Source of the DNA: Prochlorococcus sp. AH-736-L23
GTDB taxonomy: Bacteria; Cyanobacteriota; Cyanobacteriia; PCC-6307; Cyanobiaceae
Direction of reading: 5' to 3'
Assembly: GCA_028141225.1 (NCBI GenBank)
Contig: JAOIPS010000001.1
Coordinates: 62,001 to 126,000 of the forward strand
DNA: 64,000 nucleotides
Shown here: positions 1 to 64,000 of the stretch, in pieces
How the letters are laid out: the number at the start of each line of letters is the position of its first letter
Position numbering within the stretch: the first letter of the stretch is position 1
Program-made: the position numbers and the translations under genes
Notes under the pieces: model-generated
What the model was told of the DNA's origin: nothing
Databases searched by the model: none
What the model saw: only the letters and a program-made list of their open reading frames with translations

Positions 1-153
1 AGAAACTATTCTGATTTTGTATGCTGGATATCTTGTCTTCCACCATTTATTGATAGAAATAGCTACTCCTTCTAAATTTTGTGTGCAAATATTGACCCAT
101 AGAATCTTAGTTTCAACTTCTTTGTAAAATTTCCAACTTGTAGGTGAAGCCAT
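1..153 (-). CDS. hypothetical protein, partial (runs off left edge)
   Basis: Open frame from ATG at 153 (MASPTSWKFYKEVETKILWVNICTQNLEGVAISINKWWKTRYPAYKIRIVS...) to the window edge. Confidence 0.5.
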   Translation of the reverse strand, partial: MASPTSWKFYKEVETKILWVNICTQNLEGVAISINKWWKTRYPAYKIRIVS

Positions 154-478
154 TAAACATCGCAAATGAAAAAATTTAATAAATTATGGGAAATGGTCCA
201 TAAGCTAAAAATTTTGTTTTTTTATAAGAGGATTTAGTTGAAGATATAGAGTTTTCATTAAGTGGTAATAAAAAACTTTAAACAAAAGATTTACATCCCT
301 TTCGCCTTCTAGGAAAGTATTATTTTAATTTTATAACGAGTTTCAATTAAAAAATATCTCCGCAAAGAAGGGGCCAAAAATTGACCCCTCTTGGTGAAAC
401 TCTTCCAAAGAAACACCTTTAAAATCTTACTCTGAAAGTTGCAAAGTTAAACAAATTAACAAAATCAAGATTAACAAT

Positions 479-688
479 TTATGCGGCCTTTTTAAAAGGA
501 TTCATATTCCTTAAAAAGTTATTACTTTTGTGGGTAGTCATTTTTCTATATCTTTGATTTATATCCAGGATATACTTTCTAGCTTTCTTATCACTTTCAA
601 TTTTCTTTTTTCGAAGACGTAAAGCCCTTAAATCTTCTATGGACATGAGCCTATCATCTTCATTGAAATTTAAATAATCAAATTGCAT
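479..688 (-). CDS. small basic hypothetical protein (69 aa)
   Basis: ORF track; Lys/Arg-rich composition, own intergenic space. Confidence 0.5.
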   Translation of the reverse strand: MQFDYLNFNEDDRLMSIEDLRALRLRKKKIESDKKARKYILDINQRYRKMTTHKSNNFLRNMNPFKKAA

Positions 689-1098
689 CAGTTTAAGAAA
701 TTAAGTTTCTTCCTTAAGTGCAAGATTAACAACCTTATTTTTATTTGCAATAGAGATAATTAACCAACTTAACTCAAATTAGTTATGCAATTTTCAGAAA
801 GCTATGAATTTAAGTATTAAAAAACTTTCTAAAATCAAGAAAAACTTTTGATTGAATTAGATGGATCTTCTATAGATACAAATGATTCTCCATAATGAGA
901 TTCGGCTGATCTTATTAGTAATATGTAAAAGAAATTTACTAAAGCTTTCTCCACGAGGATTTAGTAACTAATTTAAATAAACTCATTATTTTTGTAATAG
1001 CAATATACAAAATAAATTTATTAAGTAATCAAGATATTTATCTTATAAAGCATAGTTGCATATTTAAAAAAGAAAAATTTACACTCTCAGCTTTTAGG

Positions 1099-1149
1099 GA
1101 GCGGACTAAATCCTCGTGGAGTATTGGACTTTAGCCCGCTCTGTCTTTT
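1099..1149 (+). terminator. terminator-like hairpin / possible 3' end of an ncRNA
   Basis: Stem gagcgg-a-ctaaa (1099-1110) pairs with tttag-c-ccgctc (1130-1141), one A.C mismatch, followed by tgtcttttt. Confidence 0.5.
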
Positions 1150-1301
1150 TAGCAAAAGAAACATATCACTGCAATGTTACTAGATCACCAATTATTTGTT
1201 TGATTCTGAATTAGCCCTTATTGGTTAATTCATCAAGATTATCTGAGCACAGGTTTGTATTATTTATTGTATAAGTAGGCTACAAAACTTTTGTCATATC
1301 A

Positions 1302-1376
1302 ATGGATTCAGTATTTTTGCTCATTGATATATTCATTTTTAAAATAATATTATTATTGATGCCTGAAGAAGGTTGA
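1302..1376 (+). CDS. possible 24-aa membrane micropeptide (MDSVFLLIDIFIFKIILLLMPEEG)
   Basis: Short ORF with ATG; first of three closely spaced + strand micro-ORFs. Confidence 0.2.
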   Translation: MDSVFLLIDIFIFKIILLLMPEEG

Positions 1377-1379
1377 ATT

Positions 1380-1475
1380 TTGAAAAAATTAATTAAATTT
1401 TTTAAACTACTTAAGAGAAGAATTGATATTCTTAATGCAGAGGCTGAATTGAAATTTATATTGGAAAATAAATAA
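1380..1475 (+). CDS. possible 31-aa micropeptide (TTG start)
   Basis: Short ORF MKKLIKFFKLLKRRIDILNAEAELKFILENK; stop overlaps next ATG as TAATG. Confidence 0.2.
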   Translation: MKKLIKFFKLLKRRIDILNAEAELKFILENK

Positions 1476-1621
1476 TGGGATTCCCACATTGCCCTATTTG
1501 TGTTGTTCTAGCATTTGTTTCGGTTTTTATGGGAGTTACTCGTAGTTATATGTTCTATATTCTTGTTCGGGAGTTTATGAGAGCCCGATCTACTTTTAAA
1601 TTGAAGTTTAGTTTCTATTAA
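1475..1621 (+). CDS. possible 48-aa hydrophobic small protein
   Basis: ORF MGFPHCPICVVLAFVSVFMGVTRSYMFYILVREFMRARSTFKLKFSFY, TAATG-coupled to the upstream ORF. Confidence 0.3.
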   Translation: MGFPHCPICVVLAFVSVFMGVTRSYMFYILVREFMRARSTFKLKFSFY

Positions 1622-1624
1622 TTA

Positions 1625-1653
1625 TTGACATCTAAGTATAAATACTTTATAAA
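1625..1653 (+). promoter_or_regulatory. putative sigma70-type promoter TTGACA-N17-TATAAA with a 14-bp palindrome (aagtataaatactt) in the spacer
   Basis: Direct reading; lies upstream of the 33-aa ORF leader. Confidence 0.4.
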
Positions 1654-1757
1654 TAGATTGTAGTGAATACTACAAAATCGTCCGATCTACCATCTGATAG
1701 ACCGCAGTACGACTCAAGCCATAGGACGGGGACTTGAGCAAGTTCAGGAGCTGCATC

Positions 1758-1859
1758 ATGGTAAACATGTATTTCAATGGAAAGTCATTCGTATATTGTA
1801 GAAAAAAAGAAGAAAAGATTATAAAGCTTACTTATAGAGGATCTATTTATTTGAAATAA
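1758..1859 (+). CDS. 33-aa conserved-type micropeptide (MVNMYFNGKSFVYCRKKEEKIIKLTYRGSIYLK), Yfr6-like
   Basis: ORF of exactly 33 codons with AGGAG Shine-Dalgarno at 1746-1750 and a structured leader (ctcaag 1713-1718 / cttgag 1733-1738). Confidence 0.55.
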   Translation: MVNMYFNGKSFVYCRKKEEKIIKLTYRGSIYLK

Positions 1860-2338
1860 GATTTCTAATTTCTTTTTTAAAAAAGTTTGGACATGTGTTG
1901 ACGTTTTAGATTAAGTATTTATTAATACTTTATAAGAAGAACTTATAGTGAATATATTTTTTGCCTATTTAAAAATTCATATATTCGTATATTTAGTAAC
2001 GAGAAATTAATTTTAAAATAATTAATTTGTAATTAGATTTTTAAAAGGTTATGCAACCTATTTCTGAGGAACTTTACAAAAAAATAGTTGAGAGTTCTAA
2101 AAAATGAGTAAGTTACTAATTGCTTTATTGGCTTTAGATATAGGTGTTAGTCTGTCTAAAGTTTTTATTTTTACCTGAAAATCAAATTGCTTAGCATAAA
2201 AGAAGCAATTGTTTTCTAACAGAAGAAATAGTTACTGGATATTATTTATTTGATCTATTTATTTTATGAAATACAAAATTAAACCAACAAAAGAACTTCC
2301 TAAAAGTAGTAGCACCATTAAAAGTGCTATTAATTTTG

Positions 2339-2725
2339 CTAATCCCATAAAGATAAATCCGAATTTCCTGTAGATCTTTGCATCCAGTGAATTTTCCAAA
2401 CATTATTTACTTTTTGAAAAATTGACGTAACTGTTGGTAAGTCATCATTAGGTGTTCCTTTATAAGTAAATTTTGAACCTAGTGTAAAAATGCACATAAC
2501 TATATTTTCGCTTAAAAATTCGAATCGGTGAATTTTAGTTATTTCTGCCTTTTCTTGAACAATTTCATCAGTAATCATTTGTTCGAACCCTTTTGCATCT
2601 ATGGGATTACCACTCGGTCTTATGAATAAAAAATCTGAAGTCGCATTGTTAACAAAAAATGAGGCCATTTTTTTTGGATTAGCAAACTCATTTAATAATG
2701 AAATTATTGTTTCTTTATCATTCAT
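2339..2725 (-). CDS. NTF2-like / SnoaL-type domain protein
   Basis: ORF track; alpha+beta pattern with '..GNPIDAKGFEQMI..VTSIFQKVNNVWKIHWMQRS' typical of NTF2-like proteins. Confidence 0.55.
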   Translation of the reverse strand: MNDKETIISLLNEFANPKKMASFFVNNATSDFLFIRPSGNPIDAKGFEQMITDEIVQEKAEITKIHRFEFLSENIVMCIFTLGSKFTYKGTPNDDLPTVTSIFQKVNNVWKIHWMQRSTGNSDLSLWD

Positions 2726-2847
2726 AAAAAAAAAGGGACGTCATCCTTCTAGTTTAGAACTACTGTTTAAAATGTATAAATAGAAATGAGATAATTCTAA
2801 AAAAAATTCGTTAGGATGTTTAAAATAATTAGATTTTAATGCAAAGC

Positions 2848-2970
2848 ATGATCAATTCATTAAACAAATTATTGCCCGTTGGCAAAAAGGTCAAAAAATA
2901 TTTGCCTTTCTTTATTGGATTTAAATTACTTACTTTTACTGGCTTTCTTACTTATTTAATGAATCGCTAA
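2848..2970 (+). CDS. 40-aa small membrane protein
   Basis: ORF MINSLNKLLPVGKKVKKYLPFFIGFKLLTFTGFLTYLMNR. Confidence 0.3.
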   Translation: MINSLNKLLPVGKKVKKYLPFFIGFKLLTFTGFLTYLMNR

Positions 2971-3013
2971 TTGATATAACCTTAAAAATAAATTTTAACT
3001 AAATTAAGATCTA

Positions 3014-3217
3014 GTGAATAAAGAAGAACGAACTAAAAGATTTAAGTCTATGTCAAGTTTGCAAAGACAAGAATTGATTTTAAAGAAGATGAAAGAGAGA
3101 GGCATAGAGGTAGGAAGTGGAATTCCTAATAAAAAATACGATAGTAAAGAGGTTTATGAATTAATTCATATTGCGAATTGTTTCCCAGAATTAAGAGAGG
3201 GAAAAAAAAATATTTAG
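3014..3217 (+). CDS. hypothetical protein (67 aa)
   Basis: ORF track; GTG start. Confidence 0.45.
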   Translation: MNKEERTKRFKSMSSLQRQELILKKMKERGIEVGSGIPNKKYDSKEVYELIHIANCFPELREGKKNI

Positions 3218-3236
3218 TTTTCTTTAATTAAGTTAT

Positions 3237-3617
3237 TTATTTTGGGTCCCTAATTGCAGCAATAATTAATCCACCTATCAATCCGAGATTAATAAATACT
3301 GCTCTTTGATGGAAAGGGAATACATGAAAAATTATTGTTGTTGGAATAAGAAATAGTAATAAAAAGACTGAACCGATTTTTTGTTTTTCTCCAAATATGA
3401 AAAATCCAGATCCAAAGATAAGACAAATAATGGCACCTACTAGAAGAATAGATGAGATTGTTTCAGGGATGCCTTTTGAAGAAATATATTCAACTGTTCT
3501 TTCAAAATCATTAATTTTGCCTGGTATGGCTGAGATAAAAATTGCTGAAATTAATAATCTTGAAAAAAAATCTAAAAAAGATTTGATCCTTTTATTTTTC
3601 AAAAAAGAAATTTTCAT
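3237..3617 (-). CDS. DoxX family membrane protein
   Basis: 'LDFFSRLLISAIFISAIPGKINDF' plus four hydrophobic segments, DoxX-like. Confidence 0.65.
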   Translation of the reverse strand: MKISFLKNKRIKSFLDFFSRLLISAIFISAIPGKINDFERTVEYISSKGIPETISSILLVGAIICLIFGSGFFIFGEKQKIGSVFLLLFLIPTTIIFHVFPFHQRAVFINLGLIGGLIIAAIRDPK

Positions 3618-3813
3618 AATCTTATTATATGAAAAAATATTTTACACGTTTGATAAATGCTTAATGACTCTGCAATACTTTTGAATTTTTCTCAAAGAAG
3701 TTTTGCTAAATTAATAGAAATCTTTTAATTAATGTGAATCTTGTTAAGGTAATTAATAGAAATTCATGAATTGTCTTTTTATATTTACGAAATATTAAAT
3801 CTAATTAAAATAA

Positions 3814-4290
3814 ATGTTTAAAAAATTTCTTTTAACTTCTTTTTTACTTTTAGGTTCCCTGATAACTATATATCCTTCAAAAAAAGAAAATACTAATTTT
3901 TTGGATTATTGTTATTCTTTAGAAAAAATAATTTCTAGAAATACAGTAGAAAAAAATAAGAATCTATCGAAGAATTTCAGGCCTTTAGCAAAAGATATTG
4001 CTCTATTTGGGACTAAAAAAACTAAAGGCACTTTCGCTAATAAAATAATTGATCAATATAAAAATTCCAAAAAATTATTTATTATTACTTTTATCCCAAA
4101 TAAAATTTATTGTTTAGCAGGATATTGGATAGAGGAGGTAAGTCCAGGAATATTTGAATCAATTTTCTATCAGAATACCAAACGAAAAATTAATGAATAT
4201 AAGAATACTAAAAAAGAAGTGGATGAATTTATTAAAGGAATTAATTTAGAATATAGATCTATAAAAAAAGAAATTAATGATTTTTTTTAG
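3814..4290 (+). CDS. hypothetical secreted protein
   Basis: ORF track; N-terminal signal-like hydrophobic segment. Confidence 0.45.
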   Translation: MFKKFLLTSFLLLGSLITIYPSKKENTNFLDYCYSLEKIISRNTVEKNKNLSKNFRPLAKDIALFGTKKTKGTFANKIIDQYKNSKKLFIITFIPNKIYCLAGYWIEEVSPGIFESIFYQNTKRKINEYKNTKKEVDEFIKGINLEYRSIKKEINDFF

Positions 4291-4322
4291 AAAGTTAAAA
4301 TTTTTTTTCTAATAAAATTAAT

Positions 4323-4538
4323 TTATTTTGACTTTCTAGTTCCGCCATAGGAATAATTTTTATGTGTAGAAATTAGATTCCAGCATTCTTTACAACAAAA
4401 AATCCATTTCGTATGAATTATGGATTTAACTCTGTAATGAGTTTTATTTGGCTTATGACATAAATCACATTTTTTCATTTTATCAATTAATTTTTTAATT
4501 TTTTTAGATAGGCAAAAGTATGATTTAAAAAGATTCAC
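4323..4538 (-). CDS. small zinc-ribbon-like protein
   Basis: Two CXXC pairs: CDLCHKPNKTHYRVKSIIHTKWIFCCKEC; the internal Met before KKCDLC may be the true start. Confidence 0.55.
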   Translation of the reverse strand: MNLFKSYFCLSKKIKKLIDKMKKCDLCHKPNKTHYRVKSIIHTKWIFCCKECWNLISTHKNYSYGGTRKSK

Positions 4539-4798
4539 GAAAAAATTTTTATCGTGTCATCATATATATGCACTCTACAAATCCTGAAGCAAAGCAGTGG
4601 TTTTGATGAGTGCGATTATTTTAATTACCTGATAAAAATTTATAATTTTTATTTTTTAAAATGTTTTTAGTTAACTTCAGTATTTTATTTAATTTATTGG
4701 ACATTTTATACAGCTTTCATTAAAAATAAATTTTTGATTATACATCTAAATTAGAACTTTAAAAAGAAACTCACGAATCATATTTAATTAATTTTATT

Positions 4799-4966
4799 AT
4801 GATTTTATTGATTTTTAATGTTATGAACATTTTCTTATTCTGGATATTATTTTTAGCTCTATGGGCAATAGTTCCCTTAATGATTATTAAAGGTAGAGTA
4901 GACGAAGAGCCTAAGATTCAGACTTCACCAAAAGTTAAAGAAAAGAAAAAAGGTTGGTTTAATTAA
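4799..4966 (+). CDS. 55-aa single-TM small protein
   Basis: ORF MILLIFNVMNIFLFWILFLALWAIVPLMIIKGRVDEEPKIQTSPKVKEKKKGWFN. Confidence 0.4.
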   Translation: MILLIFNVMNIFLFWILFLALWAIVPLMIIKGRVDEEPKIQTSPKVKEKKKGWFN

Positions 4967-5050
4967 CAGAAACTCTGTATTAGAAAAATTATCCATAAGC
5001 TAAATTTTTATAATTGAAGTTAAAGTTTAAATAAAGTTTATTTATAAAAA

Positions 5051-5635
5051 GTGAAAAAATTAAAAAATAAATTTCTTTATTTGGTTGTACTTGGAGGTAG
5101 AGCAGAAAAAGCTAATATTGAACTACATGATGTTAGATGGGTTGTTGGATCTAAAATTGAAGACTCATTCGATACTTTAAGAAAAGATTGGTTTGGATCC
5201 TCAAAAGGTTTGCATATTGATAGCTATAAAAAAATACAATATATAGATGGCCATAAGATTAATTTAAAAAATGTTCAAAATCATAAAATAGGAAAAAAGC
5301 AATTAGAAAAAAAAAATAATGCCAAAAAATACTTATGGTTTGTCAATATTGGAGGCTATAATCCAACTTCTATGATGGAAAAACATGAGTTTGGATTAGT
5401 TATAGCTTCAAATAAATTAGAGGCAAAAAATATAGCTAAGTCTAAATGGCTTATTGGGTGTAAAAAAAAGCATAAAGATGATCTTGCTTCTTTAGAAATG
5501 TTAATTAGTTTCGATGATTGTAAACAAATAAAAAAGATAGGTAATTGGGAAATAGAATTAGCTCCAGATAATAACTTTATTCAAGAAAACAATTATCCTG
5601 ATTGGTATGGTTATAAAAAAATAGACGAGAAATAA
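5051..5635 (+). CDS. DUF1543 domain protein
   Basis: 'LYLVVLGGRAEKANIELHDVRWVVG' and the repeated 'FVNIGGYNP' are characteristic of DUF1543. Confidence 0.65.
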   Translation: MKKLKNKFLYLVVLGGRAEKANIELHDVRWVVGSKIEDSFDTLRKDWFGSSKGLHIDSYKKIQYIDGHKINLKNVQNHKIGKKQLEKKNNAKKYLWFVNIGGYNPTSMMEKHEFGLVIASNKLEAKNIAKSKWLIGCKKKHKDDLASLEMLISFDDCKQIKKIGNWEIELAPDNNFIQENNYPDWYGYKKIDEK

Positions 5636-5702
5636 AGATTTAAGAATCTATTAATTTCAAAAAAATTTTGTTATGTATGTTCTCATTAATGTACTTAAAA
5701 TA

Positions 5703-6908
5703 TTAAAAAGAACTTGATTTTCTTAATAAATAAATTCCACCTCCAAGAGAAATTAAGACAGGTAACCATGCAGCCAAAATTGGAGGTAAAATTCCTTTTA
5801 CTCCGAACGAACTAAATAAAAATGACATAACATAATATATTAATATAAGAATTACGCTCAATCCAAATCCCTGACTTTTTGAAGATCTTAAATTAGATTT
5901 AGATCCCAGACTGCTTCCTATTAAACCAAAGACCAAGCATGCAAAAGGCAGAGTGAACTTTTCTTGAATGCGAACTTTAATTCTTCTTACCTCCTTCAAG
6001 TTTCCAGTTTTTTCATAAATCTTTTCTGCTTGCATAGCTTGCTTTAAAGTCATTTCATTTGCATCCTTAGGCACTTTTGCTAACTCCATAGGTCCTTCTA
6101 CAAATGGATATGTATATTCTTTAAATTGAATATTTGTAGTTTGTCCGCTTGGATCAATTGACACAATACTTCCGTCAGAAAATATCCAAGAAGAACTTTT
6201 TTTGTCAAATCTTCCATTCTTTGCCTTTAAGATTTGTTGAAAATCTTCTCTGGAAAAATCTAAAACTGTAACTCCGTCCATAATGTTGTTTTCATATCGT
6301 GAAGCATAAAATATATGAGTAAGAAAAGTATTTGTTTTTGTCGGTTTTTTATTTGAAGCACTTATCCTAGATCCATATCTTGAAAACATAATATTAAGTT
6401 TTCCTTGTTCGGAGCTAAAAGAACTTCCTATTCCTGCTCTTAATGTAGTTTCAGCTAATTTATTACTCGCAGGAACTAAATTATCGTTAAAGTAAAAAGT
6501 TAATCCTGTCATAAATATTGAAAGAGCTATAGCTGGAGAAATAATTCTTGAAGTTTTTATACCTAAGGATTTCAATGCTAACAATTCAGAATTGCTTGAT
6601 AACTTTCCATAAGCTAATAACGTTGAAAGTAAAACTGCCATTGGGAATGATAAGACTAAAAAACTGGGTAAACTAAAAAAAAGAACTTTTAAAGCTAAAA
6701 ATAAAGGTAAACCAAATTCAACTATTTTTCTTATAAGATCAAACATCACTCCAACAGATAATGAAATAACAGTAAAAGCAGAAATTGCAAATATCATGGG
6801 AGGTATTATTTGCCCTAACAACCATCTATCTATTAAAGGAAGTAAATACCAAGGAGAAATTATTTTATTAATAGTTCTTCTAATTAGTGATTGATTTGAA
6901 AGTTTCAA
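5703..6908 (-). CDS. LptF/LptG family permease (YjgP/YjgQ)
   Basis: 'IDRWLLGQIIPPMIFAISAFTVI...LPSFLVLSFPMAVLLSTLLAYGKLSSNSELLALKSLGIKTSRI'. Confidence 0.9.
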   Translation of the reverse strand: MKLSNQSLIRRTINKIISPWYLLPLIDRWLLGQIIPPMIFAISAFTVISLSVGVMFDLIRKIVEFGLPLFLALKVLFFSLPSFLVLSFPMAVLLSTLLAYGKLSSNSELLALKSLGIKTSRIISPAIALSIFMTGLTFYFNDNLVPASNKLAETTLRAGIGSSFSSEQGKLNIMFSRYGSRISASNKKPTKTNTFLTHIFYASRYENNIMDGVTVLDFSREDFQQILKAKNGRFDKKSSSWIFSDGSIVSIDPSGQTTNIQFKEYTYPFVEGPMELAKVPKDANEMTLKQAMQAEKIYEKTGNLKEVRRIKVRIQEKFTLPFACLVFGLIGSSLGSKSNLRSSKSQGFGLSVILILIYYVMSFLFSSFGVKGILPPILAAWLPVLISLGGGIYLLRKSSSF

Positions 6909-7097
6909 AAGAAGTTTATTTGTTTTTTACTGTCTTTTTTAACATTATAAAATATCAATGATTTAGAAACCAATGTGAAATTAATACTTAAGAAAAATAT
7001 TTTTATTCTTTTAGTTTCAATAATTAATCAGAAAAATAATTTATTAACACTTGCAATAAAACAAGAAATTTGGTTTCTTAAAAAAAATAGTTAAAGC

Positions 7098-7217
7098 ATG
7101 AAAAATAAAACTGTAATATACGAATGCAGTTGCATACATTGCCAACAAAAACTAAATCAAATTAATAATTCAAAAATATATTGGGATAAATTAATTTTAA
7201 GAAAAAAGTTGGTATAG
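7098..7217 (+). CDS. 39-aa Cys-rich micropeptide
   Basis: ORF MKNKTVIYECSCIHCQQKLNQINNSKIYWDKLILRKKLV. Confidence 0.25.
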   Translation: MKNKTVIYECSCIHCQQKLNQINNSKIYWDKLILRKKLV

Positions 7218-7338
7218 TTTCTCTACTAAATTTTTTCTATGTTTTAAAACTTTTTTAGTAGCCATTTTTAAAAATTATCTTCAGGAAAAAAATAAAGTTT
7301 TATGATCTTTACCATTAAGCATTTTTAGAATAATGATA

Positions 7339-7440
7339 TTACTTAACCTTTTGATTTTTTTTGTAGATCATATTTTCTCGATTTAAAAGAAAAAGGATAA
7401 TCAAAATACAAGATGGAATAAGAATAAAATCTAAAGACAT
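7339..7440 (-). CDS. 33-aa single-TM micropeptide
   Basis: ORF MSLDFILIPSCILIILFLLNRENMIYKKNQKVK. Confidence 0.25.
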   Translation of the reverse strand: MSLDFILIPSCILIILFLLNRENMIYKKNQKVK

Positions 7441-7573
7441 GCATTTTTTCAGTCTATTTTCTATCTAGCAAAAAAAAAAAACTTTGGCATCAATATATTG
7501 ACTTTAAGATTTTATTCAATAAGTTAAAAATTATATAAAAATTTAGTTTGTTGGCTTGCTTTTAAAATTGAAA

Positions 7574-7602
7574 GAGCTTGCAAGTATCCCACCGGCAAGC
7601 TC
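7574..7602. other. perfect 8-bp stem hairpin gagcttgc...gcaagctc in long intergenic region
   Basis: Direct reading; 13-nt loop. Confidence 0.45.
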
Positions 7603-7897
7603 ATGACGACCTAGTTAATTCAGTTTTTTTGATTTAACCAGCCAAGCACTTCCTAAATGCTAAACATATCTTACTAAGTAAAATTACTTACCGTGAGTAT
7701 AAATGCTCATTTTAAGTGATTTATCTGCGAATTTGATAATTAAAGGTGATTTGATCAAAAATTATGAATTGTAAATTATTTTTTAAACAGAAATGTAACA
7801 TATTGATCCATAAATACTCAAGTTAGAATAATTGGAGGCTTTGGTTTACATAAGTTAATATTTGTGTTACTTTAATTAACAATTATTATTATCTTTA

Positions 7898-8104
7898 ATG
7901 ACAAAATCAGGAGTTACTACAGAATCAGGTGGAAGACAGAATATGTTCCCATCAGAAACTAGGCCTTATGTTGATGAAACTGTATCCTACGATGGATATC
8001 CTCAAAATGCAGAAAAAGTGAATGGTAGATGGGCTATGGTTGGTTTCGTTGCACTATTAGGTGCCTACATTACAACAGGACAAATTATTCCAGGAATTTT
8101 TTAA
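7898..8104 (+). CDS. high-light-inducible protein (Hli / ScpC-D type)
   Basis: C-terminal 'NGRWAMVGFVALLGAYITTGQIIPGIF' (chlorophyll-binding ExxNGRxAM helix). Confidence 0.92.
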   Translation: MTKSGVTTESGGRQNMFPSETRPYVDETVSYDGYPQNAEKVNGRWAMVGFVALLGAYITTGQIIPGIF

Positions 8105-8199
8105 TACTTAAAATACCTTTTGTGAAAAGTTTTTTTAAAATTTTAATAATAAATATAGATTTATTTTAAATTCCTTATCTTGCTACTCATCTCCATAGT

Positions 8200-8328
8200 T
8201 TATTTCATATTTGAAAATAAGAAAAACCAAACAAATGTTATTGCGTTAAGGGTAAATATTATTCCTAGAAATGTATAGGCAAACTTTTTGCCAATAAATG
8301 CTGTTTCCGGTTCAAGCTTTACTCTCAT
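8200..8328 (-). CDS. 42-aa single-TM small protein
   Basis: ORF MRVKLEPETAFIGKKFAYTFLGIIFTLNAITFVWFFLFSNMK. Confidence 0.45.
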   Translation of the reverse strand: MRVKLEPETAFIGKKFAYTFLGIIFTLNAITFVWFFLFSNMK

Positions 8329-8782
8329 TAAATCCTCTGATTACCTCGATAAAGATAGCATCAAATAAAAAAAAAATAAGTTTTAAACGAGAAAAATAAA
8401 CAAATTAATATTTCTACCCTTAGTCAGTTTTTATAAGCTTATTTAATATTTTTTTTCTCCCTTTTAGATTTAGAAGTGAAATTAACAGTATCGTTACTGT
8501 TGCTTAAAACGCTCTTCAGTTTGAGTAATTACTACGCTAATGTTGATGAGTAAAATTAGCCAAAAACCGTTTTTTAAACTAGATTTGACTGTGTTAACCC
8601 TAAAACTAAAAAAATCTCTTAAAGATAAATCTTAGAAATGAGATAGAGATTTATTGTGGTTTAAAGTATCCTGTTCTGCTGAAAAAAGATTATTCAAACC
8701 TAAATTACTAAAGATTTTTTGATAAAATCGCAATAAAAAATAGCCTAATTTAAATTAAGCTATTTAAAAGTAAAAATTTATA

Positions 8783-8923
8783 TTAGATAAAACCAGGAAT
8801 AATTTGACCTGTTGTTAAATATGCTCCCACTAGAGCAACAAAGCCCAGCATTGCAAATCTACCGTTAAGCTTTTCAGCAACAATTTTTTCTTTTTCAATT
8901 ATTTTTGGTTCGCTATTTTTCAT
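8783..8923 (-). CDS. high-light-inducible protein (46 aa)
   Basis: Internal ATG of the ORF-track entry 8783..9001: MKNSEPKIIEKEKIVAEKLNGRFAMLGFVALVGAYLTTGQIIPGFI; start overlaps the upstream hli stop (TAATG). Confidence 0.9.
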   Translation of the reverse strand: MKNSEPKIIEKEKIVAEKLNGRFAMLGFVALVGAYLTTGQIIPGFI

Positions 8924-9030
8924 TAGAACCAACCGGGAATAATTTGACCTGTTGTAACGTAGGCACCAACTGCTGCAACGAAACCTAACATCGCTGCCCA
9001 ACCGTTAAAACGTTCTGCTTCTGGAGTCAT
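8923..9030 (-). CDS. high-light-inducible protein (35 aa), missed by ORF track
   Basis: ORF MTPEAERFNGWAAMLGFVAAVGAYVTTGQIIPGWF on the minus strand. Confidence 0.9.
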   Translation of the reverse strand: MTPEAERFNGWAAMLGFVAAVGAYVTTGQIIPGWF

Positions 9031-9229
9031 TTTGTTTAAGTAATTGTTAACAAATATAACATATTTATTTATTAATGTAAAGAAAATTAAGGATAATTGC
9101 TTCTAAAGTAATGTAAATTGGAAGAGTGATACATATATGTGTCGAATTATACCTGATTGCTGTTTCGCTTTTGTTCTGATATTTTAAAATTTGAAACAAA
9201 AAAAATCAAAAACTAATACCTTTTTTTAA

Positions 9230-9317
9230 AGGAAAATCCTCATTTAGAGGTGATTTAAATTAATATATTGGTAGAGTCAGCTAGTAGGGATACAGGCTGA
9301 CTCTTTTTTTTTTTTTT
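9230..9317 (+). ncRNA. putative sRNA ending in a strong intrinsic terminator
   Basis: Internal hairpin cctcatttagagg, then perfect 9-bp stem agagtcagc (9273-9281)/gctgactct (9296-9304) followed by ~13 T; no large + strand CDS upstream. Confidence 0.45.
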
Positions 9318-9386
9318 GATTTTTGACTAAAAGTAGTTTTTAGAATTCAAATAATTGCTATTAATAAATTAGATATATATGAATTT

Positions 9387-9551
9387 ATGTCATTAGCGAC
9401 TTACTACATGCATTTAATTTTTGGAAGGATTCCTTCTTTAATGGGTTCTGATTTAATACTTTATATCTTGCCTGCTATTACAATTTCAATATTATTCTTT
9501 AGCCTTAAAATAATGTTTTTCAATACTCCTAAATTGAGAAAGGTTAAATAA
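9387..9551 (+). CDS. 54-aa small membrane protein
   Basis: ORF MSLATYYMHLIFGRIPSLMGSDLILYILPAITISILFFSLKIMFFNTPKLRKVK. Confidence 0.4.
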   Translation: MSLATYYMHLIFGRIPSLMGSDLILYILPAITISILFFSLKIMFFNTPKLRKVK

Positions 9552-9600
9552 TCAAGGATTTTAGAATTATTTTTTACTGAAGCGCCCAATTTTTTTAATT

Positions 9601-10218
9601 TTGGATAATAGACTTTTTTTTTCGGCGACTCAAAGAAATAGAGAATGCATTGGTGATGTACTCTCCAGAATTATAAAAAAAGGTTCAGTATTGGAAATCG
9701 GGAGTGGCAGCGGAGAACACGGGGTGGCTTTTCAAAAACGATTTCCTGGAATAATATGGCAAACAAGTGACCCAGAATTAGCGCATAGAAAAAGTATAAG
9801 TTCTTGGATTGAGCATGAAGACTTAACTAAGAAAATGCCCCAGCCTCTTGAGATTGATGTAGAAAAAATTCCTTGGAAAATTCCATTAAGATTAGCTCAT
9901 TCTTTGCAAGGAATAGTCGCTATAAATATGATCCATGTAGCAAAGTGGTCTTGTACTGAAGCACTCTTTAGAGAGTCAGGGAAATTACTCAATAAGGGTC
10001 AATTTTTGATTTTGTATGGGCCATTTAAAATTTGTAATAAGCATATAAGTGAAAGTAATTATTTTTTCGATAATTCATTAAAAATGAAAAATGATCACTG
10101 GGGTATTAAAAATCTTGAGGAAGTTTGTGGTGAGAGTAAGAAAAATGGTTTTTCTCAAGAGCATGTTATTAGGATGCCTGCAAATAATTTTTCAATAATT
10201 TATAGAAAAGTTTCTTAA
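9601..10218 (+). CDS. DUF938 SAM-dependent methyltransferase-like protein
   Basis: 'FFSATQRNRECIGDVLSRII...VLEIGSGSGEHGVAFQKRFPGIIWQTSDPE' typical of DUF938; TTG start. Confidence 0.8.
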   Translation: MDNRLFFSATQRNRECIGDVLSRIIKKGSVLEIGSGSGEHGVAFQKRFPGIIWQTSDPELAHRKSISSWIEHEDLTKKMPQPLEIDVEKIPWKIPLRLAHSLQGIVAINMIHVAKWSCTEALFRESGKLLNKGQFLILYGPFKICNKHISESNYFFDNSLKMKNDHWGIKNLEEVCGESKKNGFSQEHVIRMPANNFSIIYRKVS

Positions 10219-10271
10219 TAAAGCAAATATAAATATCAATAGGTTTTATTAAGGTTCATCATATTAGTTGA

Positions 10272-10433
10272 TCAATCTGATAGTTTTTTGCTCCATTCTT
10301 TATGCTTTTGATCTAAATCAAAAATTTTGTCGCCTAAACTCAACTGTCTTTCTAATAATTCAACTTTTGTAAGTGTTATTTTTTCAGAATAAAATTTTAT
10401 GGGCTGTTTACCATGTAAATTGTCACCACTCAT
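10272..10433 (-). CDS. 53-aa hypothetical protein
   Basis: ORF MSGDNLHGKQPIKFYSEKITLTKVELLERQLSLGDKIFDLDQKHKEWSKKLSD. Confidence 0.4.
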   Translation of the reverse strand: MSGDNLHGKQPIKFYSEKITLTKVELLERQLSLGDKIFDLDQKHKEWSKKLSD

Positions 10434-10551
10434 AGGATTCTTATCTTTAATTGTATTTTCTAAGATGAAAAATTTGATATTGCTAATTTTTTTATATTCT
10501 TTTCAGATTTGTGCAAATTAATGTGATAAAGAATTGATGCATATTGTGTTT

Positions 10552-11718
10552 TTAATCCATCATTTTGTATGAAGATTGCCAGATATATCTTTCTTTTTTG
10601 ATGTCTGACTCAACAGCAACGCAATTGCATGCAATATTCCATAGAGCTTTGTGTATTGGATCAGGATTAAAAAGATATGCTTTTTTAAAGGCTTTTTTAA
10701 TTAAGACAGTTGCTTTTTTTGCATGATAATGAGGGATCGTTGGACATACATGATGAACGACATGGCTAGAACCTATATCATGGTGAAGAAAATTAAGGAC
10801 TCTGCCGTAAGGTCTGTCAATAGATAGAAATGCCCCTCTCATAAAGGAAAATTCCGTATTTGAAAGATGAGGTACATCTGAATCTGTATGATGAAGCCAT
10901 GTATAAACTACTAGCCAACAATTAACTACTAATAAAGGGCCAAAATATAGAGCAATTACTGGAAATAATCCATACTTGAAAACTAAATAACCAATGCCCA
11001 CTAATGCCAAACCTACACCAATATCTGATATCCAAACTTTCTTGGTCCATATTGATGGCCATAATGCCTTAGAAAATGGTTTAGTTGGCCAAAAATGATT
11101 TGAAGTACCATACTTAATACCTCCTGTACTTCCCGTAAGTAAATAAGCTGGCCAGCCGAATATTAGATGTAAAACAAGTTGAAGAATTCCATAATTTTTC
11201 TTACCTAAGGAATTTGAAAAATGTAATTCTTTTTCGCCGCCAACCTTTTCTGTAACTCCATTACCATTAATGACTAAAGGGACGTGAGTTTCTCCATTGG
11301 TTATGTTATTTGTAAATCTATGATGAACTGCATGAGAACGCTGCCAAGAAAAATAAGGTACTAGAAGTAATGAATGTAGTAGATAACCAGTTATAGATTC
11401 TAAGGTCTTGTTTTTAGAGAATGCTCCATGCCCACATTCATGGGCAATTACCCAGAATCCCATTGCAGTAGTACCTGATATAAATGCATAAATAATCCAA
11501 ATTGGGATCATTTTTGGGGTAAATGGAATGGTTAACCCTAACGCAACTACTAATGATTGAATTAAAGCTGATTGTAAAAGATACCTCAACGAAGTTTTGG
11601 TATTGCACTTAAAGTAGTGATCTGGGATAACATCCTGAAATTCTTTTATGCTTGGAATATCTTTATCCTCTATTACAAGCGCTTGACCTTTAAGACCAGA
11701 AAATTTTATATTACTCAA
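10552..11718 (-). CDS. fatty acid desaturase, DesA-like (delta-12/omega-6 type)
   Basis: His boxes HECGH, HRF/HAVHH and HVVHH; TM pattern of membrane desaturases. Confidence 0.85.
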   Translation of the reverse strand: MSNIKFSGLKGQALVIEDKDIPSIKEFQDVIPDHYFKCNTKTSLRYLLQSALIQSLVVALGLTIPFTPKMIPIWIIYAFISGTTAMGFWVIAHECGHGAFSKNKTLESITGYLLHSLLLVPYFSWQRSHAVHHRFTNNITNGETHVPLVINGNGVTEKVGGEKELHFSNSLGKKNYGILQLVLHLIFGWPAYLLTGSTGGIKYGTSNHFWPTKPFSKALWPSIWTKKVWISDIGVGLALVGIGYLVFKYGLFPVIALYFGPLLVVNCWLVVYTWLHHTDSDVPHLSNTEFSFMRGAFLSIDRPYGRVLNFLHHDIGSSHVVHHVCPTIPHYHAKKATVLIKKAFKKAYLFNPDPIHKALWNIACNCVAVESDIKKERYIWQSSYKMMD

Positions 11719-11963
11719 ATTTTTTTTGGTTAAGAATTTGTTAAATAAAAGTGGATTTATATATTCTATTATCCATCACAAGATCTCATAATGAAAAGAG
11801 TTTATAAATTTTTTTTGGTAAATTTTTTACAATTTTTATTTCATCTCTAAGTAATATATTTGTGCCAAATTATTTATCTTATTCTTTAACGCAATTTTTT
11901 TATTTATCTAAATAATTCTTTTTTATGCTGATTGTCTTTTCTCCTCTCTAAAGCTTAATTAAT

Positions 11964-12095
11964 TTAAAGACCGCGTATATACCTCTTAGGTAAACCAGAT
12001 TGTTTACGTGGCTTTACTAGGATAGGTAAAACAATAACTCCTACCGTAAAAAGACAGATTGGAGCAACTACCATCAATATAGATTCTAGAGACAT
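11964..12095 (-). CDS. 43-aa single-TM small protein
   Basis: ORF MSLESILMVVAPICLFTVGVIVLPILVKPRKQSGLPKRYIRGL. Confidence 0.4.
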   Translation of the reverse strand: MSLESILMVVAPICLFTVGVIVLPILVKPRKQSGLPKRYIRGL

Positions 12096-12259
12096 TAATA
12101 ATTTGGAATTTATTAATAAATAGCAGGATTTTTTTTTAAAGTCATGCGTATTTATATCTATTTTTTGAGGATAGATTTAAAATTTTTATGAATTATTAAG
12201 TAAAAAAGAAAAAAAGATTAAAAAAAATCAATTTTTTCATAATTCATACTAATAACTTA

Positions 12260-12424
12260 ATGATTAATTTAAACAGATTTGTTATGCATGATGAAAACAT
12301 TTGGATGCTTATGACTTATTATTGCCCAACTCATGGCGATTCAGGTTTAGTAAAACCGATTCAACTAACAAAAAAAGAAATTAGTAAAGGATTCTTAAAA
12401 AAAGGTAGGAGTACTAAAAATTAA
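12260..12424 (+). CDS. 54-aa hypothetical protein
   Basis: ORF MINLNRFVMHDENIWMLMTYYCPTHGDSGLVKPIQLTKKEISKGFLKKGRSTKN. Confidence 0.35.
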   Translation: MINLNRFVMHDENIWMLMTYYCPTHGDSGLVKPIQLTKKEISKGFLKKGRSTKN

Positions 12425-12683
12425 TTTTTAAAATATAACCTAGGACAATGATAATGTAAAAAGTTCTAAATCTTAATTGAAATCTGGTTAATTAAAAATT
12501 GATATCTTAAAATCACATAAACTCCTTTTTTATCAGCAGCATTGGTGAAAATATATAAAAAGAAATTTTTAAATCTACTCTGACTTCAGATCATTAAAAT
12601 TTAGTTTAATAAATATATTTTTTGATAAAGAATTAAATTTTTTAAGAAATTGATAATTTAAAAAGATCTAGAAATAATTAATC

Positions 12684-12836
12684 TTAAAATTGATCAGAAT
12701 CACATGTTAATTCACATTGATTAAGATCATCTGATGATATTTTTTCTAGAATTCTTAACATATCAATTTCGGAAAGCTCTCCATTTGAGTTCCATTTTAA
12801 GGTTGTTCTCCTTTGAGGTGAATTTTTTTTATTCAT
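12684..12836 (-). CDS. 50-aa hypothetical protein
   Basis: ORF MNKKNSPQRRTTLKWNSNGELSEIDMLRILEKISSDDLNQCELTCDSDQF; start overlaps the upstream ORF by 8 nt. Confidence 0.45.
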   Translation of the reverse strand: MNKKNSPQRRTTLKWNSNGELSEIDMLRILEKISSDDLNQCELTCDSDQF

Positions 12837-12987
12837 TTATATCATCCCCCTTTAAATGAACTTCTAAACAACGAGTAATACATTCTTGATGACCATCCAC
12901 AATACTGCATTCAGTAATACACTCGAAATATGAATTAATAGAATCTATTTCTCTATTCTGGTTTGTAGAAACAAATGAATCATTCAT
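12829..12987 (-). CDS. 52-aa small protein with twin CX3C motif
   Basis: ORF MNDSFVSTNQNREIDSINSYFECITECSIVDGHQECITRCLEVHLKGDDINE. Confidence 0.5.
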   Translation of the reverse strand: MNDSFVSTNQNREIDSINSYFECITECSIVDGHQECITRCLEVHLKGDDINE

Positions 12988-13275
12988 AATATTTTTTGAT
13001 TTATTTGGAATAGAGATATAGCACGAAACTATGTTTAATAATTTAATTTATTAAGTTAATTAGTAAAAATAAGTATTATTTACTAAATTTATTTTGCAAC
13101 TGGTTTGCCCTTGAAAAGATAGTAATATTTTTCTTTTAAAACACAAAAGGAAAGAATAATTTTGATTATTTATATTTATTTTATAAGGTAATCTTCCAAA
13201 AAAATCAGCATAAAGACTGATTTACTTTTCAGTAATTTAGTTAGAAGATAAAAAAGTACACTTTTAGATTTTCAA

Positions 13276-13428
13276 ATGAAATCAGTAATTAATTGGCTTT
13301 CGAAAATGTTAGAGAGTATGGCAAATGCTTTTATGCATCCTTTAAAGAATGACTTGCCTCCATCTATTGGTACTCATGCATATAGTAGTATTCCGCTAAA
13401 AAGAAGATTGAGAAGAAGGTTGAATTAA
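13276..13428 (+). CDS. 50-aa basic small protein
   Basis: ORF MKSVINWLSKMLESMANAFMHPLKNDLPPSIGTHAYSSIPLKRRLRRRLN. Confidence 0.4.
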   Translation: MKSVINWLSKMLESMANAFMHPLKNDLPPSIGTHAYSSIPLKRRLRRRLN

Positions 13429-13431
13429 GTG

Positions 13432-14538
13432 TTAACTTATGGGAATTAATTTTTCATTTTTATTATCCCAAATAATATATTTGAAGCAGTTTGAAAAGTC
13501 GCTTAATTTTAAGACCTTTGATTGTTGGAGCAAATGAATGTTTGCTTTATGACAAGCTCTTAAGTTGTAATTTGGTATTCTTTCAGAGAGATGATGAATG
13601 CTGTGGAAGGATATGTCTGCTAAAAACCAATTTAGCCAATTAGGAATATCTAGATTACTACTGCCTAAAATCGCTCCATCGATGAGATCCCAATTTTTTG
13701 TCTTTTTAGCATATGCATCCTCATAGTTATGTTGTACGAAAAAAACACATATTAAAATTGATGCTGATAAGGTTAACACAATGGAATAAAATGATAAGAA
13801 AAAAACTAAACCCAACCATTTACACATATAAATCCACCCTATTATTACTACTATGTTGTTGATTATTAATTCACATAGTTCACTGAAATTATCCCCATAA
13901 TCAGAAAAAGGTGGTTTGATTCTTGAATTGATAACTAAAAGTTGAGAAATTTCTCTATTTTTTATTTTGTTAAAAGTCTCTTCTAATATATCTTTACTGA
14001 AATTAAAAATAATAATTAGGAGTCCTAATCTAGGTTTTAAAACTAAGTAAAAAAAACCGCCAGGGAAAAGCATGATCCAGTTTCGACTTATTTTATAAAA
14101 AAATTGCCTCCTTTTTGTAAGGGATTCATAATCTTCAAGACTTAAAACATCTATCGGCCCTTTGTAAATTTCCCAATTTCCATTATTTCTATGATGAAAT
14201 GCATGGTCAATTGACCATGACTTCTGGGGAATACCATTAACCAATCCAAGTAAAAACCCAAAGAAACGGTTTAATTTCCGTTTAGTAAAAAGAGAATTAT
14301 GACCGCAATCATGCATTAATGAGAATGTTCGAGAAGAGAATAGAGTTAGAAGAACTATAAAGGGTATTAATAGAAATCCTTTAATCAATAATGAAAAAGG
14401 TTGATTTATTATTTGGTAGATGATTGACCAAATAGAAACAATAGGGAAGATGGTAGAAATAATTTGATAAGAAGCTCTAATATTATTTCTTTTTAGGAAT
14501 GGCTTTATTAAAAAATGACCTCTATTTAACTTAAGCAT
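13432..14538 (-). CDS. fatty acid desaturase family protein (second, divergent)
   Basis: His boxes HDCGH, HAFHHR, SIHH; membrane desaturase pattern. Confidence 0.8.
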   Translation of the reverse strand: MLKLNRGHFLIKPFLKRNNIRASYQIISTIFPIVSIWSIIYQIINQPFSLLIKGFLLIPFIVLLTLFSSRTFSLMHDCGHNSLFTKRKLNRFFGFLLGLVNGIPQKSWSIDHAFHHRNNGNWEIYKGPIDVLSLEDYESLTKRRQFFYKISRNWIMLFPGGFFYLVLKPRLGLLIIIFNFSKDILEETFNKIKNREISQLLVINSRIKPPFSDYGDNFSELCELIINNIVVIIGWIYMCKWLGLVFFLSFYSIVLTLSASILICVFFVQHNYEDAYAKKTKNWDLIDGAILGSSNLDIPNWLNWFLADISFHSIHHLSERIPNYNLRACHKANIHLLQQSKVLKLSDFSNCFKYIIWDNKNEKLIPIS

Positions 14539-14619
14539 ATTTCTCTTATTTTTTTGATAGTAACAATTTTTAAAAAATATTGATTATTTAATAAAAAATA
14601 AAAAATTTTAAACATCATA

Positions 14620-14775
14620 CTAAAGAATAAATTCTTTAGACATAGTTCTCAATTGATCTAGATTTAATCTTTCTAAGTAATTTTTAAAGTCACTAAGATT
14701 CTTAGTAGAGTCTGAATTTTTACTCTCGTAAATGAGGCTATTAGAAATTAACTCAATAAGATGATCTTTATCCAT
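14620..14775 (-). CDS. 51-aa hypothetical protein
   Basis: ORF MDKDHLIELISNSLIYESKNSDSTKNLSDFKNYLERLNLDQLRTMSKEFIL. Confidence 0.35.
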   Translation of the reverse strand: MDKDHLIELISNSLIYESKNSDSTKNLSDFKNYLERLNLDQLRTMSKEFIL

Positions 14776-14859
14776 AACTCCTTATAGACCAAAATTCCTG
14801 TTTAAAAAATTAAGGTCTTGAATTCGAGATCATTAACTCTTCTTAGAAAAAGTAATTTT

Positions 14860-15078
14860 TTATAAATTTTTTAAATCTTGTTCTATTTTTTCTAATCTTT
14901 CATTCAATTCTTTTTGTTCCTTAATTAAGGCTTTTTTCTTTTCTGCAAGCTCTTTGTTCAAAGGAGAATTGAAATATTTTTGGTAAGAAACAAAAAAAAC
15001 TGTTATCGCTACTGCAATGCCAAGAGCACCTATTATTAAAATTGGAGATGAAGGAAAGTCGTAAAATGGAATTGACAA
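14860..15078 (-). CDS. membrane-anchored coiled-coil small protein
   Basis: N-terminal TM then Lys/Glu heptads (LAEKKKALIKEQKELNERLEKIEQDLKNL). Confidence 0.5.
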   Translation of the reverse strand: MSIPFYDFPSSPILIIGALGIAVAITVFFVSYQKYFNSPLNKELAEKKKALIKEQKELNERLEKIEQDLKNL

Positions 15079-15296
15079 AGTAATTTATTAAAAACAGACT
15101 CTAGCCATCTAATAAACAAAAATATGAGTAATAAATACTTATTTTTTCGAAGTTTTATGGGTAATTATGAATTATGATAGTTATTTTGTAAAAATTAAAA
15201 AAAAGGTTTATCTTTAATTAAATTTTTAAAATAAGTAATTGTACAGCTGTCAAAGAATGAATAACTAATAATGATTAAACTAGTAAAAAATTTTTC

Positions 15297-15614
15297 ATGA
15301 AGAAAATCATAAATAAAAAACGTAATAAAAATGAACCATGGTTTAAATGGTTAACGAGAGAACTTAATTCTTATGATGCTTTTCAGGATTTGGAATCAGG
15401 CAAGAATCCACAAGATGTTGCAGAGAATTTTATTTCTAAAAATAGTATTGCTATTTCAGAAGTTTTCGAGAATTTTGATGAAGAAGATAAAGATATACTC
15501 AGTCAGTTTCTTAAATTAACAGAATGCGAGATGCATGTGTTTAGAATTCTTGAAAAGCAAATAGAGTTAAGAAAAAAGATAAGATTTGTAGATTTTAAAA
15601 AAAGAAAAAAATGA
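15297..15614 (+). CDS. hypothetical protein, similar to 26074..26340
   Basis: Shared pattern W-x2-W ... P(x)2(I/V)AE.F...N...I...E..FD..D.D.L..F.KL.E.E.H.... Confidence 0.6.
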   Translation: MKKIINKKRNKNEPWFKWLTRELNSYDAFQDLESGKNPQDVAENFISKNSIAISEVFENFDEEDKDILSQFLKLTECEMHVFRILEKQIELRKKIRFVDFKKRKK

Positions 15615-15625
15615 AGAGTTAATTT

Positions 15626-15961
15626 CTATCTAAGTTTATTTTGCCCATTACCCGTCTTACCAAAGCCTAGCCATATGAACCAAAGGATCCATCCGAAGAT
15701 AGGTATTAAATTAATAAAGATCCATTTCCAATCTTTTCCAAAATCTCTGATTCTCCTTAAATCAATAGCTATTTGAGGAATGATACAAACTATTCCATAA
15801 GCATTGAATCCAAACGTTTTAAAAAATATTGGGATAGTTAGGAAAGAAATTATAAGATTTGCTAATTGAACATACCACCAGTCAGATCGAGATGTAAATC
15901 CCCTGAAGACTGTAGCTTTTATCCAAAACTCTTTATATGCATTGAAAAAATCATTAAGCAT
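15626..15961 (-). CDS. DUF805 family membrane protein
   Basis: 'YKEFWIKATVFRGFTSRSDWWYVQLANLI...RRIRDFGKDWKW...PIFGWILWFIWLGFGKTGNGQNKL'. Confidence 0.85.
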   Translation of the reverse strand: MLNDFFNAYKEFWIKATVFRGFTSRSDWWYVQLANLIISFLTIPIFFKTFGFNAYGIVCIIPQIAIDLRRIRDFGKDWKWIFINLIPIFGWILWFIWLGFGKTGNGQNKLR

Positions 15962-16029
15962 AAATTAACAATCTAAAGAATTTAACATTATCGATTTAAT
16001 CTTCAATTTATCAAAATGTTATTTATTTA

Positions 16030-16194
16030 CTAAATAGGATCAAATAAATTCATATCATTTAAATCTTGTTTTGGGATCTCATCTTGATTTGGTAATGAAC
16101 AGTATCCGTCTTTGCAAATCATCTTTTCTTTTGCAATACTTGTGTTCTCTGAGAATATATTTTTGTTATTGTTATTTGAAGATTCTTTTAGCAT
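16030..16194 (-). CDS. 54-aa hypothetical protein
   Basis: ORF MLKESSNNNNKNIFSENTSIAKEKMICKDGYCSLPNQDEIPKQDLNDMNLFDPI. Confidence 0.35.
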   Translation of the reverse strand: MLKESSNNNNKNIFSENTSIAKEKMICKDGYCSLPNQDEIPKQDLNDMNLFDPI

Positions 16195-16275
16195 TTATAT
16201 AAAAAATTAAATCCAATATTAAATTAATAACTCAATTTATTTTGATAAGCAACAAAATTAATATTAATTATCTAT

Positions 16276-16371
16276 TTACTTCTTTTGATTTGGCAAATCT
16301 CTCCAAAATAGCGCCATTATATAAATGAATAAAAATATAGAACAAATATAAAGTAAAGAATTTAGATGCAT
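16276..16371 (-). CDS. 31-aa single-TM micropeptide
   Basis: ORF MHLNSLLYICSIFLFIYIMALFWRDLPNQKK. Confidence 0.3.
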   Translation of the reverse strand: MHLNSLLYICSIFLFIYIMALFWRDLPNQKK

Positions 16372-16628
16372 GTTTATTTATTATTAAAGTAATTATAAAG
16401 AAATGAACTTCCACAAAAAAGGGATATCAATAGATTGGTAATTGTTTAATTTAGCAATCGTTCGAATTCTAGTATTTATTTAAGTTATTTATGCTTTTCC
16501 CAAATTTTAATAAGAAAAAGTTTTAAATTTTAGGAATATATATATCTTTTAGCTAGTAAAACTTATAACTCTAAGAATTTTATAAATTTAATAGAAATAA
16601 TATATTTCTTAATGATTTTTTGTGATAT

Positions 16629-16769
16629 TTACGATTTATCCTTGTATGTTTCTGTTAAAGCTTTCCTACCTTCTTTAAGGGTTTTTAAGACCAGCCAAGA
16701 GAGTGAAGAAATGATAAGAATAGTAAGCGTAATTAGGGAAAAAAGAGTTGTATCAATATTAATAATCAA
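16629..16769 (-). CDS. 46-aa single-TM small protein (TTG start)
   Basis: ORF MIINIDTTLFSLITLTILIISSLSWLVLKTLKEGRKALTETYKDKS. Confidence 0.35.
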   Translation of the reverse strand: MIINIDTTLFSLITLTILIISSLSWLVLKTLKEGRKALTETYKDKS

Positions 16770-16810
16770 TTTACTGGAAATAAATTTTTAGTTTGAAATT
16801 TTAAAGGATT

Positions 16811-17011
16811 TTAAGGATTAGATCTGGAGTATGCAGGTATAAGCATCCCACCATCTTGGTCGTCATTATTATCATCATCAAATCCTCCTCCTAGAAGTAA
16901 CTCGATGACTACAAGTGCAGCTATGGGGTAAAAGCACCATAAAATCGCTGTAAAAGGAGTTACTGAGGAAGAAGCCGAGTATAGTTCTGTCATGAAATAA
17001 TAATAATCCAA
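16811..17011 (-). CDS. single-TM small protein with acidic 'DDQDGGMLIP' tail
   Basis: ORF track; TM then GGGFDDDNNDDQDGGMLIPAYSRSNP; an internal Met may be the true start. Confidence 0.5.
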   Translation of the reverse strand: MDYYYFMTELYSASSSVTPFTAILWCFYPIAALVVIELLLGGGFDDDNNDDQDGGMLIPAYSRSNP

Positions 17012-17276
17012 AGAAACAATAATTGTGGATCCACTAGGTAGTGTTATTCAATATTTCTATAAATATTTTTTAAAAACTTTTCTCTTTTGCACAATTAGAT
17101 CTTTGGTATGTATTGATATTTTGATTCTTAAATTTGAATTTTAATAATAATTTTATTGGACCTACTGAAAAACTAATAATGACATAATGAATCTCGCAAT
17201 TGTTATTTTTTATACTTAACAATAATTGTACAATTTTGATTCAAAAACTATTATTTATCTTGATTTTATAAATTCT

Positions 17277-17408
17277 ATGTTTTCTTTCACTTTTGATCCT
17301 TTAGCTGCGATATTTGGTATATCAGGAATTGTAGGCTTCTTTTTCTTTGTTTCTGCTGCTAAGGGAACTTCCAGTATCAATACAAAACCAAAAAAGGAAT
17401 TAGATTAG
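17277..17408 (+). CDS. 43-aa single-TM small protein
   Basis: MFSFTFDPLAAIFGISGIVGFFFFVSAAKGTSSINTKPKKELD; ATG at 17277 preferred over the TTG at 17226. Confidence 0.4.
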   Translation: MFSFTFDPLAAIFGISGIVGFFFFVSAAKGTSSINTKPKKELD

Positions 17409-17473
17409 AACTTATTCTGTCAGAAAACTAAATTGAAATTTTAAATTTAGTATTTTAAAAGGCTTGTTAATTA

Positions 17474-17644
17474 TTACTTATTCCATTGTTTAGAAATAAA
17501 TTCAAGAAAATCTTTTAGATCCTCTTCAGGACAATTTGTTTGTTTTTGTAAATCAATGCAAATTTGCTTAATATTTTCAAAGGCCTTTTTTACTATTTCG
17601 TTTTTTTCAATAACCTCAAAATATTCTTGATCAGTAAAAGGCAT
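17474..17644 (-). CDS. 56-aa hypothetical protein
   Basis: ORF MPFTDQEYFEVIEKNEIVKKAFENIKQICIDLQKQTNCPEEDLKDFLEFISKQWNK. Confidence 0.45.
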   Translation of the reverse strand: MPFTDQEYFEVIEKNEIVKKAFENIKQICIDLQKQTNCPEEDLKDFLEFISKQWNK

Positions 17645-17735
17645 AATATTAGTTTCCTTCTTTAAAATTAATTATTAACCATATTTTATCTCCATTGACT
17701 TAACAGTAAAGAAGAAAAAATCTTTTTTCTTAAAT

Positions 17736-18011
17736 TTAGCTACCCAATCGATAATGTTTTTTAATACTTTTGGTTACTTCCCATTCGCAGTTAAGTCCAG
17801 CAGGAAACTCAACTAGATCTCCAGCTTTAATCACGTAAATGTCACCGTTTTGGGTACTTATTTTCGCTCGACCTTCAATAATTAAGCAAATTTCCTTATC
17901 ATCGTAATTCCATCGAAATTTGCTTGGCTCACATTCCCAAATAGGCCAACTTTTTATTCCATATTGAATTATTACGCTTGCACTACAGGGGGAAGTTATT
18001 AGAACTTTCAC
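17736..18011 (-). CDS. cupin domain protein (Cupin_3 / DUF861-like)
   Basis: 'WPIWECEPSKFRWNYDDKEICLIIEGRAKISTQNGDIYVIKAGDLVEFPAGLNCEWEVTKSIKKHYRL'. Confidence 0.85.
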   Translation of the reverse strand: MKVLITSPCSASVIIQYGIKSWPIWECEPSKFRWNYDDKEICLIIEGRAKISTQNGDIYVIKAGDLVEFPAGLNCEWEVTKSIKKHYRLGS

Positions 18012-18131
18012 GAAATAGTTCGGATGTGTTTTTTCATTTTACAAATAAAAGAAATATTTATTTTCGAGAATGTGCATTTCTTTACTGTCTTTTATTTTTT
18101 TTCGTTTATCATAAAAAAAAATTTCTAATTT

Positions 18132-18266
18132 ATGGATGAGCTTTCTGTATTGTCAATTTCGCTATCTATAGCTTCTTTAGGAATATTTTTTTTATTTTTC
18201 GCTTCAAATGATGATGATGACCAAGATGGAGGTAAGTTGATTAAATCATTAGAAAGAATCAATTAA
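18132..18266 (+). CDS. 44-aa single-TM protein with acidic 'DDDDQDGGKLI' tail
   Basis: ORF MDELSVLSISLSIASLGIFFLFFASNDDDDQDGGKLIKSLERIN. Confidence 0.5.
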   Translation: MDELSVLSISLSIASLGIFFLFFASNDDDDQDGGKLIKSLERIN

Positions 18267-18462
18267 TTCTAAGTAAATAAAACATTCAATAGAGATTTAT
18301 AACCTATAAAGCCTGCATAAATGCAGCTTAAAAAAATAACATAAACTTCCAATGTGCCGAGTCTTTTTTTCTTTAATGTTTTCATTGTTTTGAGTGTTTA
18401 TAGGGTAATTTTATTTAATCTTATTTTTATTAACATGAGTATTTTTTACATTAACTCAGATA

Positions 18463-19335
18463 TTAAAGAATTATTAATGTCAAGCCAAAAAATAAAAAAC
18501 AAGTAAAAAATATTATTTTTTTGGTAATTTCTCTTTCCTCATTTTTAGCAAAAAATAAGGAAATTACTGGAGATGTGCTTAATAAAGCCCATCCTACTCC
18601 TATAGGAAGGGTTTTAAAAACAACTTGTTGTAGCAATATTCCTATATTTGTTCCAAGAAGTATTGAGAGCAAAAATCTTTTTTGTTGTTTTTTTTCTATG
18701 TTTTTTAAGAAAAAATTAATCTTAAATCCTTTTAGACTAATTAAAAAAAATATTGCACCTAATAATCTTATTTCAGTTGTAAGGAAAGGAGATAAATTGC
18801 TTTGAAGGAAAACCATCCTTGATAAAAGACCTCCAAGAACAGCACATAAAACTGATAAAAAAGGAAAAGCAAAAATCTTAATGTTATTTTTTCCTGAGAA
18901 AGGGGAGTTTTCCTCTTTAAAATCGTTACCTTTTTTGAGAATTATGAATAGCGCAATCGTAACTATAATTATTCCAACCCATGATTTTATTTTTAAATTT
19001 TCATTAATAAAAAATTCCCCTGACAAAGCAGCGATTAAAGGAGAAAGAGTTTCTATAGATAAAGTTTTTCTTGTGCCAATTGTTTGTAGTGACTTTAAAT
19101 AGAAAGTATCACCTAAACCAATACCTATTATTCCACTAATTAGTAGGATAAATATGTTTCTTAATTCAGTAGTAGAACTTAGATTGATAAAAGCAGGTAT
19201 AAAAATTAAAAAAGCTATTATATTTTTTATTAAATTAATATCTATTGATTTATATTTTTTAGTTTGCGAGCGCCAAATAAAGCATGCATATGTCCAAGAT
19301 GTAGCAGCTCCAAAAGCACAAAGGATTCCAATCAA
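18463..19335 (-). CDS. EamA/DMT-superfamily transporter
   Basis: Ten hydrophobic segments with duplicated EamA pattern ('LGDTFYLKSLQTIGTRKTLSIETLSPLIAALSG'). Confidence 0.8.
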   Translation of the reverse strand: MIGILCAFGAATSWTYACFIWRSQTKKYKSIDINLIKNIIAFLIFIPAFINLSSTTELRNIFILLISGIIGIGLGDTFYLKSLQTIGTRKTLSIETLSPLIAALSGEFFINENLKIKSWVGIIIVTIALFIILKKGNDFKEENSPFSGKNNIKIFAFPFLSVLCAVLGGLLSRMVFLQSNLSPFLTTEIRLLGAIFFLISLKGFKINFFLKNIEKKQQKRFLLSILLGTNIGILLQQVVFKTLPIGVGWALLSTSPVISLFFAKNEEREITKKIIFFTCFLFFGLTLIIL

Positions 19336-19356
19336 AACGAATAATTTTTAAAAATT

Positions 19357-19455
19357 TTATTTTATAAATTGAGTAAATGCTAAAAAGAATACATAAATAA
19401 GAATCAAAATCCCAGGTAAGTACTGAATTAGTGATTTGAAATTATTTTTTTTCAT
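19357..19455 (-). CDS. 32-aa single-TM micropeptide
   Basis: ORF MKKNNFKSLIQYLPGILILIYVFFLAFTQFIK; 5' coordinate firm, 3' coordinate approximate. Confidence 0.25.
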   Translation of the reverse strand: MKKNNFKSLIQYLPGILILIYVFFLAFTQFIK

Positions 19456-19471
19456 ATTTTCAAAATTTGTT

Positions 19472-19708
19472 TTAAACAGTTTTTTTATTAGTAGGGTACA
19501 AACTCTCTAACTTCTTTCTTCTTTGCACTTTTGCATTAATTCTTTCTTCTTTTTCTTTTTTCTTGATCTCATCATTTATCTTATTTTGTCTATATCCAAA
19601 CCAAAGTAGAACCCAAATAACAGATGTTATTAAAAGAAGAGCAGTATATTGACCAGTCATAGGAAAACTGGCCTCAGAATATTTAACGTAAGAAAATATC
19701 AAAATCAT
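19472..19708 (-). CDS. small membrane protein
   Basis: ORF track; one TM plus basic coiled tail. Confidence 0.45.
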   Translation of the reverse strand: MILIFSYVKYSEASFPMTGQYTALLLITSVIWVLLWFGYRQNKINDEIKKKEKEERINAKVQRRKKLESLYPTNKKTV

Positions 19709-19892
19709 TTAATTAACTTAAAGCATAAAAATAACGACTGCGTTAATTTTTCTAGAAATATAAAAATTAGTGATTTGTAGCTTTTTTTATGAAGTTTTAA
19801 AGTTTTTTATTTATTTTTTTTTGGTTTTTGGAGTAATTTTTCTTTATAACTCCTTGCTATTATCAGATTGAAGCATATTAAATAATAAGTTT

Positions 19893-21125
19893 TTGGAACC
19901 TTTTGATTTAGCAGTTGTTGGAGGTGGTGCAGCCGGTTTTATGACAGCAATAACTGCTGCTGAAAATGGAGTAAAAAGAATAATAATACTTGAAGGTACT
20001 TCAAAACTTATGGAGAAAGTAAGGATTAGTGGAGGGGGAAGATGTAACGTCACTAATGCGACATGGATACCGAATGAACTAATTGAGAATTACCCCAGAG
20101 GTGGAATTCAGCTCTTGGAATCATTTAATCGTTTTGCTACTGGAGATGTATACGATTGGTTTGAGAAAAAAGGGTTAAAATTAAAAATTGAGGAAGATCT
20201 AAGAGTATTCCCAGTGTCTAATTCTTCTTCAGATGTTATTGATTGTTTGAGAAAAAGTGCTTTATCAAAAAACGTAGAGATATTAACAAAATTTTTTGTA
20301 AAAGAAATTTCAAAAACTCCAGATAATATATTCAATATTTTTAGTCTTAAAAAAGCAAAGGTAACTTCAAAAAATATTATTCTTTCAACTGGAGGTAATC
20401 CAAGCGGATATAAATTAGCTCAAAATCTTGGACATAATATTGTTAAACCTGTGCCATCTCTTTTTACTTTTTCTACAAAAGAACCAAATTTGGATGAATG
20501 TAGTGGGGTATCGATAAAGGGCATAGATATAGAAATTAAATTAAACAATAAGAATTTTCAAAATAGAGGCGATTTGCTAATAACTCATTGGGGTTTTAGT
20601 GGACCAGCAGTATTAAAACTTTCATCAATTGCAGCAAGGGAACTATATAGCCAAAAATATAAATTTAATCTAATAATTAAATGGTCTGCTTTAAGTTATG
20701 AGGAGTTAAAAGAAAAAGTTAAATATTTAAGATTAAATAAAGGCAAGGTGAATCTAATTAACAGTAGACCTGTTCCACTATTAACAAAAAGATTATGGAT
20801 TTTTTTATTAAATAAAATAGGTATTGATAAAGAGAAAAAGTGGGCTGATTTACTAGCGGATGAAAGAGAGAAAATGATAAATATTCTAATGAAGGACAAA
20901 TATATAATTTCGGGCAAAGGTCCATTTGGAGAGGAATTTGTTACTTCTGGAGGCGTAAAAATTAATGAAGTCAATTTTAAAAGTATGGAGAGCTTAATTT
21001 GTCCAGGATTATTTTTTTCTGGAGAAGTTTTAGATGTTGATGGGATTACAGGTGGATTTAATTTCCAACATTGTTGGACAAGTGGATGGATCGCTGGGAT
21101 GGCAGTCTCAAAGTTAAAACATTAA
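19893..21125 (+). CDS. HI0933/BaiN-type NAD(P)/FAD-dependent oxidoreductase
   Basis: 'DLAVVGGGAAGFMTAITAAENG...KVRISGGGRCNVTNA...GEVLDVDGITGGFNFQHCWTSGWIAG'. Confidence 0.9.
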   Translation: MEPFDLAVVGGGAAGFMTAITAAENGVKRIIILEGTSKLMEKVRISGGGRCNVTNATWIPNELIENYPRGGIQLLESFNRFATGDVYDWFEKKGLKLKIEEDLRVFPVSNSSSDVIDCLRKSALSKNVEILTKFFVKEISKTPDNIFNIFSLKKAKVTSKNIILSTGGNPSGYKLAQNLGHNIVKPVPSLFTFSTKEPNLDECSGVSIKGIDIEIKLNNKNFQNRGDLLITHWGFSGPAVLKLSSIAARELYSQKYKFNLIIKWSALSYEELKEKVKYLRLNKGKVNLINSRPVPLLTKRLWIFLLNKIGIDKEKKWADLLADEREKMINILMKDKYIISGKGPFGEEFVTSGGVKINEVNFKSMESLICPGLFFSGEVLDVDGITGGFNFQHCWTSGWIAGMAVSKLKH

Positions 21126-21157
21126 GTAACAAATCAATAAGTAACAAATCAATAAGT
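21123..21157. repeat. tandem direct repeat, 15-bp unit taagtaacaaatcaa x 2.3
   Basis: Direct reading; begins at the stop codon of the preceding CDS. Confidence 0.8.
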
Positions 21158-21241
21158 TTATCTTTTTTTTATTAAGTATTAGAAGGAAAAAGTTTTTTGA
21201 AGAAACTTTAATTTTAAAGTTTTAATTATTGGTGAAGATTA

Positions 21242-21991
21242 ATGAAGAATCTTGTATCAAAAAAAGAAGAAGAGGAAAGAAGATTAAAAGCTTTAGCAGA
21301 ATATAGGATTTTGGGAACCAAGCCAGAATCATGTTATGACGATATTACAAAAATTGCTGCTACAACCTGTAATGTGCCTATTTCTTTAATGACTTTGGTA
21401 GACAAAGATAAACAATGGTTTAAATCCAAAATAGGACTTCAAATATCAGAAACTAGAAGGGATTGGTCTTTTTGTACACATGCAATAAAAGAAAATAGTC
21501 CATTAATTATTCATGATGCTTTCCAAGATGAAAGATTTATAAATAATCCATTGGTAACTGGAGACCCAAAGATTCGTTTTTATGCAGGTTTTCCCCTTAG
21601 AAATAGTGATGGTAATAAGCTTGGAACTCTTTGTGTAATAGATAGAAAGCCAGGAAATCTAACTACACAACAATTTAATATTATGGAATTATTATCCAAG
21701 CAAATAGTTTCATTTTTAGAGCTTAGAAAAAAGTCATTAAATTTGCTAGATGCATTGTCTAATTTGCATAAACAGGAGGGAATTTTATCTGTATGTTCAT
21801 ATTGCAGAGAAGTGAAAAATAAGGAGGGCGATTGGATGCATTTAGAAAAATATCTTTCTAAAGTTACTGATATTAGATTCAGTCATGGGGTTTGTGATAA
21901 TTGTATGGAAAAACACTTCCCAGATGTAATAGAAGTATGGAATAAAAAGGATTTTTTTGAAGATGGCCAGAAAAGGTATTTAAAGTCCTAG
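21242..21991 (+). CDS. GAF domain protein with C-terminal CxxC...CxxC module
   Basis: GAF 'AATTCNVPISLMTLVDKDKQWFKSKIG...FCTHAI...VTGDPKIRFYAGFPLRNSDGNKLGTLCVID'; tail 'VCSYCREVKNKEGDWMHLEKYLSKVTDIRFSHGVCDNC'. Confidence 0.85.
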   Translation: MKNLVSKKEEEERRLKALAEYRILGTKPESCYDDITKIAATTCNVPISLMTLVDKDKQWFKSKIGLQISETRRDWSFCTHAIKENSPLIIHDAFQDERFINNPLVTGDPKIRFYAGFPLRNSDGNKLGTLCVIDRKPGNLTTQQFNIMELLSKQIVSFLELRKKSLNLLDALSNLHKQEGILSVCSYCREVKNKEGDWMHLEKYLSKVTDIRFSHGVCDNCMEKHFPDVIEVWNKKDFFEDGQKRYLKS

Positions 21992-22079
21992 ATTCAATAC
22001 ATTGCTTTTTATTGTTTAATCTAATTTATAAACAAATTCTTTATTTGGTAGTTAGTATTGTATAAATTTTGACTCGAAG

Positions 22080-22565
22080 ATGTTATTCGGAACGTTATTT
22101 ACAGGTGAAATTGCTAAAAGTGCATTAGTAGCATATGTTCATTATTTAGGAATTATTTTGTGTTTCGGATCTCTTTTGTTTGAAAGATTGACTCTCAAAG
22201 TAGGTCTTAATAGAAATGAGACGATCTCAATGATAATTGCAGATGTGGTTTATGGTTTAGCAGGAGTTGCGATATTAGTTACTGGGATTTTGCGTGTTAA
22301 GTATTTTGGTCAAGGAGGGGATTTCTATACAGGTAATCCTGTGTTTTGGATAAAGGTTTCTCTTTATATTGTTGTGGGATTACTTTCTTTATACCCAACA
22401 ACAACCTATATCTTATGGGCCATTCCTTTAAGTAAGAATAAATTACCTGAAATATCTGAAAATCTAGTCAGGAGGTTTAGACTAATCATTACTACTGAAT
22501 TAGTGGGCTTTGCAACAATACCTTTGTTTGCCACTCTCATGGCTAGAGGTGTAGGTTTAGGTTGA
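22080..22565 (+). CDS. DUF2214 family membrane protein
   Basis: 'KSALVAYVHYLGIILCFGSLLFERLTLK...GLAGVAILVTGILRVKYFGQGGDFYTGNPVFWIKV'. Confidence 0.8.
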   Translation: MLFGTLFTGEIAKSALVAYVHYLGIILCFGSLLFERLTLKVGLNRNETISMIIADVVYGLAGVAILVTGILRVKYFGQGGDFYTGNPVFWIKVSLYIVVGLLSLYPTTTYILWAIPLSKNKLPEISENLVRRFRLIITTELVGFATIPLFATLMARGVGLG

Positions 22566-23098
22566 ATAATTTATTTCTAGAAAGAAATTGTTTAAAAAGT
22601 GCAAACAAACTATATAGATGGAGTTTAAGTTATAAGATTTCTATATCTAAAAAAGAGATTATCTTTATTGGTTTAAATCCCTCATTATCGGATGAAGTTT
22701 TCTTGGACAACACAACAAAAAAGATAATCAAAATTTCGAAAAACAATAATTACGGCAAAGTAATATTAATAAATCTATTTGCTCTTATTTCAAGCAAACC
22801 AGAAAAACTTTTTAAACATAAAAATCCTGTGGGCTATCTAAACAATAATCATATTTATAAAAACTTAAAACACTGGTCTGAAAGTAAAAATTGTGATTTA
22901 TGGTTAGGTTGGGGTAACAAAGGTAAATTTCTAAATAGAAATAAAAGAATATCAAAAAAAATAATGCAATATAACTCAATTAGGAAAAATAATTTTGATA
23001 ATCCTCTTGGACCGCTTTTAATTAAGAAAACAATCAAAGATAATCCAATACACCCTCTATATTGTTCTGATTATTCAATCCTCCAATCTTATTTTTAG
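22562..23098 (+). CDS. DUF1643 domain protein
   Basis: 'IIFIGLNPSLSDEVFLDNTTKKIIKISKNNNYGKVILINLFALISSKPEKL...LGWGNKG...PIHPLYC'; overlaps the upstream CDS by 4 nt. Confidence 0.75.
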   Translation: MNNLFLERNCLKSANKLYRWSLSYKISISKKEIIFIGLNPSLSDEVFLDNTTKKIIKISKNNNYGKVILINLFALISSKPEKLFKHKNPVGYLNNNHIYKNLKHWSESKNCDLWLGWGNKGKFLNRNKRISKKIMQYNSIRKNNFDNPLGPLLIKKTIKDNPIHPLYCSDYSILQSYF

Positions 23099-23180
23099 GT
23101 AGTAAGGCTCAAATGCAAACCAGTATTTTTAGCTATTCCATTAAATATGTGTTAATTTCTATTTGTTAAGTTAACCTAAT

Positions 23181-23310
23181 ATGAAAATTTCAAAGCAATT
23201 AAATAAACTAAAAAACTTGAATGTTGAGGCAGAAAAATGTTCTACAAGAGAAGAAGCCAAAAAAATAATTAATAAAGCAATTAAAGCACAAAGTAAAATC
23301 AACAAATAAA
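23181..23310 (+). CDS. 42-aa basic small protein
   Basis: ORF MKISKQLNKLKNLNVEAEKCSTREEAKKIINKAIKAQSKINK; coordinates approximate to 1-2 nt. Confidence 0.4.
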
Positions 23311-23396
23311 TAAAAAGTAATTTCAATTATTCATAAATTATAATTTTCAAAAATATTTAATTTACACAAATACACCATATTTATTTCTTAGTATTT

Positions 23397-24128
23397 ATGT
23401 CTTTGAAAATAATTAAAATAAGGAAATCGCGTGAAAGATTTAGATCGACTAGAGAATGGCTAAATTCGATGCATTCATTTTCTTTCGCAGAGCATAGAGA
23501 TCCAAAATGGGATAATTTTGGGAAAATTAGAGTTATAAACGAAGATATTATTTCTCCTAATGCAGGATTTAATACACATTCTCATGCAAATATGGAAATA
23601 ATTACTGTCGTAACAAAAGGAGCAATAACTCATAGAGACTCTTTAAACAATCTTGGAAAAATTCGCAAAGATGAAGTACAAGTTATGTCTGCAGGTACTG
23701 GAATTACTCACAGTGAGAAAAATGAAGAGAATAAACCTTGTAAGTTGTTCCAGATTTGGATATACCCTCAAAAAGAAAATATCAAACCTCGATATGATCA
23801 AATTTCATTAAATGAAAAGTTGTGGGACAATCTTATTTTTAATTACAAAGACGGTAAAAATAATAAGCTTTTTCTAAATCAAAGTATCTCTTTATGGCGT
23901 TGTAAATATAAGCCAATTAAAGAAAAAAAATTGCCCTCAAAAATCGATAAATATAATTGGATACAAATAATAGAAGGTAATCTTTTATTAAAAAGTAAAG
24001 ACTCTAATTCAAATATATTTCTCGAATCTGGAGATGGCTTGGGTTTTGAAGTTAATTATTATGATGATGTCTCTATAGATACTGAAAAAAACACAGATTT
24101 TCTATTATTTTCGATGCCTTGCTTATAA
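23397..24128 (+). CDS. pirin family protein (YhhW-like)
   Basis: 'HSFSFAEHRDPKWDNFGKIRVINEDIISPNAGFNTHSHANMEIITVVTKGAITHRDSLNN...VQVMSAGTGITHSEKN'. Confidence 0.92.
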   Translation: MSLKIIKIRKSRERFRSTREWLNSMHSFSFAEHRDPKWDNFGKIRVINEDIISPNAGFNTHSHANMEIITVVTKGAITHRDSLNNLGKIRKDEVQVMSAGTGITHSEKNEENKPCKLFQIWIYPQKENIKPRYDQISLNEKLWDNLIFNYKDGKNNKLFLNQSISLWRCKYKPIKEKKLPSKIDKYNWIQIIEGNLLLKSKDSNSNIFLESGDGLGFEVNYYDDVSIDTEKNTDFLLFSMPCL

Positions 24129-24141
24129 TTTAGCTATTATT

Positions 24142-24456
24142 TTAACCGTCAACTCCTTTATTAAATGCATTTAAGGCTTGCAAAGCCATATTAAGGTGGA
24201 CTTCCATAGCGCCAAGAGCAATTAAAGAATTTGGTGATTTATCTTTTAGTAAATTCTCTTTTCTTTTTGATAACTCATTAACTACTCTCTTAGTTGAAGC
24301 TTCCCAATTGTTGATTAACTCTTCAAATTCTCTTTTTTCAGGGCTTTCTATTTCTGTTAATTCATCAGAAAAATGAGAATCCTTTTGTGCCTTAAGCATC
24401 AAGTAACTTAATTTTTTATGGCTTATTGCTTGAGGTAAATTGTTAGATTCACTCAT
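24142..24456 (-). CDS. hypothetical protein
   Basis: ORF track; coherent 104-aa helical protein. Confidence 0.5.
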   Translation of the reverse strand: MSESNNLPQAISHKKLSYLMLKAQKDSHFSDELTEIESPEKREFEELINNWEASTKRVVNELSKRKENLLKDKSPNSLIALGAMEVHLNMALQALNAFNKGVDG

Positions 24457-24542
24457 TGCTAGTGATTAATTTATAGTCAAAATCTAACTAATTAAGAGAA
24501 TATTTGCTAGTGGGTAAACGGTTGTGATGACCGACCTGAAAA

Positions 24543-26021
24543 TTACGAAATGATACTTGAACAAAAAATGGATTTATTAACCTTTAATTTTTCACTTATT
24601 AGTTTCTTGAAATAATCTCCACGCTCTTCATAATTCTTAAATTGATCAAAACTAGAGCATGAAGGTGAGAATAATAATGTTCCAACCCTATTATTTTGTA
24701 AATAATGAAAAACAAAATTTAAAAGCTCTTTTAGTTCTGAAAATTCAAAAATATTTTTTTTAAATCCTTCATTAATAAGCGCCATTTTTAGGACTTTTGA
24801 GCTTTCTCCGAAAAGGAAAACACATTTAACTTTTTTCTTTAAAACTTTTATCCACTCACTATATTCATTTCCTTTTAATCTACCCCCAGCAATGATTATT
24901 ATTTGACCTTCAAGTGAACTTATACCCGCAATGGATGAGTCAAAATTTGTAGCTTTACTATCATTAATGATTTCCAGATCATTATTTTTATAAATTGTTT
25001 CCATCCTATGGGGTAATTGTTTGTAATTAGATAAAGAATCTTTAATCTTCTTGCCAGATAATCCAACTTTTCTTGCTGCTGCAATTACCAATAAAAGATT
25101 TTGAAGATTATGCATTCCTTTTAAAGAAAAATGTTCAAGTTTGAATAATTTCTTCCCTCTCTCAACAATGTAAGCTTGTTCATCTATCCAATAATCGCAA
25201 TGAATAAAATTTGATTTATCGAAACTAGTTGTTATCCAAACCCCGCTTGATAGCAAACTGTAGTGATTTCGTAGGTTTTTATCGTCATAATTATAAATTC
25301 TAAAATCAGATTTTTCTAACAAGCTTTTTTTTATGTTGAAATAGTTTTCAAGTGTTTTATGTCTTTCAAGATGATCTTCTGTGAAGGTTGTCCATATTCC
25401 AATATTAGGTTTTACTTCTGGAGATATTTCTATTTGATAACTGCTTAATTCAGCTACAACCCAATCAATTTTTTCATGTTTTTTGGAGTGAGCATACTTA
25501 CATAAAGGTGTACCAATATTTCCAGCAAAAGGAGCATATAATCCAGTATCACAGAGTATATGGCTTAGAAGATGAGTCACAGTAGTCTTGCCATTAGTGC
25601 CAGTAATACCTATCCAATTTGTGTCTTTTAAAATTTCCCATGCAACATTAATTTCTCCAATTACTTTAATTCTCTTTTTTTTTAATTCAATAATAGTTAT
25701 ATGGTCATAAGGTATTGATGGACTTACAACAACAGATTCGATCTCTTTCAAAAAAGGTTGAATTTCTTCAAATACAAATTCTTTATTTAGAGAAACTATG
25801 ATATTAAGCTCTTCTAATGCTGTTTTTCTTTCTAAGAATTCTATCCCATCTTTACTTTCCCAAACAATTACTCTCTTATTGATGCTTCTCAAATACTTGG
25901 CAGCCCAAAATCCAGATTTACCTAATCCAATTACAAGATTAATATTTCTTTTACTTGAATGATTATCTATCATTAAATTTATAATTGCATTTATATTAAT
26001 TGTGTTTAAAGGGTAATTCAA
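24543..26021 (-). CDS. murD: UDP-N-acetylmuramoylalanine--D-glutamate ligase
   Basis: '[15 protein letters not shown]', '[15 protein letters not shown]', '[15 protein letters not shown]', '[26 protein letters not shown]'. Confidence 0.95.
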
Positions 26022-26073
26022 TCATGAGATTTTTGTTCAGTATTTATAGTATTCGCCCAAGAAAAGTTAATTA

Positions 26074-26340
26074 ATGGAAGATAATACTGCAAAATATTGG
26101 TTCTCTTGGTTTTATGAAAAGTGGGAGAAAAATGCACCAGGTGAATTAATTGAACAGGGTTTAACTCCGTCTCAGATTGCTGAGCGCTTTGTTAATGAGA
26201 ACCATGATAGTTTTATTCAATTATCAAAAAAAATTGATGAAAAAAATTATGATGCCTTAACAGAATTTATGAAACTCTCAGAGAGTGAATTACATATCTT
26301 GAAGTATTTTCTAAAGTTAGTAAAAATGAAAAATTTATAA
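26074..26340 (+). CDS. hypothetical protein, similar to 15297..15614
   Basis: See paralog pattern with 15297..15614. Confidence 0.55.
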   Translation: MEDNTAKYWFSWFYEKWEKNAPGELIEQGLTPSQIAERFVNENHDSFIQLSKKIDEKNYDALTEFMKLSESELHILKYFLKLVKMKNL

Positions 26341-27264
26341 GAAGTTATTAAGTATTTCGAGGCTTTTTTCCCATAAATTTTTTCTTTCTTTTTTATTCAT
26401 GGCGAAAGGAGAAGTAGGGGATAGTTTTGGATGACCTCTGAAATTAAATCTAGGACCATAATGATCACCGCCTCTTGCATCTGGTGAAGTAGCTGCAAAA
26501 AGCTGAGGTAAAGCACCCATCTCAGCAGTTTGAAAAATAGGACTAAATAATTCCAATGAGAATGTTTCTAATGGACCAGGGTTAGGTTTTTGAGCAGTAA
26601 AGAGATTTGTTTTTGCAATTCCTGGGTGAGCAGCTAAAGAAAGTATATTTTTGTGCTTTAAGTTCTCATTTAGTTCCAAAGCAAACATTACATTTGCCAA
26701 TTTGCTATTGGAGTAAGATTCCCATTTGTTGTAATAGCTCTCGGCTTTCAAATTTTTCCAACCAACTTTGCCAAAAAATTGTGCTCCGGAAGTCACAGTA
26801 ACTATTCTAGATTCTTCTTTTTTTTCAATAATTGGAAGTAGCTTTAGAGTCAAAAGCATGTGGGCTAGATGATTAACTGCAAATTGTATTTCATATCCTT
26901 GGGCACTAAGAGTTTTAGGCGGATGCATAATGCCTGCATTATTGATTAGTAAATCCAAATTTTCAAAATTATCAAAAATTTTGGACTGAACTTCAACAAT
27001 ATTTTTTAAATCTGACAAATCTAATTCTAAAGATGTAAATAATCCTTCAGGGTTAAGACCTTTAAGCTTTTTGATAGTTTGATTAGCTTTTTCAAGCGAT
27101 CTACAAGCTATAACAACATGAGCATTTTTTTCTGCTAAGGCCTTTGCAGTGTAGTATCCAAGACCACTATTCGCACCAGTAATTAGCGCTGTTTTGCCTG
27201 TAAGGTTTGGAATATTAGATGTTTCCCAGTTAGAGATTTTAGGTCTTGAAATAGTGGCAGTCAT
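26335..27264 (-). CDS. short-chain dehydrogenase/reductase (retinol dehydrogenase/POR-like)
   Basis: 'GKTALITGANSGLGYYTAKALAEKNAHVVIACRSLEKA...LINNAGIMHPP...YSNSKLANVMFALELN'. Confidence 0.93.
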   Translation of the reverse strand: MTATISRPKISNWETSNIPNLTGKTALITGANSGLGYYTAKALAEKNAHVVIACRSLEKANQTIKKLKGLNPEGLFTSLELDLSDLKNIVEVQSKIFDNFENLDLLINNAGIMHPPKTLSAQGYEIQFAVNHLAHMLLTLKLLPIIEKKEESRIVTVTSGAQFFGKVGWKNLKAESYYNKWESYSNSKLANVMFALELNENLKHKNILSLAAHPGIAKTNLFTAQKPNPGPLETFSLELFSPIFQTAEMGALPQLFAATSPDARGGDHYGPRFNFRGHPKLSPTSPFAMNKKERKNLWEKSLEILNNFL

Positions 27265-27372
27265 TTAGTAATCCTGCAAATTGCTTTGGAATTTAACCAA
27301 AATTTAATTACTTTTCCACTGTAAATACTGAAAGTCTGTATCGTGAGCTCTTATTGAAGGTACTATTAAATA

Positions 27373-28122
27373 TTATTTTTCAATTGCATATTGCCATTCG
27401 TTATTTTGGGATAAACTTTTCTCTCTAAGTAGCTGTAATTTCCTACTATTTATTTTTATAACTATCCCATTAGTTGGATATTTCGCAAATATTTTTTTCT
27501 CTAACCAATTTTTTTTATATATTTGGACTTCGCTTGTATGATTTGTGAAGTAACTGTCAGGGGTGTTGAAGCCACATTTTTTAAGATAGTTAAGGGTTTC
27601 GTATTGATTAAGTCTTCCATTAAGTATTTGGAAACAGCAAAAGCGGAGACTTTCTCCAATCCCTTTCTTATCATTGAGGTATTTTCTTGTAATTCTTTTG
27701 GAAATTCCGGCAACTTTGTTTGTAGCGTATAGTTCACCTCTAATTTGAAAATCTCGTTTGATAGGAATACAATCGGGGACATTTTTAATTTGTTTAATTT
27801 TGCTTGAGACATCAAATCCTTTTTTTGTAATAGCTTTATTAAACTTGCCATCTATATATCTAATTGCAATAGCACAGCCATCAATTTTGGGTTGAATGCT
27901 TAATCTTGTTTTTGTTAATAAACTTTCCAAAAATTCTTTATAGTTTTCTTTGGCTAATTTTGGTAAAAGTTTATTATTTTTTTGATTAAAGTAGTCAGGC
28001 TCTGGATCAACAGGAATAAAGAGCTTTTCAAGTTGCTTAAATGCATCATCCGAAATTATGCCTTCACCTATTCTGTATTGTTCATCAAGATACTTAACAT
28101 CTCTCACTAATAAATTATTCAT
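27373..28122 (-). CDS. stand-alone NAD-dependent DNA ligase adenylation-domain protein
   Basis: LigA-like Ia helix ('YLDEQYRIGEGIISDDAFKQLEKLF'), nucleotidyltransferase motif I 'QPKIDGCAIAIRY', 'IRGELYA', motif IV-like 'NGIVIKINS', terminal 'WQYAIEK'; no OB/Zn/HhH/BRCT region follows. Confidence 0.8.
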   Translation of the reverse strand: MNNLLVRDVKYLDEQYRIGEGIISDDAFKQLEKLFIPVDPEPDYFNQKNNKLLPKLAKENYKEFLESLLTKTRLSIQPKIDGCAIAIRYIDGKFNKAITKKGFDVSSKIKQIKNVPDCIPIKRDFQIRGELYATNKVAGISKRITRKYLNDKKGIGESLRFCCFQILNGRLNQYETLNYLKKCGFNTPDSYFTNHTSEVQIYKKNWLEKKIFAKYPTNGIVIKINSRKLQLLREKSLSQNNEWQYAIEK

Positions 28123-28400
28123 AATAATTTTGATAAGTATTTAAAAATCTTTTAGAAAAAATCATTTAAATAAAGATTTGAAAATTAAAATTAGATCTAA
28201 AAAAGTAATTGACCACTAAATATCCTCCTACGCAGAGAGCGAAATAAGAGTATAAAATGTACTGATAAGGCGTTTAAATTAAATACTTCAATCAAACATA
28301 TTTACTTAAAAGTGAAATAGAAAATTTTAAGAATTAATTTGAAGGCAAATTTTTGAAATTTCTATCAATACAAAAAAAAATTTTTTAAAGTTATAAGAAA

Positions 28401-29549
28401 ATGTCATTTTTATTAAAAGCTCAAAATACCTGGGAAAATTTTGCGAAATACAAAATCAATGATTATGCAAAATTAAGAAATTTTGATTTTGGGCCAAATA
28501 ACGAAAGTTCAGTTTCAAAATTATCGCCTTTCATTACTCATAGAATATTATCGGAATATGACCTGATCCATGATATTAAAAGTAAGTACAAAATCAAAAA
28601 TTCAACTAAATTTGTTGAAGAAATATTTTGGAGAGTTTACTGGAAAGGCTGGATGGAAAATAGACCTAAAGTTTGGAGAAATTTTATTTCAGAAAACAAT
28701 CTCGATTTTGATTATGAGCTATATGAAAGTGCAATTAATGGCAATACAGAATTAGATTTTTTTAATTCTTGGGTCCATGAATTAAAGCAGTACAACTATT
28801 TGCATAACCATACAAGAATGTGGTTTGCGAGTACTTGGATATTTAATTTAGGCCTCCCATGGCAATTGGGAGCAAAGTTTTTCTTTAAATATCTTTTTGA
28901 TGGAGATGCTTCATCTAATCTCCTTAGCTGGAGATGGGTCGGAGGATTGCAAACGAAGGGAAAACAATATCTTTTTTCATCATCAAACCTCAGAAAGTTT
29001 TCAAATAATAGATTTAATGTAGAAAAAATAAGTAATCAACAAATTTTTCTTGAAGAATCTAATCAAATTCCATTTGAAGATGAGATTTATAAAAATGATA
29101 TGGATCCTAAATCAGATAACCTGATTATGTTTGAAAATGATCTGCACCTTGAAACCCTTAAAAATTTGCTTCTTAGCTATAAAAAAGTATTTATTATCCT
29201 TTTAAAAAATGAACAAAGACAAATTAAGTTGTCTGAATCTGTTTTGAAATTTAAACAAGATTTGGTCTCTGAATTTGTAGAGCAATTTGATAATGTTGAA
29301 CAGATTGATCCTTATTCATTAGAAAATACTTTTAAAAAAACTAACGAAATAGACATTATTTATCCTGGAGTGGGAGAAAATTATGATTTCATAACTGAAT
29401 TTAAAACTTTACACCATAAAAAAATTTTTAACCTTGTTAGAGATGAAGATTTATTTGCTTGGAAATTCGCCAAAAAAGGGTTTTTCAAATTTAAAGAAAA
29501 TATTCCGAAAATCAATCAGAGAATATTAGAAAATTTTTCAAAAAAATAA
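28401..29549 (+). CDS. photolyase/cryptochrome-like FAD-binding protein with N-terminal FAD domain
   Basis: 'NHTRMWFASTWIFNLGLPWQLGAKFFFKYLFDGDASSNLLSWRWVGGLQTKGKQYLFSSSNLRKFSNNRF' matches the photolyase FAD-domain signature. Confidence 0.8.
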   Translation: MSFLLKAQNTWENFAKYKINDYAKLRNFDFGPNNESSVSKLSPFITHRILSEYDLIHDIKSKYKIKNSTKFVEEIFWRVYWKGWMENRPKVWRNFISENNLDFDYELYESAINGNTELDFFNSWVHELKQYNYLHNHTRMWFASTWIFNLGLPWQLGAKFFFKYLFDGDASSNLLSWRWVGGLQTKGKQYLFSSSNLRKFSNNRFNVEKISNQQIFLEESNQIPFEDEIYKNDMDPKSDNLIMFENDLHLETLKNLLLSYKKVFIILLKNEQRQIKLSESVLKFKQDLVSEFVEQFDNVEQIDPYSLENTFKKTNEIDIIYPGVGENYDFITEFKTLHHKKIFNLVRDEDLFAWKFAKKGFFKFKENIPKINQRILENFSKK

Positions 29550-29592
29550 TCTTTAACTTAGTTAAGTTCCTAATCAGAAAAAAATAAATCTT

Positions 29593-29620
29593 TTGACCAG
29601 TAAGTATAAATACTTATTTA
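29593..29620 (+). promoter_or_regulatory. putative promoter with palindrome aagtataaatactt (29602-29615) between TTGACC and TATTTA
   Basis: Same 14-bp palindrome as 1634-1647. Confidence 0.35.
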
Positions 29621-29694
29621 GGTGCGACTTTTGCTCTTTAATCCACGATGGATACTGTGACTAGTTATTTTTACTTAAGGATAATTTTTTTATA

Positions 29695-30246
29695 GTGCTT
29701 TCAACAATTCTCACAAAGTCGTTTAGCAAAGATACTGCTTTATTAATTCTTAGAGTTATAACTGGAACTGTTCTTATTCATCACGGTTATGAAAAATTAG
29801 CAAATATAGAAAATTTCGCTGATGCTTTTGTCAGACCTCTACATCTTCCATTCCCAATATTTTTATCATACATAGCTGCATTCTCTGAAATAGGTGGTAG
29901 TTGGCTACTAATTATCGGATTAGCTACAAGATTTGGAGCTTTGGCAATTGTGGGAACAATTTCTGTCGCTATATACCATGCACTTGTTACTTCAGGTTTT
30001 AATATTTTCTTACTAGAGCTTTTACTTTTGTATTTCGCTTCAGCAACTTCAATTGCATTAACAGGACCTGGTAATTTCTCCTTGGATGAAGTTATTATCA
30101 GAATTTTGAAATCAGAAGATGAAGAGGAAATCATTTCTTCCACAAAATCAAAAAATGCTAGGGAAGTCGAAGTTAAAGAAGAAACAAGTAAAGGTGGTTT
30201 ATTTCAATTTTTGCAAGCAAACATACTCTCAGATACTTCAAGCTAA
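29695..30246 (+). CDS. DoxX family protein
   Basis: 'ALLILRVITGTVLIHHGYEKLANIENFADAFVRPLHLPFPIFLSYIAAFSEIGGSWLLIIGLATRFGA'. Confidence 0.9.
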   Translation: MLSTILTKSFSKDTALLILRVITGTVLIHHGYEKLANIENFADAFVRPLHLPFPIFLSYIAAFSEIGGSWLLIIGLATRFGALAIVGTISVAIYHALVTSGFNIFLLELLLLYFASATSIALTGPGNFSLDEVIIRILKSEDEEEIISSTKSKNAREVEVKEETSKGGLFQFLQANILSDTSS

Positions 30247-30447
30247 CTTTTTAGGATAAAGGTTATTGATTAGTTCTAACCTTTTTCTATAACTGTTCCT
30301 CTTCTCAAGTTTTATCTTGATTGTTGCTTCAGAAAGACTTATAAACAGCCCTATAGCTGTAACCCAAGATAAAAAAATAAAAGGGTTTTCTGGAATTTCT
30401 GAGAAATTCATATGAATAATACTTCTTTTTTTAAACTGACTGATCAA
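30238..30447 (-). CDS. small membrane protein
   Basis: ORF track; likely starts at the internal MNFSEIPENPFIFLSWVTAIGLFISLSEATIKIKLEKRNSYRKRLELINNLYP. Confidence 0.5.
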   Translation of the reverse strand: MISQFKKRSIIHMNFSEIPENPFIFLSWVTAIGLFISLSEATIKIKLEKRNSYRKRLELINNLYPKKLA

Positions 30448-30485
30448 TATATGTTTTTCAACCTAAATATACAATTTAGAAATAT

Positions 30486-31037
30486 TTAAGGATTAATTTC
30501 AACTTTTTCCCATTTCCTAATCTTTTCCCAAAGATATCGTTTATGAACAGGCTGTTCTAATTTAAGAAGATCTACTGAATCGATTTCAAAATTTAGAACT
30601 ACAAAATTTTCTGACTTGGGTTGATTGGACAATATTTCATGAGCAGATTGGACTTTTGGGTTTATTTTTTTTCCAGGATATCCCCAAAACCAAGAAGATT
30701 TTGATTTTTCTGATAATAAATCCCAATAATTTTTGTTATCACTTAATTCACGAATTTTTCCTTTGAATCTATATTGTGATTTGGTTTTCAAAAAGAACCA
30801 TAATATTTCTGCATTAGGGTTAAATTTTAAATGCCCAATTTTTTCACTTCTTCTATCCGTGAAAATAATCATTGAACTATTTTTATGCCATCCTCTAAAA
30901 ACAACTGTTCTTAATCTTGGCTCATTTTCTTCACTTACCGTTGCAAGCTGTATCCATCTATTAGAGGGTAATTTGCCCTCTTTTTTTCTAGAAGATTTTA
31001 AATCTTGTCTCCAACTGGGTAAGTTGTTATCAGGCAT
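30486..31037 (-). CDS. pyridoxamine 5'-phosphate oxidase family FMN-binding protein
   Basis: 'WIQLATVSEENEPRLRTVVFRGWHKNSSMIIFTDRRSEKIGHLKFNPNAEILWFFLKTKSQYRFKG'. Confidence 0.88.
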   Translation of the reverse strand: MPDNNLPSWRQDLKSSRKKEGKLPSNRWIQLATVSEENEPRLRTVVFRGWHKNSSMIIFTDRRSEKIGHLKFNPNAEILWFFLKTKSQYRFKGKIRELSDNKNYWDLLSEKSKSSWFWGYPGKKINPKVQSAHEILSNQPKSENFVVLNFEIDSVDLLKLEQPVHKRYLWEKIRKWEKVEINP

Positions 31038-31647
31038 TTAATTTAGGCAATATAAGACCACTTTTCTTTTTGTATTCTTCGAATGAATCATATTTTGAGA
31101 GCGATTTATCTTTTTTTATCATTCTTGGTAGAAAAACTATAGAGAAAAATATTGCAAGAATTACTAATGGAATGAAACTCATTGAAAGTATGGCGAATGA
31201 TAGATAAATTAGTATTTCTCCAAGATAATTTGTATTTCTTATATTTTTGAAAAATCCTTCTTTAATGAGATCTTTTTTTAATTTAAGAGAAAAGTATTTT
31301 TGAGCATCACTAGCAAAGTGTAGAAACACACCAATTATATTTATAGATACAGATGCAGCTATTACGACATTTGGAACAGATTTCTGAGATGAGATAAGAA
31401 TATAGGGAGCCACCCAGTAACTTCCAAGGAAAATAAAACCAGTAACTGAAGTTAAAAAATTGATTTTTTCTTTAAAATAAGTATCTGGGAATATCTTTTC
31501 TTTCAGAAGCCAAAGCAATCCATAAGTACCATGCAGGGCTAAATAAACGTATGGAGCGATCGTAAAATTATCAAAAAAGATCATAAGACCTATCACTACA
31601 AAGGCAGTGAGCCCTTTATGTAGATTAATTATTTGATTAAGTTTCAT
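31030..31647 (-). CDS. DUF1295 / isoprenylcysteine methyltransferase-like membrane protein
   Basis: 'LIKEGFFKNIRNTNYLGEILIYLSFAILSMSFIPLVILAIFFSIVFLPRMIKKDKSLSKYDSFEEYKKKSGLILP'. Confidence 0.75.
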   Translation of the reverse strand: MKLNQIINLHKGLTAFVVIGLMIFFDNFTIAPYVYLALHGTYGLLWLLKEKIFPDTYFKEKINFLTSVTGFIFLGSYWVAPYILISSQKSVPNVVIAASVSINIIGVFLHFASDAQKYFSLKLKKDLIKEGFFKNIRNTNYLGEILIYLSFAILSMSFIPLVILAIFFSIVFLPRMIKKDKSLSKYDSFEEYKKKSGLILPKLNA

Positions 31648-31714
31648 CTTTTTAAATAATCTAAAAAATCAAATTATTTTCTGTGGATATAACCTAGGTT
31701 GTTAGAAGTTTTAA

Positions 31715-31786
31715 TGGGCGATACTGGATTCGAACCAGTGGCCACTACCGTGTCGAGGTAGTGCTCTACCACTGAGCTAATCGCCC
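31715..31786 (-). tRNA. tRNA-Val (anticodon GAC)
   Basis: Reverse complement GGGCGATTAGCTCAGTGGTAGAGCACTACCTCGACACGGTAGTGGCCACTGGTTCGAATCCAGTATCGCCCA folds as a cloverleaf; loop TCGACAC. Confidence 0.97.
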
Positions 31787-31835
31787 AAATTGAAGAATTT
31801 TTAATCCCCCTTATAAGAAAATAGCAGGTTGCGTT

Positions 31836-32627
31836 TCATTTTCTAAGTAATTTAACTTTCCATCGTTCTCTTTTGGTTATTTCTAAATTCAGAATTTCGA
31901 TAAATCCTTTATTTTCAAGTTCTAGTTTGTCGCCAATTTTTAGATTAATAGTTGGCTTATTAACTTTGCTTCCATTTAATCTGAGCATTCCATTTTCTAT
32001 CCTTTCAATGATTTTGGTTCGTGATACCCTAAAGCCCGCTGAAGCTATAGCATCTAATCTTTTTGAAGCCTCTACTGTATTGACAAGTTTTTTTGATCTT
32101 CCAGAAGGTATTTGTAATTCATCTATACCTACTACATTAATTTTTACTTTTACGTCTCTCAAATAAACAAATTTTTCATCTAGATGCTTAATATCTAAAT
32201 TATCAATTATCCCTTGTGCTCCCCTATCGCCAATAGTCCATATATCTCCAACTTTTATTTGATTAACCCCGTTTTCAATTAAGAGGGATCTAAAGTCGTC
32301 TTGTGTGGCATTATCAAATAAAAAATTTCCATTAATTTTTATTCCTTGAGCTGGAAAATTACTTTTTAGCGCATCCTCCTCAGGAATATTATCACCTCTA
32401 AAGCAAGCTATCCTAGATCTTTGAGAAGAGGAGAATCCTCCATAAATAAAAAATTTGAAATCATTTAAATTTTCAAAATCTTTTAAAATCTCTTCGCAAA
32501 TATAAGTTGAGTTAAATCCAGTCCAATAAGTTTCCCAGTGTTTGTAGGCTAAGTTAGCAATATTTATTAATTCCTCAGTTTCTTTTTTGTAATTTGAATT
32601 TATTAAGATTTCTTTTAAGTCAATCAT
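31836..32627 (-). CDS. photosystem II S4 domain protein (YlmH-like RNA-binding)
   Basis: C-terminal S4 'SKRLDAIASAGFRVSRTKIIERIENGMLRLNGSKVNKPTINLKIGDKLELENKGFIEI' and 'IGDRGAQGIID'. Confidence 0.88.
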   Translation of the reverse strand: MIDLKEILINSNYKKETEELINIANLAYKHWETYWTGFNSTYICEEILKDFENLNDFKFFIYGGFSSSQRSRIACFRGDNIPEEDALKSNFPAQGIKINGNFLFDNATQDDFRSLLIENGVNQIKVGDIWTIGDRGAQGIIDNLDIKHLDEKFVYLRDVKVKINVVGIDELQIPSGRSKKLVNTVEASKRLDAIASAGFRVSRTKIIERIENGMLRLNGSKVNKPTINLKIGDKLELENKGFIEILNLEITKRERWKVKLLRK

Positions 32628-33194
32628 TTAGCCTTCCAAAAAAATTATATCTTTTGCTTCTGATTGTTTTATTAAAGCCCAAGGTAATTCGGTCCCAATT
32701 TGATTTTCAAGTAGAACAAGCCATTTACCCTCTTTATTAAAATTAATAATTGATCTCAACTCTTTATTTCTATTAATATTGATACTTGCAGAAGAAACAA
32801 TGCTTCCTAAATAACCTGAACCCATTCCTAAAAGACCTCCAATTAATGATTCCCCGATGTTATTTAAACCAAGAAAGCTGAAGGTAGATAAATTTGTCAT
32901 ATTAGAAAAAGCTATTCCAGCTATAAACCCAAACGGCATTAGCCATCTACTCATATCTTTTTGCCTGATCTTCCTATCAAGTTTAGGATTTAAGATTCTT
33001 ATATCTTCAAAATTTTGAGATTTGAATAAGATATTTGCTTTCGCATTTAGCAATTCTGTTTCGCCTGATGATATTTTCTCACTTATTGGTGGGATTAAAA
33101 TAGCTTCAGAGAGCATTACTGATTTTTCGTTGAAAACATCAAAAAGCTGGATACATTTATTAATGTCTTCAAATATCACAATACTTTTAGTCAA
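32628..33194 (-). CDS. hypothetical membrane protein
   Basis: ORF track; central Gly-rich hydrophobic hairpin; abuts the S4 gene. Confidence 0.6.
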   Translation of the reverse strand: MTKSIVIFEDINKCIQLFDVFNEKSVMLSEAILIPPISEKISSGETELLNAKANILFKSQNFEDIRILNPKLDRKIRQKDMSRWLMPFGFIAGIAFSNMTNLSTFSFLGLNNIGESLIGGLLGMGSGYLGSIVSSASININRNKELRSIINFNKEGKWLVLLENQIGTELPWALIKQSEAKDIIFLEG

Positions 33195-33293
33195 ATTTCA
33201 ATCCTCAAATGTTTGTGTGTTATTCAAATTAATAAAATAAGATACATACACTATAGATTAAGTTAAAGTAAAAGATTAAAGAACCAATCTTAA

Positions 33294-34880
33294 ATGACAA
33301 AAGTTCTCATTACAGATCCAATTGATCAAACAGGAATCGATATTCTTTCACAAGTTGCTCAGGTTGATCAGAAGATAGGAATTTCAGACTCTGAGTTAGC
33401 TTCCATTATTAAAGATTATGATGCTTTAATGATTCGCTCTGGTACTCAAGTGACGGAAGAGATTATAAACTCTTCAAGTAAACTGAGAATTATTGGGAGA
33501 GCAGGAGTTGGAGTCGATAATGTAGATGTTAAGGCTGCTACGCAAAAAGGAGTCCTTGTTGTTAATTCTCCAGGGGGTAACACAATAGCAGCGGCTGAAC
33601 ATACTATAGCTATGATGTTGGCCTTATCTAGGCATATTCCAATTGCTAATAGTAGTACTTTGTTAGGTAAATGGGAGAGAAAGAAATTCGTTGGGAATGA
33701 GCTCTATAAGAAAAAATTAGGTGTAGTAGGTTTAGGGAAAATTGGTGCACATGTAGCAAAAGTTGCTAATGCATTAGGAATGGAAGTTTGCGGATATGAT
33801 CCCTTTGTTTCAACTGAAAGAGCTCAACAAATCCAAGTTAAACTATCTGATCTAGAAGATTTATTCCAACAATCCGATTATGTAACTTTGCATTTACCTC
33901 GCACACCAGAGACAGAGAATTTAGTAAATATGGAGGTGCTTAAAAATATGAAAAGTAGCGCAAAATTAATTAATTGCGCTCGTGGAGGCTTGATTGACGA
34001 AGAGGCATTAGCAGAAGCTTTAAATAAATCATTGATTGCAGGTGCTGCAATAGATGTATTTTCTAAAGAACCTTTGGAATCTAATTCACCACTTTTGAAG
34101 GTTGAAAAGAATCTTATTCTTACCCCCCACTTAGGAGCATCTACTCGGGAAGCACAAGAAAATGTAGCTGTTGATGTTGCGGAACAAATAAGGGATGTCT
34201 TGCTTGGTTTATCTGCTAGAACTGCAGTAAATATTCCAGGTTTGAGCCCTGATATTATGGATAGTCTGAAACCTCATTTGCAGTTAGCTGAAACCATGGG
34301 TCTGCTTATAAGCCAGCTTTCAGGTGGGCAGATACAGAAACTAGAAGTAAAGCTTCAAGGTGAATTTGTTCAACATCCTTCTCAGCCATTAATAATAGCT
34401 AGTCTTAAAGGCCTTCTAAGTAAAGCTTTGGGAGATAGGATTAATTATGTGAATGCTTCGCTAGAAGCAGATTCAAGAGGTATTTCAGTAGTCGAGAATA
34501 AAGATGAGGCAAGACCTGAATTTGCTAGTGGTTCGCTTCAGTTAACCACTTATGGAGATAACGGCGACCATAGCGTAGCGGGAAGCATTTTTGCTGATGG
34601 GGAATTAAGAATTATTAGTATTGATCAATACCCAGTTAATGTATCACCAAGCAGATATATGTTGGTTACTAGGCACAGAGATATGCCAGGTATTATTGGC
34701 AAGCTGGGGTCTTTATTAGGTAGCAACAATGTAAATATTGCCTCAATGCAAGTTGGGCGCAAAATTGTTAGAGGGGAAGCTGTTATGGTTCTAAGTATTG
34801 ATGATCCAATACCTAATAAGTTGCTTGATACCATTATTGAAGTAGATGGGATTACCAACGCTAATCCAGTTACTCTATGA
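33294..34880 (+). CDS. serA: D-3-phosphoglycerate dehydrogenase
   Basis: 'VLITDPIDQTGIDIL...IGRAGVGVDNVDVKAATQKGVLVVNSPGGNTIAAAEHTIAMMLALSR', C-terminal ACT domain. Confidence 0.97.
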   Translation: MTKVLITDPIDQTGIDILSQVAQVDQKIGISDSELASIIKDYDALMIRSGTQVTEEIINSSSKLRIIGRAGVGVDNVDVKAATQKGVLVVNSPGGNTIAAAEHTIAMMLALSRHIPIANSSTLLGKWERKKFVGNELYKKKLGVVGLGKIGAHVAKVANALGMEVCGYDPFVSTERAQQIQVKLSDLEDLFQQSDYVTLHLPRTPETENLVNMEVLKNMKSSAKLINCARGGLIDEEALAEALNKSLIAGAAIDVFSKEPLESNSPLLKVEKNLILTPHLGASTREAQENVAVDVAEQIRDVLLGLSARTAVNIPGLSPDIMDSLKPHLQLAETMGLLISQLSGGQIQKLEVKLQGEFVQHPSQPLIIASLKGLLSKALGDRINYVNASLEADSRGISVVENKDEARPEFASGSLQLTTYGDNGDHSVAGSIFADGELRIISIDQYPVNVSPSRYMLVTRHRDMPGIIGKLGSLLGSNNVNIASMQVGRKIVRGEAVMVLSIDDPIPNKLLDTIIEVDGITNANPVTL

Positions 34881-34898
34881 AGTGGCTTGACTTAGGTA

Positions 34899-35810
34899 AT
34901 GGAAACTAAAGATTGGTATAAACTAACTTTTCTGATAGAAAGTGATTCTGAAGAAATTATTATTTGGAAATTAAATGAGCTCGGAATATTTAGTTTTTCA
35001 TTTGAATATTTAATTAAAAATGAACATAAAAAAGAAGTTAATATATGGCTTCCAATTGATGATTGGGATGAAGGTTCTAGAAGTGGTTTTGAAAAAATAA
35101 TTAGCAAACTTCTAAATATTAATCCCCCTAAGAATAAATTTTTTGACTGGAGTATTATCAAAGAGGAGGATTGGCTAACAAGTTGGAAGAAATATTGGGC
35201 TCCTGAATTAGTAGGAAATCATTTTTTAATATTGCCTTGTTGGATAAATCTAGATAAAAAATTTAAAGATAAACAAATCATAAAAATTGATCCTGGAGCA
35301 GCTTTTGGTACAGGAAGTCATCCTTCAACTTATCTTTGCTTGGAAAAAATGGAGAATATTTTATTTTCTGATAAAAAGGTATTAGATATTGGGAGCGGTA
35401 GCGGGATTTTGAGTGTAGCTGCAAGATTGCTTGGCGCTAAAGGGGTTTGTGCAGTGGATAATGATTATTTAGCTATAAATTCAACAAGATCTAATTTCCA
35501 ACTAAATTTCGGTAATTTAAACAACTTAAATACATATTTGGGATCTTTTAATGAGGTAATTTTAAAAAATCAACTCGAACAATTTGATTTTGTTTTATGC
35601 AATATTCTTGCTGAAGTAATAAAAGGAATGATTCCAAATATTGATAAGTGCTTGAGAAACAATGGGGAAGTCATTTTCAGTGGAATTCTGAATTCACAAA
35701 AGGATGAAATTATTAAAATATTAATTCAAAATGACTTGAAATTACTGGATGTATCAACTAGAAAAGATTGGGCATGCATTTCTGCGCAAAAAGCCAGCAA
35801 TCCAACCTAA
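34899..35810 (+). CDS. prmA: ribosomal protein L11 methyltransferase
   Basis: '[23 protein letters not shown]...[29 protein letters not shown]'. Confidence 0.93.
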
Positions 35811-35944
35811 ATATAAGTTTTCCTTATATATACTCTTTCATACATTTTATTGTGTCATTTTTTACTTCAAAATCTCACATATCGACCAAATCGATGTTAA
35901 AAATGTATTTGATAGGTATTAATTACCAACAATTTTTTATTTAA

Positions 35945-36244
35945 ATGGCTTCTTACAAAGTTACTCTCATCAGCGAAGGTGAAGGCCTCAATTCAACCAT
36001 TGAAGTACCTGATGACCAATACATCCTCGATGCGGCTGAAGAACAAGGTATCGACCTTCCTTATTCCTGTAGAGCTGGAGCATGTTCAACATGTGCTGGA
36101 AAAGTTACTTCAGGTAGTGTTGATCAATCAGATCAAAGTTTCTTGGATGATGACCAATTAGAAGCTGGTTTTGTTCTTACTTGTGTTGCTTACCCAACAT
36201 CTGACGTAACAATTACAACTCATGCTGAGGAAGAATTGTACTAA
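35945..36244 (+). CDS. petF: plant-type [2Fe-2S] ferredoxin
   Basis: '[60 protein letters not shown]'. Confidence 0.97.
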
Positions 36245-36289
36245 TTATAAAAATTTAACTTTTCTAAGTTGATTATTGATTATTTCTCT

Positions 36290-36317
36290 GCCACCCTCTA
36301 TAAAGGTGGCTTTTTTT
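36290..36317 (+). terminator. intrinsic terminator of petF
   Basis: gccacc (36290-36295) / ggtggc (36305-36310) then T7. Confidence 0.85.
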
Positions 36318-36321
36318 GTAA

Positions 36322-36690
36322 ATGGATAAATTTGAATTTTTCAAAACTGGGAGTGTTCAATCAAGTTATGGAGGTCAGTACAGTTATAAGATAATTGGAC
36401 CATGTTGCAGACTGTATGATAGGGAAGAGTTACCCTGGCCCTGCTCAAGGCTTGCTTGGAGAAGTAAGGAGCCTAGTTGGAGAAGAATAGGGTCTAGGTT
36501 CGTTGCAGATATGGCTTCAAGAAAATGCCCATCTTACTCAGTAGAGATTTTGGAGCCTGGATCAAAACCTGTTGAGACAGTTATAACTCTTTTTTCAAAG
36601 AAATTTTCTTCTGATATACAGGAATGGTGGTACAGCAAAAAGCCAGGCTCTAGGAAGCCTGGCAATATCTACCCATCTGAAGTTAGTTAG
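36322..36690 (+). CDS. conserved-looking hypothetical protein (122 aa)
   Basis: ORF track; 'GPCCRLYDREELPWPCSRLAWRSKEPSWRRIGSRFVADMASRKCPSYSVEILEPG'. Confidence 0.65.
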   Translation: MDKFEFFKTGSVQSSYGGQYSYKIIGPCCRLYDREELPWPCSRLAWRSKEPSWRRIGSRFVADMASRKCPSYSVEILEPGSKPVETVITLFSKKFSSDIQEWWYSKKPGSRKPGNIYPSEVS

Positions 36691-36698
36691 ATTTAATA

Positions 36699-37301
36699 TT
36701 AGGCTTTTGGTTTAGGAGGTGTGTAACCTTTTAGGCCAGAACATTCTAGGCTATCGGCTGTATTTACTCCTGTCTGTGAATTAGTACCTGTTGCTCTCTC
36801 GCAAAGTGATTTTCTTGTCTTTAAATCAAGGTTTGCGTCAGTAAAGTCTGCTCCATCAATAATTGCACCATCAAAAACACTTTTCATTAGCTCACCATTA
36901 GTAAGATTCGCATCTGTAAAATCAGCATTATCAAAGCGTGTTGCATATGCAATAAGGTCCTTCATATTGGCTCCTTTAAAACTAGAGTTTTTTGCAGTTG
37001 TTACACTCATATATGCGCCTTGAAGATTAGCTTCTCCTAAATCTTGATTTGATAAATCATATTTAACATATTCAGTATTATGGAGGTCGGCACCGTGAAG
37101 ATCATCTTTTAGTACGTCAACTGATGAAGGATCACTAGGATAAAGCGCATTTGCAGAGATTGGACTAATGAGTAAACCAATAACTAACGGAAGAAAAATA
37201 AATAGTCTTTTTAAAGACTTATGTAGTGATGAAAACATAGAAACCATTTCGATCAACATCAATATAGAAAACCTATGACTATTATTCCATGGGTTGGTCA
37301 T
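36699..37301 (-). CDS. pentapeptide repeat protein with signal peptide
   Basis: A(D/N)LxN/F repeats: 'ANLQGAYMSVTTAKNSSFKGANMKDLIAYATRFDNADFTDANLTNGELMKSVFDGAIIDGADFTDANLD'. Confidence 0.9.
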   Translation of the reverse strand: MTNPWNNSHRFSILMLIEMVSMFSSLHKSLKRLFIFLPLVIGLLISPISANALYPSDPSSVDVLKDDLHGADLHNTEYVKYDLSNQDLGEANLQGAYMSVTTAKNSSFKGANMKDLIAYATRFDNADFTDANLTNGELMKSVFDGAIIDGADFTDANLDLKTRKSLCERATGTNSQTGVNTADSLECSGLKGYTPPKPKA

Positions 37302-37333
37302 TTGCGACCCTTCTTCTCACGAACTGTTGCAGT

Positions 37334-38272
37334 TTATTTTATTTCTGCCGTTAGAAAATCTTTTGCAAGTTCAGTATTCGGAAAGACTTTTTGAGCCTCT
37401 TTAAGCAAATCGCTTGGCGTGATTGCATTTTTATTGGTGTATCTTGGACTTAAATGAGTAATAATCAATTTTTTTGTGTTAGATAATAATGCTGTTTTGG
37501 CAGCCATAATTGTTGTTGAATGTAATTTTTCGTAGGCCATGCTTTCATCCTCCTCTGAAAAAGTCGATTCATGTACTAGCAAATCGGCATTTTTTGATAG
37601 TGAAACAGCTGATTCGCTAAACACTGTATCTGTGCAATAAACAAAACTTTCACCTTTTCTAGGAGGACCACAGAATTCTTTCCCATCGAATGTCCTTCCA
37701 TCCGCTAATACGACTTTTTTGCCTTGTTGCAGTTCTGAATAAATTGGTCCAGGTGCTATTTTTAGAGACTTTGCTTTTTTGATATCAAATATACCTGGTT
37801 TATCTTTTTCACTCACCCTATAACCATAAGCAGGTATTTTATGTTTAAGGCAGGCACAATTTACTTTTATTTTGTTATTTTCAAATAGGATTTTATTTTC
37901 TGATGCAAAATTTTCAACTTCCACAAAATTTAATGGGAAAGACAATTTGCAAAAACTACTTTTAAGTGCTGAATTTATAAAACTTCGCAACCCTGAAGGA
38001 CCGTAAATTTGAATACCCTCACTATTTCCTGATAAACCTAAGGTAGCTAGAAGTCCAGGCAAACCATAAATATGATCACCATGCATATGAGTAATAAATA
38101 TTTTCTTGATTTGTGAAGATTTAATATTGCTTTTCATTATTTGATGTTGTGTTCCTTCTCCGCAATCAAAAAGCCAAACTTCTGATGACTGTGATAATTT
38201 AAGTGCTAGGGAAGAAACATTTCTCGTTAAGGATGGGACACCTGAGCTTGTTCCTAAGAAGGTAATATTCAC
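37334..38272 (-). CDS. rnz: ribonuclease Z
   Basis: '[20 protein letters not shown]...[13 protein letters not shown]...[17 protein letters not shown]'. Confidence 0.95.
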
Positions 38273-38345
38273 TTATTTATGATATTTTTATTGTTATATC
38301 TGGATTAAATTTAGACTTTTAGTCAAACTTAGGCAAATTAAGCAT

Positions 38346-39536
38346 TTGTTTTTAAACAAAGTGATACTTAAATTTAGAAATAGCTATAGTAAATTTTGCC
38401 TGATAAGTATTTTATTTATTTGTGTTTTTCAGAGTGAAAGTGTTTTTGCATCGAGAGAACCAATCATTAGAGTTTTGATATCAAAAAATAACAATTTAAG
38501 GATCAGATCAGATAGATCAATTCCTTTAACCATAGAGGGTAAATTTTTTTCAAGCAAAAGAATAAAAGGTCTAACTCTGATAAATGAGAAAAATAGAAAA
38601 ATTTTATATTTTGATAAGAATAAACAAAAAAAATATGACTTAAAAAGTAATCAAAAATTTCAAGTGAGTTCTTCTGATGGAAGAGGTATTTGGGTAGGTC
38701 AGAAGAGATTTGCTGGTAAGCTTAATCTCTTTGTACTCGACTCCGAAATATTGGTAGTAAATGTTTTAGGAATAGAAAAATACCTTAATAGCGTAGTGGG
38801 TTCAGAAATGCCAACAAAATGGCCTATTGAAGCATTAAAGGCACAAGCAATTGCCTCAAGAACTTATGCTTTAAAGCAAAAGGGAAATAATTTATTTGAT
38901 ATAGATTCAACCCAGAAAAATCAAGTCTATAATGGCTTAGAATCAAGAACTTATAAAACTATCAGAGCTGTTAAAAGTACCAGATCTTTGGTTTTAACTT
39001 ATAAAAATAAATTAATTAATGCTTTGTTTCATAGCAGCTCAGGTGGAATGACAGAAAATAGTCAAGATGTATGGAAGAATAAATATCCATATTTATCAAG
39101 TGTGAAAGATTTTGATAAAAATAATCCAAAATTTAGATGGCAAAAAAAAATTTCGAGTAATGAATTATTAAATTTATTTCCAAAGATTGGAGGTTTAAAT
39201 AATATAGATATTCTAGATATTACTAGTTCAGGGAGGGTAAAAAATTTAAAACTTATTGGGGCTTATGGTTCTGATGAAATGTCTGGGGTAGATTTTAGAA
39301 AAAGATTAGGCCTGAACAGTAACTTTATCAGATTTAAATTTTTTGAGGAAGAATTAAACAACAATAATCCTCAAAAGAAAGGGTTGATAGTTTTTGGACA
39401 AGGATCAGGTCATGGAGTAGGAATGAGTCAGTGGGGAGCTAAATATCTGGCGTCTAGAGGCCAAAAAGCTGAAAGAATATTAAAGCATTTTTATAGGGGT
39501 GTGCAGATTAAACCTTTTAGAAAAGATTACCTTTAG
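38346..39536 (+). CDS. SpoIID/LytB domain protein
   Basis: 'GIEKYLNSVVGSEMPTKWPIEALKAQAIASRTYAL...FHSSSGGMTENSQDVW...GQGSGHGVGMSQWGAKYLASRG'. Confidence 0.93.
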   Translation: MFLNKVILKFRNSYSKFCLISILFICVFQSESVFASREPIIRVLISKNNNLRIRSDRSIPLTIEGKFFSSKRIKGLTLINEKNRKILYFDKNKQKKYDLKSNQKFQVSSSDGRGIWVGQKRFAGKLNLFVLDSEILVVNVLGIEKYLNSVVGSEMPTKWPIEALKAQAIASRTYALKQKGNNLFDIDSTQKNQVYNGLESRTYKTIRAVKSTRSLVLTYKNKLINALFHSSSGGMTENSQDVWKNKYPYLSSVKDFDKNNPKFRWQKKISSNELLNLFPKIGGLNNIDILDITSSGRVKNLKLIGAYGSDEMSGVDFRKRLGLNSNFIRFKFFEEELNNNNPQKKGLIVFGQGSGHGVGMSQWGAKYLASRGQKAERILKHFYRGVQIKPFRKDYL

Positions 39537-39539
39537 AAG

Positions 39540-40457
39540 TTATCTAGCATTAAGGACTAATTTTGGATTTATATTAGATTGCTCTTCATTTAAGAAACCT
39601 ATCCCAAGTAGTGTTTGTTTTTTATCTATTACTTTTATGGGTTTTTTGTAGTCAAAAGATTTGTTTTCCTGGAAGTAATTAATATCAACTCTAATTGCTC
39701 TTCCTGTTTGCCAAAAATTGATTTGTTCTTCGGTATTTAAGACAAATGTTGAAATGTGATTAAGAGCAGAAATTGTTGGAATAATTAAATTTTCCGAGTT
39801 TTTTTTATCTTTTTCGATATCAGATATTTTTATCGAGTTTTGTTCATTAAAGCCACAAGCTGAAATTCTTTTTAGTTTTAGAAGGCAACCCTCAGAATTA
39901 AGAATTTCTCCTAAATCTCTTGCAATTGCTCTTATGTATGTGCCAGCTGAACATTTGATTTTTATTTCTATGATTCCGTTTATTTGGTCCCATTTCATTA
40001 AAGTAAGTTCGTTTATTTTTACTTCTCTTGGTGCTAATTCAAAAACTTCATTCCTTAAAGATTTCTTATAAGCTCTCTCACCATTAACGTGCACACTAGA
40101 TACTTTCGGCGGAATTTGTTTAATAATTCCTCTAAATCTATTTAAGTATTGATCTAATTTTTCATCACTGATTTTAGGCCAACTTTTTTGATTAATTATT
40201 TCTCCGTGAATATCATCAGTGTTAGTTCTTATCCCTAATTTAATTTGTCCTATGTAAGTTTTACCCTGAGGGAGATATTGAATAAATCTTGTTGCACTGC
40301 CTATCGCGATTGGTAATATTCCTATAACTTCTGGGTCAAGAGTTCCTGTGTGTCCGACCTTTTTCGTATTAAGTAACTTCCTTATTTGTTTAACACAATC
40401 ATGTGAAGTACATCCTTTATCTTTATTAATTACTAAGAATCCATCTTTAGTTTCCAT
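39540..40457 (-). CDS. truB: tRNA pseudouridine(55) synthase
   Basis: '[53 protein letters not shown]'. Confidence 0.96.
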
Positions 40458-40533
40458 TTTTAATATTAAGAATACTTTGAGAAAGATTTATAACCATCCT
40501 ATGATTTTGATATTGGAAATTTAGAGAAAGAAA

Positions 40534-41274
40534 TTGCAAAACAATAATTTTATTTTAAAAGAGTTTTTAGACAATGCTTTTAATTTGAAATCACATTTAA
40601 TGGAATACTTATCTATTAAAGAATGTGATTTAGATGGATTCCTTGCAAATGCAAAGATGAATTTAGCAAATTCACATCCTGGAGATGCTTTGAATGATGT
40701 TTCAGATTTTTATACTGAAATAGTTGGAGATCGGCATGTAGCTGATTTAGCTGCTTGGCACATCACAAGCAAGGACTACATTGCTGATACTTTAAAACTT
40801 CAGCAGAGATTTTCTAGAGATTTGGTTTTAGATTTTGGAGGAGGTATTGGAACGCATGCTCTAGCTAACGCTATGTCTTCAAAAGTGGAGCATGTTTTTT
40901 TTGTAGATATTAATGAGACAAATAGAAACTTTGTTGAATACAGGGCTAAGAAATTAGGAGTCGAAAAAAAACTTACTTTTTGTAAGACAATTCATGATAC
41001 ACAAATATTGAAATTTGATACGATAATTTGTCTTGATGTATTGGAACATCTCGCAGATCCAGCTTCTCAAATTGACATTTTCAATGAGTTTATGGATCCT
41101 AATTCTATTGCCTTATTTAATTGGTATTTCTACAAAGGAGATAAGAATGAGTATCCCTTTCATATCGATGATATTCAAATTGTTGAAAAGTTTTTTGAGA
41201 CTCTCCAATCAAAATTTTTAGAAGTATTTCATCCTATTCTTATAACTACGAGAGCTTATAAGAAAATTAGATAA
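40534..41274 (+). CDS. class I SAM-dependent methyltransferase
   Basis: '[46 protein letters not shown]...[14 protein letters not shown]'; TTG start. Confidence 0.85.
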
Positions 41275-41527
41275 CTATATTTACTCTTTTTCTATTTCTT
41301 AAATTTCTTTTAATGCTTTCGAAACTTACAGTGCCTTCTTTAAGTGCAAAAAGTGTATCATCTTTTCCTTTACCAACATTGCTTCCCGGCAAAAAAGATG
41401 TACCTCTTTGGCGAATTAAAATTGATCCTGCAGTTACCTTTTCTCCACCATAAGCTTTAACACCCAATCTTTTGGAATTTGAATCTCTACCGTTTCTAGT
41501 AGAACCTGTTCCTTTTTTATGTGCCAT
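41267..41527 (-). CDS. rpmA: 50S ribosomal protein L27
   Basis: '[62 protein letters not shown]'. Confidence 0.98.
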
Positions 41528-41536
41528 TAGAAATGT

Positions 41537-41980
41537 TTAATTTGTTGATTTTTCGGATTTTGGTTTAGTTTCCTTTTTAACAGTTTCTTCTTTTTTAGAA
41601 GAAGACTTAGGAACACTTTTACCTATTTTAATAGATTTTACCATAACTCTTGTAAGTTCTTGTCTGTGTCCCATCTTTCTTCTTGTCTTTTTTTTTGGAC
41701 GCATCTTGTATACAAGAATCTTCTTATCTCTTTTATGAGAGACTACTTCTAATTCAATTTTTGCGTCTTTAACGTAAGGTTTACCAATAGTTATAGACTC
41801 TTTGTCCTTTAAAACTAAAACTTTTTCCAGTGTTATCTTGTCTTTCTCTTTTGCATTTAACCTGTCTATGTCATAGTATCTATCAACTTCAAACCAAAAT
41901 TGTTGACCTGAAGCTTCTGCTATTGCATACAATTCATTACTTTTAGAAGAATTGTTCGCGGAATTTTTAGAATTTGTCAT
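41537..41980 (-). CDS. rplU: 50S ribosomal protein L21, with N- and C-terminal extensions
   Basis: 'YAIAEASGQQFWFEVDRYYDIDRLNA...VSHKRDKKILVYKMRPKKKTRRKMGHRQELTRVMVKSI'. Confidence 0.96.
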   Translation of the reverse strand: MTNSKNSANNSSKSNELYAIAEASGQQFWFEVDRYYDIDRLNAKEKDKITLEKVLVLKDKESITIGKPYVKDAKIELEVVSHKRDKKILVYKMRPKKKTRRKMGHRQELTRVMVKSIKIGKSVPKSSSKKEETVKKETKPKSEKSTN

Positions 41981-42123
41981 ATCTTAAAGACGCTAATAGG
42001 CTCAAATTAATAATTTGATTAAGCCCAATAAGCAATCACAATAATTTGTTTATTTTCTTATTTTATAGTGTAATAAGTCAAGGGTTGTTTTAAATCTTTT
42101 ATATCAATTTAGGAACTATAACG

Positions 42124-42441
42124 ATGGCAGCAAGGAAAACATATATTTTAAAACTCTATGTTGCTGGAAATACTCCTAATTCGATGAGAGCTTTAAATAC
42201 CTTGAGAGAAATTTTAGATAATGAATTCAAAGGAGTTTATGCTTTGAAGGTTATCGATGTACTTAAGCAACCACAACTTGCAGAAGAAGATAAAATTTTA
42301 GCCACTCCGACGTTAGCTAAAATTTTACCGCCACCAGTTAGAAAAATAATAGGTGATCTTTCAGATAGGGAGAAAGTTTTAATTGGTTTAGATCTTCTTT
42401 TTGATGAATTAAGTGAAACTGAATATAGTGGAGATAAATAA
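42124..42441 (+). CDS. kaiB: circadian clock protein KaiB
   Basis: '[87 protein letters not shown]'. Confidence 0.98.
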
Positions 42442-42512
42442 AATATATAAAACTTTTAAAATTAAAAATAAATTTAAAATTTATTTTATTTTTGTTTAAC
42501 TAGCACAAAACT

Positions 42513-44042
42513 ATGAATGATAAGAAATTTAGCAAATCAAATAAAATGCAAGTACAAAAATTACCAACTGGAATAGAAGGTTTTGATGATGTTTGTAGGG
42601 GTGGGTTGCCTGTATCTCGAAGTACACTCGTTAGTGGTACCTCAGGAACTGGTAAAACTGTTTTTTCGCTTCAATACTTACACCATGGAATTTGTAATTT
42701 TGATGAGCCTGGAATTTTTGTAACATTTGAGGAATCACCCTTAGATATTATTAGAAATGCCTCAAGTTTTGGGTGGGATTTACAAGAATTAATTGATCAA
42801 AATAAACTTTTTATTTTGGACGCATCTCCTGATCCTGATGGTCAGGATGTAGCTGGTAACTTTGACTTGTCTGGTCTTATTGAGAGAATTAGTTATGCAA
42901 TTAGAAAATATAAAGCTAAAAGAGTTGCAATAGATTCAATAACTGCTGTCTTTCAACAGTATGATGCTATTTACGTTGTGAGAAGGGAAATATTTAGATT
43001 GATAGCAAGATTAAAGGAAATAGGTGTGACAACAGTTATGACTACAGAAAGGGTGGATGACTACGGTCCAATTGCCAGATATGGTGTAGAAGAATTTGTA
43101 TCTGATAATGTTGTCTTATTAAGAAATGTTCTTGAGTCAGAGAAGAGAAGAAGAACTTTAGAAGTACTGAAGTTAAGAGGTACTGTCCATATGAAAGGTG
43201 AATATCCATTCACTATGGGAATGGATGGAATAAGTGTGTTTGCCCTAGGAGCAATGAGATTAACGCAGAGATCCTCAAATATTAGGATTAGCTCTGGTGT
43301 TAAAGATCTTGATGATATGTGTGGTGGAGGATATTTTCAAGATTCCATTATTCTCGCTACTGGAGCGACTGGTACCGGCAAAACAATGCTTGTATCAAAA
43401 TTTGTTGAAGATGCCTATAACAATAATGAAAGAGCAATACTTTTTGCATATGAAGAATCTAGGGCTCAATTGCTTAGGAATGCTACTAGCTGGGGCATAG
43501 ATTTTGAAAAAATGGAAAGTGATGGATTATTAAAAATTATTTGTGCATATCCTGAATCAACTGGTTTAGAGGATCACTTACAAATTATAAAAACGCAAAT
43601 CAATCAATTTAAACCAAAAAGAATGGCTATTGATTCTCTCTCTGCATTAGCCAGAGGTGTAAGTTTGAATGCATTTAGACAGTTTGTAATTGCTGTTACG
43701 GGTTATACAAAACAAGAGGAAATAGCAGGCTTTTTTACTAATACTGCAGAAGAATTTATGGGAAGTCATTCTATAACTGACTCTCATATCTCAACAATTA
43801 CAGATACCATATTGTTGCTTCAATATGTAGAAATAAAAGGTGAGATGGCACGAGCTTTAAATGTTTTTAAAATGCGGGGATCATGGCATGATAAACGCAT
43901 CAGAGAGTTTATCATTACAAATAGTGGCCCAGAAATAAGGGATTCTTTTTCTAATTTTGAACAAATCTTTAGTGGTGCCCCTCACAGAGTTGTGCCTGAT
44001 CAAAATGTTCAAAATGTTTTTAGAGGAATAGATAATAATTAG
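42513..44042 (+). CDS. kaiC: circadian clock ATPase/kinase KaiC
   Basis: Two RecA-like domains with Walker A GTSGTGKT and GATGTGKT; conserved 'DSHISTITDT' phosphosite region. Confidence 0.98.
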   Translation: MNDKKFSKSNKMQVQKLPTGIEGFDDVCRGGLPVSRSTLVSGTSGTGKTVFSLQYLHHGICNFDEPGIFVTFEESPLDIIRNASSFGWDLQELIDQNKLFILDASPDPDGQDVAGNFDLSGLIERISYAIRKYKAKRVAIDSITAVFQQYDAIYVVRREIFRLIARLKEIGVTTVMTTERVDDYGPIARYGVEEFVSDNVVLLRNVLESEKRRRTLEVLKLRGTVHMKGEYPFTMGMDGISVFALGAMRLTQRSSNIRISSGVKDLDDMCGGGYFQDSIILATGATGTGKTMLVSKFVEDAYNNNERAILFAYEESRAQLLRNATSWGIDFEKMESDGLLKIICAYPESTGLEDHLQIIKTQINQFKPKRMAIDSLSALARGVSLNAFRQFVIAVTGYTKQEEIAGFFTNTAEEFMGSHSITDSHISTITDTILLLQYVEIKGEMARALNVFKMRGSWHDKRIREFIITNSGPEIRDSFSNFEQIFSGAPHRVVPDQNVQNVFRGIDNN

Positions 44043-46105
44043 AAAATTTCTTTAATTTCAGAACCTGGGAAAGAATCTGAATTATTAATAGCTTTTGTCA
44101 ATAATTCATCTTTATCAGATTGTGCCAAGGGTAAATCAAACCAAAACGTTGTTCCTACTCCTAATTCACTAGCCATACGAATCTCTCCACCATGTTTTTC
44201 AATTATTCCACGCACTATGGATAAACCTAAACCGGTTCCTTGCTCAGTATGCACAGCATTTTCTACTCTATAAAAACGATCAAATATCTTTTCTTGATCG
44301 GCCTGGGATATTCCTGAGCCAGTATCAGCAATCTCAATTCTTACTTTTGGAAGTGGTGAAACTAATTCACATTGAGGTGCTGCATCATTTTTAATGCTTG
44401 GAGGGAATGCAGGACAGGAATCTGGCCAAGTATAAGCTCTTATAATTAGGGCGCTGTTTTTTGGACTGAATTTTAATCCATTTCCAAGTAAATTATCAAA
44501 AACCTGCAAAAGCAAATCAAAATTTCCAAGAATTGGAGGAATAGTTTCCTCTATGTCATGAGCTAATGAAACATTTTTTTCAGAAGCATTAAGTCTATAA
44601 TTTCTAAGAGTCTGCTCTATTGCTGGTTTTATGTCCATTTGCTCTAGCTGAACAATTTTCCCGGATTCTAATCTAGACAAATCTAAAACATCATTTACAA
44701 GTCTTGTTAACCTATCAGTCTCTGAATTGGCAATTCCCAAAAATTCTATTTGTTCTTCATCAGAAAGCTGATCTTTTAAATCATGCAAAGTCTCTACATA
44801 ACTTTTGATATTAAAAAGTGGAGTCCTTAATTCATGCGATACATTGCTTATGAATCTGTTTTGTGCAGCGTTAAGCTCAACCTCTCTAGTTAAATCTTGT
44901 ATCGTCACAGCAATTCCTTTTAATTCAACTTTATTTGTATCTAAGACTGATTGCAAAACAATTCTTAAGGTTCTTGCTGGTTCACCTAAACTGAATCTTA
45001 AATCGTCATTCTCCTTTTCTCTGTTTAGGATAGATTCTATATTTGTATGTAAGTCGTTAGATATAATTTCGGGGATTTCATTTAAAAAATGTTTACCTTC
45101 TAGAAATCTTCCCTCCCAACGAAATAATCTCTTTGCTGTTGGATTAGTAAGTACAATTTTTCCTTGTGAGTCCAATAATATTGCACCATCAGCCATTGTA
45201 GCTATTAATGATTGCTGCTTGATTTGTGCTGCTTTGAGTTCTTCTATGTTAGCTTCGTCATAATTTTCTAACTGTGTTGCCATTCGGTTAAATCCATTCA
45301 AGAGTTCTCCTAGATCACCTGTCATGGGTAAAGAAATTCTGGATTTAAAATTTCCTCTTGTAATTTCTCTAACACCTCTTACTAATTCTCTGACTGGTCT
45401 TGTAATTGTAAGTGCATTAAATACAGCTCCAAGTATTACTAAAACCCAAATAGAGATAAAAACTGCAATGGTTACTTCTCTGGTCAAGGCTGCACTAGCT
45501 AGAGCTTTTTTATTAGGAGTGACTCCCAAAGCTAAAGTTCCAAGATATTTGCCTTTCCACAACATTGGGACAAATACATCTGTTACTTGACCCTGAGGTG
45601 TCGCATGCTGCCTAACTAAAGGGAATTGTGGTCTCTTTTTCAGTTCTGAAGGTAGTTTTAATTTTCTAGTGAGCTGAAATTGACTGTCTGAGCTTGTTGG
45701 TGTTGCACTTATTGGTATACCAAGTTGAACAATATCTTCGGCATCAGTAAAGAAAATATAACGTAGGTTTCGACTTGATCTCCAAAACTTTTCAGCTACA
45801 TTTGAAATTTCTTTTTTTTGATTATTAGCGACTAACTCTGTAACATTCCCAGACAACAATAAGCCAAGATCTCGAGCATATCTAGTATCATTCATACCGG
45901 CATCTCTTTGAATGCTATTTAATGCAAAAAAAGTTATTCCTGTCATTAGGAGGCTCACGACAAGAGTTGCTATAGCTAACAACTTTGTTCTTAAACTGAA
46001 CCCACTCCACCAAGAGAGAAGTCCATTAATCCAATAGTTATTATTCATATCTTCATTATCAGTGATGTTATATTTTCTAATTTCTCGATTATTGGTATCC
46101 ACCAT
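44039..46105 (-). CDS. nblS: sensor histidine kinase NblS-type (TM-HAMP-PAS-HisKA-HATPase)
   Basis: 'LTITRPVRELVRGVREITRGNFKSRI', 'FISNVSHELRTPLFNIKSYVETLHDLKDQLSDEEQIEFLGIANSETDRLTRLVNDVLDLSRLESGK'; cyanobacterial NblS/DspA pattern. Confidence 0.9.
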   Translation of the reverse strand: MVDTNNREIRKYNITDNEDMNNNYWINGLLSWWSGFSLRTKLLAIATLVVSLLMTGITFFALNSIQRDAGMNDTRYARDLGLLLSGNVTELVANNQKKEISNVAEKFWRSSRNLRYIFFTDAEDIVQLGIPISATPTSSDSQFQLTRKLKLPSELKKRPQFPLVRQHATPQGQVTDVFVPMLWKGKYLGTLALGVTPNKKALASAALTREVTIAVFISIWVLVILGAVFNALTITRPVRELVRGVREITRGNFKSRISLPMTGDLGELLNGFNRMATQLENYDEANIEELKAAQIKQQSLIATMADGAILLDSQGKIVLTNPTAKRLFRWEGRFLEGKHFLNEIPEIISNDLHTNIESILNREKENDDLRFSLGEPARTLRIVLQSVLDTNKVELKGIAVTIQDLTREVELNAAQNRFISNVSHELRTPLFNIKSYVETLHDLKDQLSDEEQIEFLGIANSETDRLTRLVNDVLDLSRLESGKIVQLEQMDIKPAIEQTLRNYRLNASEKNVSLAHDIEETIPPILGNFDLLLQVFDNLLGNGLKFSPKNSALIIRAYTWPDSCPAFPPSIKNDAAPQCELVSPLPKVRIEIADTGSGISQADQEKIFDRFYRVENAVHTEQGTGLGLSIVRGIIEKHGGEIRMASELGVGTTFWFDLPLAQSDKDELLTKAINNSDSFPGSEIKEIF

Positions 46106-46109
46106 AAGC

Positions 46110-47441
46110 TTAATTCTCCTTAGAAAAGTTTTTTCTCACTTGATGACCAATGTCATTTCTAAAGTAAATACCCTCAAAATGAATTTCTTTTAAATTTTTG
46201 TATGCTTTTTGAAAAACCGTATCGAAATCTTTATCTTGACAGACAATACTTAAAACTCTTCCTCCATCGGTTAATAATTTCCCACTTTCACTAAAAGAAG
46301 TACCTGAGTCAAAGATTTGACAATGATTTGAGTCAATCTTACCTATTTTTATTTGATAGCCAGTTTTATATTCGTGAGGGTAACCTTTGGAGGTCGCTAT
46401 TACACAACCACTAACTTTATCAGAAATATTAATTTTTTCATCACCAGTTAAACTACCCATTGAGCATTTTTTTAAAAGCAATACAAAATTTTGATCCATC
46501 AAGGGCATAATTGTTTGGCATTCTGGATCACCAAATCTGCAATTATATTCTATAACCTTGGGCCCAGATTTTGTGATCATTAACCCAAAATAAATGACGC
46601 CTCTATAATCAATATTTCTTTTATTTAGCTCATTTATTGTAGGTTCAATTATCTCTTTAATTATCCTATCAAGGTAATCTTCTGTTAATAATGGGGCAGG
46701 AGAATAAGCTCCCATACCACCTGTATTTGGTCCTTTATCTTTTTCATTAAGTCTTTTGTGATCTTGGGCCGTCGGTAGTAATGTATATCTCTTTCCATCG
46801 CATAAAGCAAAGACTGAAACTTCTGGCCCATTAATTTTTTCTTCTAGAACAACTAAATTCCCAGAGTTGCCAAATTTTCCATTAAAAATTATCTCTGCTG
46901 CTTCTAAGCATTCTTCTTTTGAATTAGGAATAAAAACACCTTTACCTGAAGCTAGACCATCAGCTTTTACAACAAGTGGAATTGATGATGAATTAATAAT
47001 TTTTTTGGCTTCTTCTAAAGAATTGACTTTCCAAAAGTTTGCTGTTGGAATATTTGCATCTTGCATAAATTCCTTCGCCCAAGATTTGCTAAATTCTAGT
47101 TTTGCTCCATCTTTATTAGGACCAAATACTTTAAAATCTTTTTTACGAAGAAAATCAGCTAATCCATTTGCCAAAGGAGTTTCTGGTCCAATAACGACTA
47201 AATCTATCTTAAAAAAATCAAGCTTTTCGACAAGTTCATTTTTATTATTTATATCAATTTTTATTCTTTCACATTTATTTATTCTTTCTGAACCAGCGTT
47301 ACCAGGTATTAAATAAACTTTTTTAACTAATTCATTTTTTTGAATAGCCCAAGCCAAAGAGTTTTCTCTTCCGCCATTACCAATAATTAAAATATTTTCT
47401 AATCTAAAAGAGTTCATAGAACTAGGTGAATGAATTACCAT
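46110..47441 (-). CDS. purD: phosphoribosylamine--glycine ligase
   Basis: 'LIIGNGGRENSLAWAI...GPETPLANGLADFL...PLVVKADGLASGKGV...NTGGMGAYSPAPLL'. Confidence 0.97.
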   Translation of the reverse strand: MVIHSPSSMNSFRLENILIIGNGGRENSLAWAIQKNELVKKVYLIPGNAGSERINKCERIKIDINNKNELVEKLDFFKIDLVVIGPETPLANGLADFLRKKDFKVFGPNKDGAKLEFSKSWAKEFMQDANIPTANFWKVNSLEEAKKIINSSSIPLVVKADGLASGKGVFIPNSKEECLEAAEIIFNGKFGNSGNLVVLEEKINGPEVSVFALCDGKRYTLLPTAQDHKRLNEKDKGPNTGGMGAYSPAPLLTEDYLDRIIKEIIEPTINELNKRNIDYRGVIYFGLMITKSGPKVIEYNCRFGDPECQTIMPLMDQNFVLLLKKCSMGSLTGDEKINISDKVSGCVIATSKGYPHEYKTGYQIKIGKIDSNHCQIFDSGTSFSESGKLLTDGGRVLSIVCQDKDFDTVFQKAYKNLKEIHFEGIYFRNDIGHQVRKNFSKEN

Positions 47442-47576
47442 ATATTTGTTTTTTTAAGGTTATGAGGTTTCGATTAACAATCAGTTAAAATAAAAATAAA
47501 ATCATTTGATGATGATCTTTAATAGTTATGTTAATTAAAAAAAGTTCATTAGTAATAATAATGAGGCTTTAAATTA

Positions 47577-48305
47577 ATGAATAATAAAAATGTGTTAATT
47601 TATGAAGGCAAAGCAAAAAAAGTATTTGCTCATCATGATGAAAATAAAGTAAAAATTGAATTTAAAGATGATGCTACAGCCTTTAATGCATTGAAAAAAG
47701 AAAAATTTGAAGGTAAAGGCAAACTTAATTGCTTAATAAGTGCAAGAATTTTTGAGATTCTCATTCAGAAGAATATTCCAACGCATTTTATTAAACTTGA
47801 AAATGAAAATACAATGATTGCAAAAAAAATAAAAGTTATTCCATTAGAAATTGTTCTTAGAAATACTGCTTATGGTTCTTTGTGCAAACAAACAACTATT
47901 AAACCTGGAACTTTGCTATCAAAACCTTTAATTGATATCTATCTTAAAAATGATGAACTTAATGATCCCCTCATTACAAAAGATAGAATTGAATTAATGA
48001 ACATATTAAGCTCAGATGATTTAGAATTAATAATTAATTTAACTTTAAAAATAAATGAAATCCTGAAAAGTTTTTTTAAAAATATTCAACTTCAACTTGT
48101 AGATTTCAAATTGGAATTTGGTTATGATTTTAAAAATGACATTCTTCTCGGAGATGAAATCAGTCCTGATAATTGCAGATTGTGGGATCTAAATCAAAAA
48201 AATGATATGATTGTAAGCTTAGATAAAGATAGATTTAGAAATGATCTAGGTGGTTTAATTGAAGCCTATAGTGAAATTAACCGTAGAATTAATGATTATC
48301 TTTAA
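47577..48305 (+). CDS. purC: SAICAR synthase
   Basis: 'LIYEGKAKKVFAHHDENKVKIEFKDDATAFNALKKEKFEGKGKLN...LGDEISPDNCRLWD'. Confidence 0.97.
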   Translation: MNNKNVLIYEGKAKKVFAHHDENKVKIEFKDDATAFNALKKEKFEGKGKLNCLISARIFEILIQKNIPTHFIKLENENTMIAKKIKVIPLEIVLRNTAYGSLCKQTTIKPGTLLSKPLIDIYLKNDELNDPLITKDRIELMNILSSDDLELIINLTLKINEILKSFFKNIQLQLVDFKLEFGYDFKNDILLGDEISPDNCRLWDLNQKNDMIVSLDKDRFRNDLGGLIEAYSEINRRINDYL

Positions 48306-48350
48306 CTTAATTAAATAAATAATGACTCATTTATCTTAATTAAAATTACT

Positions 48351-50483
48351 ATGCAAAAACATTTTTTTAAATTCGGAAAGGTTTTCATTAATGTTGCCTG
48401 CACTCCCTTTATTTTGATATCAAATAATTCAGAACTGGCTGCAAAGTATTTGCCAAGAGATGATGATAAATCAATAAAAAACTTAGAAATACCTAACAAG
48501 AACAATGATTTTTTTCAAGGTATTGAGTTCAAAAAAGAGAAGAAATTTTTTCTTGCAGAAAATAATGCTGAAACTAATGAAGAAAGAGTTGTTATCTCAG
48601 AAATAATTATAGAAGGTTGGGAAAATCATCCTGAGGGTAGAAAACTTGAATTGGCTGCATATGATTCTATGAGCATAAAGCCTGGCAGCATTGTTGATAA
48701 TCGAATTTTAAATCAAGACCTCAATGCAATTTATGCTAGTGGTTGGTTTTCAGGAGTTAAAATAAAGTCTCAAGATGGGCCACTAGGTGTGAGGTTAATA
48801 GTAAATATAGTGCCTAATCCAATTTTGAAGAAAGTTGAACTTAAACAAAAAAACTCTCTAATCTCTAATGAATACATAGATGATATTTTTAATAATTATT
48901 ATGGGACAACTCTGAACTTAAATGAATTTCAAAATAAGATAGAAATTATAAAAAAACGTTATGAAAAAGAGGGTTATTCTTTAGTTAGAATTATTGGCCC
49001 CGATAGAATCTCTCAGGACGGAATAGTTACATTAAAAGTTACTGAGGGTATTATATCTGAAGTAAAAATAAGATTCCCTGATTCTGATGGTGAATTTGTT
49101 GTTGATGGAAAACCTAGAAAAGGGAAAACAAAAGATTGGGTCATAAAGAGAGAATTAAAATCACAACCAGGTTCAATATTTAATAGAAAAATTTTAGAAG
49201 CTGATATCGGTAGACTTTATTCCACATCATTATTTGATGATGTAAAGGTTTCTCTTGGTCCTGACAATTTGAATCCTGGTCAAGTCATAATTTTTTTAGA
49301 CTTGAGCGAACAAAGAACAGGATCATTAACAGGTGGACTTGGATATAGCAATGGTGCGGGCATCTTCGCCTCAATTGGTTTGCAGGAAACAAATACACTA
49401 GGAAGAGGATGGTCTACAAATTTAAATCTAAATTTCGGAGAATATTCAACCACTTATAATTTTTCATTATCTGATCCATGGATTAAAGGAGATAAACATA
49501 AAACATCTTTCAGAACAAATCTTTTTTTAAGCAGAGATTATCCACAAGAATTTAGAAGTGATAAAAATGGGCGCATATACGCAGTAGATGATACTAGTAC
49601 TTCAACCTCTGATACTTTTTCATCAATAGTTTTAGAAAAAACAGGAGGTGGATTTTCTTTCTCAAGGCCATTAAATGGTGGAGATCCATTTAAGGTCGCT
49701 AAATGGAGAGTTCTTGCAGGAATGAACTTTAAGAAAGTAAAGATGATTGATGGTGATGGAAATATAAAACCTTATGGTGATATGACTCCAACAACAGGAA
49801 ATATAAATGATATTATCTGTATTGGATTTACTCCAAATGATGGTTCATGTCCTGAAGAAAATACATTAGTAAGTATTATCGCGAGTACTTCTAGAAATAA
49901 TTTGAACAGTTCCATTAACCCAACTGCAGGGAATAAATTTACCTTTGGAACTGAACAGTTTGTTTCAATAGGAAAAAATTCTCCAACTTTTAATAGAATG
50001 AGAGCTTCATATTCTTATTTTATACCGACAAAACTGATTAACTTAACTAAAGCATGTAAATCTAGTAAAGCTACTAGTGAAGAATGTCCTCAAGCTATTG
50101 GTTTTCAATTTAAGGCTGGAACTATTCTTGGGGAATTGCCTCCTTATGAATCATTTTGTATGGGAGGAACATCATCAGTTAGAGGGTGGGGATCTTGTGA
50201 TTTAGCAGTAAGTAAAAGTTTTGTTGAAGGTACTGCAGAATATAGATTCCCTGTTTGGAGAATGATATCAGGAGCGTTATTTGTTGATGCAGGAAGTGAT
50301 TTAGGATCTCAAAATGATGTTCCAGGCAAACCTGGCAAATTATTGCAGAAATCAGGTTCTGGTTATTCGCTTGGAGGAGGGGTTGGAGTAAAAACGCCAA
50401 TTGGGCCATTAAGATTAGATGTTGCTAGTAAGGACTTAAGTGGAGAATGGAGATACACGCTTGGAGTTGGATGGAAGTTTTAA
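48351..50483 (+). CDS. Omp85/BamA-family outer membrane protein (POTRA + surface antigen)
   Basis: POTRA repeats and C-terminal beta-barrel 'GGTSSVRGW...GALFVDAGSDLGS...GYSLGGGVGVKTPIGPLRLDVAS'. Confidence 0.93.
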   Translation: MQKHFFKFGKVFINVACTPFILISNNSELAAKYLPRDDDKSIKNLEIPNKNNDFFQGIEFKKEKKFFLAENNAETNEERVVISEIIIEGWENHPEGRKLELAAYDSMSIKPGSIVDNRILNQDLNAIYASGWFSGVKIKSQDGPLGVRLIVNIVPNPILKKVELKQKNSLISNEYIDDIFNNYYGTTLNLNEFQNKIEIIKKRYEKEGYSLVRIIGPDRISQDGIVTLKVTEGIISEVKIRFPDSDGEFVVDGKPRKGKTKDWVIKRELKSQPGSIFNRKILEADIGRLYSTSLFDDVKVSLGPDNLNPGQVIIFLDLSEQRTGSLTGGLGYSNGAGIFASIGLQETNTLGRGWSTNLNLNFGEYSTTYNFSLSDPWIKGDKHKTSFRTNLFLSRDYPQEFRSDKNGRIYAVDDTSTSTSDTFSSIVLEKTGGGFSFSRPLNGGDPFKVAKWRVLAGMNFKKVKMIDGDGNIKPYGDMTPTTGNINDIICIGFTPNDGSCPEENTLVSIIASTSRNNLNSSINPTAGNKFTFGTEQFVSIGKNSPTFNRMRASYSYFIPTKLINLTKACKSSKATSEECPQAIGFQFKAGTILGELPPYESFCMGGTSSVRGWGSCDLAVSKSFVEGTAEYRFPVWRMISGALFVDAGSDLGSQNDVPGKPGKLLQKSGSGYSLGGGVGVKTPIGPLRLDVASKDLSGEWRYTLGVGWKF

Positions 50484-51320
50484 GTGTTTTCTTGGCCTGC
50501 TAATTATGATTTCTGCTATACCTTGGCTGGTGTTATCTCCAGAGAAGGTATAGGTCTTCATAGTGGAGAAAAAACAAGAGTTACAATTTCTCCTTATGAA
50601 AAAGAAGGTTATTATGTCTCTTTCAGGGATAAACCTGGCGAGATTTTTAAGTTAACTCAGGATTTAATTGGAAGTACAATGCTTTGTACGGCAGTTAAAT
50701 TGGGAGGGCGAAATTTATATACTATTGAGCATTTACTATCGTCGATGGCAGGGTGTGGGTTAAGTTATATTCATATTGAGGTTGATGGTAAAGAGATTCC
50801 TCTTTTAGATGGGTCAGCAATCCAGTGGGTTAAAGCTTTTGAAGAAGTAGGGATAAAAAAGGCACCTAGACCAGATAATTTCTTTCAAGAGATTAATAAA
50901 TCAATAATTCTAAATAAAGAAGGCTCAGTAATAGCGGCTACCCCTTCTAAAAAAACTACAATCATATCCACAATAAATTTTGCCTATAAAGCAATAGGAA
51001 ATCAAACTTTTGTAATTGACTTAAATCCAAAAAGTTTTGTTGAAATGATTGCTCCTGCTAGAACATTTGGTTTTAAAGATCAATTTCAAGAGTTAAGTGA
51101 ACTTGGATTAATAAAAGGCGGAAGTTTGGAAAATGCTCTTGTTTGTGACGGTGATAAATGGGTTAATCCTCCATTAAGATTTGATAATGAACCAATAAGA
51201 CATAAAATTTTAGACCTTATTGGGGACTTGGCTTTGGTAGGGTTACCTAAGGCTCAAATTTTAGTTTATAAAGGATCACATTCTTTAAATGCTTTATTGG
51301 CCTCATCGCTAAAAAATTAA
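50484..51320 (+). CDS. lpxC: UDP-3-O-acyl-N-acetylglucosamine deacetylase
   Basis: '[14 protein letters not shown]...[14 protein letters not shown]...[16 protein letters not shown]...[19 protein letters not shown]'. Confidence 0.97.
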
Positions 51321-51337
51321 CTTTATCTTTAATTGTT

Positions 51338-51796
51338 TTGGAAAAGAAATTATCCAGTGAAAATAATCAACTTTCCTCAGAGCACATACTAGGTTTGTTA
51401 CCTCACAGATATCCTTTCGCTCTTGTGGACAAAGTCATAGAGCATATTCCTGGGGAAAAAGCGGTTGCAATAAAAAATGTAACTATAAATGAGCCTCAAT
51501 TTCAGGGACATTTTCCTGAGAGACCCTTGATGCCTGGTGTTCTTATCGTTGAATCAATGGCTCAAGTTGGTGGAATTATCGTAACGCAAATGCCTGATCT
51601 TCCCAAAGGACTTTTCGTCTTTGCTGGAATCAATAATGTTAAATTCAGAAAACCAGTTGTGCCTGGAGATCAATTGATAATTTCTTGTGAGTTATTGTCT
51701 ATTAAAAGACAAAGATTTGGTAAGGTTAAAGGTGAGGTGCACGTTGATGGGAACTTGGTTTGTGCTGGAGAATTAATGTTTTCATTAGTTGATTAG
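51338..51796 (+). CDS. fabZ: 3-hydroxyacyl-ACP dehydratase
   Basis: '[60 protein letters not shown]'. Confidence 0.97.
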
Positions 51797-52643
51797 GGAT
51801 ATGGATTATAAAAATACTGAATTAAACTCAAGCTTTAGTGGCGTAAAAGTCCACCCAAATGCTTTTGTTGATCCAAGTGCCGAATTACACGATGGAGTTA
51901 TTGTCTCTCAAGGAGCTATTATCGGTCCTGATGTGACTATTGGGAAAGGAACCGAAATAGGACCGAATACTGTTATTTCAGGAAGAACTCAAATTGGTAT
52001 TAACAATAAAGTTTATCCAAGTGTTTTTATAGGTCTTGATCCCCAAGATCTAAAATATAAAGGGGACCATACTGAAGTAATTATTGGAGATAATAATACT
52101 TTCAGAGAGTGTGTAACTATTAATAAGGCAACTGATGTAGGAGAAAAAACAATTATTGGAAATAATAATTTGTTGATGGCTTACACTCATATCGGCCATA
52201 ATTGTGAACTTGGCAATGGGATAGTTTTATCAAATAGTGTTCAAGTTGCAGGCCATGTAAAAATTGAAGATAAAGCTATTATTGGCGGTTGTTTAGGTAT
52301 TCATCAGTTTGTACATATTGGATATTTAGCAATGATTGGAGGGATGACTAGAGTAGATAGAGATGTACCTCCTTTTTGTTTAGCCGAAGGGCATCCAGGA
52401 AGATTAAGAGGTTTAAATAGGATTGGAATTAAGAGAAGTGGTTTGATGGAAAATAAAGATTTTGACTTAAAATTACTTCAAAGTACTTGGAATATACTTT
52501 TTAAATCTAATGATGCGATTTCAAATTCATTAGAAAAAGTAATGAAAGGCGAATTAGATATTTCATCTTTAAGATTATGTAATTTTTTAAAAGAGTCAAT
52601 ATCTAAAGAAAGACGAGGACCTATGCCTTTAGTGTATGTATGA
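51789..52643 (+). CDS. lpxA: UDP-N-acetylglucosamine acyltransferase
   Basis: Left-handed beta-helix hexapeptide repeats; '[35 protein letters not shown]'. Confidence 0.96.
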
Positions 52644-53818
52644 ATAAAAAGATATTTATAAGTACTGGAGAAGTCTCTGGAGATTTGCACGGAAGTTTGT
52701 TGTCAAAAGCATTATTAGACGAAGCTAAAAAAAAATCTATAGATTTAGAAATTTGCGGATTAGGCGGAGAAAGGATGAAGAAAGAAGGTGTAAAAATTCT
52801 TCAAGATACTACATCAATTAGTGCAATAGGAATTTGGGAGGCTTTACCTCTTATTATTCCAACAATAAGAATTCAAATAAAGTTCTACAAATTATTAAAA
52901 AAATATCCGCCTGATTGCTTAATTTTGATTGACTATATGGGACCTAATATAAAAATTGGTACTAAATTAAAAAGATCGAAGACTAAAATTCCAATTTTTT
53001 ACTATATTGCTCCTCAAGAGTGGGCTTGGAGGGTTGGTAATAACACTACAACAAATCTAATAAAGTTTTCTGATAAGATTTTTGCAATTTTCAAAAAAGA
53101 AGCGGAATTTTACAAAAAGAGGGGCGGAAATGTTTTTTGGGTTGGACATCCAATGATTGATTTGACAAAAAAACTTCCTCTAAAGAAAGATGCTAGAACT
53201 ATTTTAAACCTCCGCCCAAATCAAAACATCATACTTTTAATGCCAGCATCAAGGCCTCAAGAATTGCGATATATATTACCTACTTTTATGAGAGCGGCGA
53301 AAAAATTACAACAAAAATATCCAAGTTTAGTTGTCTATATTCCCTCCTGTCGGAGAGCTTTTGATGAAATATTCAAAAAAGCATTTAGAAAATATCATGT
53401 AAAAGGATTTGTTATTTCTCAAAAAGATAGTGCAAAATTAAAGCCCTACATTTATTCGCTTACTAAAATTGCTCTTTGTAAATCTGGGACAGTTAATATG
53501 GAATTAGCTTTACATGGAATCCCACAGATTGTTGGTTATAGAGTAAGTAGGGTAACTGCTTTTATTGCTAAAAAAATTCTCAATTTCAAAGTAAAATTTA
53601 TTTCTCCTGTAAATTTGTTAGTTAATAAATTAATAATCCCTGAGTTTGTGCAGAGAGAGTTTGACGAAAAGAAAATTTTTTATAAATCTTGTAGGATTCT
53701 TGAGGGAAAGTCAGAAAAAATAAAAATTAAAAAAGGTTATGCTTTTTTAAAAAAAGAATTAGGAGAAGAGGGCGTAGTCCAGAGAGCTGCTAAAGAGATT
53801 ATTAATTCTATTATTTGA
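52640..53818 (+). CDS. lpxB: lipid-A-disaccharide synthase
   Basis: 'FISTGEVSGDLHGSLLSKAL...GLGGERMKKEGVKIL...LIDYMGPNIKIGTKLKRSKTKIPIFYYIAPQEWAW'. Confidence 0.96.
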   Translation: MNKKIFISTGEVSGDLHGSLLSKALLDEAKKKSIDLEICGLGGERMKKEGVKILQDTTSISAIGIWEALPLIIPTIRIQIKFYKLLKKYPPDCLILIDYMGPNIKIGTKLKRSKTKIPIFYYIAPQEWAWRVGNNTTTNLIKFSDKIFAIFKKEAEFYKKRGGNVFWVGHPMIDLTKKLPLKKDARTILNLRPNQNIILLMPASRPQELRYILPTFMRAAKKLQQKYPSLVVYIPSCRRAFDEIFKKAFRKYHVKGFVISQKDSAKLKPYIYSLTKIALCKSGTVNMELALHGIPQIVGYRVSRVTAFIAKKILNFKVKFISPVNLLVNKLIIPEFVQREFDEKKIFYKSCRILEGKSEKIKIKKGYAFLKKELGEEGVVQRAAKEIINSII

Positions 53819-53834
53819 ACTTTATAATAAAAAA

Positions 53835-54437
53835 ATGAAATACCTCTTATCTCTAATAGTTGCTCTTTCAATATTTTTTAACCCTATAAACGTTTTTGCA
53901 GAGGAATTGATTCTTGCAGGAGGTTGTTTTTGGTGTTTAGAACATGATTTAGAGTCATTAAAGGGGATAAATTTTGTGCAAAGTGGCTATTCAGGTGGAG
54001 ATTTGCAAAATCCTACTTACGAAAATCATGAAGGGCATCAGGAAGTTGTTTTGGTAGATTATGACTCCGAATTGGTAACTTTACCTGAGATACTAAGGCT
54101 CTATTTCAGAAATATTGATCCTCTTGACGGTAAGGGTCAATTTTGTGATCGTGGAGATTCTTATAGGCCAGTGGTCTTTTTCAAAGATGCAACTGAGGAA
54201 AGTGATGCAATAAATGCAATCGTTTCCGCCTCTAATGAGTTGAATGTGCCATTAGAAAAAATATCTGTAGAACTAAAATCAAAAGGTCAATTTTGGTTGG
54301 CTGAAGAATATCATCAGGATTTTGCTGAGAGAAATGAATTAAAATATAAATTCTATAGATTTTCGTGTGGGAGAGATCAGAGGTTGGATAAATTATGGGG
54401 TGATAACGCTAGATCAACAAATCTTTGGAATGAATGA
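53835..54437 (+). CDS. msrA: peptide-methionine (S)-S-oxide reductase with signal peptide
   Basis: 'LILAGGCFWCLEHDLESLKGINFVQSGYSGGDLQNPTYENHEGHQEVVLVDYD'. Confidence 0.95.
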   Translation: MKYLLSLIVALSIFFNPINVFAEELILAGGCFWCLEHDLESLKGINFVQSGYSGGDLQNPTYENHEGHQEVVLVDYDSELVTLPEILRLYFRNIDPLDGKGQFCDRGDSYRPVVFFKDATEESDAINAIVSASNELNVPLEKISVELKSKGQFWLAEEYHQDFAERNELKYKFYRFSCGRDQRLDKLWGDNARSTNLWNE

Positions 54438-54448
54438 TTTAAAAATTG

Positions 54449-55921
54449 TTATTTATTTTTAATCCATTGAACAAGAGTTTTAACTCCAAAACCGGTTGCA
54501 CCTGATGGATTAATGCCCTTATTCTTATCAGTCCAACAAGTCCCAGCAATATCAATATGAGCCCACTTAATCTCTTTATTAAAGAATTCCTCTAAAAACA
54601 AAGCAGCAGTTATTGATCCACCTGCTCTAGGGCCTGTATTTTTCATGTCAGCTATATGAGACTTTAACCCTTCTTTATAAGATTTTTGTAAAGGCATTTG
54701 CCATAATTCTTCTCCGGACTGGGTTGATGCAACTTTTAGATCATTTGCAAGATCGTCATTATTGCTCCAGAATCCAGCTACATCATTCCCTAGTGCAACA
54801 ACAATAGCTCCTGTTAGAGTGGCTAGATCTATTATTGAATCCGGGTTTAAATTGGATGCGTAAGTTAATGCATCAGCTAATGTAAGTCTACCCTCTGCAT
54901 CAGTATTATTTATTTCAATTGTCTTACCATTAGATGCTTTAACTACATCTCCAGGATGTACTGCAGATCCATTTATCATGTTTTCGCAAGCTGCCACAAT
55001 AAAATGAATTTCTAATCCCCTTGGTTTTATTGCTCCAAGTGCTTTTGCTGCGCCTAAAACTGCAGCGCTTCCTCCCATGTCATATTTCATCATTTCAATT
55101 TGAGAGGCTCCTACTTTCAGATTGTATCCTCCAGAATCAAAGGTTAAACCCTTCCCAACAAGCGCTATCTTTTCTCTAATAGGCCCCTCTGACTTTAAAG
55201 TAAGATGTATAAATTTAGGATCTAGATCTGAACCTTTTGCCACAGCTAAATATGCACCCATTCCTAAATCTTCACAATCTTTTGCCTCTAAAATTTTTAC
55301 TTGCAAACCATGATCTTTAGCTATTTGAGAAGCTTGTATAGACATTTCCTTAGGCGTAAGACTATTTGGAGGAGCGGCTACAAGTCTTCTAGCTAGTTCA
55401 ACACCTTCGCATATTTGTGCGGTCTCTTCAAAACTAATATTCTCAAATTTTTTTAAATTTAAAAACTCTATTTCTTTAAGAACTTTCTTTTCATTTTTTT
55501 TCTTGTTGAATCTATTGTCCTTATAGGCAGATAATCTGACTGACTGTGCTAATTGATTTATTTCTAGTTGTGTATTTATTGATTCCCAAGGTAGCAAGAT
55601 GCTGATTTTTTCATTTTTATCAACATTTTTCCTAACTAGATTTGCTATTGAGTTTTCTATATTACTTTTATTTAGGTCTTTTGATTTGCCAAGTCCAACT
55701 ATAATTAAAGTTTCTAATTTTTGATCTAAAAATTCAAAGCTTAAAGTTTTTCCTTCTTCTCCTTTGAAATTTTTTTGAGTAACTTTTTTTAGTAACAATT
55801 TTGGGTTAACAACAAATTTTATGTTTTCAAGTTGGCTCGCAATTTCCTCCTCTAAAATTCCAAAAATTAATGAAGCACCTTGCCAGTTATCTAGATTTTT
55901 TTGGAATGTGGAAAATTGCAT
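54449..55921 (-). CDS. pepA: leucyl aminopeptidase
   Basis: '[19 protein letters not shown]...[17 protein letters not shown]...[12 protein letters not shown]'. Confidence 0.97.
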
Positions 55922-55945
55922 TTGTAAAATTGATTTAATTAACTT

Positions 55946-56557
55946 TTAGTTGTTTGTAAAAGTAGTTGCCCACCTATCACGAGTTTCTTTATTAAAAGGT
56001 GGTAACCATAAATATATCAGTTGCTGTTCTAATTTACGTCTTAATTTTACTTCTTTAGGCACATCTAAGAAGAAACGAATATCTTGGTGACTTGAGAGTT
56101 TGGTATTTGCTAGGGCTTCTTTATAGTTCATGAGGTATTTTTTACAGTCATGTTCTCCCTTCCATCTCTTATTTGCTGAATTTGTTTCTCCTATGTATAG
56201 GATTATTTTAGAACTCTTCATCGAGTCGATTACAAAATACATTGCTGGCCCATTATGTATATATTGATTTGTTCTCCAAAAGTTCAATGATAATGGCTGT
56301 AGAGAAAACGGATCAATTTTTCTTTCATTAGAAATTGCATCTATAGGAAGACTTGTTTGGCGCAAAGTTTTATTGTGAGTATCTTTTGAAATTTTGAATT
56401 GGTGGTTATATATTCTATTTCTCCATTTAATTAAGATTTCGTCTTTGACTTTTATATTATTTGAGTGTTGAAAATTAATTGATGTAGTTATATTTGAACC
56501 AAATAATTCAAATTGTCTATTTTGGTTTGAAATATTATTTAAGTTAAATTTTTCCAA
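55946..56557 (-). CDS. GIY-YIG-like nuclease-domain protein
   Basis: 'PAMYFVIDSMKSSKIILYIGETNSANKRWKGEHDCKKYL...FFLDVPKEVKLRRKLEQQLIYLWLPPFNKE' (Y..V...YIGET..A..RW pattern, distal Glu). Confidence 0.65.
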   Translation of the reverse strand: MEKFNLNNISNQNRQFELFGSNITTSINFQHSNNIKVKDEILIKWRNRIYNHQFKISKDTHNKTLRQTSLPIDAISNERKIDPFSLQPLSLNFWRTNQYIHNGPAMYFVIDSMKSSKIILYIGETNSANKRWKGEHDCKKYLMNYKEALANTKLSSHQDIRFFLDVPKEVKLRRKLEQQLIYLWLPPFNKETRDRWATTFTNN

Positions 56558-56687
56558 TACTTATAAAACATGTCTACTAAATTTAATTCTGAAAAAATAT
56601 AAATCAAAGAATTATTTATAAACTAAAATTTATTAATGTTCTAATCAATTTAAAAGATTCTTGTTATCTTGTAATTGAGCCTTAATC

Positions 56688-57032
56688 TTGCGAAGTATAA
56701 AAATAGAAATGGGATTTTTTGAGTCAGACATTGTTCAAGAAGAAGCTAAAAAGCTTTTTACAGATTACCAAGAACTTATGAAACTTGGTTCTGATTATGG
56801 AAAATTTGACAGAGAAGGAAAAAAAATGTTTATAAAAAAAATGGAATCTCTTATGGATCGTTATAAGGTTTTCATGAAGAGATTTGAATTGTCTGAAGAT
56901 TTTCAAGCAAAAATGACAGTAGAGCAATTAAAGACACAGTTAAATCAATTTGGAATTACTCCTGACCAAATGTTCGATCAAATGAATAAAACCTTAATAA
57001 GAATGAAGGATGAACTTGATAAAACTTCTTAA
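56688..57032 (+). CDS. DUF1825 family protein
   Basis: 'MGFFESDIVQEEAKKLFTDYQELMKLGSDYGKFDREGKKMFIKKMESLMDRYKVFMKRFELSEDFQAKMTVEQLKTQL'; likely starts at the internal Met (MGFF). Confidence 0.85.
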   Translation: MRSIKIEMGFFESDIVQEEAKKLFTDYQELMKLGSDYGKFDREGKKMFIKKMESLMDRYKVFMKRFELSEDFQAKMTVEQLKTQLNQFGITPDQMFDQMNKTLIRMKDELDKTS

Positions 57033-57051
57033 ATTTAACTTTTAAAGCTTT

Positions 57052-58290
57052 ATGTCAGATAATTTAATATTGCCATCATGGCTGTCAAGAGGAATAGAAG
57101 AATATTTTCCAACTAAGGGATCAGATCAAACCTTTTCGGAGATAATAAATCATGCAAAAAAAAATAATAAAAAATTAAGGGTTAAACTCGGGATCGATCC
57201 AACTGGAACAGACATTCATCTTGGGCACAGCATATTGTTTAAAAAACTTAGGGCATTCCAAGATAATGGACATATTGCAGTGTTAATTATTGGTGATTTT
57301 ACTGCTCAAATTGGAGACCCAACCGGAAAAAATAAAACAAGAGTTCAATTATCGGAAAAACAAGTTAAAGATAATGCAAAAACATACTTAACCCAACTAG
57401 GGATGGGAAAGCCAGCTAATGAATCTATTTTAGATTTTGATTCAAAAGATAGAATTGAAATTAGATACAACAGTGAATGGTTAAAAGGGTTAAATCTTAA
57501 TTCGATAATTGAATTAATGGGGAGTGCAACAGTTAGTCAAATGCTAGCCAAGGAGGAATTTAATAAAAGGTATACTTCGCAAGTTCCAATTGCTCTGCAT
57601 GAATTCTTATATCCATTATTACAAGGATACGATTCGGTAGTTGTTCAATCAGATATTGAGCTTGGAGGCACAGATCAGAAATTTAATATTGCAATAGGAA
57701 GGGATCTTCAAAGGCATTTTAAACAAGATCCTCAATTTGGTGTTCTGCTGCCAATTTTGACAGGTTTAGATGGAGTTAAGAAGATGAGTAAATCTGAATT
57801 TAATACCGTCGGTTTAACTGAAGATTCTCTTTCAATGTATTCAAAATTAGAAAAAGTACCTGATAATATAATACCCACCTATTTTGAATTACTTACTGAA
57901 TTAGATTTAAGTTTTCTGGAAAACTCAAATCCTCGTGAATTGCAGAGAAGAATGGCTTTAGAAGTTACAACTTTATTCCATGGGGCTGAAGAAGCATTAA
58001 AGGCGCAATCAAACTGCGAAAAATTATTCCTTGGACACAAAGAAAAAGTTGGAGAAATTCCAGAGATTTCTTTAAAAGAAGTAGTTTTTCCAGTAAAGTT
58101 TTTCTACTTATTAAGTTCTCTAAAACTTTTCAAATCTAGCAGCGAATCCAAAAGATCTATTAAAGGTGGGGGTGTAAAAATTGATAGTCAAAAAGTAATA
58201 AATCCTGATTTAGTTTTTAATTCAAAAAATGATTTGGAAGGAAAAATTTTGCAAATTGGAAAAAAAATAATTAAGAGGTTTGAAAACTGA
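57052..58290 (+). CDS. tyrS: tyrosyl-tRNA synthetase
   Basis: '[33 protein letters not shown]...[16 protein letters not shown]'. Confidence 0.96.
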
Positions 58291-58293
58291 AAA

Positions 58294-59025
58294 TTGATGA
58301 ATAACAGATTTAATTCAGAAGATAAAATAATTTTGGCAATTGATGGATTAGATGTAAATCAAGCAAAATTACTTTTGGAAAAATGTCCTAATATTAAGTG
58401 GGTTAAAGTTGGGTTAGAACTTTTTGTTAGGGAAGGTCCAAGAGTTATTGAAATATTAAAAGGTTTAAATAAAAAAATTTTTTTAGACTTAAAATTTCAT
58501 GATATTCCAAATACCATGCTTGCAGCATGTTTCCAAGTTTCAAAATTAGGGGTTGATATAATTTCTATTCATGCTTCAGCAGGTTTAAAAGCTCTTAAGG
58601 ATTCGAAAAAAGCATCTTTAGAAGGAGCCACCTCAGTCAGTGTAAAACCTCCATTGGTTGTAGGAATAACTGTTTTAACAAGCTTTTCTCTTAAAGATTT
58701 TCAAACTGATCTTGATAGAAATGATTCAATTGAAGAAAATGTATTGAGACTTGCAAAGTTGTCTTTTGATGCCGGACTAGATGGATGTGTTTGTTCCCCT
58801 TGGGAGGTAAAAATGTTGAGATCTATTTATAAGGATAATTTTGAACTTATTACACCAGGTATCAGATTAAATATTGACAATAAAGATGATCAAAATAGAA
58901 TTATGACTCCCTATGAAGCTATAGATAATGGCGCTTCTAAGTTGGTCATTGGTAGATCAATTTCAAAAGCTATAAATCCTAATAAAGCTCTAATAGAAAT
59001 ATTTAAATCTATTGATTCTGATTAA
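58294..59025 (+). CDS. pyrF: orotidine-5'-phosphate decarboxylase
   Basis: '[33 protein letters not shown]...[17 protein letters not shown]...TPGIR'. Confidence 0.96.
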
Positions 59026-59602
59026 TTTTGGATTCTTTTCCCTTAAGCAATCTTGTTATGTTTGTTCTATGTTTCCAGATTACTAATAATGCAACAATTA
59101 AACTTATAAAAAAGTATGAGTGCATAAATTTACCTAGGTAAAAAAACATAAAAATAGGAAGTAAGATTGCAGCTGAAATACTTGATAAAGAAACAAATTT
59201 AGTTTTTGTTAGGACTATTAAAAAAATGCCAAGAGATGCGAGTCCAACTTTCCAAGAAAGAGCTAAAAACATACCTAATCCAGTTGCAACAGCTTTCCCT
59301 CCTTTACCTCTAAGCCATATTGGCCAAATATGTCCTGAGATAGCGGATATCCCTGCTATAACTTCTATTAATCCTTGATCTGTGTAATATTGAGCAATTT
59401 TTACTGCAATAAGGCCTTTCCCAACGTCAATGATAAATACAAAAAGTGCTGGCCATTTCCCAACATTTCTTAGGACATTTGTGGCACCTGTAGATCCAGA
59501 ACCTATAGTTCTTAGATCTATATTTTTGAGATATTTTCCAATTAAAAAACCTGTCGGGAGTGATCCTAAAAGATAACTTGAAAAAATTACTAAGATATTC
59601 AT
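59009..59602 (-). CDS. plsY: glycerol-3-phosphate acyltransferase
   Basis: '[58 protein letters not shown]...[21 protein letters not shown]'. Confidence 0.96.
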
Positions 59603-59607
59603 AAAGC

Positions 59608-60618
59608 TTAGTTTAGTTCAAGATCATCGTAAATTTCATTATCTGAACCAGCAAATGCAACCCATAATGGGAATTGAAGGATTGGAATTTCAACAGAGGT
59701 TTCTGCTGCATCAATGATAATAAATGGCAATTCTTCATTCGCTTCTAATCTATCAGCTCTCTCGATGACACCTTCAGGCCTTTCAAAAAGAACAATCCCA
59801 CTATTAGGTCCAAAGTCATCCCTTGTTAGACCAAGTGAATCTTGAAGAATTCTTCTCCATTCTCCCAATCGTTCAGGCTGCGAAGCTAAAATAAGAGTCT
59901 GAAATTGATCTCCATATAATTCGCCAAGAATAGATATTAAGCCAGCTGAAAACAAGGCATTTTTTTGTCGAGATCCTCTACTTTCAAGAGAACCTCTTCC
60001 GCCCATGTTAAAGAACCAATCATCCATAATTTCTATATCTGAGGAATCAAGACTCCGTCTTAATTTCCAAGGTTCTGCATAAAAGTCAGGTTGTTCTGTG
60101 AAACTTGAAAAGCAACTTTTTATAATCTCTTCATCTGGCTTAAATGTCTCGGAAAGAGCAGGAACATTAACTACATTATTTTCCCTATTGTCTTGCTTTT
60201 TCTCATCAAGGGGAGAAGGCTTTACGATTATTGGTTGAGAAACTAATTCAAGTTTCTCTACGTTTTGTGAAAGATTCTGCAAAGCTCCAGTTAAGTACTC
60301 TTGAAAGCCTTTAACTCTTTTAGCAATATTATCTGACTGTCCTTTAAAATTAGACTCAATGTCTTTTTCTATTTCATTTTTTTTTGTTTCTAACTCTTTT
60401 ATTTCTTTAACTAAAGAATCTTTTTTTGAAAAGAGATCTCTAAAAATTTCATTAGACATTTCATCAAAAGATTTAGTTGATTTATCGTTTTTCGGTGTAA
60501 TTTTTCTATTTTGAGTTGTATTTTTCTTACTAATTTGTTTTGTTTTATCATCTGAAATTGACTTATCTATTTTTAATTCCTTTTCAGGATTATTTTCGGA
60601 AATTTCTGTATTGGTCAT
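59608..60618 (-). CDS. DUF3086 family protein
   Basis: Coiled-coil N-half plus '[90 protein letters not shown]'. Confidence 0.8.
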
Positions 60619-60653
60619 TTAAATAATTTTGATAATTAGGCAAAGTCTGAATT

Positions 60654-61070
60654 TTAAGAATTTTTAATTTCCAGGGAGTCAACTTTTTTTATGAGCTCAT
60701 CTTTTAATTGCTTAGGATTAAATAAAATTGGTAATAAATGAGGACTTGACTTTTCTCTAAAATAAAAAATACCTGGGATAATAGGGAAAAAGAATTTCCA
60801 TGATATCCAGTTCTTGAATGGAAAAGTTCTAATCTCTTTCCCTAATTGTAAAACGATAAAATCATCATTTGTTATTTTTATTCTCAAGGTGAATGACTGA
60901 AGTAATAAAAAAAAGCTAAAAGAAGCAAAAACTATTGTTGGCAAAGAACCAATATTCAAAAACAAAAGCATAAAACTTAAAACTATTAGAATGATTGGCA
61001 ACTGAAATGAAGGAGATATTATTACTGGCTCCTTTTTTTTTGATTTAGTATTAAACATAGGATCATCCAA
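60654..61070 (-). CDS. DUF3119 family membrane protein
   Basis: 'SFTLRIKITNDDFIVLQLGKEIRTFPFKNWISWKFFFPIIPGIFYFREKSSPHLLPILFNPKQLKDEL'. Confidence 0.8.
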   Translation of the reverse strand: MDDPMFNTKSKKKEPVIISPSFQLPIILIVLSFMLLFLNIGSLPTIVFASFSFFLLLQSFTLRIKITNDDFIVLQLGKEIRTFPFKNWISWKFFFPIIPGIFYFREKSSPHLLPILFNPKQLKDELIKKVDSLEIKNS

Positions 61071-61818
61071 ATAAAATTTGCGTTAGTAATACATCCATTA
61101 AAGATACAGTAACGAGAGTCATTACAACTGCACCTGTTGTACTTGTTCCAACTTCTTTTGGACCTCCTTTGGTTGTAAGTCCATATCCACAAGCAATGAT
61201 TGAAATAAGTAATCCGAACACTACCGATTTTATTAACATTGAAGTTAAGTCTGCACTGGTTAAACTCACATTGCCTGATTTTACAGATGTCCAAAAAACT
61301 ATTGGAGGAACTTTATAAAAAATTGTGCTCCAAATTTGTCCACTCCATAAAGCTACAGATAAAAACAAAAGACACTGTATTGGAGACATTATTACCATCG
61401 ATAGTAACCTTGGGACTACCAAATATTGGACTGGTTCGGTCCTTAACATGGTTATTGCCTCAATTTGTTCTGTGACTTTCATAGTACCCAGTTGAGCAGC
61501 ATAGGCAGTTGCAACCTTTCCAGTCATTAAAGTAGCAGTTAGAAGAGGAGCCATTTCTCTCGCCATGCCTACTGCTAATAAACCTCCAATTTCACTTGAA
61601 ACCCCCATACTTGTAAGTTGTGATGCAACTTGAATATTAAAAACTGTACCTGCGGCAATTCCCGTAATTAATACAATTAACAAACTGCCAGGACCTGACT
61701 CCATAAGTTGCTCAAAGAGATCATTTTTGGAAATTTTACCCTTAAAGATAAAATTAATTGCTTGCCCGCCAATGACTAGGCTGCTTAGAAGTCTTTTGAA
61801 AAAATCAAGGTAATACAT
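61063..61818 (-). CDS. mlaE: MlaE-family lipid ABC transporter permease
   Basis: 'GPGSLLIVLITGIAAGTVFNIQVASQLTSMGVSSEIGGLLAVGMAREMAPLLTATLMTGKVATAYAAQLGTMKVTEQIEAI'. Confidence 0.93.
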   Translation of the reverse strand: MYYLDFFKRLLSSLVIGGQAINFIFKGKISKNDLFEQLMESGPGSLLIVLITGIAAGTVFNIQVASQLTSMGVSSEIGGLLAVGMAREMAPLLTATLMTGKVATAYAAQLGTMKVTEQIEAITMLRTEPVQYLVVPRLLSMVIMSPIQCLLFLSVALWSGQIWSTIFYKVPPIVFWTSVKSGNVSLTSADLTSMLIKSVVFGLLISIIACGYGLTTKGGPKEVGTSTTGAVVMTLVTVSLMDVLLTQILFG

Positions 61819-61827
61819 ATCTTTATA

Positions 61828-63225
61828 TTAGTTTGTAATTAATTTTCGATCCCATTTTCTCATGATTAAAAGACCAAAGATTACCAATATTGAGGGTATA
61901 AAACCAATACATAATCTAATAGTTAATTGTGCTGAGTAGCATTGTTCAATAATATTTAGGCCATCTTTATCAACAAAGCATGATTGATAACCTGATAAAT
62001 ACAATAAAAATCCTAATAATTGAACACTAAACGCGATACCAATCTTCTGAATAAGTACCATCCAAGCAGTATATAATCCTGCTGGTTTCTCTGGGTCTTC
62101 GTCTATTGCATCAGGAAGTAGTGACCAAGGGATAAGAAAAGCGGTTGAAGCTCCAATGCCAATAAGACAGATTATGAAAATTAAAAGAATGAACAGAAAT
62201 ATGTCGCTGGCATTCAGGAATAAACTATCTCCAGCTTCTGAAATTTTTGATAATGAAGGTAAAAATAAAGCTGCTGTACATGAAATAATCCACATAATCG
62301 CTCCATAGTTTAACGCTGAAATCCTGTTCAATTTATTTGATACTCTGGTCCATATTTGTAAACCCACTAAAGCGCTAATTTGAAAAGGTATCGGGATCCA
62401 CTTCGCAATATATGTTGGTACGTTCAGTACATCCTCTACATAGATTAAAGCTACTGTTTGCATTAATTGTAAGGCGCACCAGAGAAGAATATAGAGCGTA
62501 ATAACTTTTAGAAATTTTTTATTTCTGAAGATCCTTTTGAATTGAAGTGTTATAGCTTCAACTTTTCCTGAAGGCTTTCTTGCTTTTTTTGCGAATGGAG
62601 CTAATCCCCAACAAGAAATTAATGTTGCAGCAACTGCAATGCATCCGCTTATTTTACCCATTAAAAAATATTCATTATTTGCTGATCCTTCGGAACCTAA
62701 TACAACTCCAGCAATTATTAAACCAGTTAGTCCTGCGATTATTGAGCCAGTAAATCTAGATGCGTTTAGTCTTGTTCTTATTGCTGTTTTTTCAGAAATT
62801 TCAGTAGAAAGAGCTGCGAAAGGAAGATTAATACTTGTATAAGCAGTCATTACGATTATAGAAATTATGGCATAGTAAATAGTCTTGGTTAGCACTGAAC
62901 CAGTGGGTGTCCACCAAATCGCAGCTAAAGAGAAACCAAGGGGAACAGATGCTGCTACCATCCAAGGGATTCTAGGCCCCCATCTTGATTTAGTACGATC
63001 ACTTAACCATCCAATTAACGGATCATTTACTGCATCCCATATCTTTATCAACATTAATAATGATCCTGCAATTATTACTGGTAAACCAGCAGAAATAAAG
63101 AATTTGAAGAGAAAAAAACCAAATTGTGTCGCGACTAAACCTGTGCCTGCATCTCCTAGCCCATAAGAGAACATTAATCGTGTTGTTGATCTAGAAATAT
63201 TTTTTTTCGAGTGTGAATTTTCCAA
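61828..63225 (-). CDS. MFS_2 / GPH-type sugar-cation symporter family transporter
   Basis: 'YGLGDAGTGLVATQFGFFLFKFFISAGLP...KIWDAVNDPLIGWLSDRTKSRWGPRIPWMVAASVPLG'. Confidence 0.9.
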   Translation of the reverse strand: MENSHSKKNISRSTTRLMFSYGLGDAGTGLVATQFGFFLFKFFISAGLPVIIAGSLLMLIKIWDAVNDPLIGWLSDRTKSRWGPRIPWMVAASVPLGFSLAAIWWTPTGSVLTKTIYYAIISIIVMTAYTSINLPFAALSTEISEKTAIRTRLNASRFTGSIIAGLTGLIIAGVVLGSEGSANNEYFLMGKISGCIAVAATLISCWGLAPFAKKARKPSGKVEAITLQFKRIFRNKKFLKVITLYILLWCALQLMQTVALIYVEDVLNVPTYIAKWIPIPFQISALVGLQIWTRVSNKLNRISALNYGAIMWIISCTAALFLPSLSKISEAGDSLFLNASDIFLFILLIFIICLIGIGASTAFLIPWSLLPDAIDEDPEKPAGLYTAWMVLIQKIGIAFSVQLLGFLLYLSGYQSCFVDKDGLNIIEQCYSAQLTIRLCIGFIPSILVIFGLLIMRKWDRKLITN

Positions 63226-63286
63226 TCTTTTTACTTTGTTTATTGTTTGATAATGTATTATTGCAATGGTAATTCTATTACTTAAT

Positions 63287-63357
63287 GCGGGCGTGGTTTA
63301 GTGGTAAAACCTCAGCCTTCCAAGCTGAAGATGCGGGTTCGATTCCCGCCGCCCGCT
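63287..63357 (+). tRNA. tRNA-Gly (anticodon TCC)
   Basis: GCGGGCGTGGTTTAGTGGTAAAACCTCAGCCTTCCAAGCTGAAGATGCGGGTTCGATTCCCGCCGCCCGCT cloverleaf; loop CTTCCAA. Confidence 0.97.
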
Positions 63358-63358
63358 T

Positions 63359-64000
63359 TTAGAATAAATTATTTTTTGCCCCAAAAACTTCTTCTGAAAT
63401 GATTAGTAAAGAGCTTCTACTCTTTATTGAAACAGATTTTTCATTAATAGTTAAGGGTTCAAAAATCTCAGACATGCTAGTGTCGATAACTTTTAACCAA
63501 TTATATTTACATTTCGGCAAGGGGAAATCGATACTTTTTGAATATGCATTTAAACCTATCCAAACCAGCGGATTAGTATTGTCTTTGTTAATGCTAAAGG
63601 CTACTGTGTGAGACCAACTACTCCAATCGGGGCTATCTAACTTTGTTCCATGCCAATGATATGTTGGAATATTTTCATTGGTTTGATTATTAGGGAAGAA
63701 TGATGGATTGAAAATGTTTATTAGGTTTTTTCGGATTTTTATGACGTATTTAAAAAATTCTAATAATTCCAAATCTTGTTGACCATGCTCCCAATTCATC
63801 CAGCCCAATAAATTATTTTGGCACCAAGAATTGTTGTTACCGCCTTGTGATCTTCCTATTTCATCACCCATAAGTATCATTGGAACACCTTTAGAGATAA
63901 GTAAACTAAGAACAAGATTTTTTTGTTGCCTTTTTCTTAAATCATTGATTAATAAATTCGTAGTTGGTCCCTCAGTACCATGATTCCAAGAATTGTTATG
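63359..64000 (-). CDS. glgX: glycogen debranching enzyme/isoamylase, C-terminal part (5' end beyond window)
   Basis: Frame stays open to the edge: HNNSWNHGTEGPTTNLLINDLRKRQQKNLVLSLLISKGVPMILMGDEIGRSQGGNNNSWCQNNLLGWMNWEH... Confidence 0.93.
   Translation of the reverse strand, partial: HNNSWNHGTEGPTTNLLINDLRKRQQKNLVLSLLISKGVPMILMGDEIGRSQGGNNNSWCQNNLLGWMNWEHGQQDLELLEFFKYVIKIRKNLINIFNPSFFPNNQTNENIPTYHWHGTKLDSPDWSSWSHTVAFSINKDNTNPLVWIGLNAYSKSIDFPLPKCKYNWLKVIDTSMSEIFEPLTINEKSVSIKSRSSLLIISEEVFGAKNNLF

What the first reader, a model, noticed from the sequence alone, without database searches (positions are those of the whole stretch)
949..1149. 17-bp perfect inverted repeat that competes with a terminator-like hairpin (candidate attenuator or sRNA/target pair)
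ctccacgaggatttagt (949-965) is the exact reverse complement of actaaatcctcgtggag (1105-1121). The second copy overlaps the left arm (1105-1110) and the loop of a separate hairpin (1099-1110 / 1130-1141) that is followed by tgtcttttt. On one + strand transcript the 17-bp duplex and the terminator stem would be mutually exclusive, as in a riboregulator. On two transcripts, one site would be antisense to the other. No annotated CDS explains the region.
Basis: partly seen in the sequence, partly recalled or inferred. Interest (0 to 1): 0.65.

Follow-up and report, generated by a model that had tools for sequence, protein, structure and literature searches.

The report
Antisense RNA facing a small-protein gene
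The inverted repeat is most likely the contact site between a short regulatory RNA and the start codon of a tiny protein gene, a pair that recurs across high-light Prochlorococcus (the commonest photosynthetic cell in the sea) and resembles a bacterial toxin and its RNA antidote, although nothing has yet been shown in the laboratory.

Summary
The repeat is real: 949-965 and 1105-1121 are perfectly complementary, and it is the only 17-bp case in 64 kb (about 0.05 expected). The plus-strand attenuator/terminator reading is probably wrong. Comparison with about 100 copies in high-light Prochlorococcus puts both elements on the MINUS strand.
(1) The left arm is the translation start of an unannotated 39-aa gene ("SP1", 954->835) under purifying selection (dN/dS 0.18); the arm contains its GTG start codon.
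(2) The right hairpin is the 5' end of a candidate small RNA ("R", about 1141->1099). Its stem varies through G.U pairs on the minus strand (93 cells against 13 A.C; they would be A.C mismatches on plus). Upstream lies a conserved promoter-like block, so the "T-run" is its -10 region. Its loop and 3' arm are antisense to the SP1 start region.
Pairing is predicted at -36 to -44 kcal/mol for SP1 and not for its paralogue SPd. It persists where R and SP1 lie 5.4 kb apart (MED4). In 88 genomes SP1 never occurs without R (67/0/13/8; P = 3e-6, not corrected for phylogeny).
Best reading: a trans-acting antisense RNA blocks SP1 translation, resembling type I toxin-antitoxin pairs. Toxicity and transcription are untested, and SP1 lacks a clear membrane helix.

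The parts
835..954 (-). SP1: small protein gene, 39 aa, GTG start (VEKALVNFFYILLIRSAESHYGESFVSIEDPSNSIKSFS)
   Evidence: ORF; homologues in nearly all congeners; dN/dS 0.18, substitutions by codon position 266/177/593; no Pfam, NCBIfam, PHROGs, PADLOC or PDB hit
949..965 (-). Translation start region of SP1: ACTAAATCCTC-GTG-GAG on the minus strand; lies in a weak ACUAAA...UUUAGU hairpin; predicted pairing site for R
   Evidence: nearly invariant in the SP1 subfamily, absent from the SPd paralogue subfamily
1002..1032 (-). Conserved promoter-like block of SP1 (TTGATT 1032-1027, 19 nt, TATATT 1007-1002); predicted own promoter
   Evidence: conserved upstream of SP1 both where R is adjacent and where it is not; not a consensus hit; inferred
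1099..1141 (-). R: 5' hairpin of a candidate small antisense RNA, GAGCGGGCUAAAGUCC-AAUACUCCACGA-GGAUUUAGUCCGCUC; 3' end unknown
   Evidence: conserved hairpin in 105 copies with minus-strand G.U variation; covariance model R1 hits 1174-1100 minus at 96 bits, by construction since the window copy is in the model
1105..1121 (-). Antisense segment of R (CUCCACGAGGAUUUAGU on minus): loop plus 3' arm, complementary to the SP1 start region
   Evidence: exact complement of 949-965; duplex -38 kcal/mol, z -9
1146..1174 (-).
   Evidence: TTG and TA invariant or nearly so in 28 diverse copies from unrelated loci, some with TATAAA/TATAAT; the consensus scan does not call it in this window

Best explanation
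Two minus-strand genes lie in tandem. R (promoter 1174-1146) makes a short RNA that begins with a strong hairpin. SP1 (954->835) encodes a 39-aa protein that starts at GTG inside a weak hairpin of the same make-up. The R loop (CUCCACGAGGA) meets the SP1 loop (UCCUCGUGGAG). Pairing then spreads over 17 bp of the start region and, on the other arm, over CUUUAG, so the ribosome cannot start on SP1 and the mRNA is probably lost. R acts in trans, because R and SP1 are kilobases apart in other strains and a second, solitary R copy exists elsewhere. R looks like an inverted duplicate of the SP1 start region that gained a promoter. Functionally it works like an unconventional type I toxin-antitoxin pair of the IstR/TisB or OrzO/ZorO kind: a small protein plus an RNA repressor with limited pairing. 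Shown by sequence: SP1 coding, hairpin, strand, complementarity, co-distribution. Inferred: transcription, repression, toxicity.
For: SP1 is a conserved protein gene. Its subfamily keeps ACTAAATCCTC|GTGGAG around the start, including copies with ATG, while the SPd paralogues with another start region do not. R hairpins vary by G.U on minus, 93 against 13 cells, and one copy (L148) has a full C-G to U-A swap; 97.7% of cells are paired, at most 52% in slid controls. Upstream -35/-10 blocks are conserved across unrelated loci. R x SP1 duplex -36 to -44 kcal/mol, z -5 to -11; R x SPd z -2.0 to +1.5. Complementarity persists when unlinked: MED4 R 770253-770293 against SP1 775680-775796 with one G.U; MIT9301 R at 871 kb against SP1 at 1339 kb. 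Co-distribution in 88 genomes: SP1+R+ 67, SP1+R- 0, SP1-R+ 13, SP1-R- 8, Fisher P = 3e-6, not corrected for phylogeny.
Against: No transcript data. A plain consensus scan finds no promoter or terminator here, and no intrinsic terminator is evident after R. Changes in the SP1 start region do not clearly favour those that keep pairing. Some linked R copies are decayed beside an intact SP1 (e.g. L099), although a core copy usually remains. R persists without SP1 in 13 of 88 genomes. The shuffle control for covariation is weak because few pairs change (28-114 of 500).
Confidence: 0.75

Rival explanations
1. In window-type loci R is not a separate RNA but the 5' leader of the SP1 mRNA. A transcript from 1141 through 835 folds so that the leader hairpin captures the SP1 start codon in cis, a translational switch.
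For: R and SP1 are on one strand about 150 nt apart, with no evident terminator between them; the joint RNA folds into the 17-bp duplex (-55.8 kcal/mol).
Against: In MED4, G038 and others R lies 1.4-5.4 kb from SP1, and a solitary R is found at a third locus. SP1 keeps its own promoter-like block, and the spacer 1035-1085 is variable.
Confidence: 0.13
2. Plus-strand attenuator or terminator: the 17-bp duplex competes with a terminator hairpin.
For: Hairpin followed by T5 on plus in this window; mutually exclusive pairings.
Against: The T-run is absent in some copies and the arms are unlinked in others. Stem changes are A.C mismatches on plus. Conservation lies on the far (promoter) side and not upstream of a plus transcript.
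Confidence: 0.04
3. The right dyad is a DNA-binding site (operator) of a repressor, with no RNA function; it lies near an RHH-like gene in MIT9301 and MED4.
For: 11-bp dyad, dispersed copies, an RHH-like ORF 138 nt away in MIT9301 (Pfam RHH_5 E = 0.15, below cut-off).
Against: The G.U against A.C asymmetry points to single-stranded RNA of one strand. The CUCCACGA part of the loop is as conserved as the arms, and it matches the SP1 start region.
Confidence: 0.03
4. The shared 17-mer is only a relic of an inverted duplication of the SP1 start region, without regulatory function.
For: R resembles the SP1 start hairpin including the CUUUAG arm.
Against: R is kept with hairpin and promoter block at unlinked loci across the genus while its flanks have diverged.
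Confidence: 0.05

Closest known systems
zorO-orzO, tisB-istR-1, shoB-ohsC (unconventional type I toxin-antitoxin loci of E. coli)
   Same: Small protein plus a separately promoted sRNA with limited, about 17-21 nt complementarity (18 nt in OrzO, 15 contiguous suffice, PMC3919570; 21 nt in IstR-1, PMC4147584); homologous copies in one genome.
   Different: Those sRNAs are divergent and pair in a long 5' UTR, not over the start codon (PMC4147584). Here R is tandem on the same strand or unlinked, pairs over the GTG itself, and has a solitary extra locus. SP1 is not shown toxic and has no clear membrane helix.
msoT1/msoA1 of Microcystis (reported as the first cyanobacterial type I toxin-antitoxin system)
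   Same: Cyanobacterial small protein with an RNA repressor.
   Different: [quoted passage not shown] MsoT1 is predicted to have two membrane helices (PMC12390103). The word Prochlorococcus does not occur in that paper.
Yfr8/Yfr9 and Yfr6/Yfr14 ncRNA pairs of Prochlorococcus MED4
   Same: Paired RNAs with a small ORF, suggested as toxin-antitoxin candidates (PMC2518516).
   Different: Cis-overlapping antisense pairs at other coordinates (Yfr8/9 at 339887-340241). The loci here are MED4 770253 and 775680, not in that paper's table.

Membership tests
Type I toxin-antitoxin system | Toxin gene encodes a small protein (under about 70 aa) | tested here: met
   39-45 aa, dN/dS 0.18
Type I toxin-antitoxin system | Toxin is hydrophobic with a membrane helix (exceptions such as SymE and RalR exist, PMC12390103) | tested here: not met
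   Only an 11-residue hydrophobic run, ALVNFFYILLI; best 19-residue Kyte-Doolittle mean 0.85
Type I toxin-antitoxin system | RNA antitoxin complementary to the toxin mRNA | tested here: met
   17-20 nt perfect or with G.U, z -5 to -11, not with the SPd paralogue
Type I toxin-antitoxin system | Toxin gene does not occur without the antitoxin gene | tested here: met
   0 of 67 SP1+ genomes lack R; phylogeny not corrected
Type I toxin-antitoxin system | Overproduced protein inhibits growth and the RNA rescues | not testable with these tools
   needs expression experiments
Type I toxin-antitoxin system | Both RNAs are transcribed | not testable with these tools
   no transcript data held; promoter-like blocks conserved
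Transcription attenuator / riboregulated terminator (plus strand) | Hairpin followed by a U-run, conserved | tested here: not met
   U-run missing in other copies; scan finds no terminator
Transcription attenuator / riboregulated terminator (plus strand) | Both alternative arms on one transcript | tested here: not met
   arms 1.4-5.4 kb apart in MED4 and others
Yfr8/Yfr9 ncRNA pair | Orthologous to MED4 339887-340241 | tested here: not met
   no match there; homologues at 770253 and 775680
Any Rfam family | Match to a curated covariance model | tested here: not met
   no plausible match for 800-1350 even at E up to 10

The most novel reading that the evidence does not exclude
R/SP1 is a functional type I toxin-antitoxin family of high-light Prochlorococcus: a small toxic or growth-arresting protein of genomic islands, held off by an antisense RNA born as an inverted copy of the toxin's own start region. 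Solitary core copies of R then serve as chromosomal anti-addiction RNAs that protect cells when the island module is gained or lost.
Probability: 0.3. Interest if true: 0.8.

Novelty: new member of a known kind. Interest (0 to 1): 0.6.

Why it matters
High-light Prochlorococcus has very few protein regulators, and published work found none of the then-known toxin-antitoxin families in it (PMC2518516). The first cyanobacterial type I system was reported only in 2025 (PMC12390103). A widespread sRNA with one outstanding, start-codon-covering target would give this genus a clear RNA-repressed small protein. It would also show how an antisense regulator can arise by inverted duplication of its target. 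The solitary R copies make the anti-addiction idea testable. MED4's SP1 sits beside an hli cluster and a DUF1651 gene of the kind that rises on phage infection.

Tried and rejected
Yfr8/Yfr9 was my first guess; rejected by MED4 coordinates (G015 identified as MED4 by Yfr20 at exactly 1336435-1336523 and 1,657,990 bp). Plus-strand terminator: rejected. A plus-strand mini-ORF from GTG 1116: not conserved in length, truncated in core copies. Phage carriage: no match to SP1 or convincing DNA match in phage records, none in IMG/VR. Compensatory change between R and the SP1 start region: inconclusive, few substitutions. SPd as a target of R: no excess pairing. Spread beyond the genus: R not found; only weak C-terminal-like SP matches in one sister genus. 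Rfam, Pfam, NCBIfam, PHROGs, PADLOC, PDB: nothing.

Full report
Observation. The two 17-nt arms are exact reverse complements at the stated places, unique in the window and rare by chance (0.05 expected). The terminator-like hairpin is also there. The own genome holds no other perfect copy. The window belongs to a high-light Prochlorococcus draft genome, 75% complete. Named genomes carrying the R core sequence are Prochlorococcus or Synechococcaceae, mostly single cells.

Comparison. The 451-bp region is conserved in most congeners. An alignment of 30 loci shows two conserved blocks, 850-1035 and about 1085-1165, separated by a variable spacer. In MED4 the two blocks sit 5.4 kb apart. In MIT9301, MIT9215 and MIT0604 a copy of the right block lies alone near a tRNA gene and an RHH-like ORF.

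The left block is a gene. The minus-strand ORF 954->835 has homologues in 80 of 88 congeners, most near-complete, if distant paralogues are counted. Pooled dN/dS is 0.18, with third codon positions changing most. Two main subfamilies exist. SP1 starts with GTG (rarely ATG or TTG) within ACTAAATCCTC|GTGGAG. SPd starts with ATG in an unrelated context and serves as an internal control. SP1 carries its own conserved upstream block in linked and unlinked loci.

The right block is an RNA of the minus strand. In 105 copies (65 distinct hairpins) departures from Watson-Crick pairing are G.U in 93 cells and A.C in 13 when read on minus; on plus the numbers are reversed. On the right of the hairpin, i.e. 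upstream for minus, TTG...-17-TA.... is kept across loci whose other flanks differ, and some copies read TATAAA or TATAAT. A consensus scan nevertheless calls no promoter in this window, so the promoter is inferred from conservation only. The 3' end of R is unknown.

Pairing. The loop and 3' arm of R are complementary to the SP1 start region, and its 5' arm to the CUUUAG that follows, as if R were an inverted copy of the SP1 start hairpin. Predicted duplexes are -36 to -44 kcal/mol (z -5 to -11) for SP1 and show no such excess for SPd. In MED4 the C-to-T difference in the start region keeps pairing as G.U.

Distribution. With a covariance model of promoter plus hairpin, R is found in high-light Prochlorococcus (genus g1) and in none of 33 other genera of the family, apart from a 21.8-bit chance-level hit. 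In 88 genomes, 67 have SP1 and R, none SP1 alone, 13 R alone, 8 neither. SP1 presence was scored as best E below 1e-8, R presence as E below 1e-6. The counts are not corrected for relatedness.

Mechanism. The most likely mechanism is repression of SP1 translation by R in trans through loop-loop contact that grows into a duplex over the start codon. This matches the logic of unconventional type I toxin-antitoxin loci, where 15-21 nt of pairing suffice (PMC3919570, PMC4147584). The arrangement differs: tandem or unlinked, start codon covered, and a solitary extra R. Membership in type I systems cannot be claimed. Toxicity is untested, and the usual membrane helix is not evident (best 19-residue mean 0.85), although cytosolic type I toxins exist (PMC12390103).

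Verdict. The pair is absent from Rfam, and SP1 from Pfam, NCBIfam, PHROGs and PADLOC. R is not among the named MED4 sRNAs in the papers read (PMC2518516, PMC7368042 main texts). A published MED4 transcriptome that could list it (Voigt 2014) was not available.

Noticed in passing
window 1676-1738 (+), ORF 1758-1859 (+): Glutamine-II riboswitch (58 bits) followed by a 33-aa ORF (MVNMYFNGKSFVYCRKKEEKIIKLTYRGSIYLK); the riboswitch also lies near the R/SP1 locus in MIT9301, MIT0604 and both loci of G182.
   Followed up: partly
window 7575-7662 (-): Yfr20 sRNA (81.8 bits); in MED4 it lies in genomic island 5 (PMC2518516), so the window is probably the corresponding island.
   Followed up: no
G000 contig C1:41274-41378 (-), outside the window; MIT9301 1342682: SPd, a paralogue of SP1 (MEKSFLNFIYWILVKSAESYYGDS...PYTPYF) in most high-light genomes, without complementarity to R. 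A third subfamily (MYKALINFFYWLLIKS...) is in L139, L140 and L145.
   Followed up: partly
L053 (MED4 768000-778000): SP1 and SPd lie about 1 kb from a DUF1651 gene (probably PMM0819, reported as raised on P-SSP7 infection, PMC5490813) and an hli cluster.
   Followed up: partly
L159 (G107), L044 (MIT9215): G107 has a truncated SP1 beside a decayed R; MIT9215 has no SP1 and its solitary R has a mutated loop (CUCCGCGAGG), hinting that R decays after SP1 is lost.
   Followed up: partly
MED4 1350540-1350618 (-): Degenerate second R copy (47 bits), perhaps the remnant of the window-type locus in MED4.
   Followed up: no
L192-L194 (sister genus g32): 35-aa ORFs with WVLLQLAMSYYGDSLKEFQV, weakly like the C-terminal half of the SP family (E about 5e-4).
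   Followed up: no
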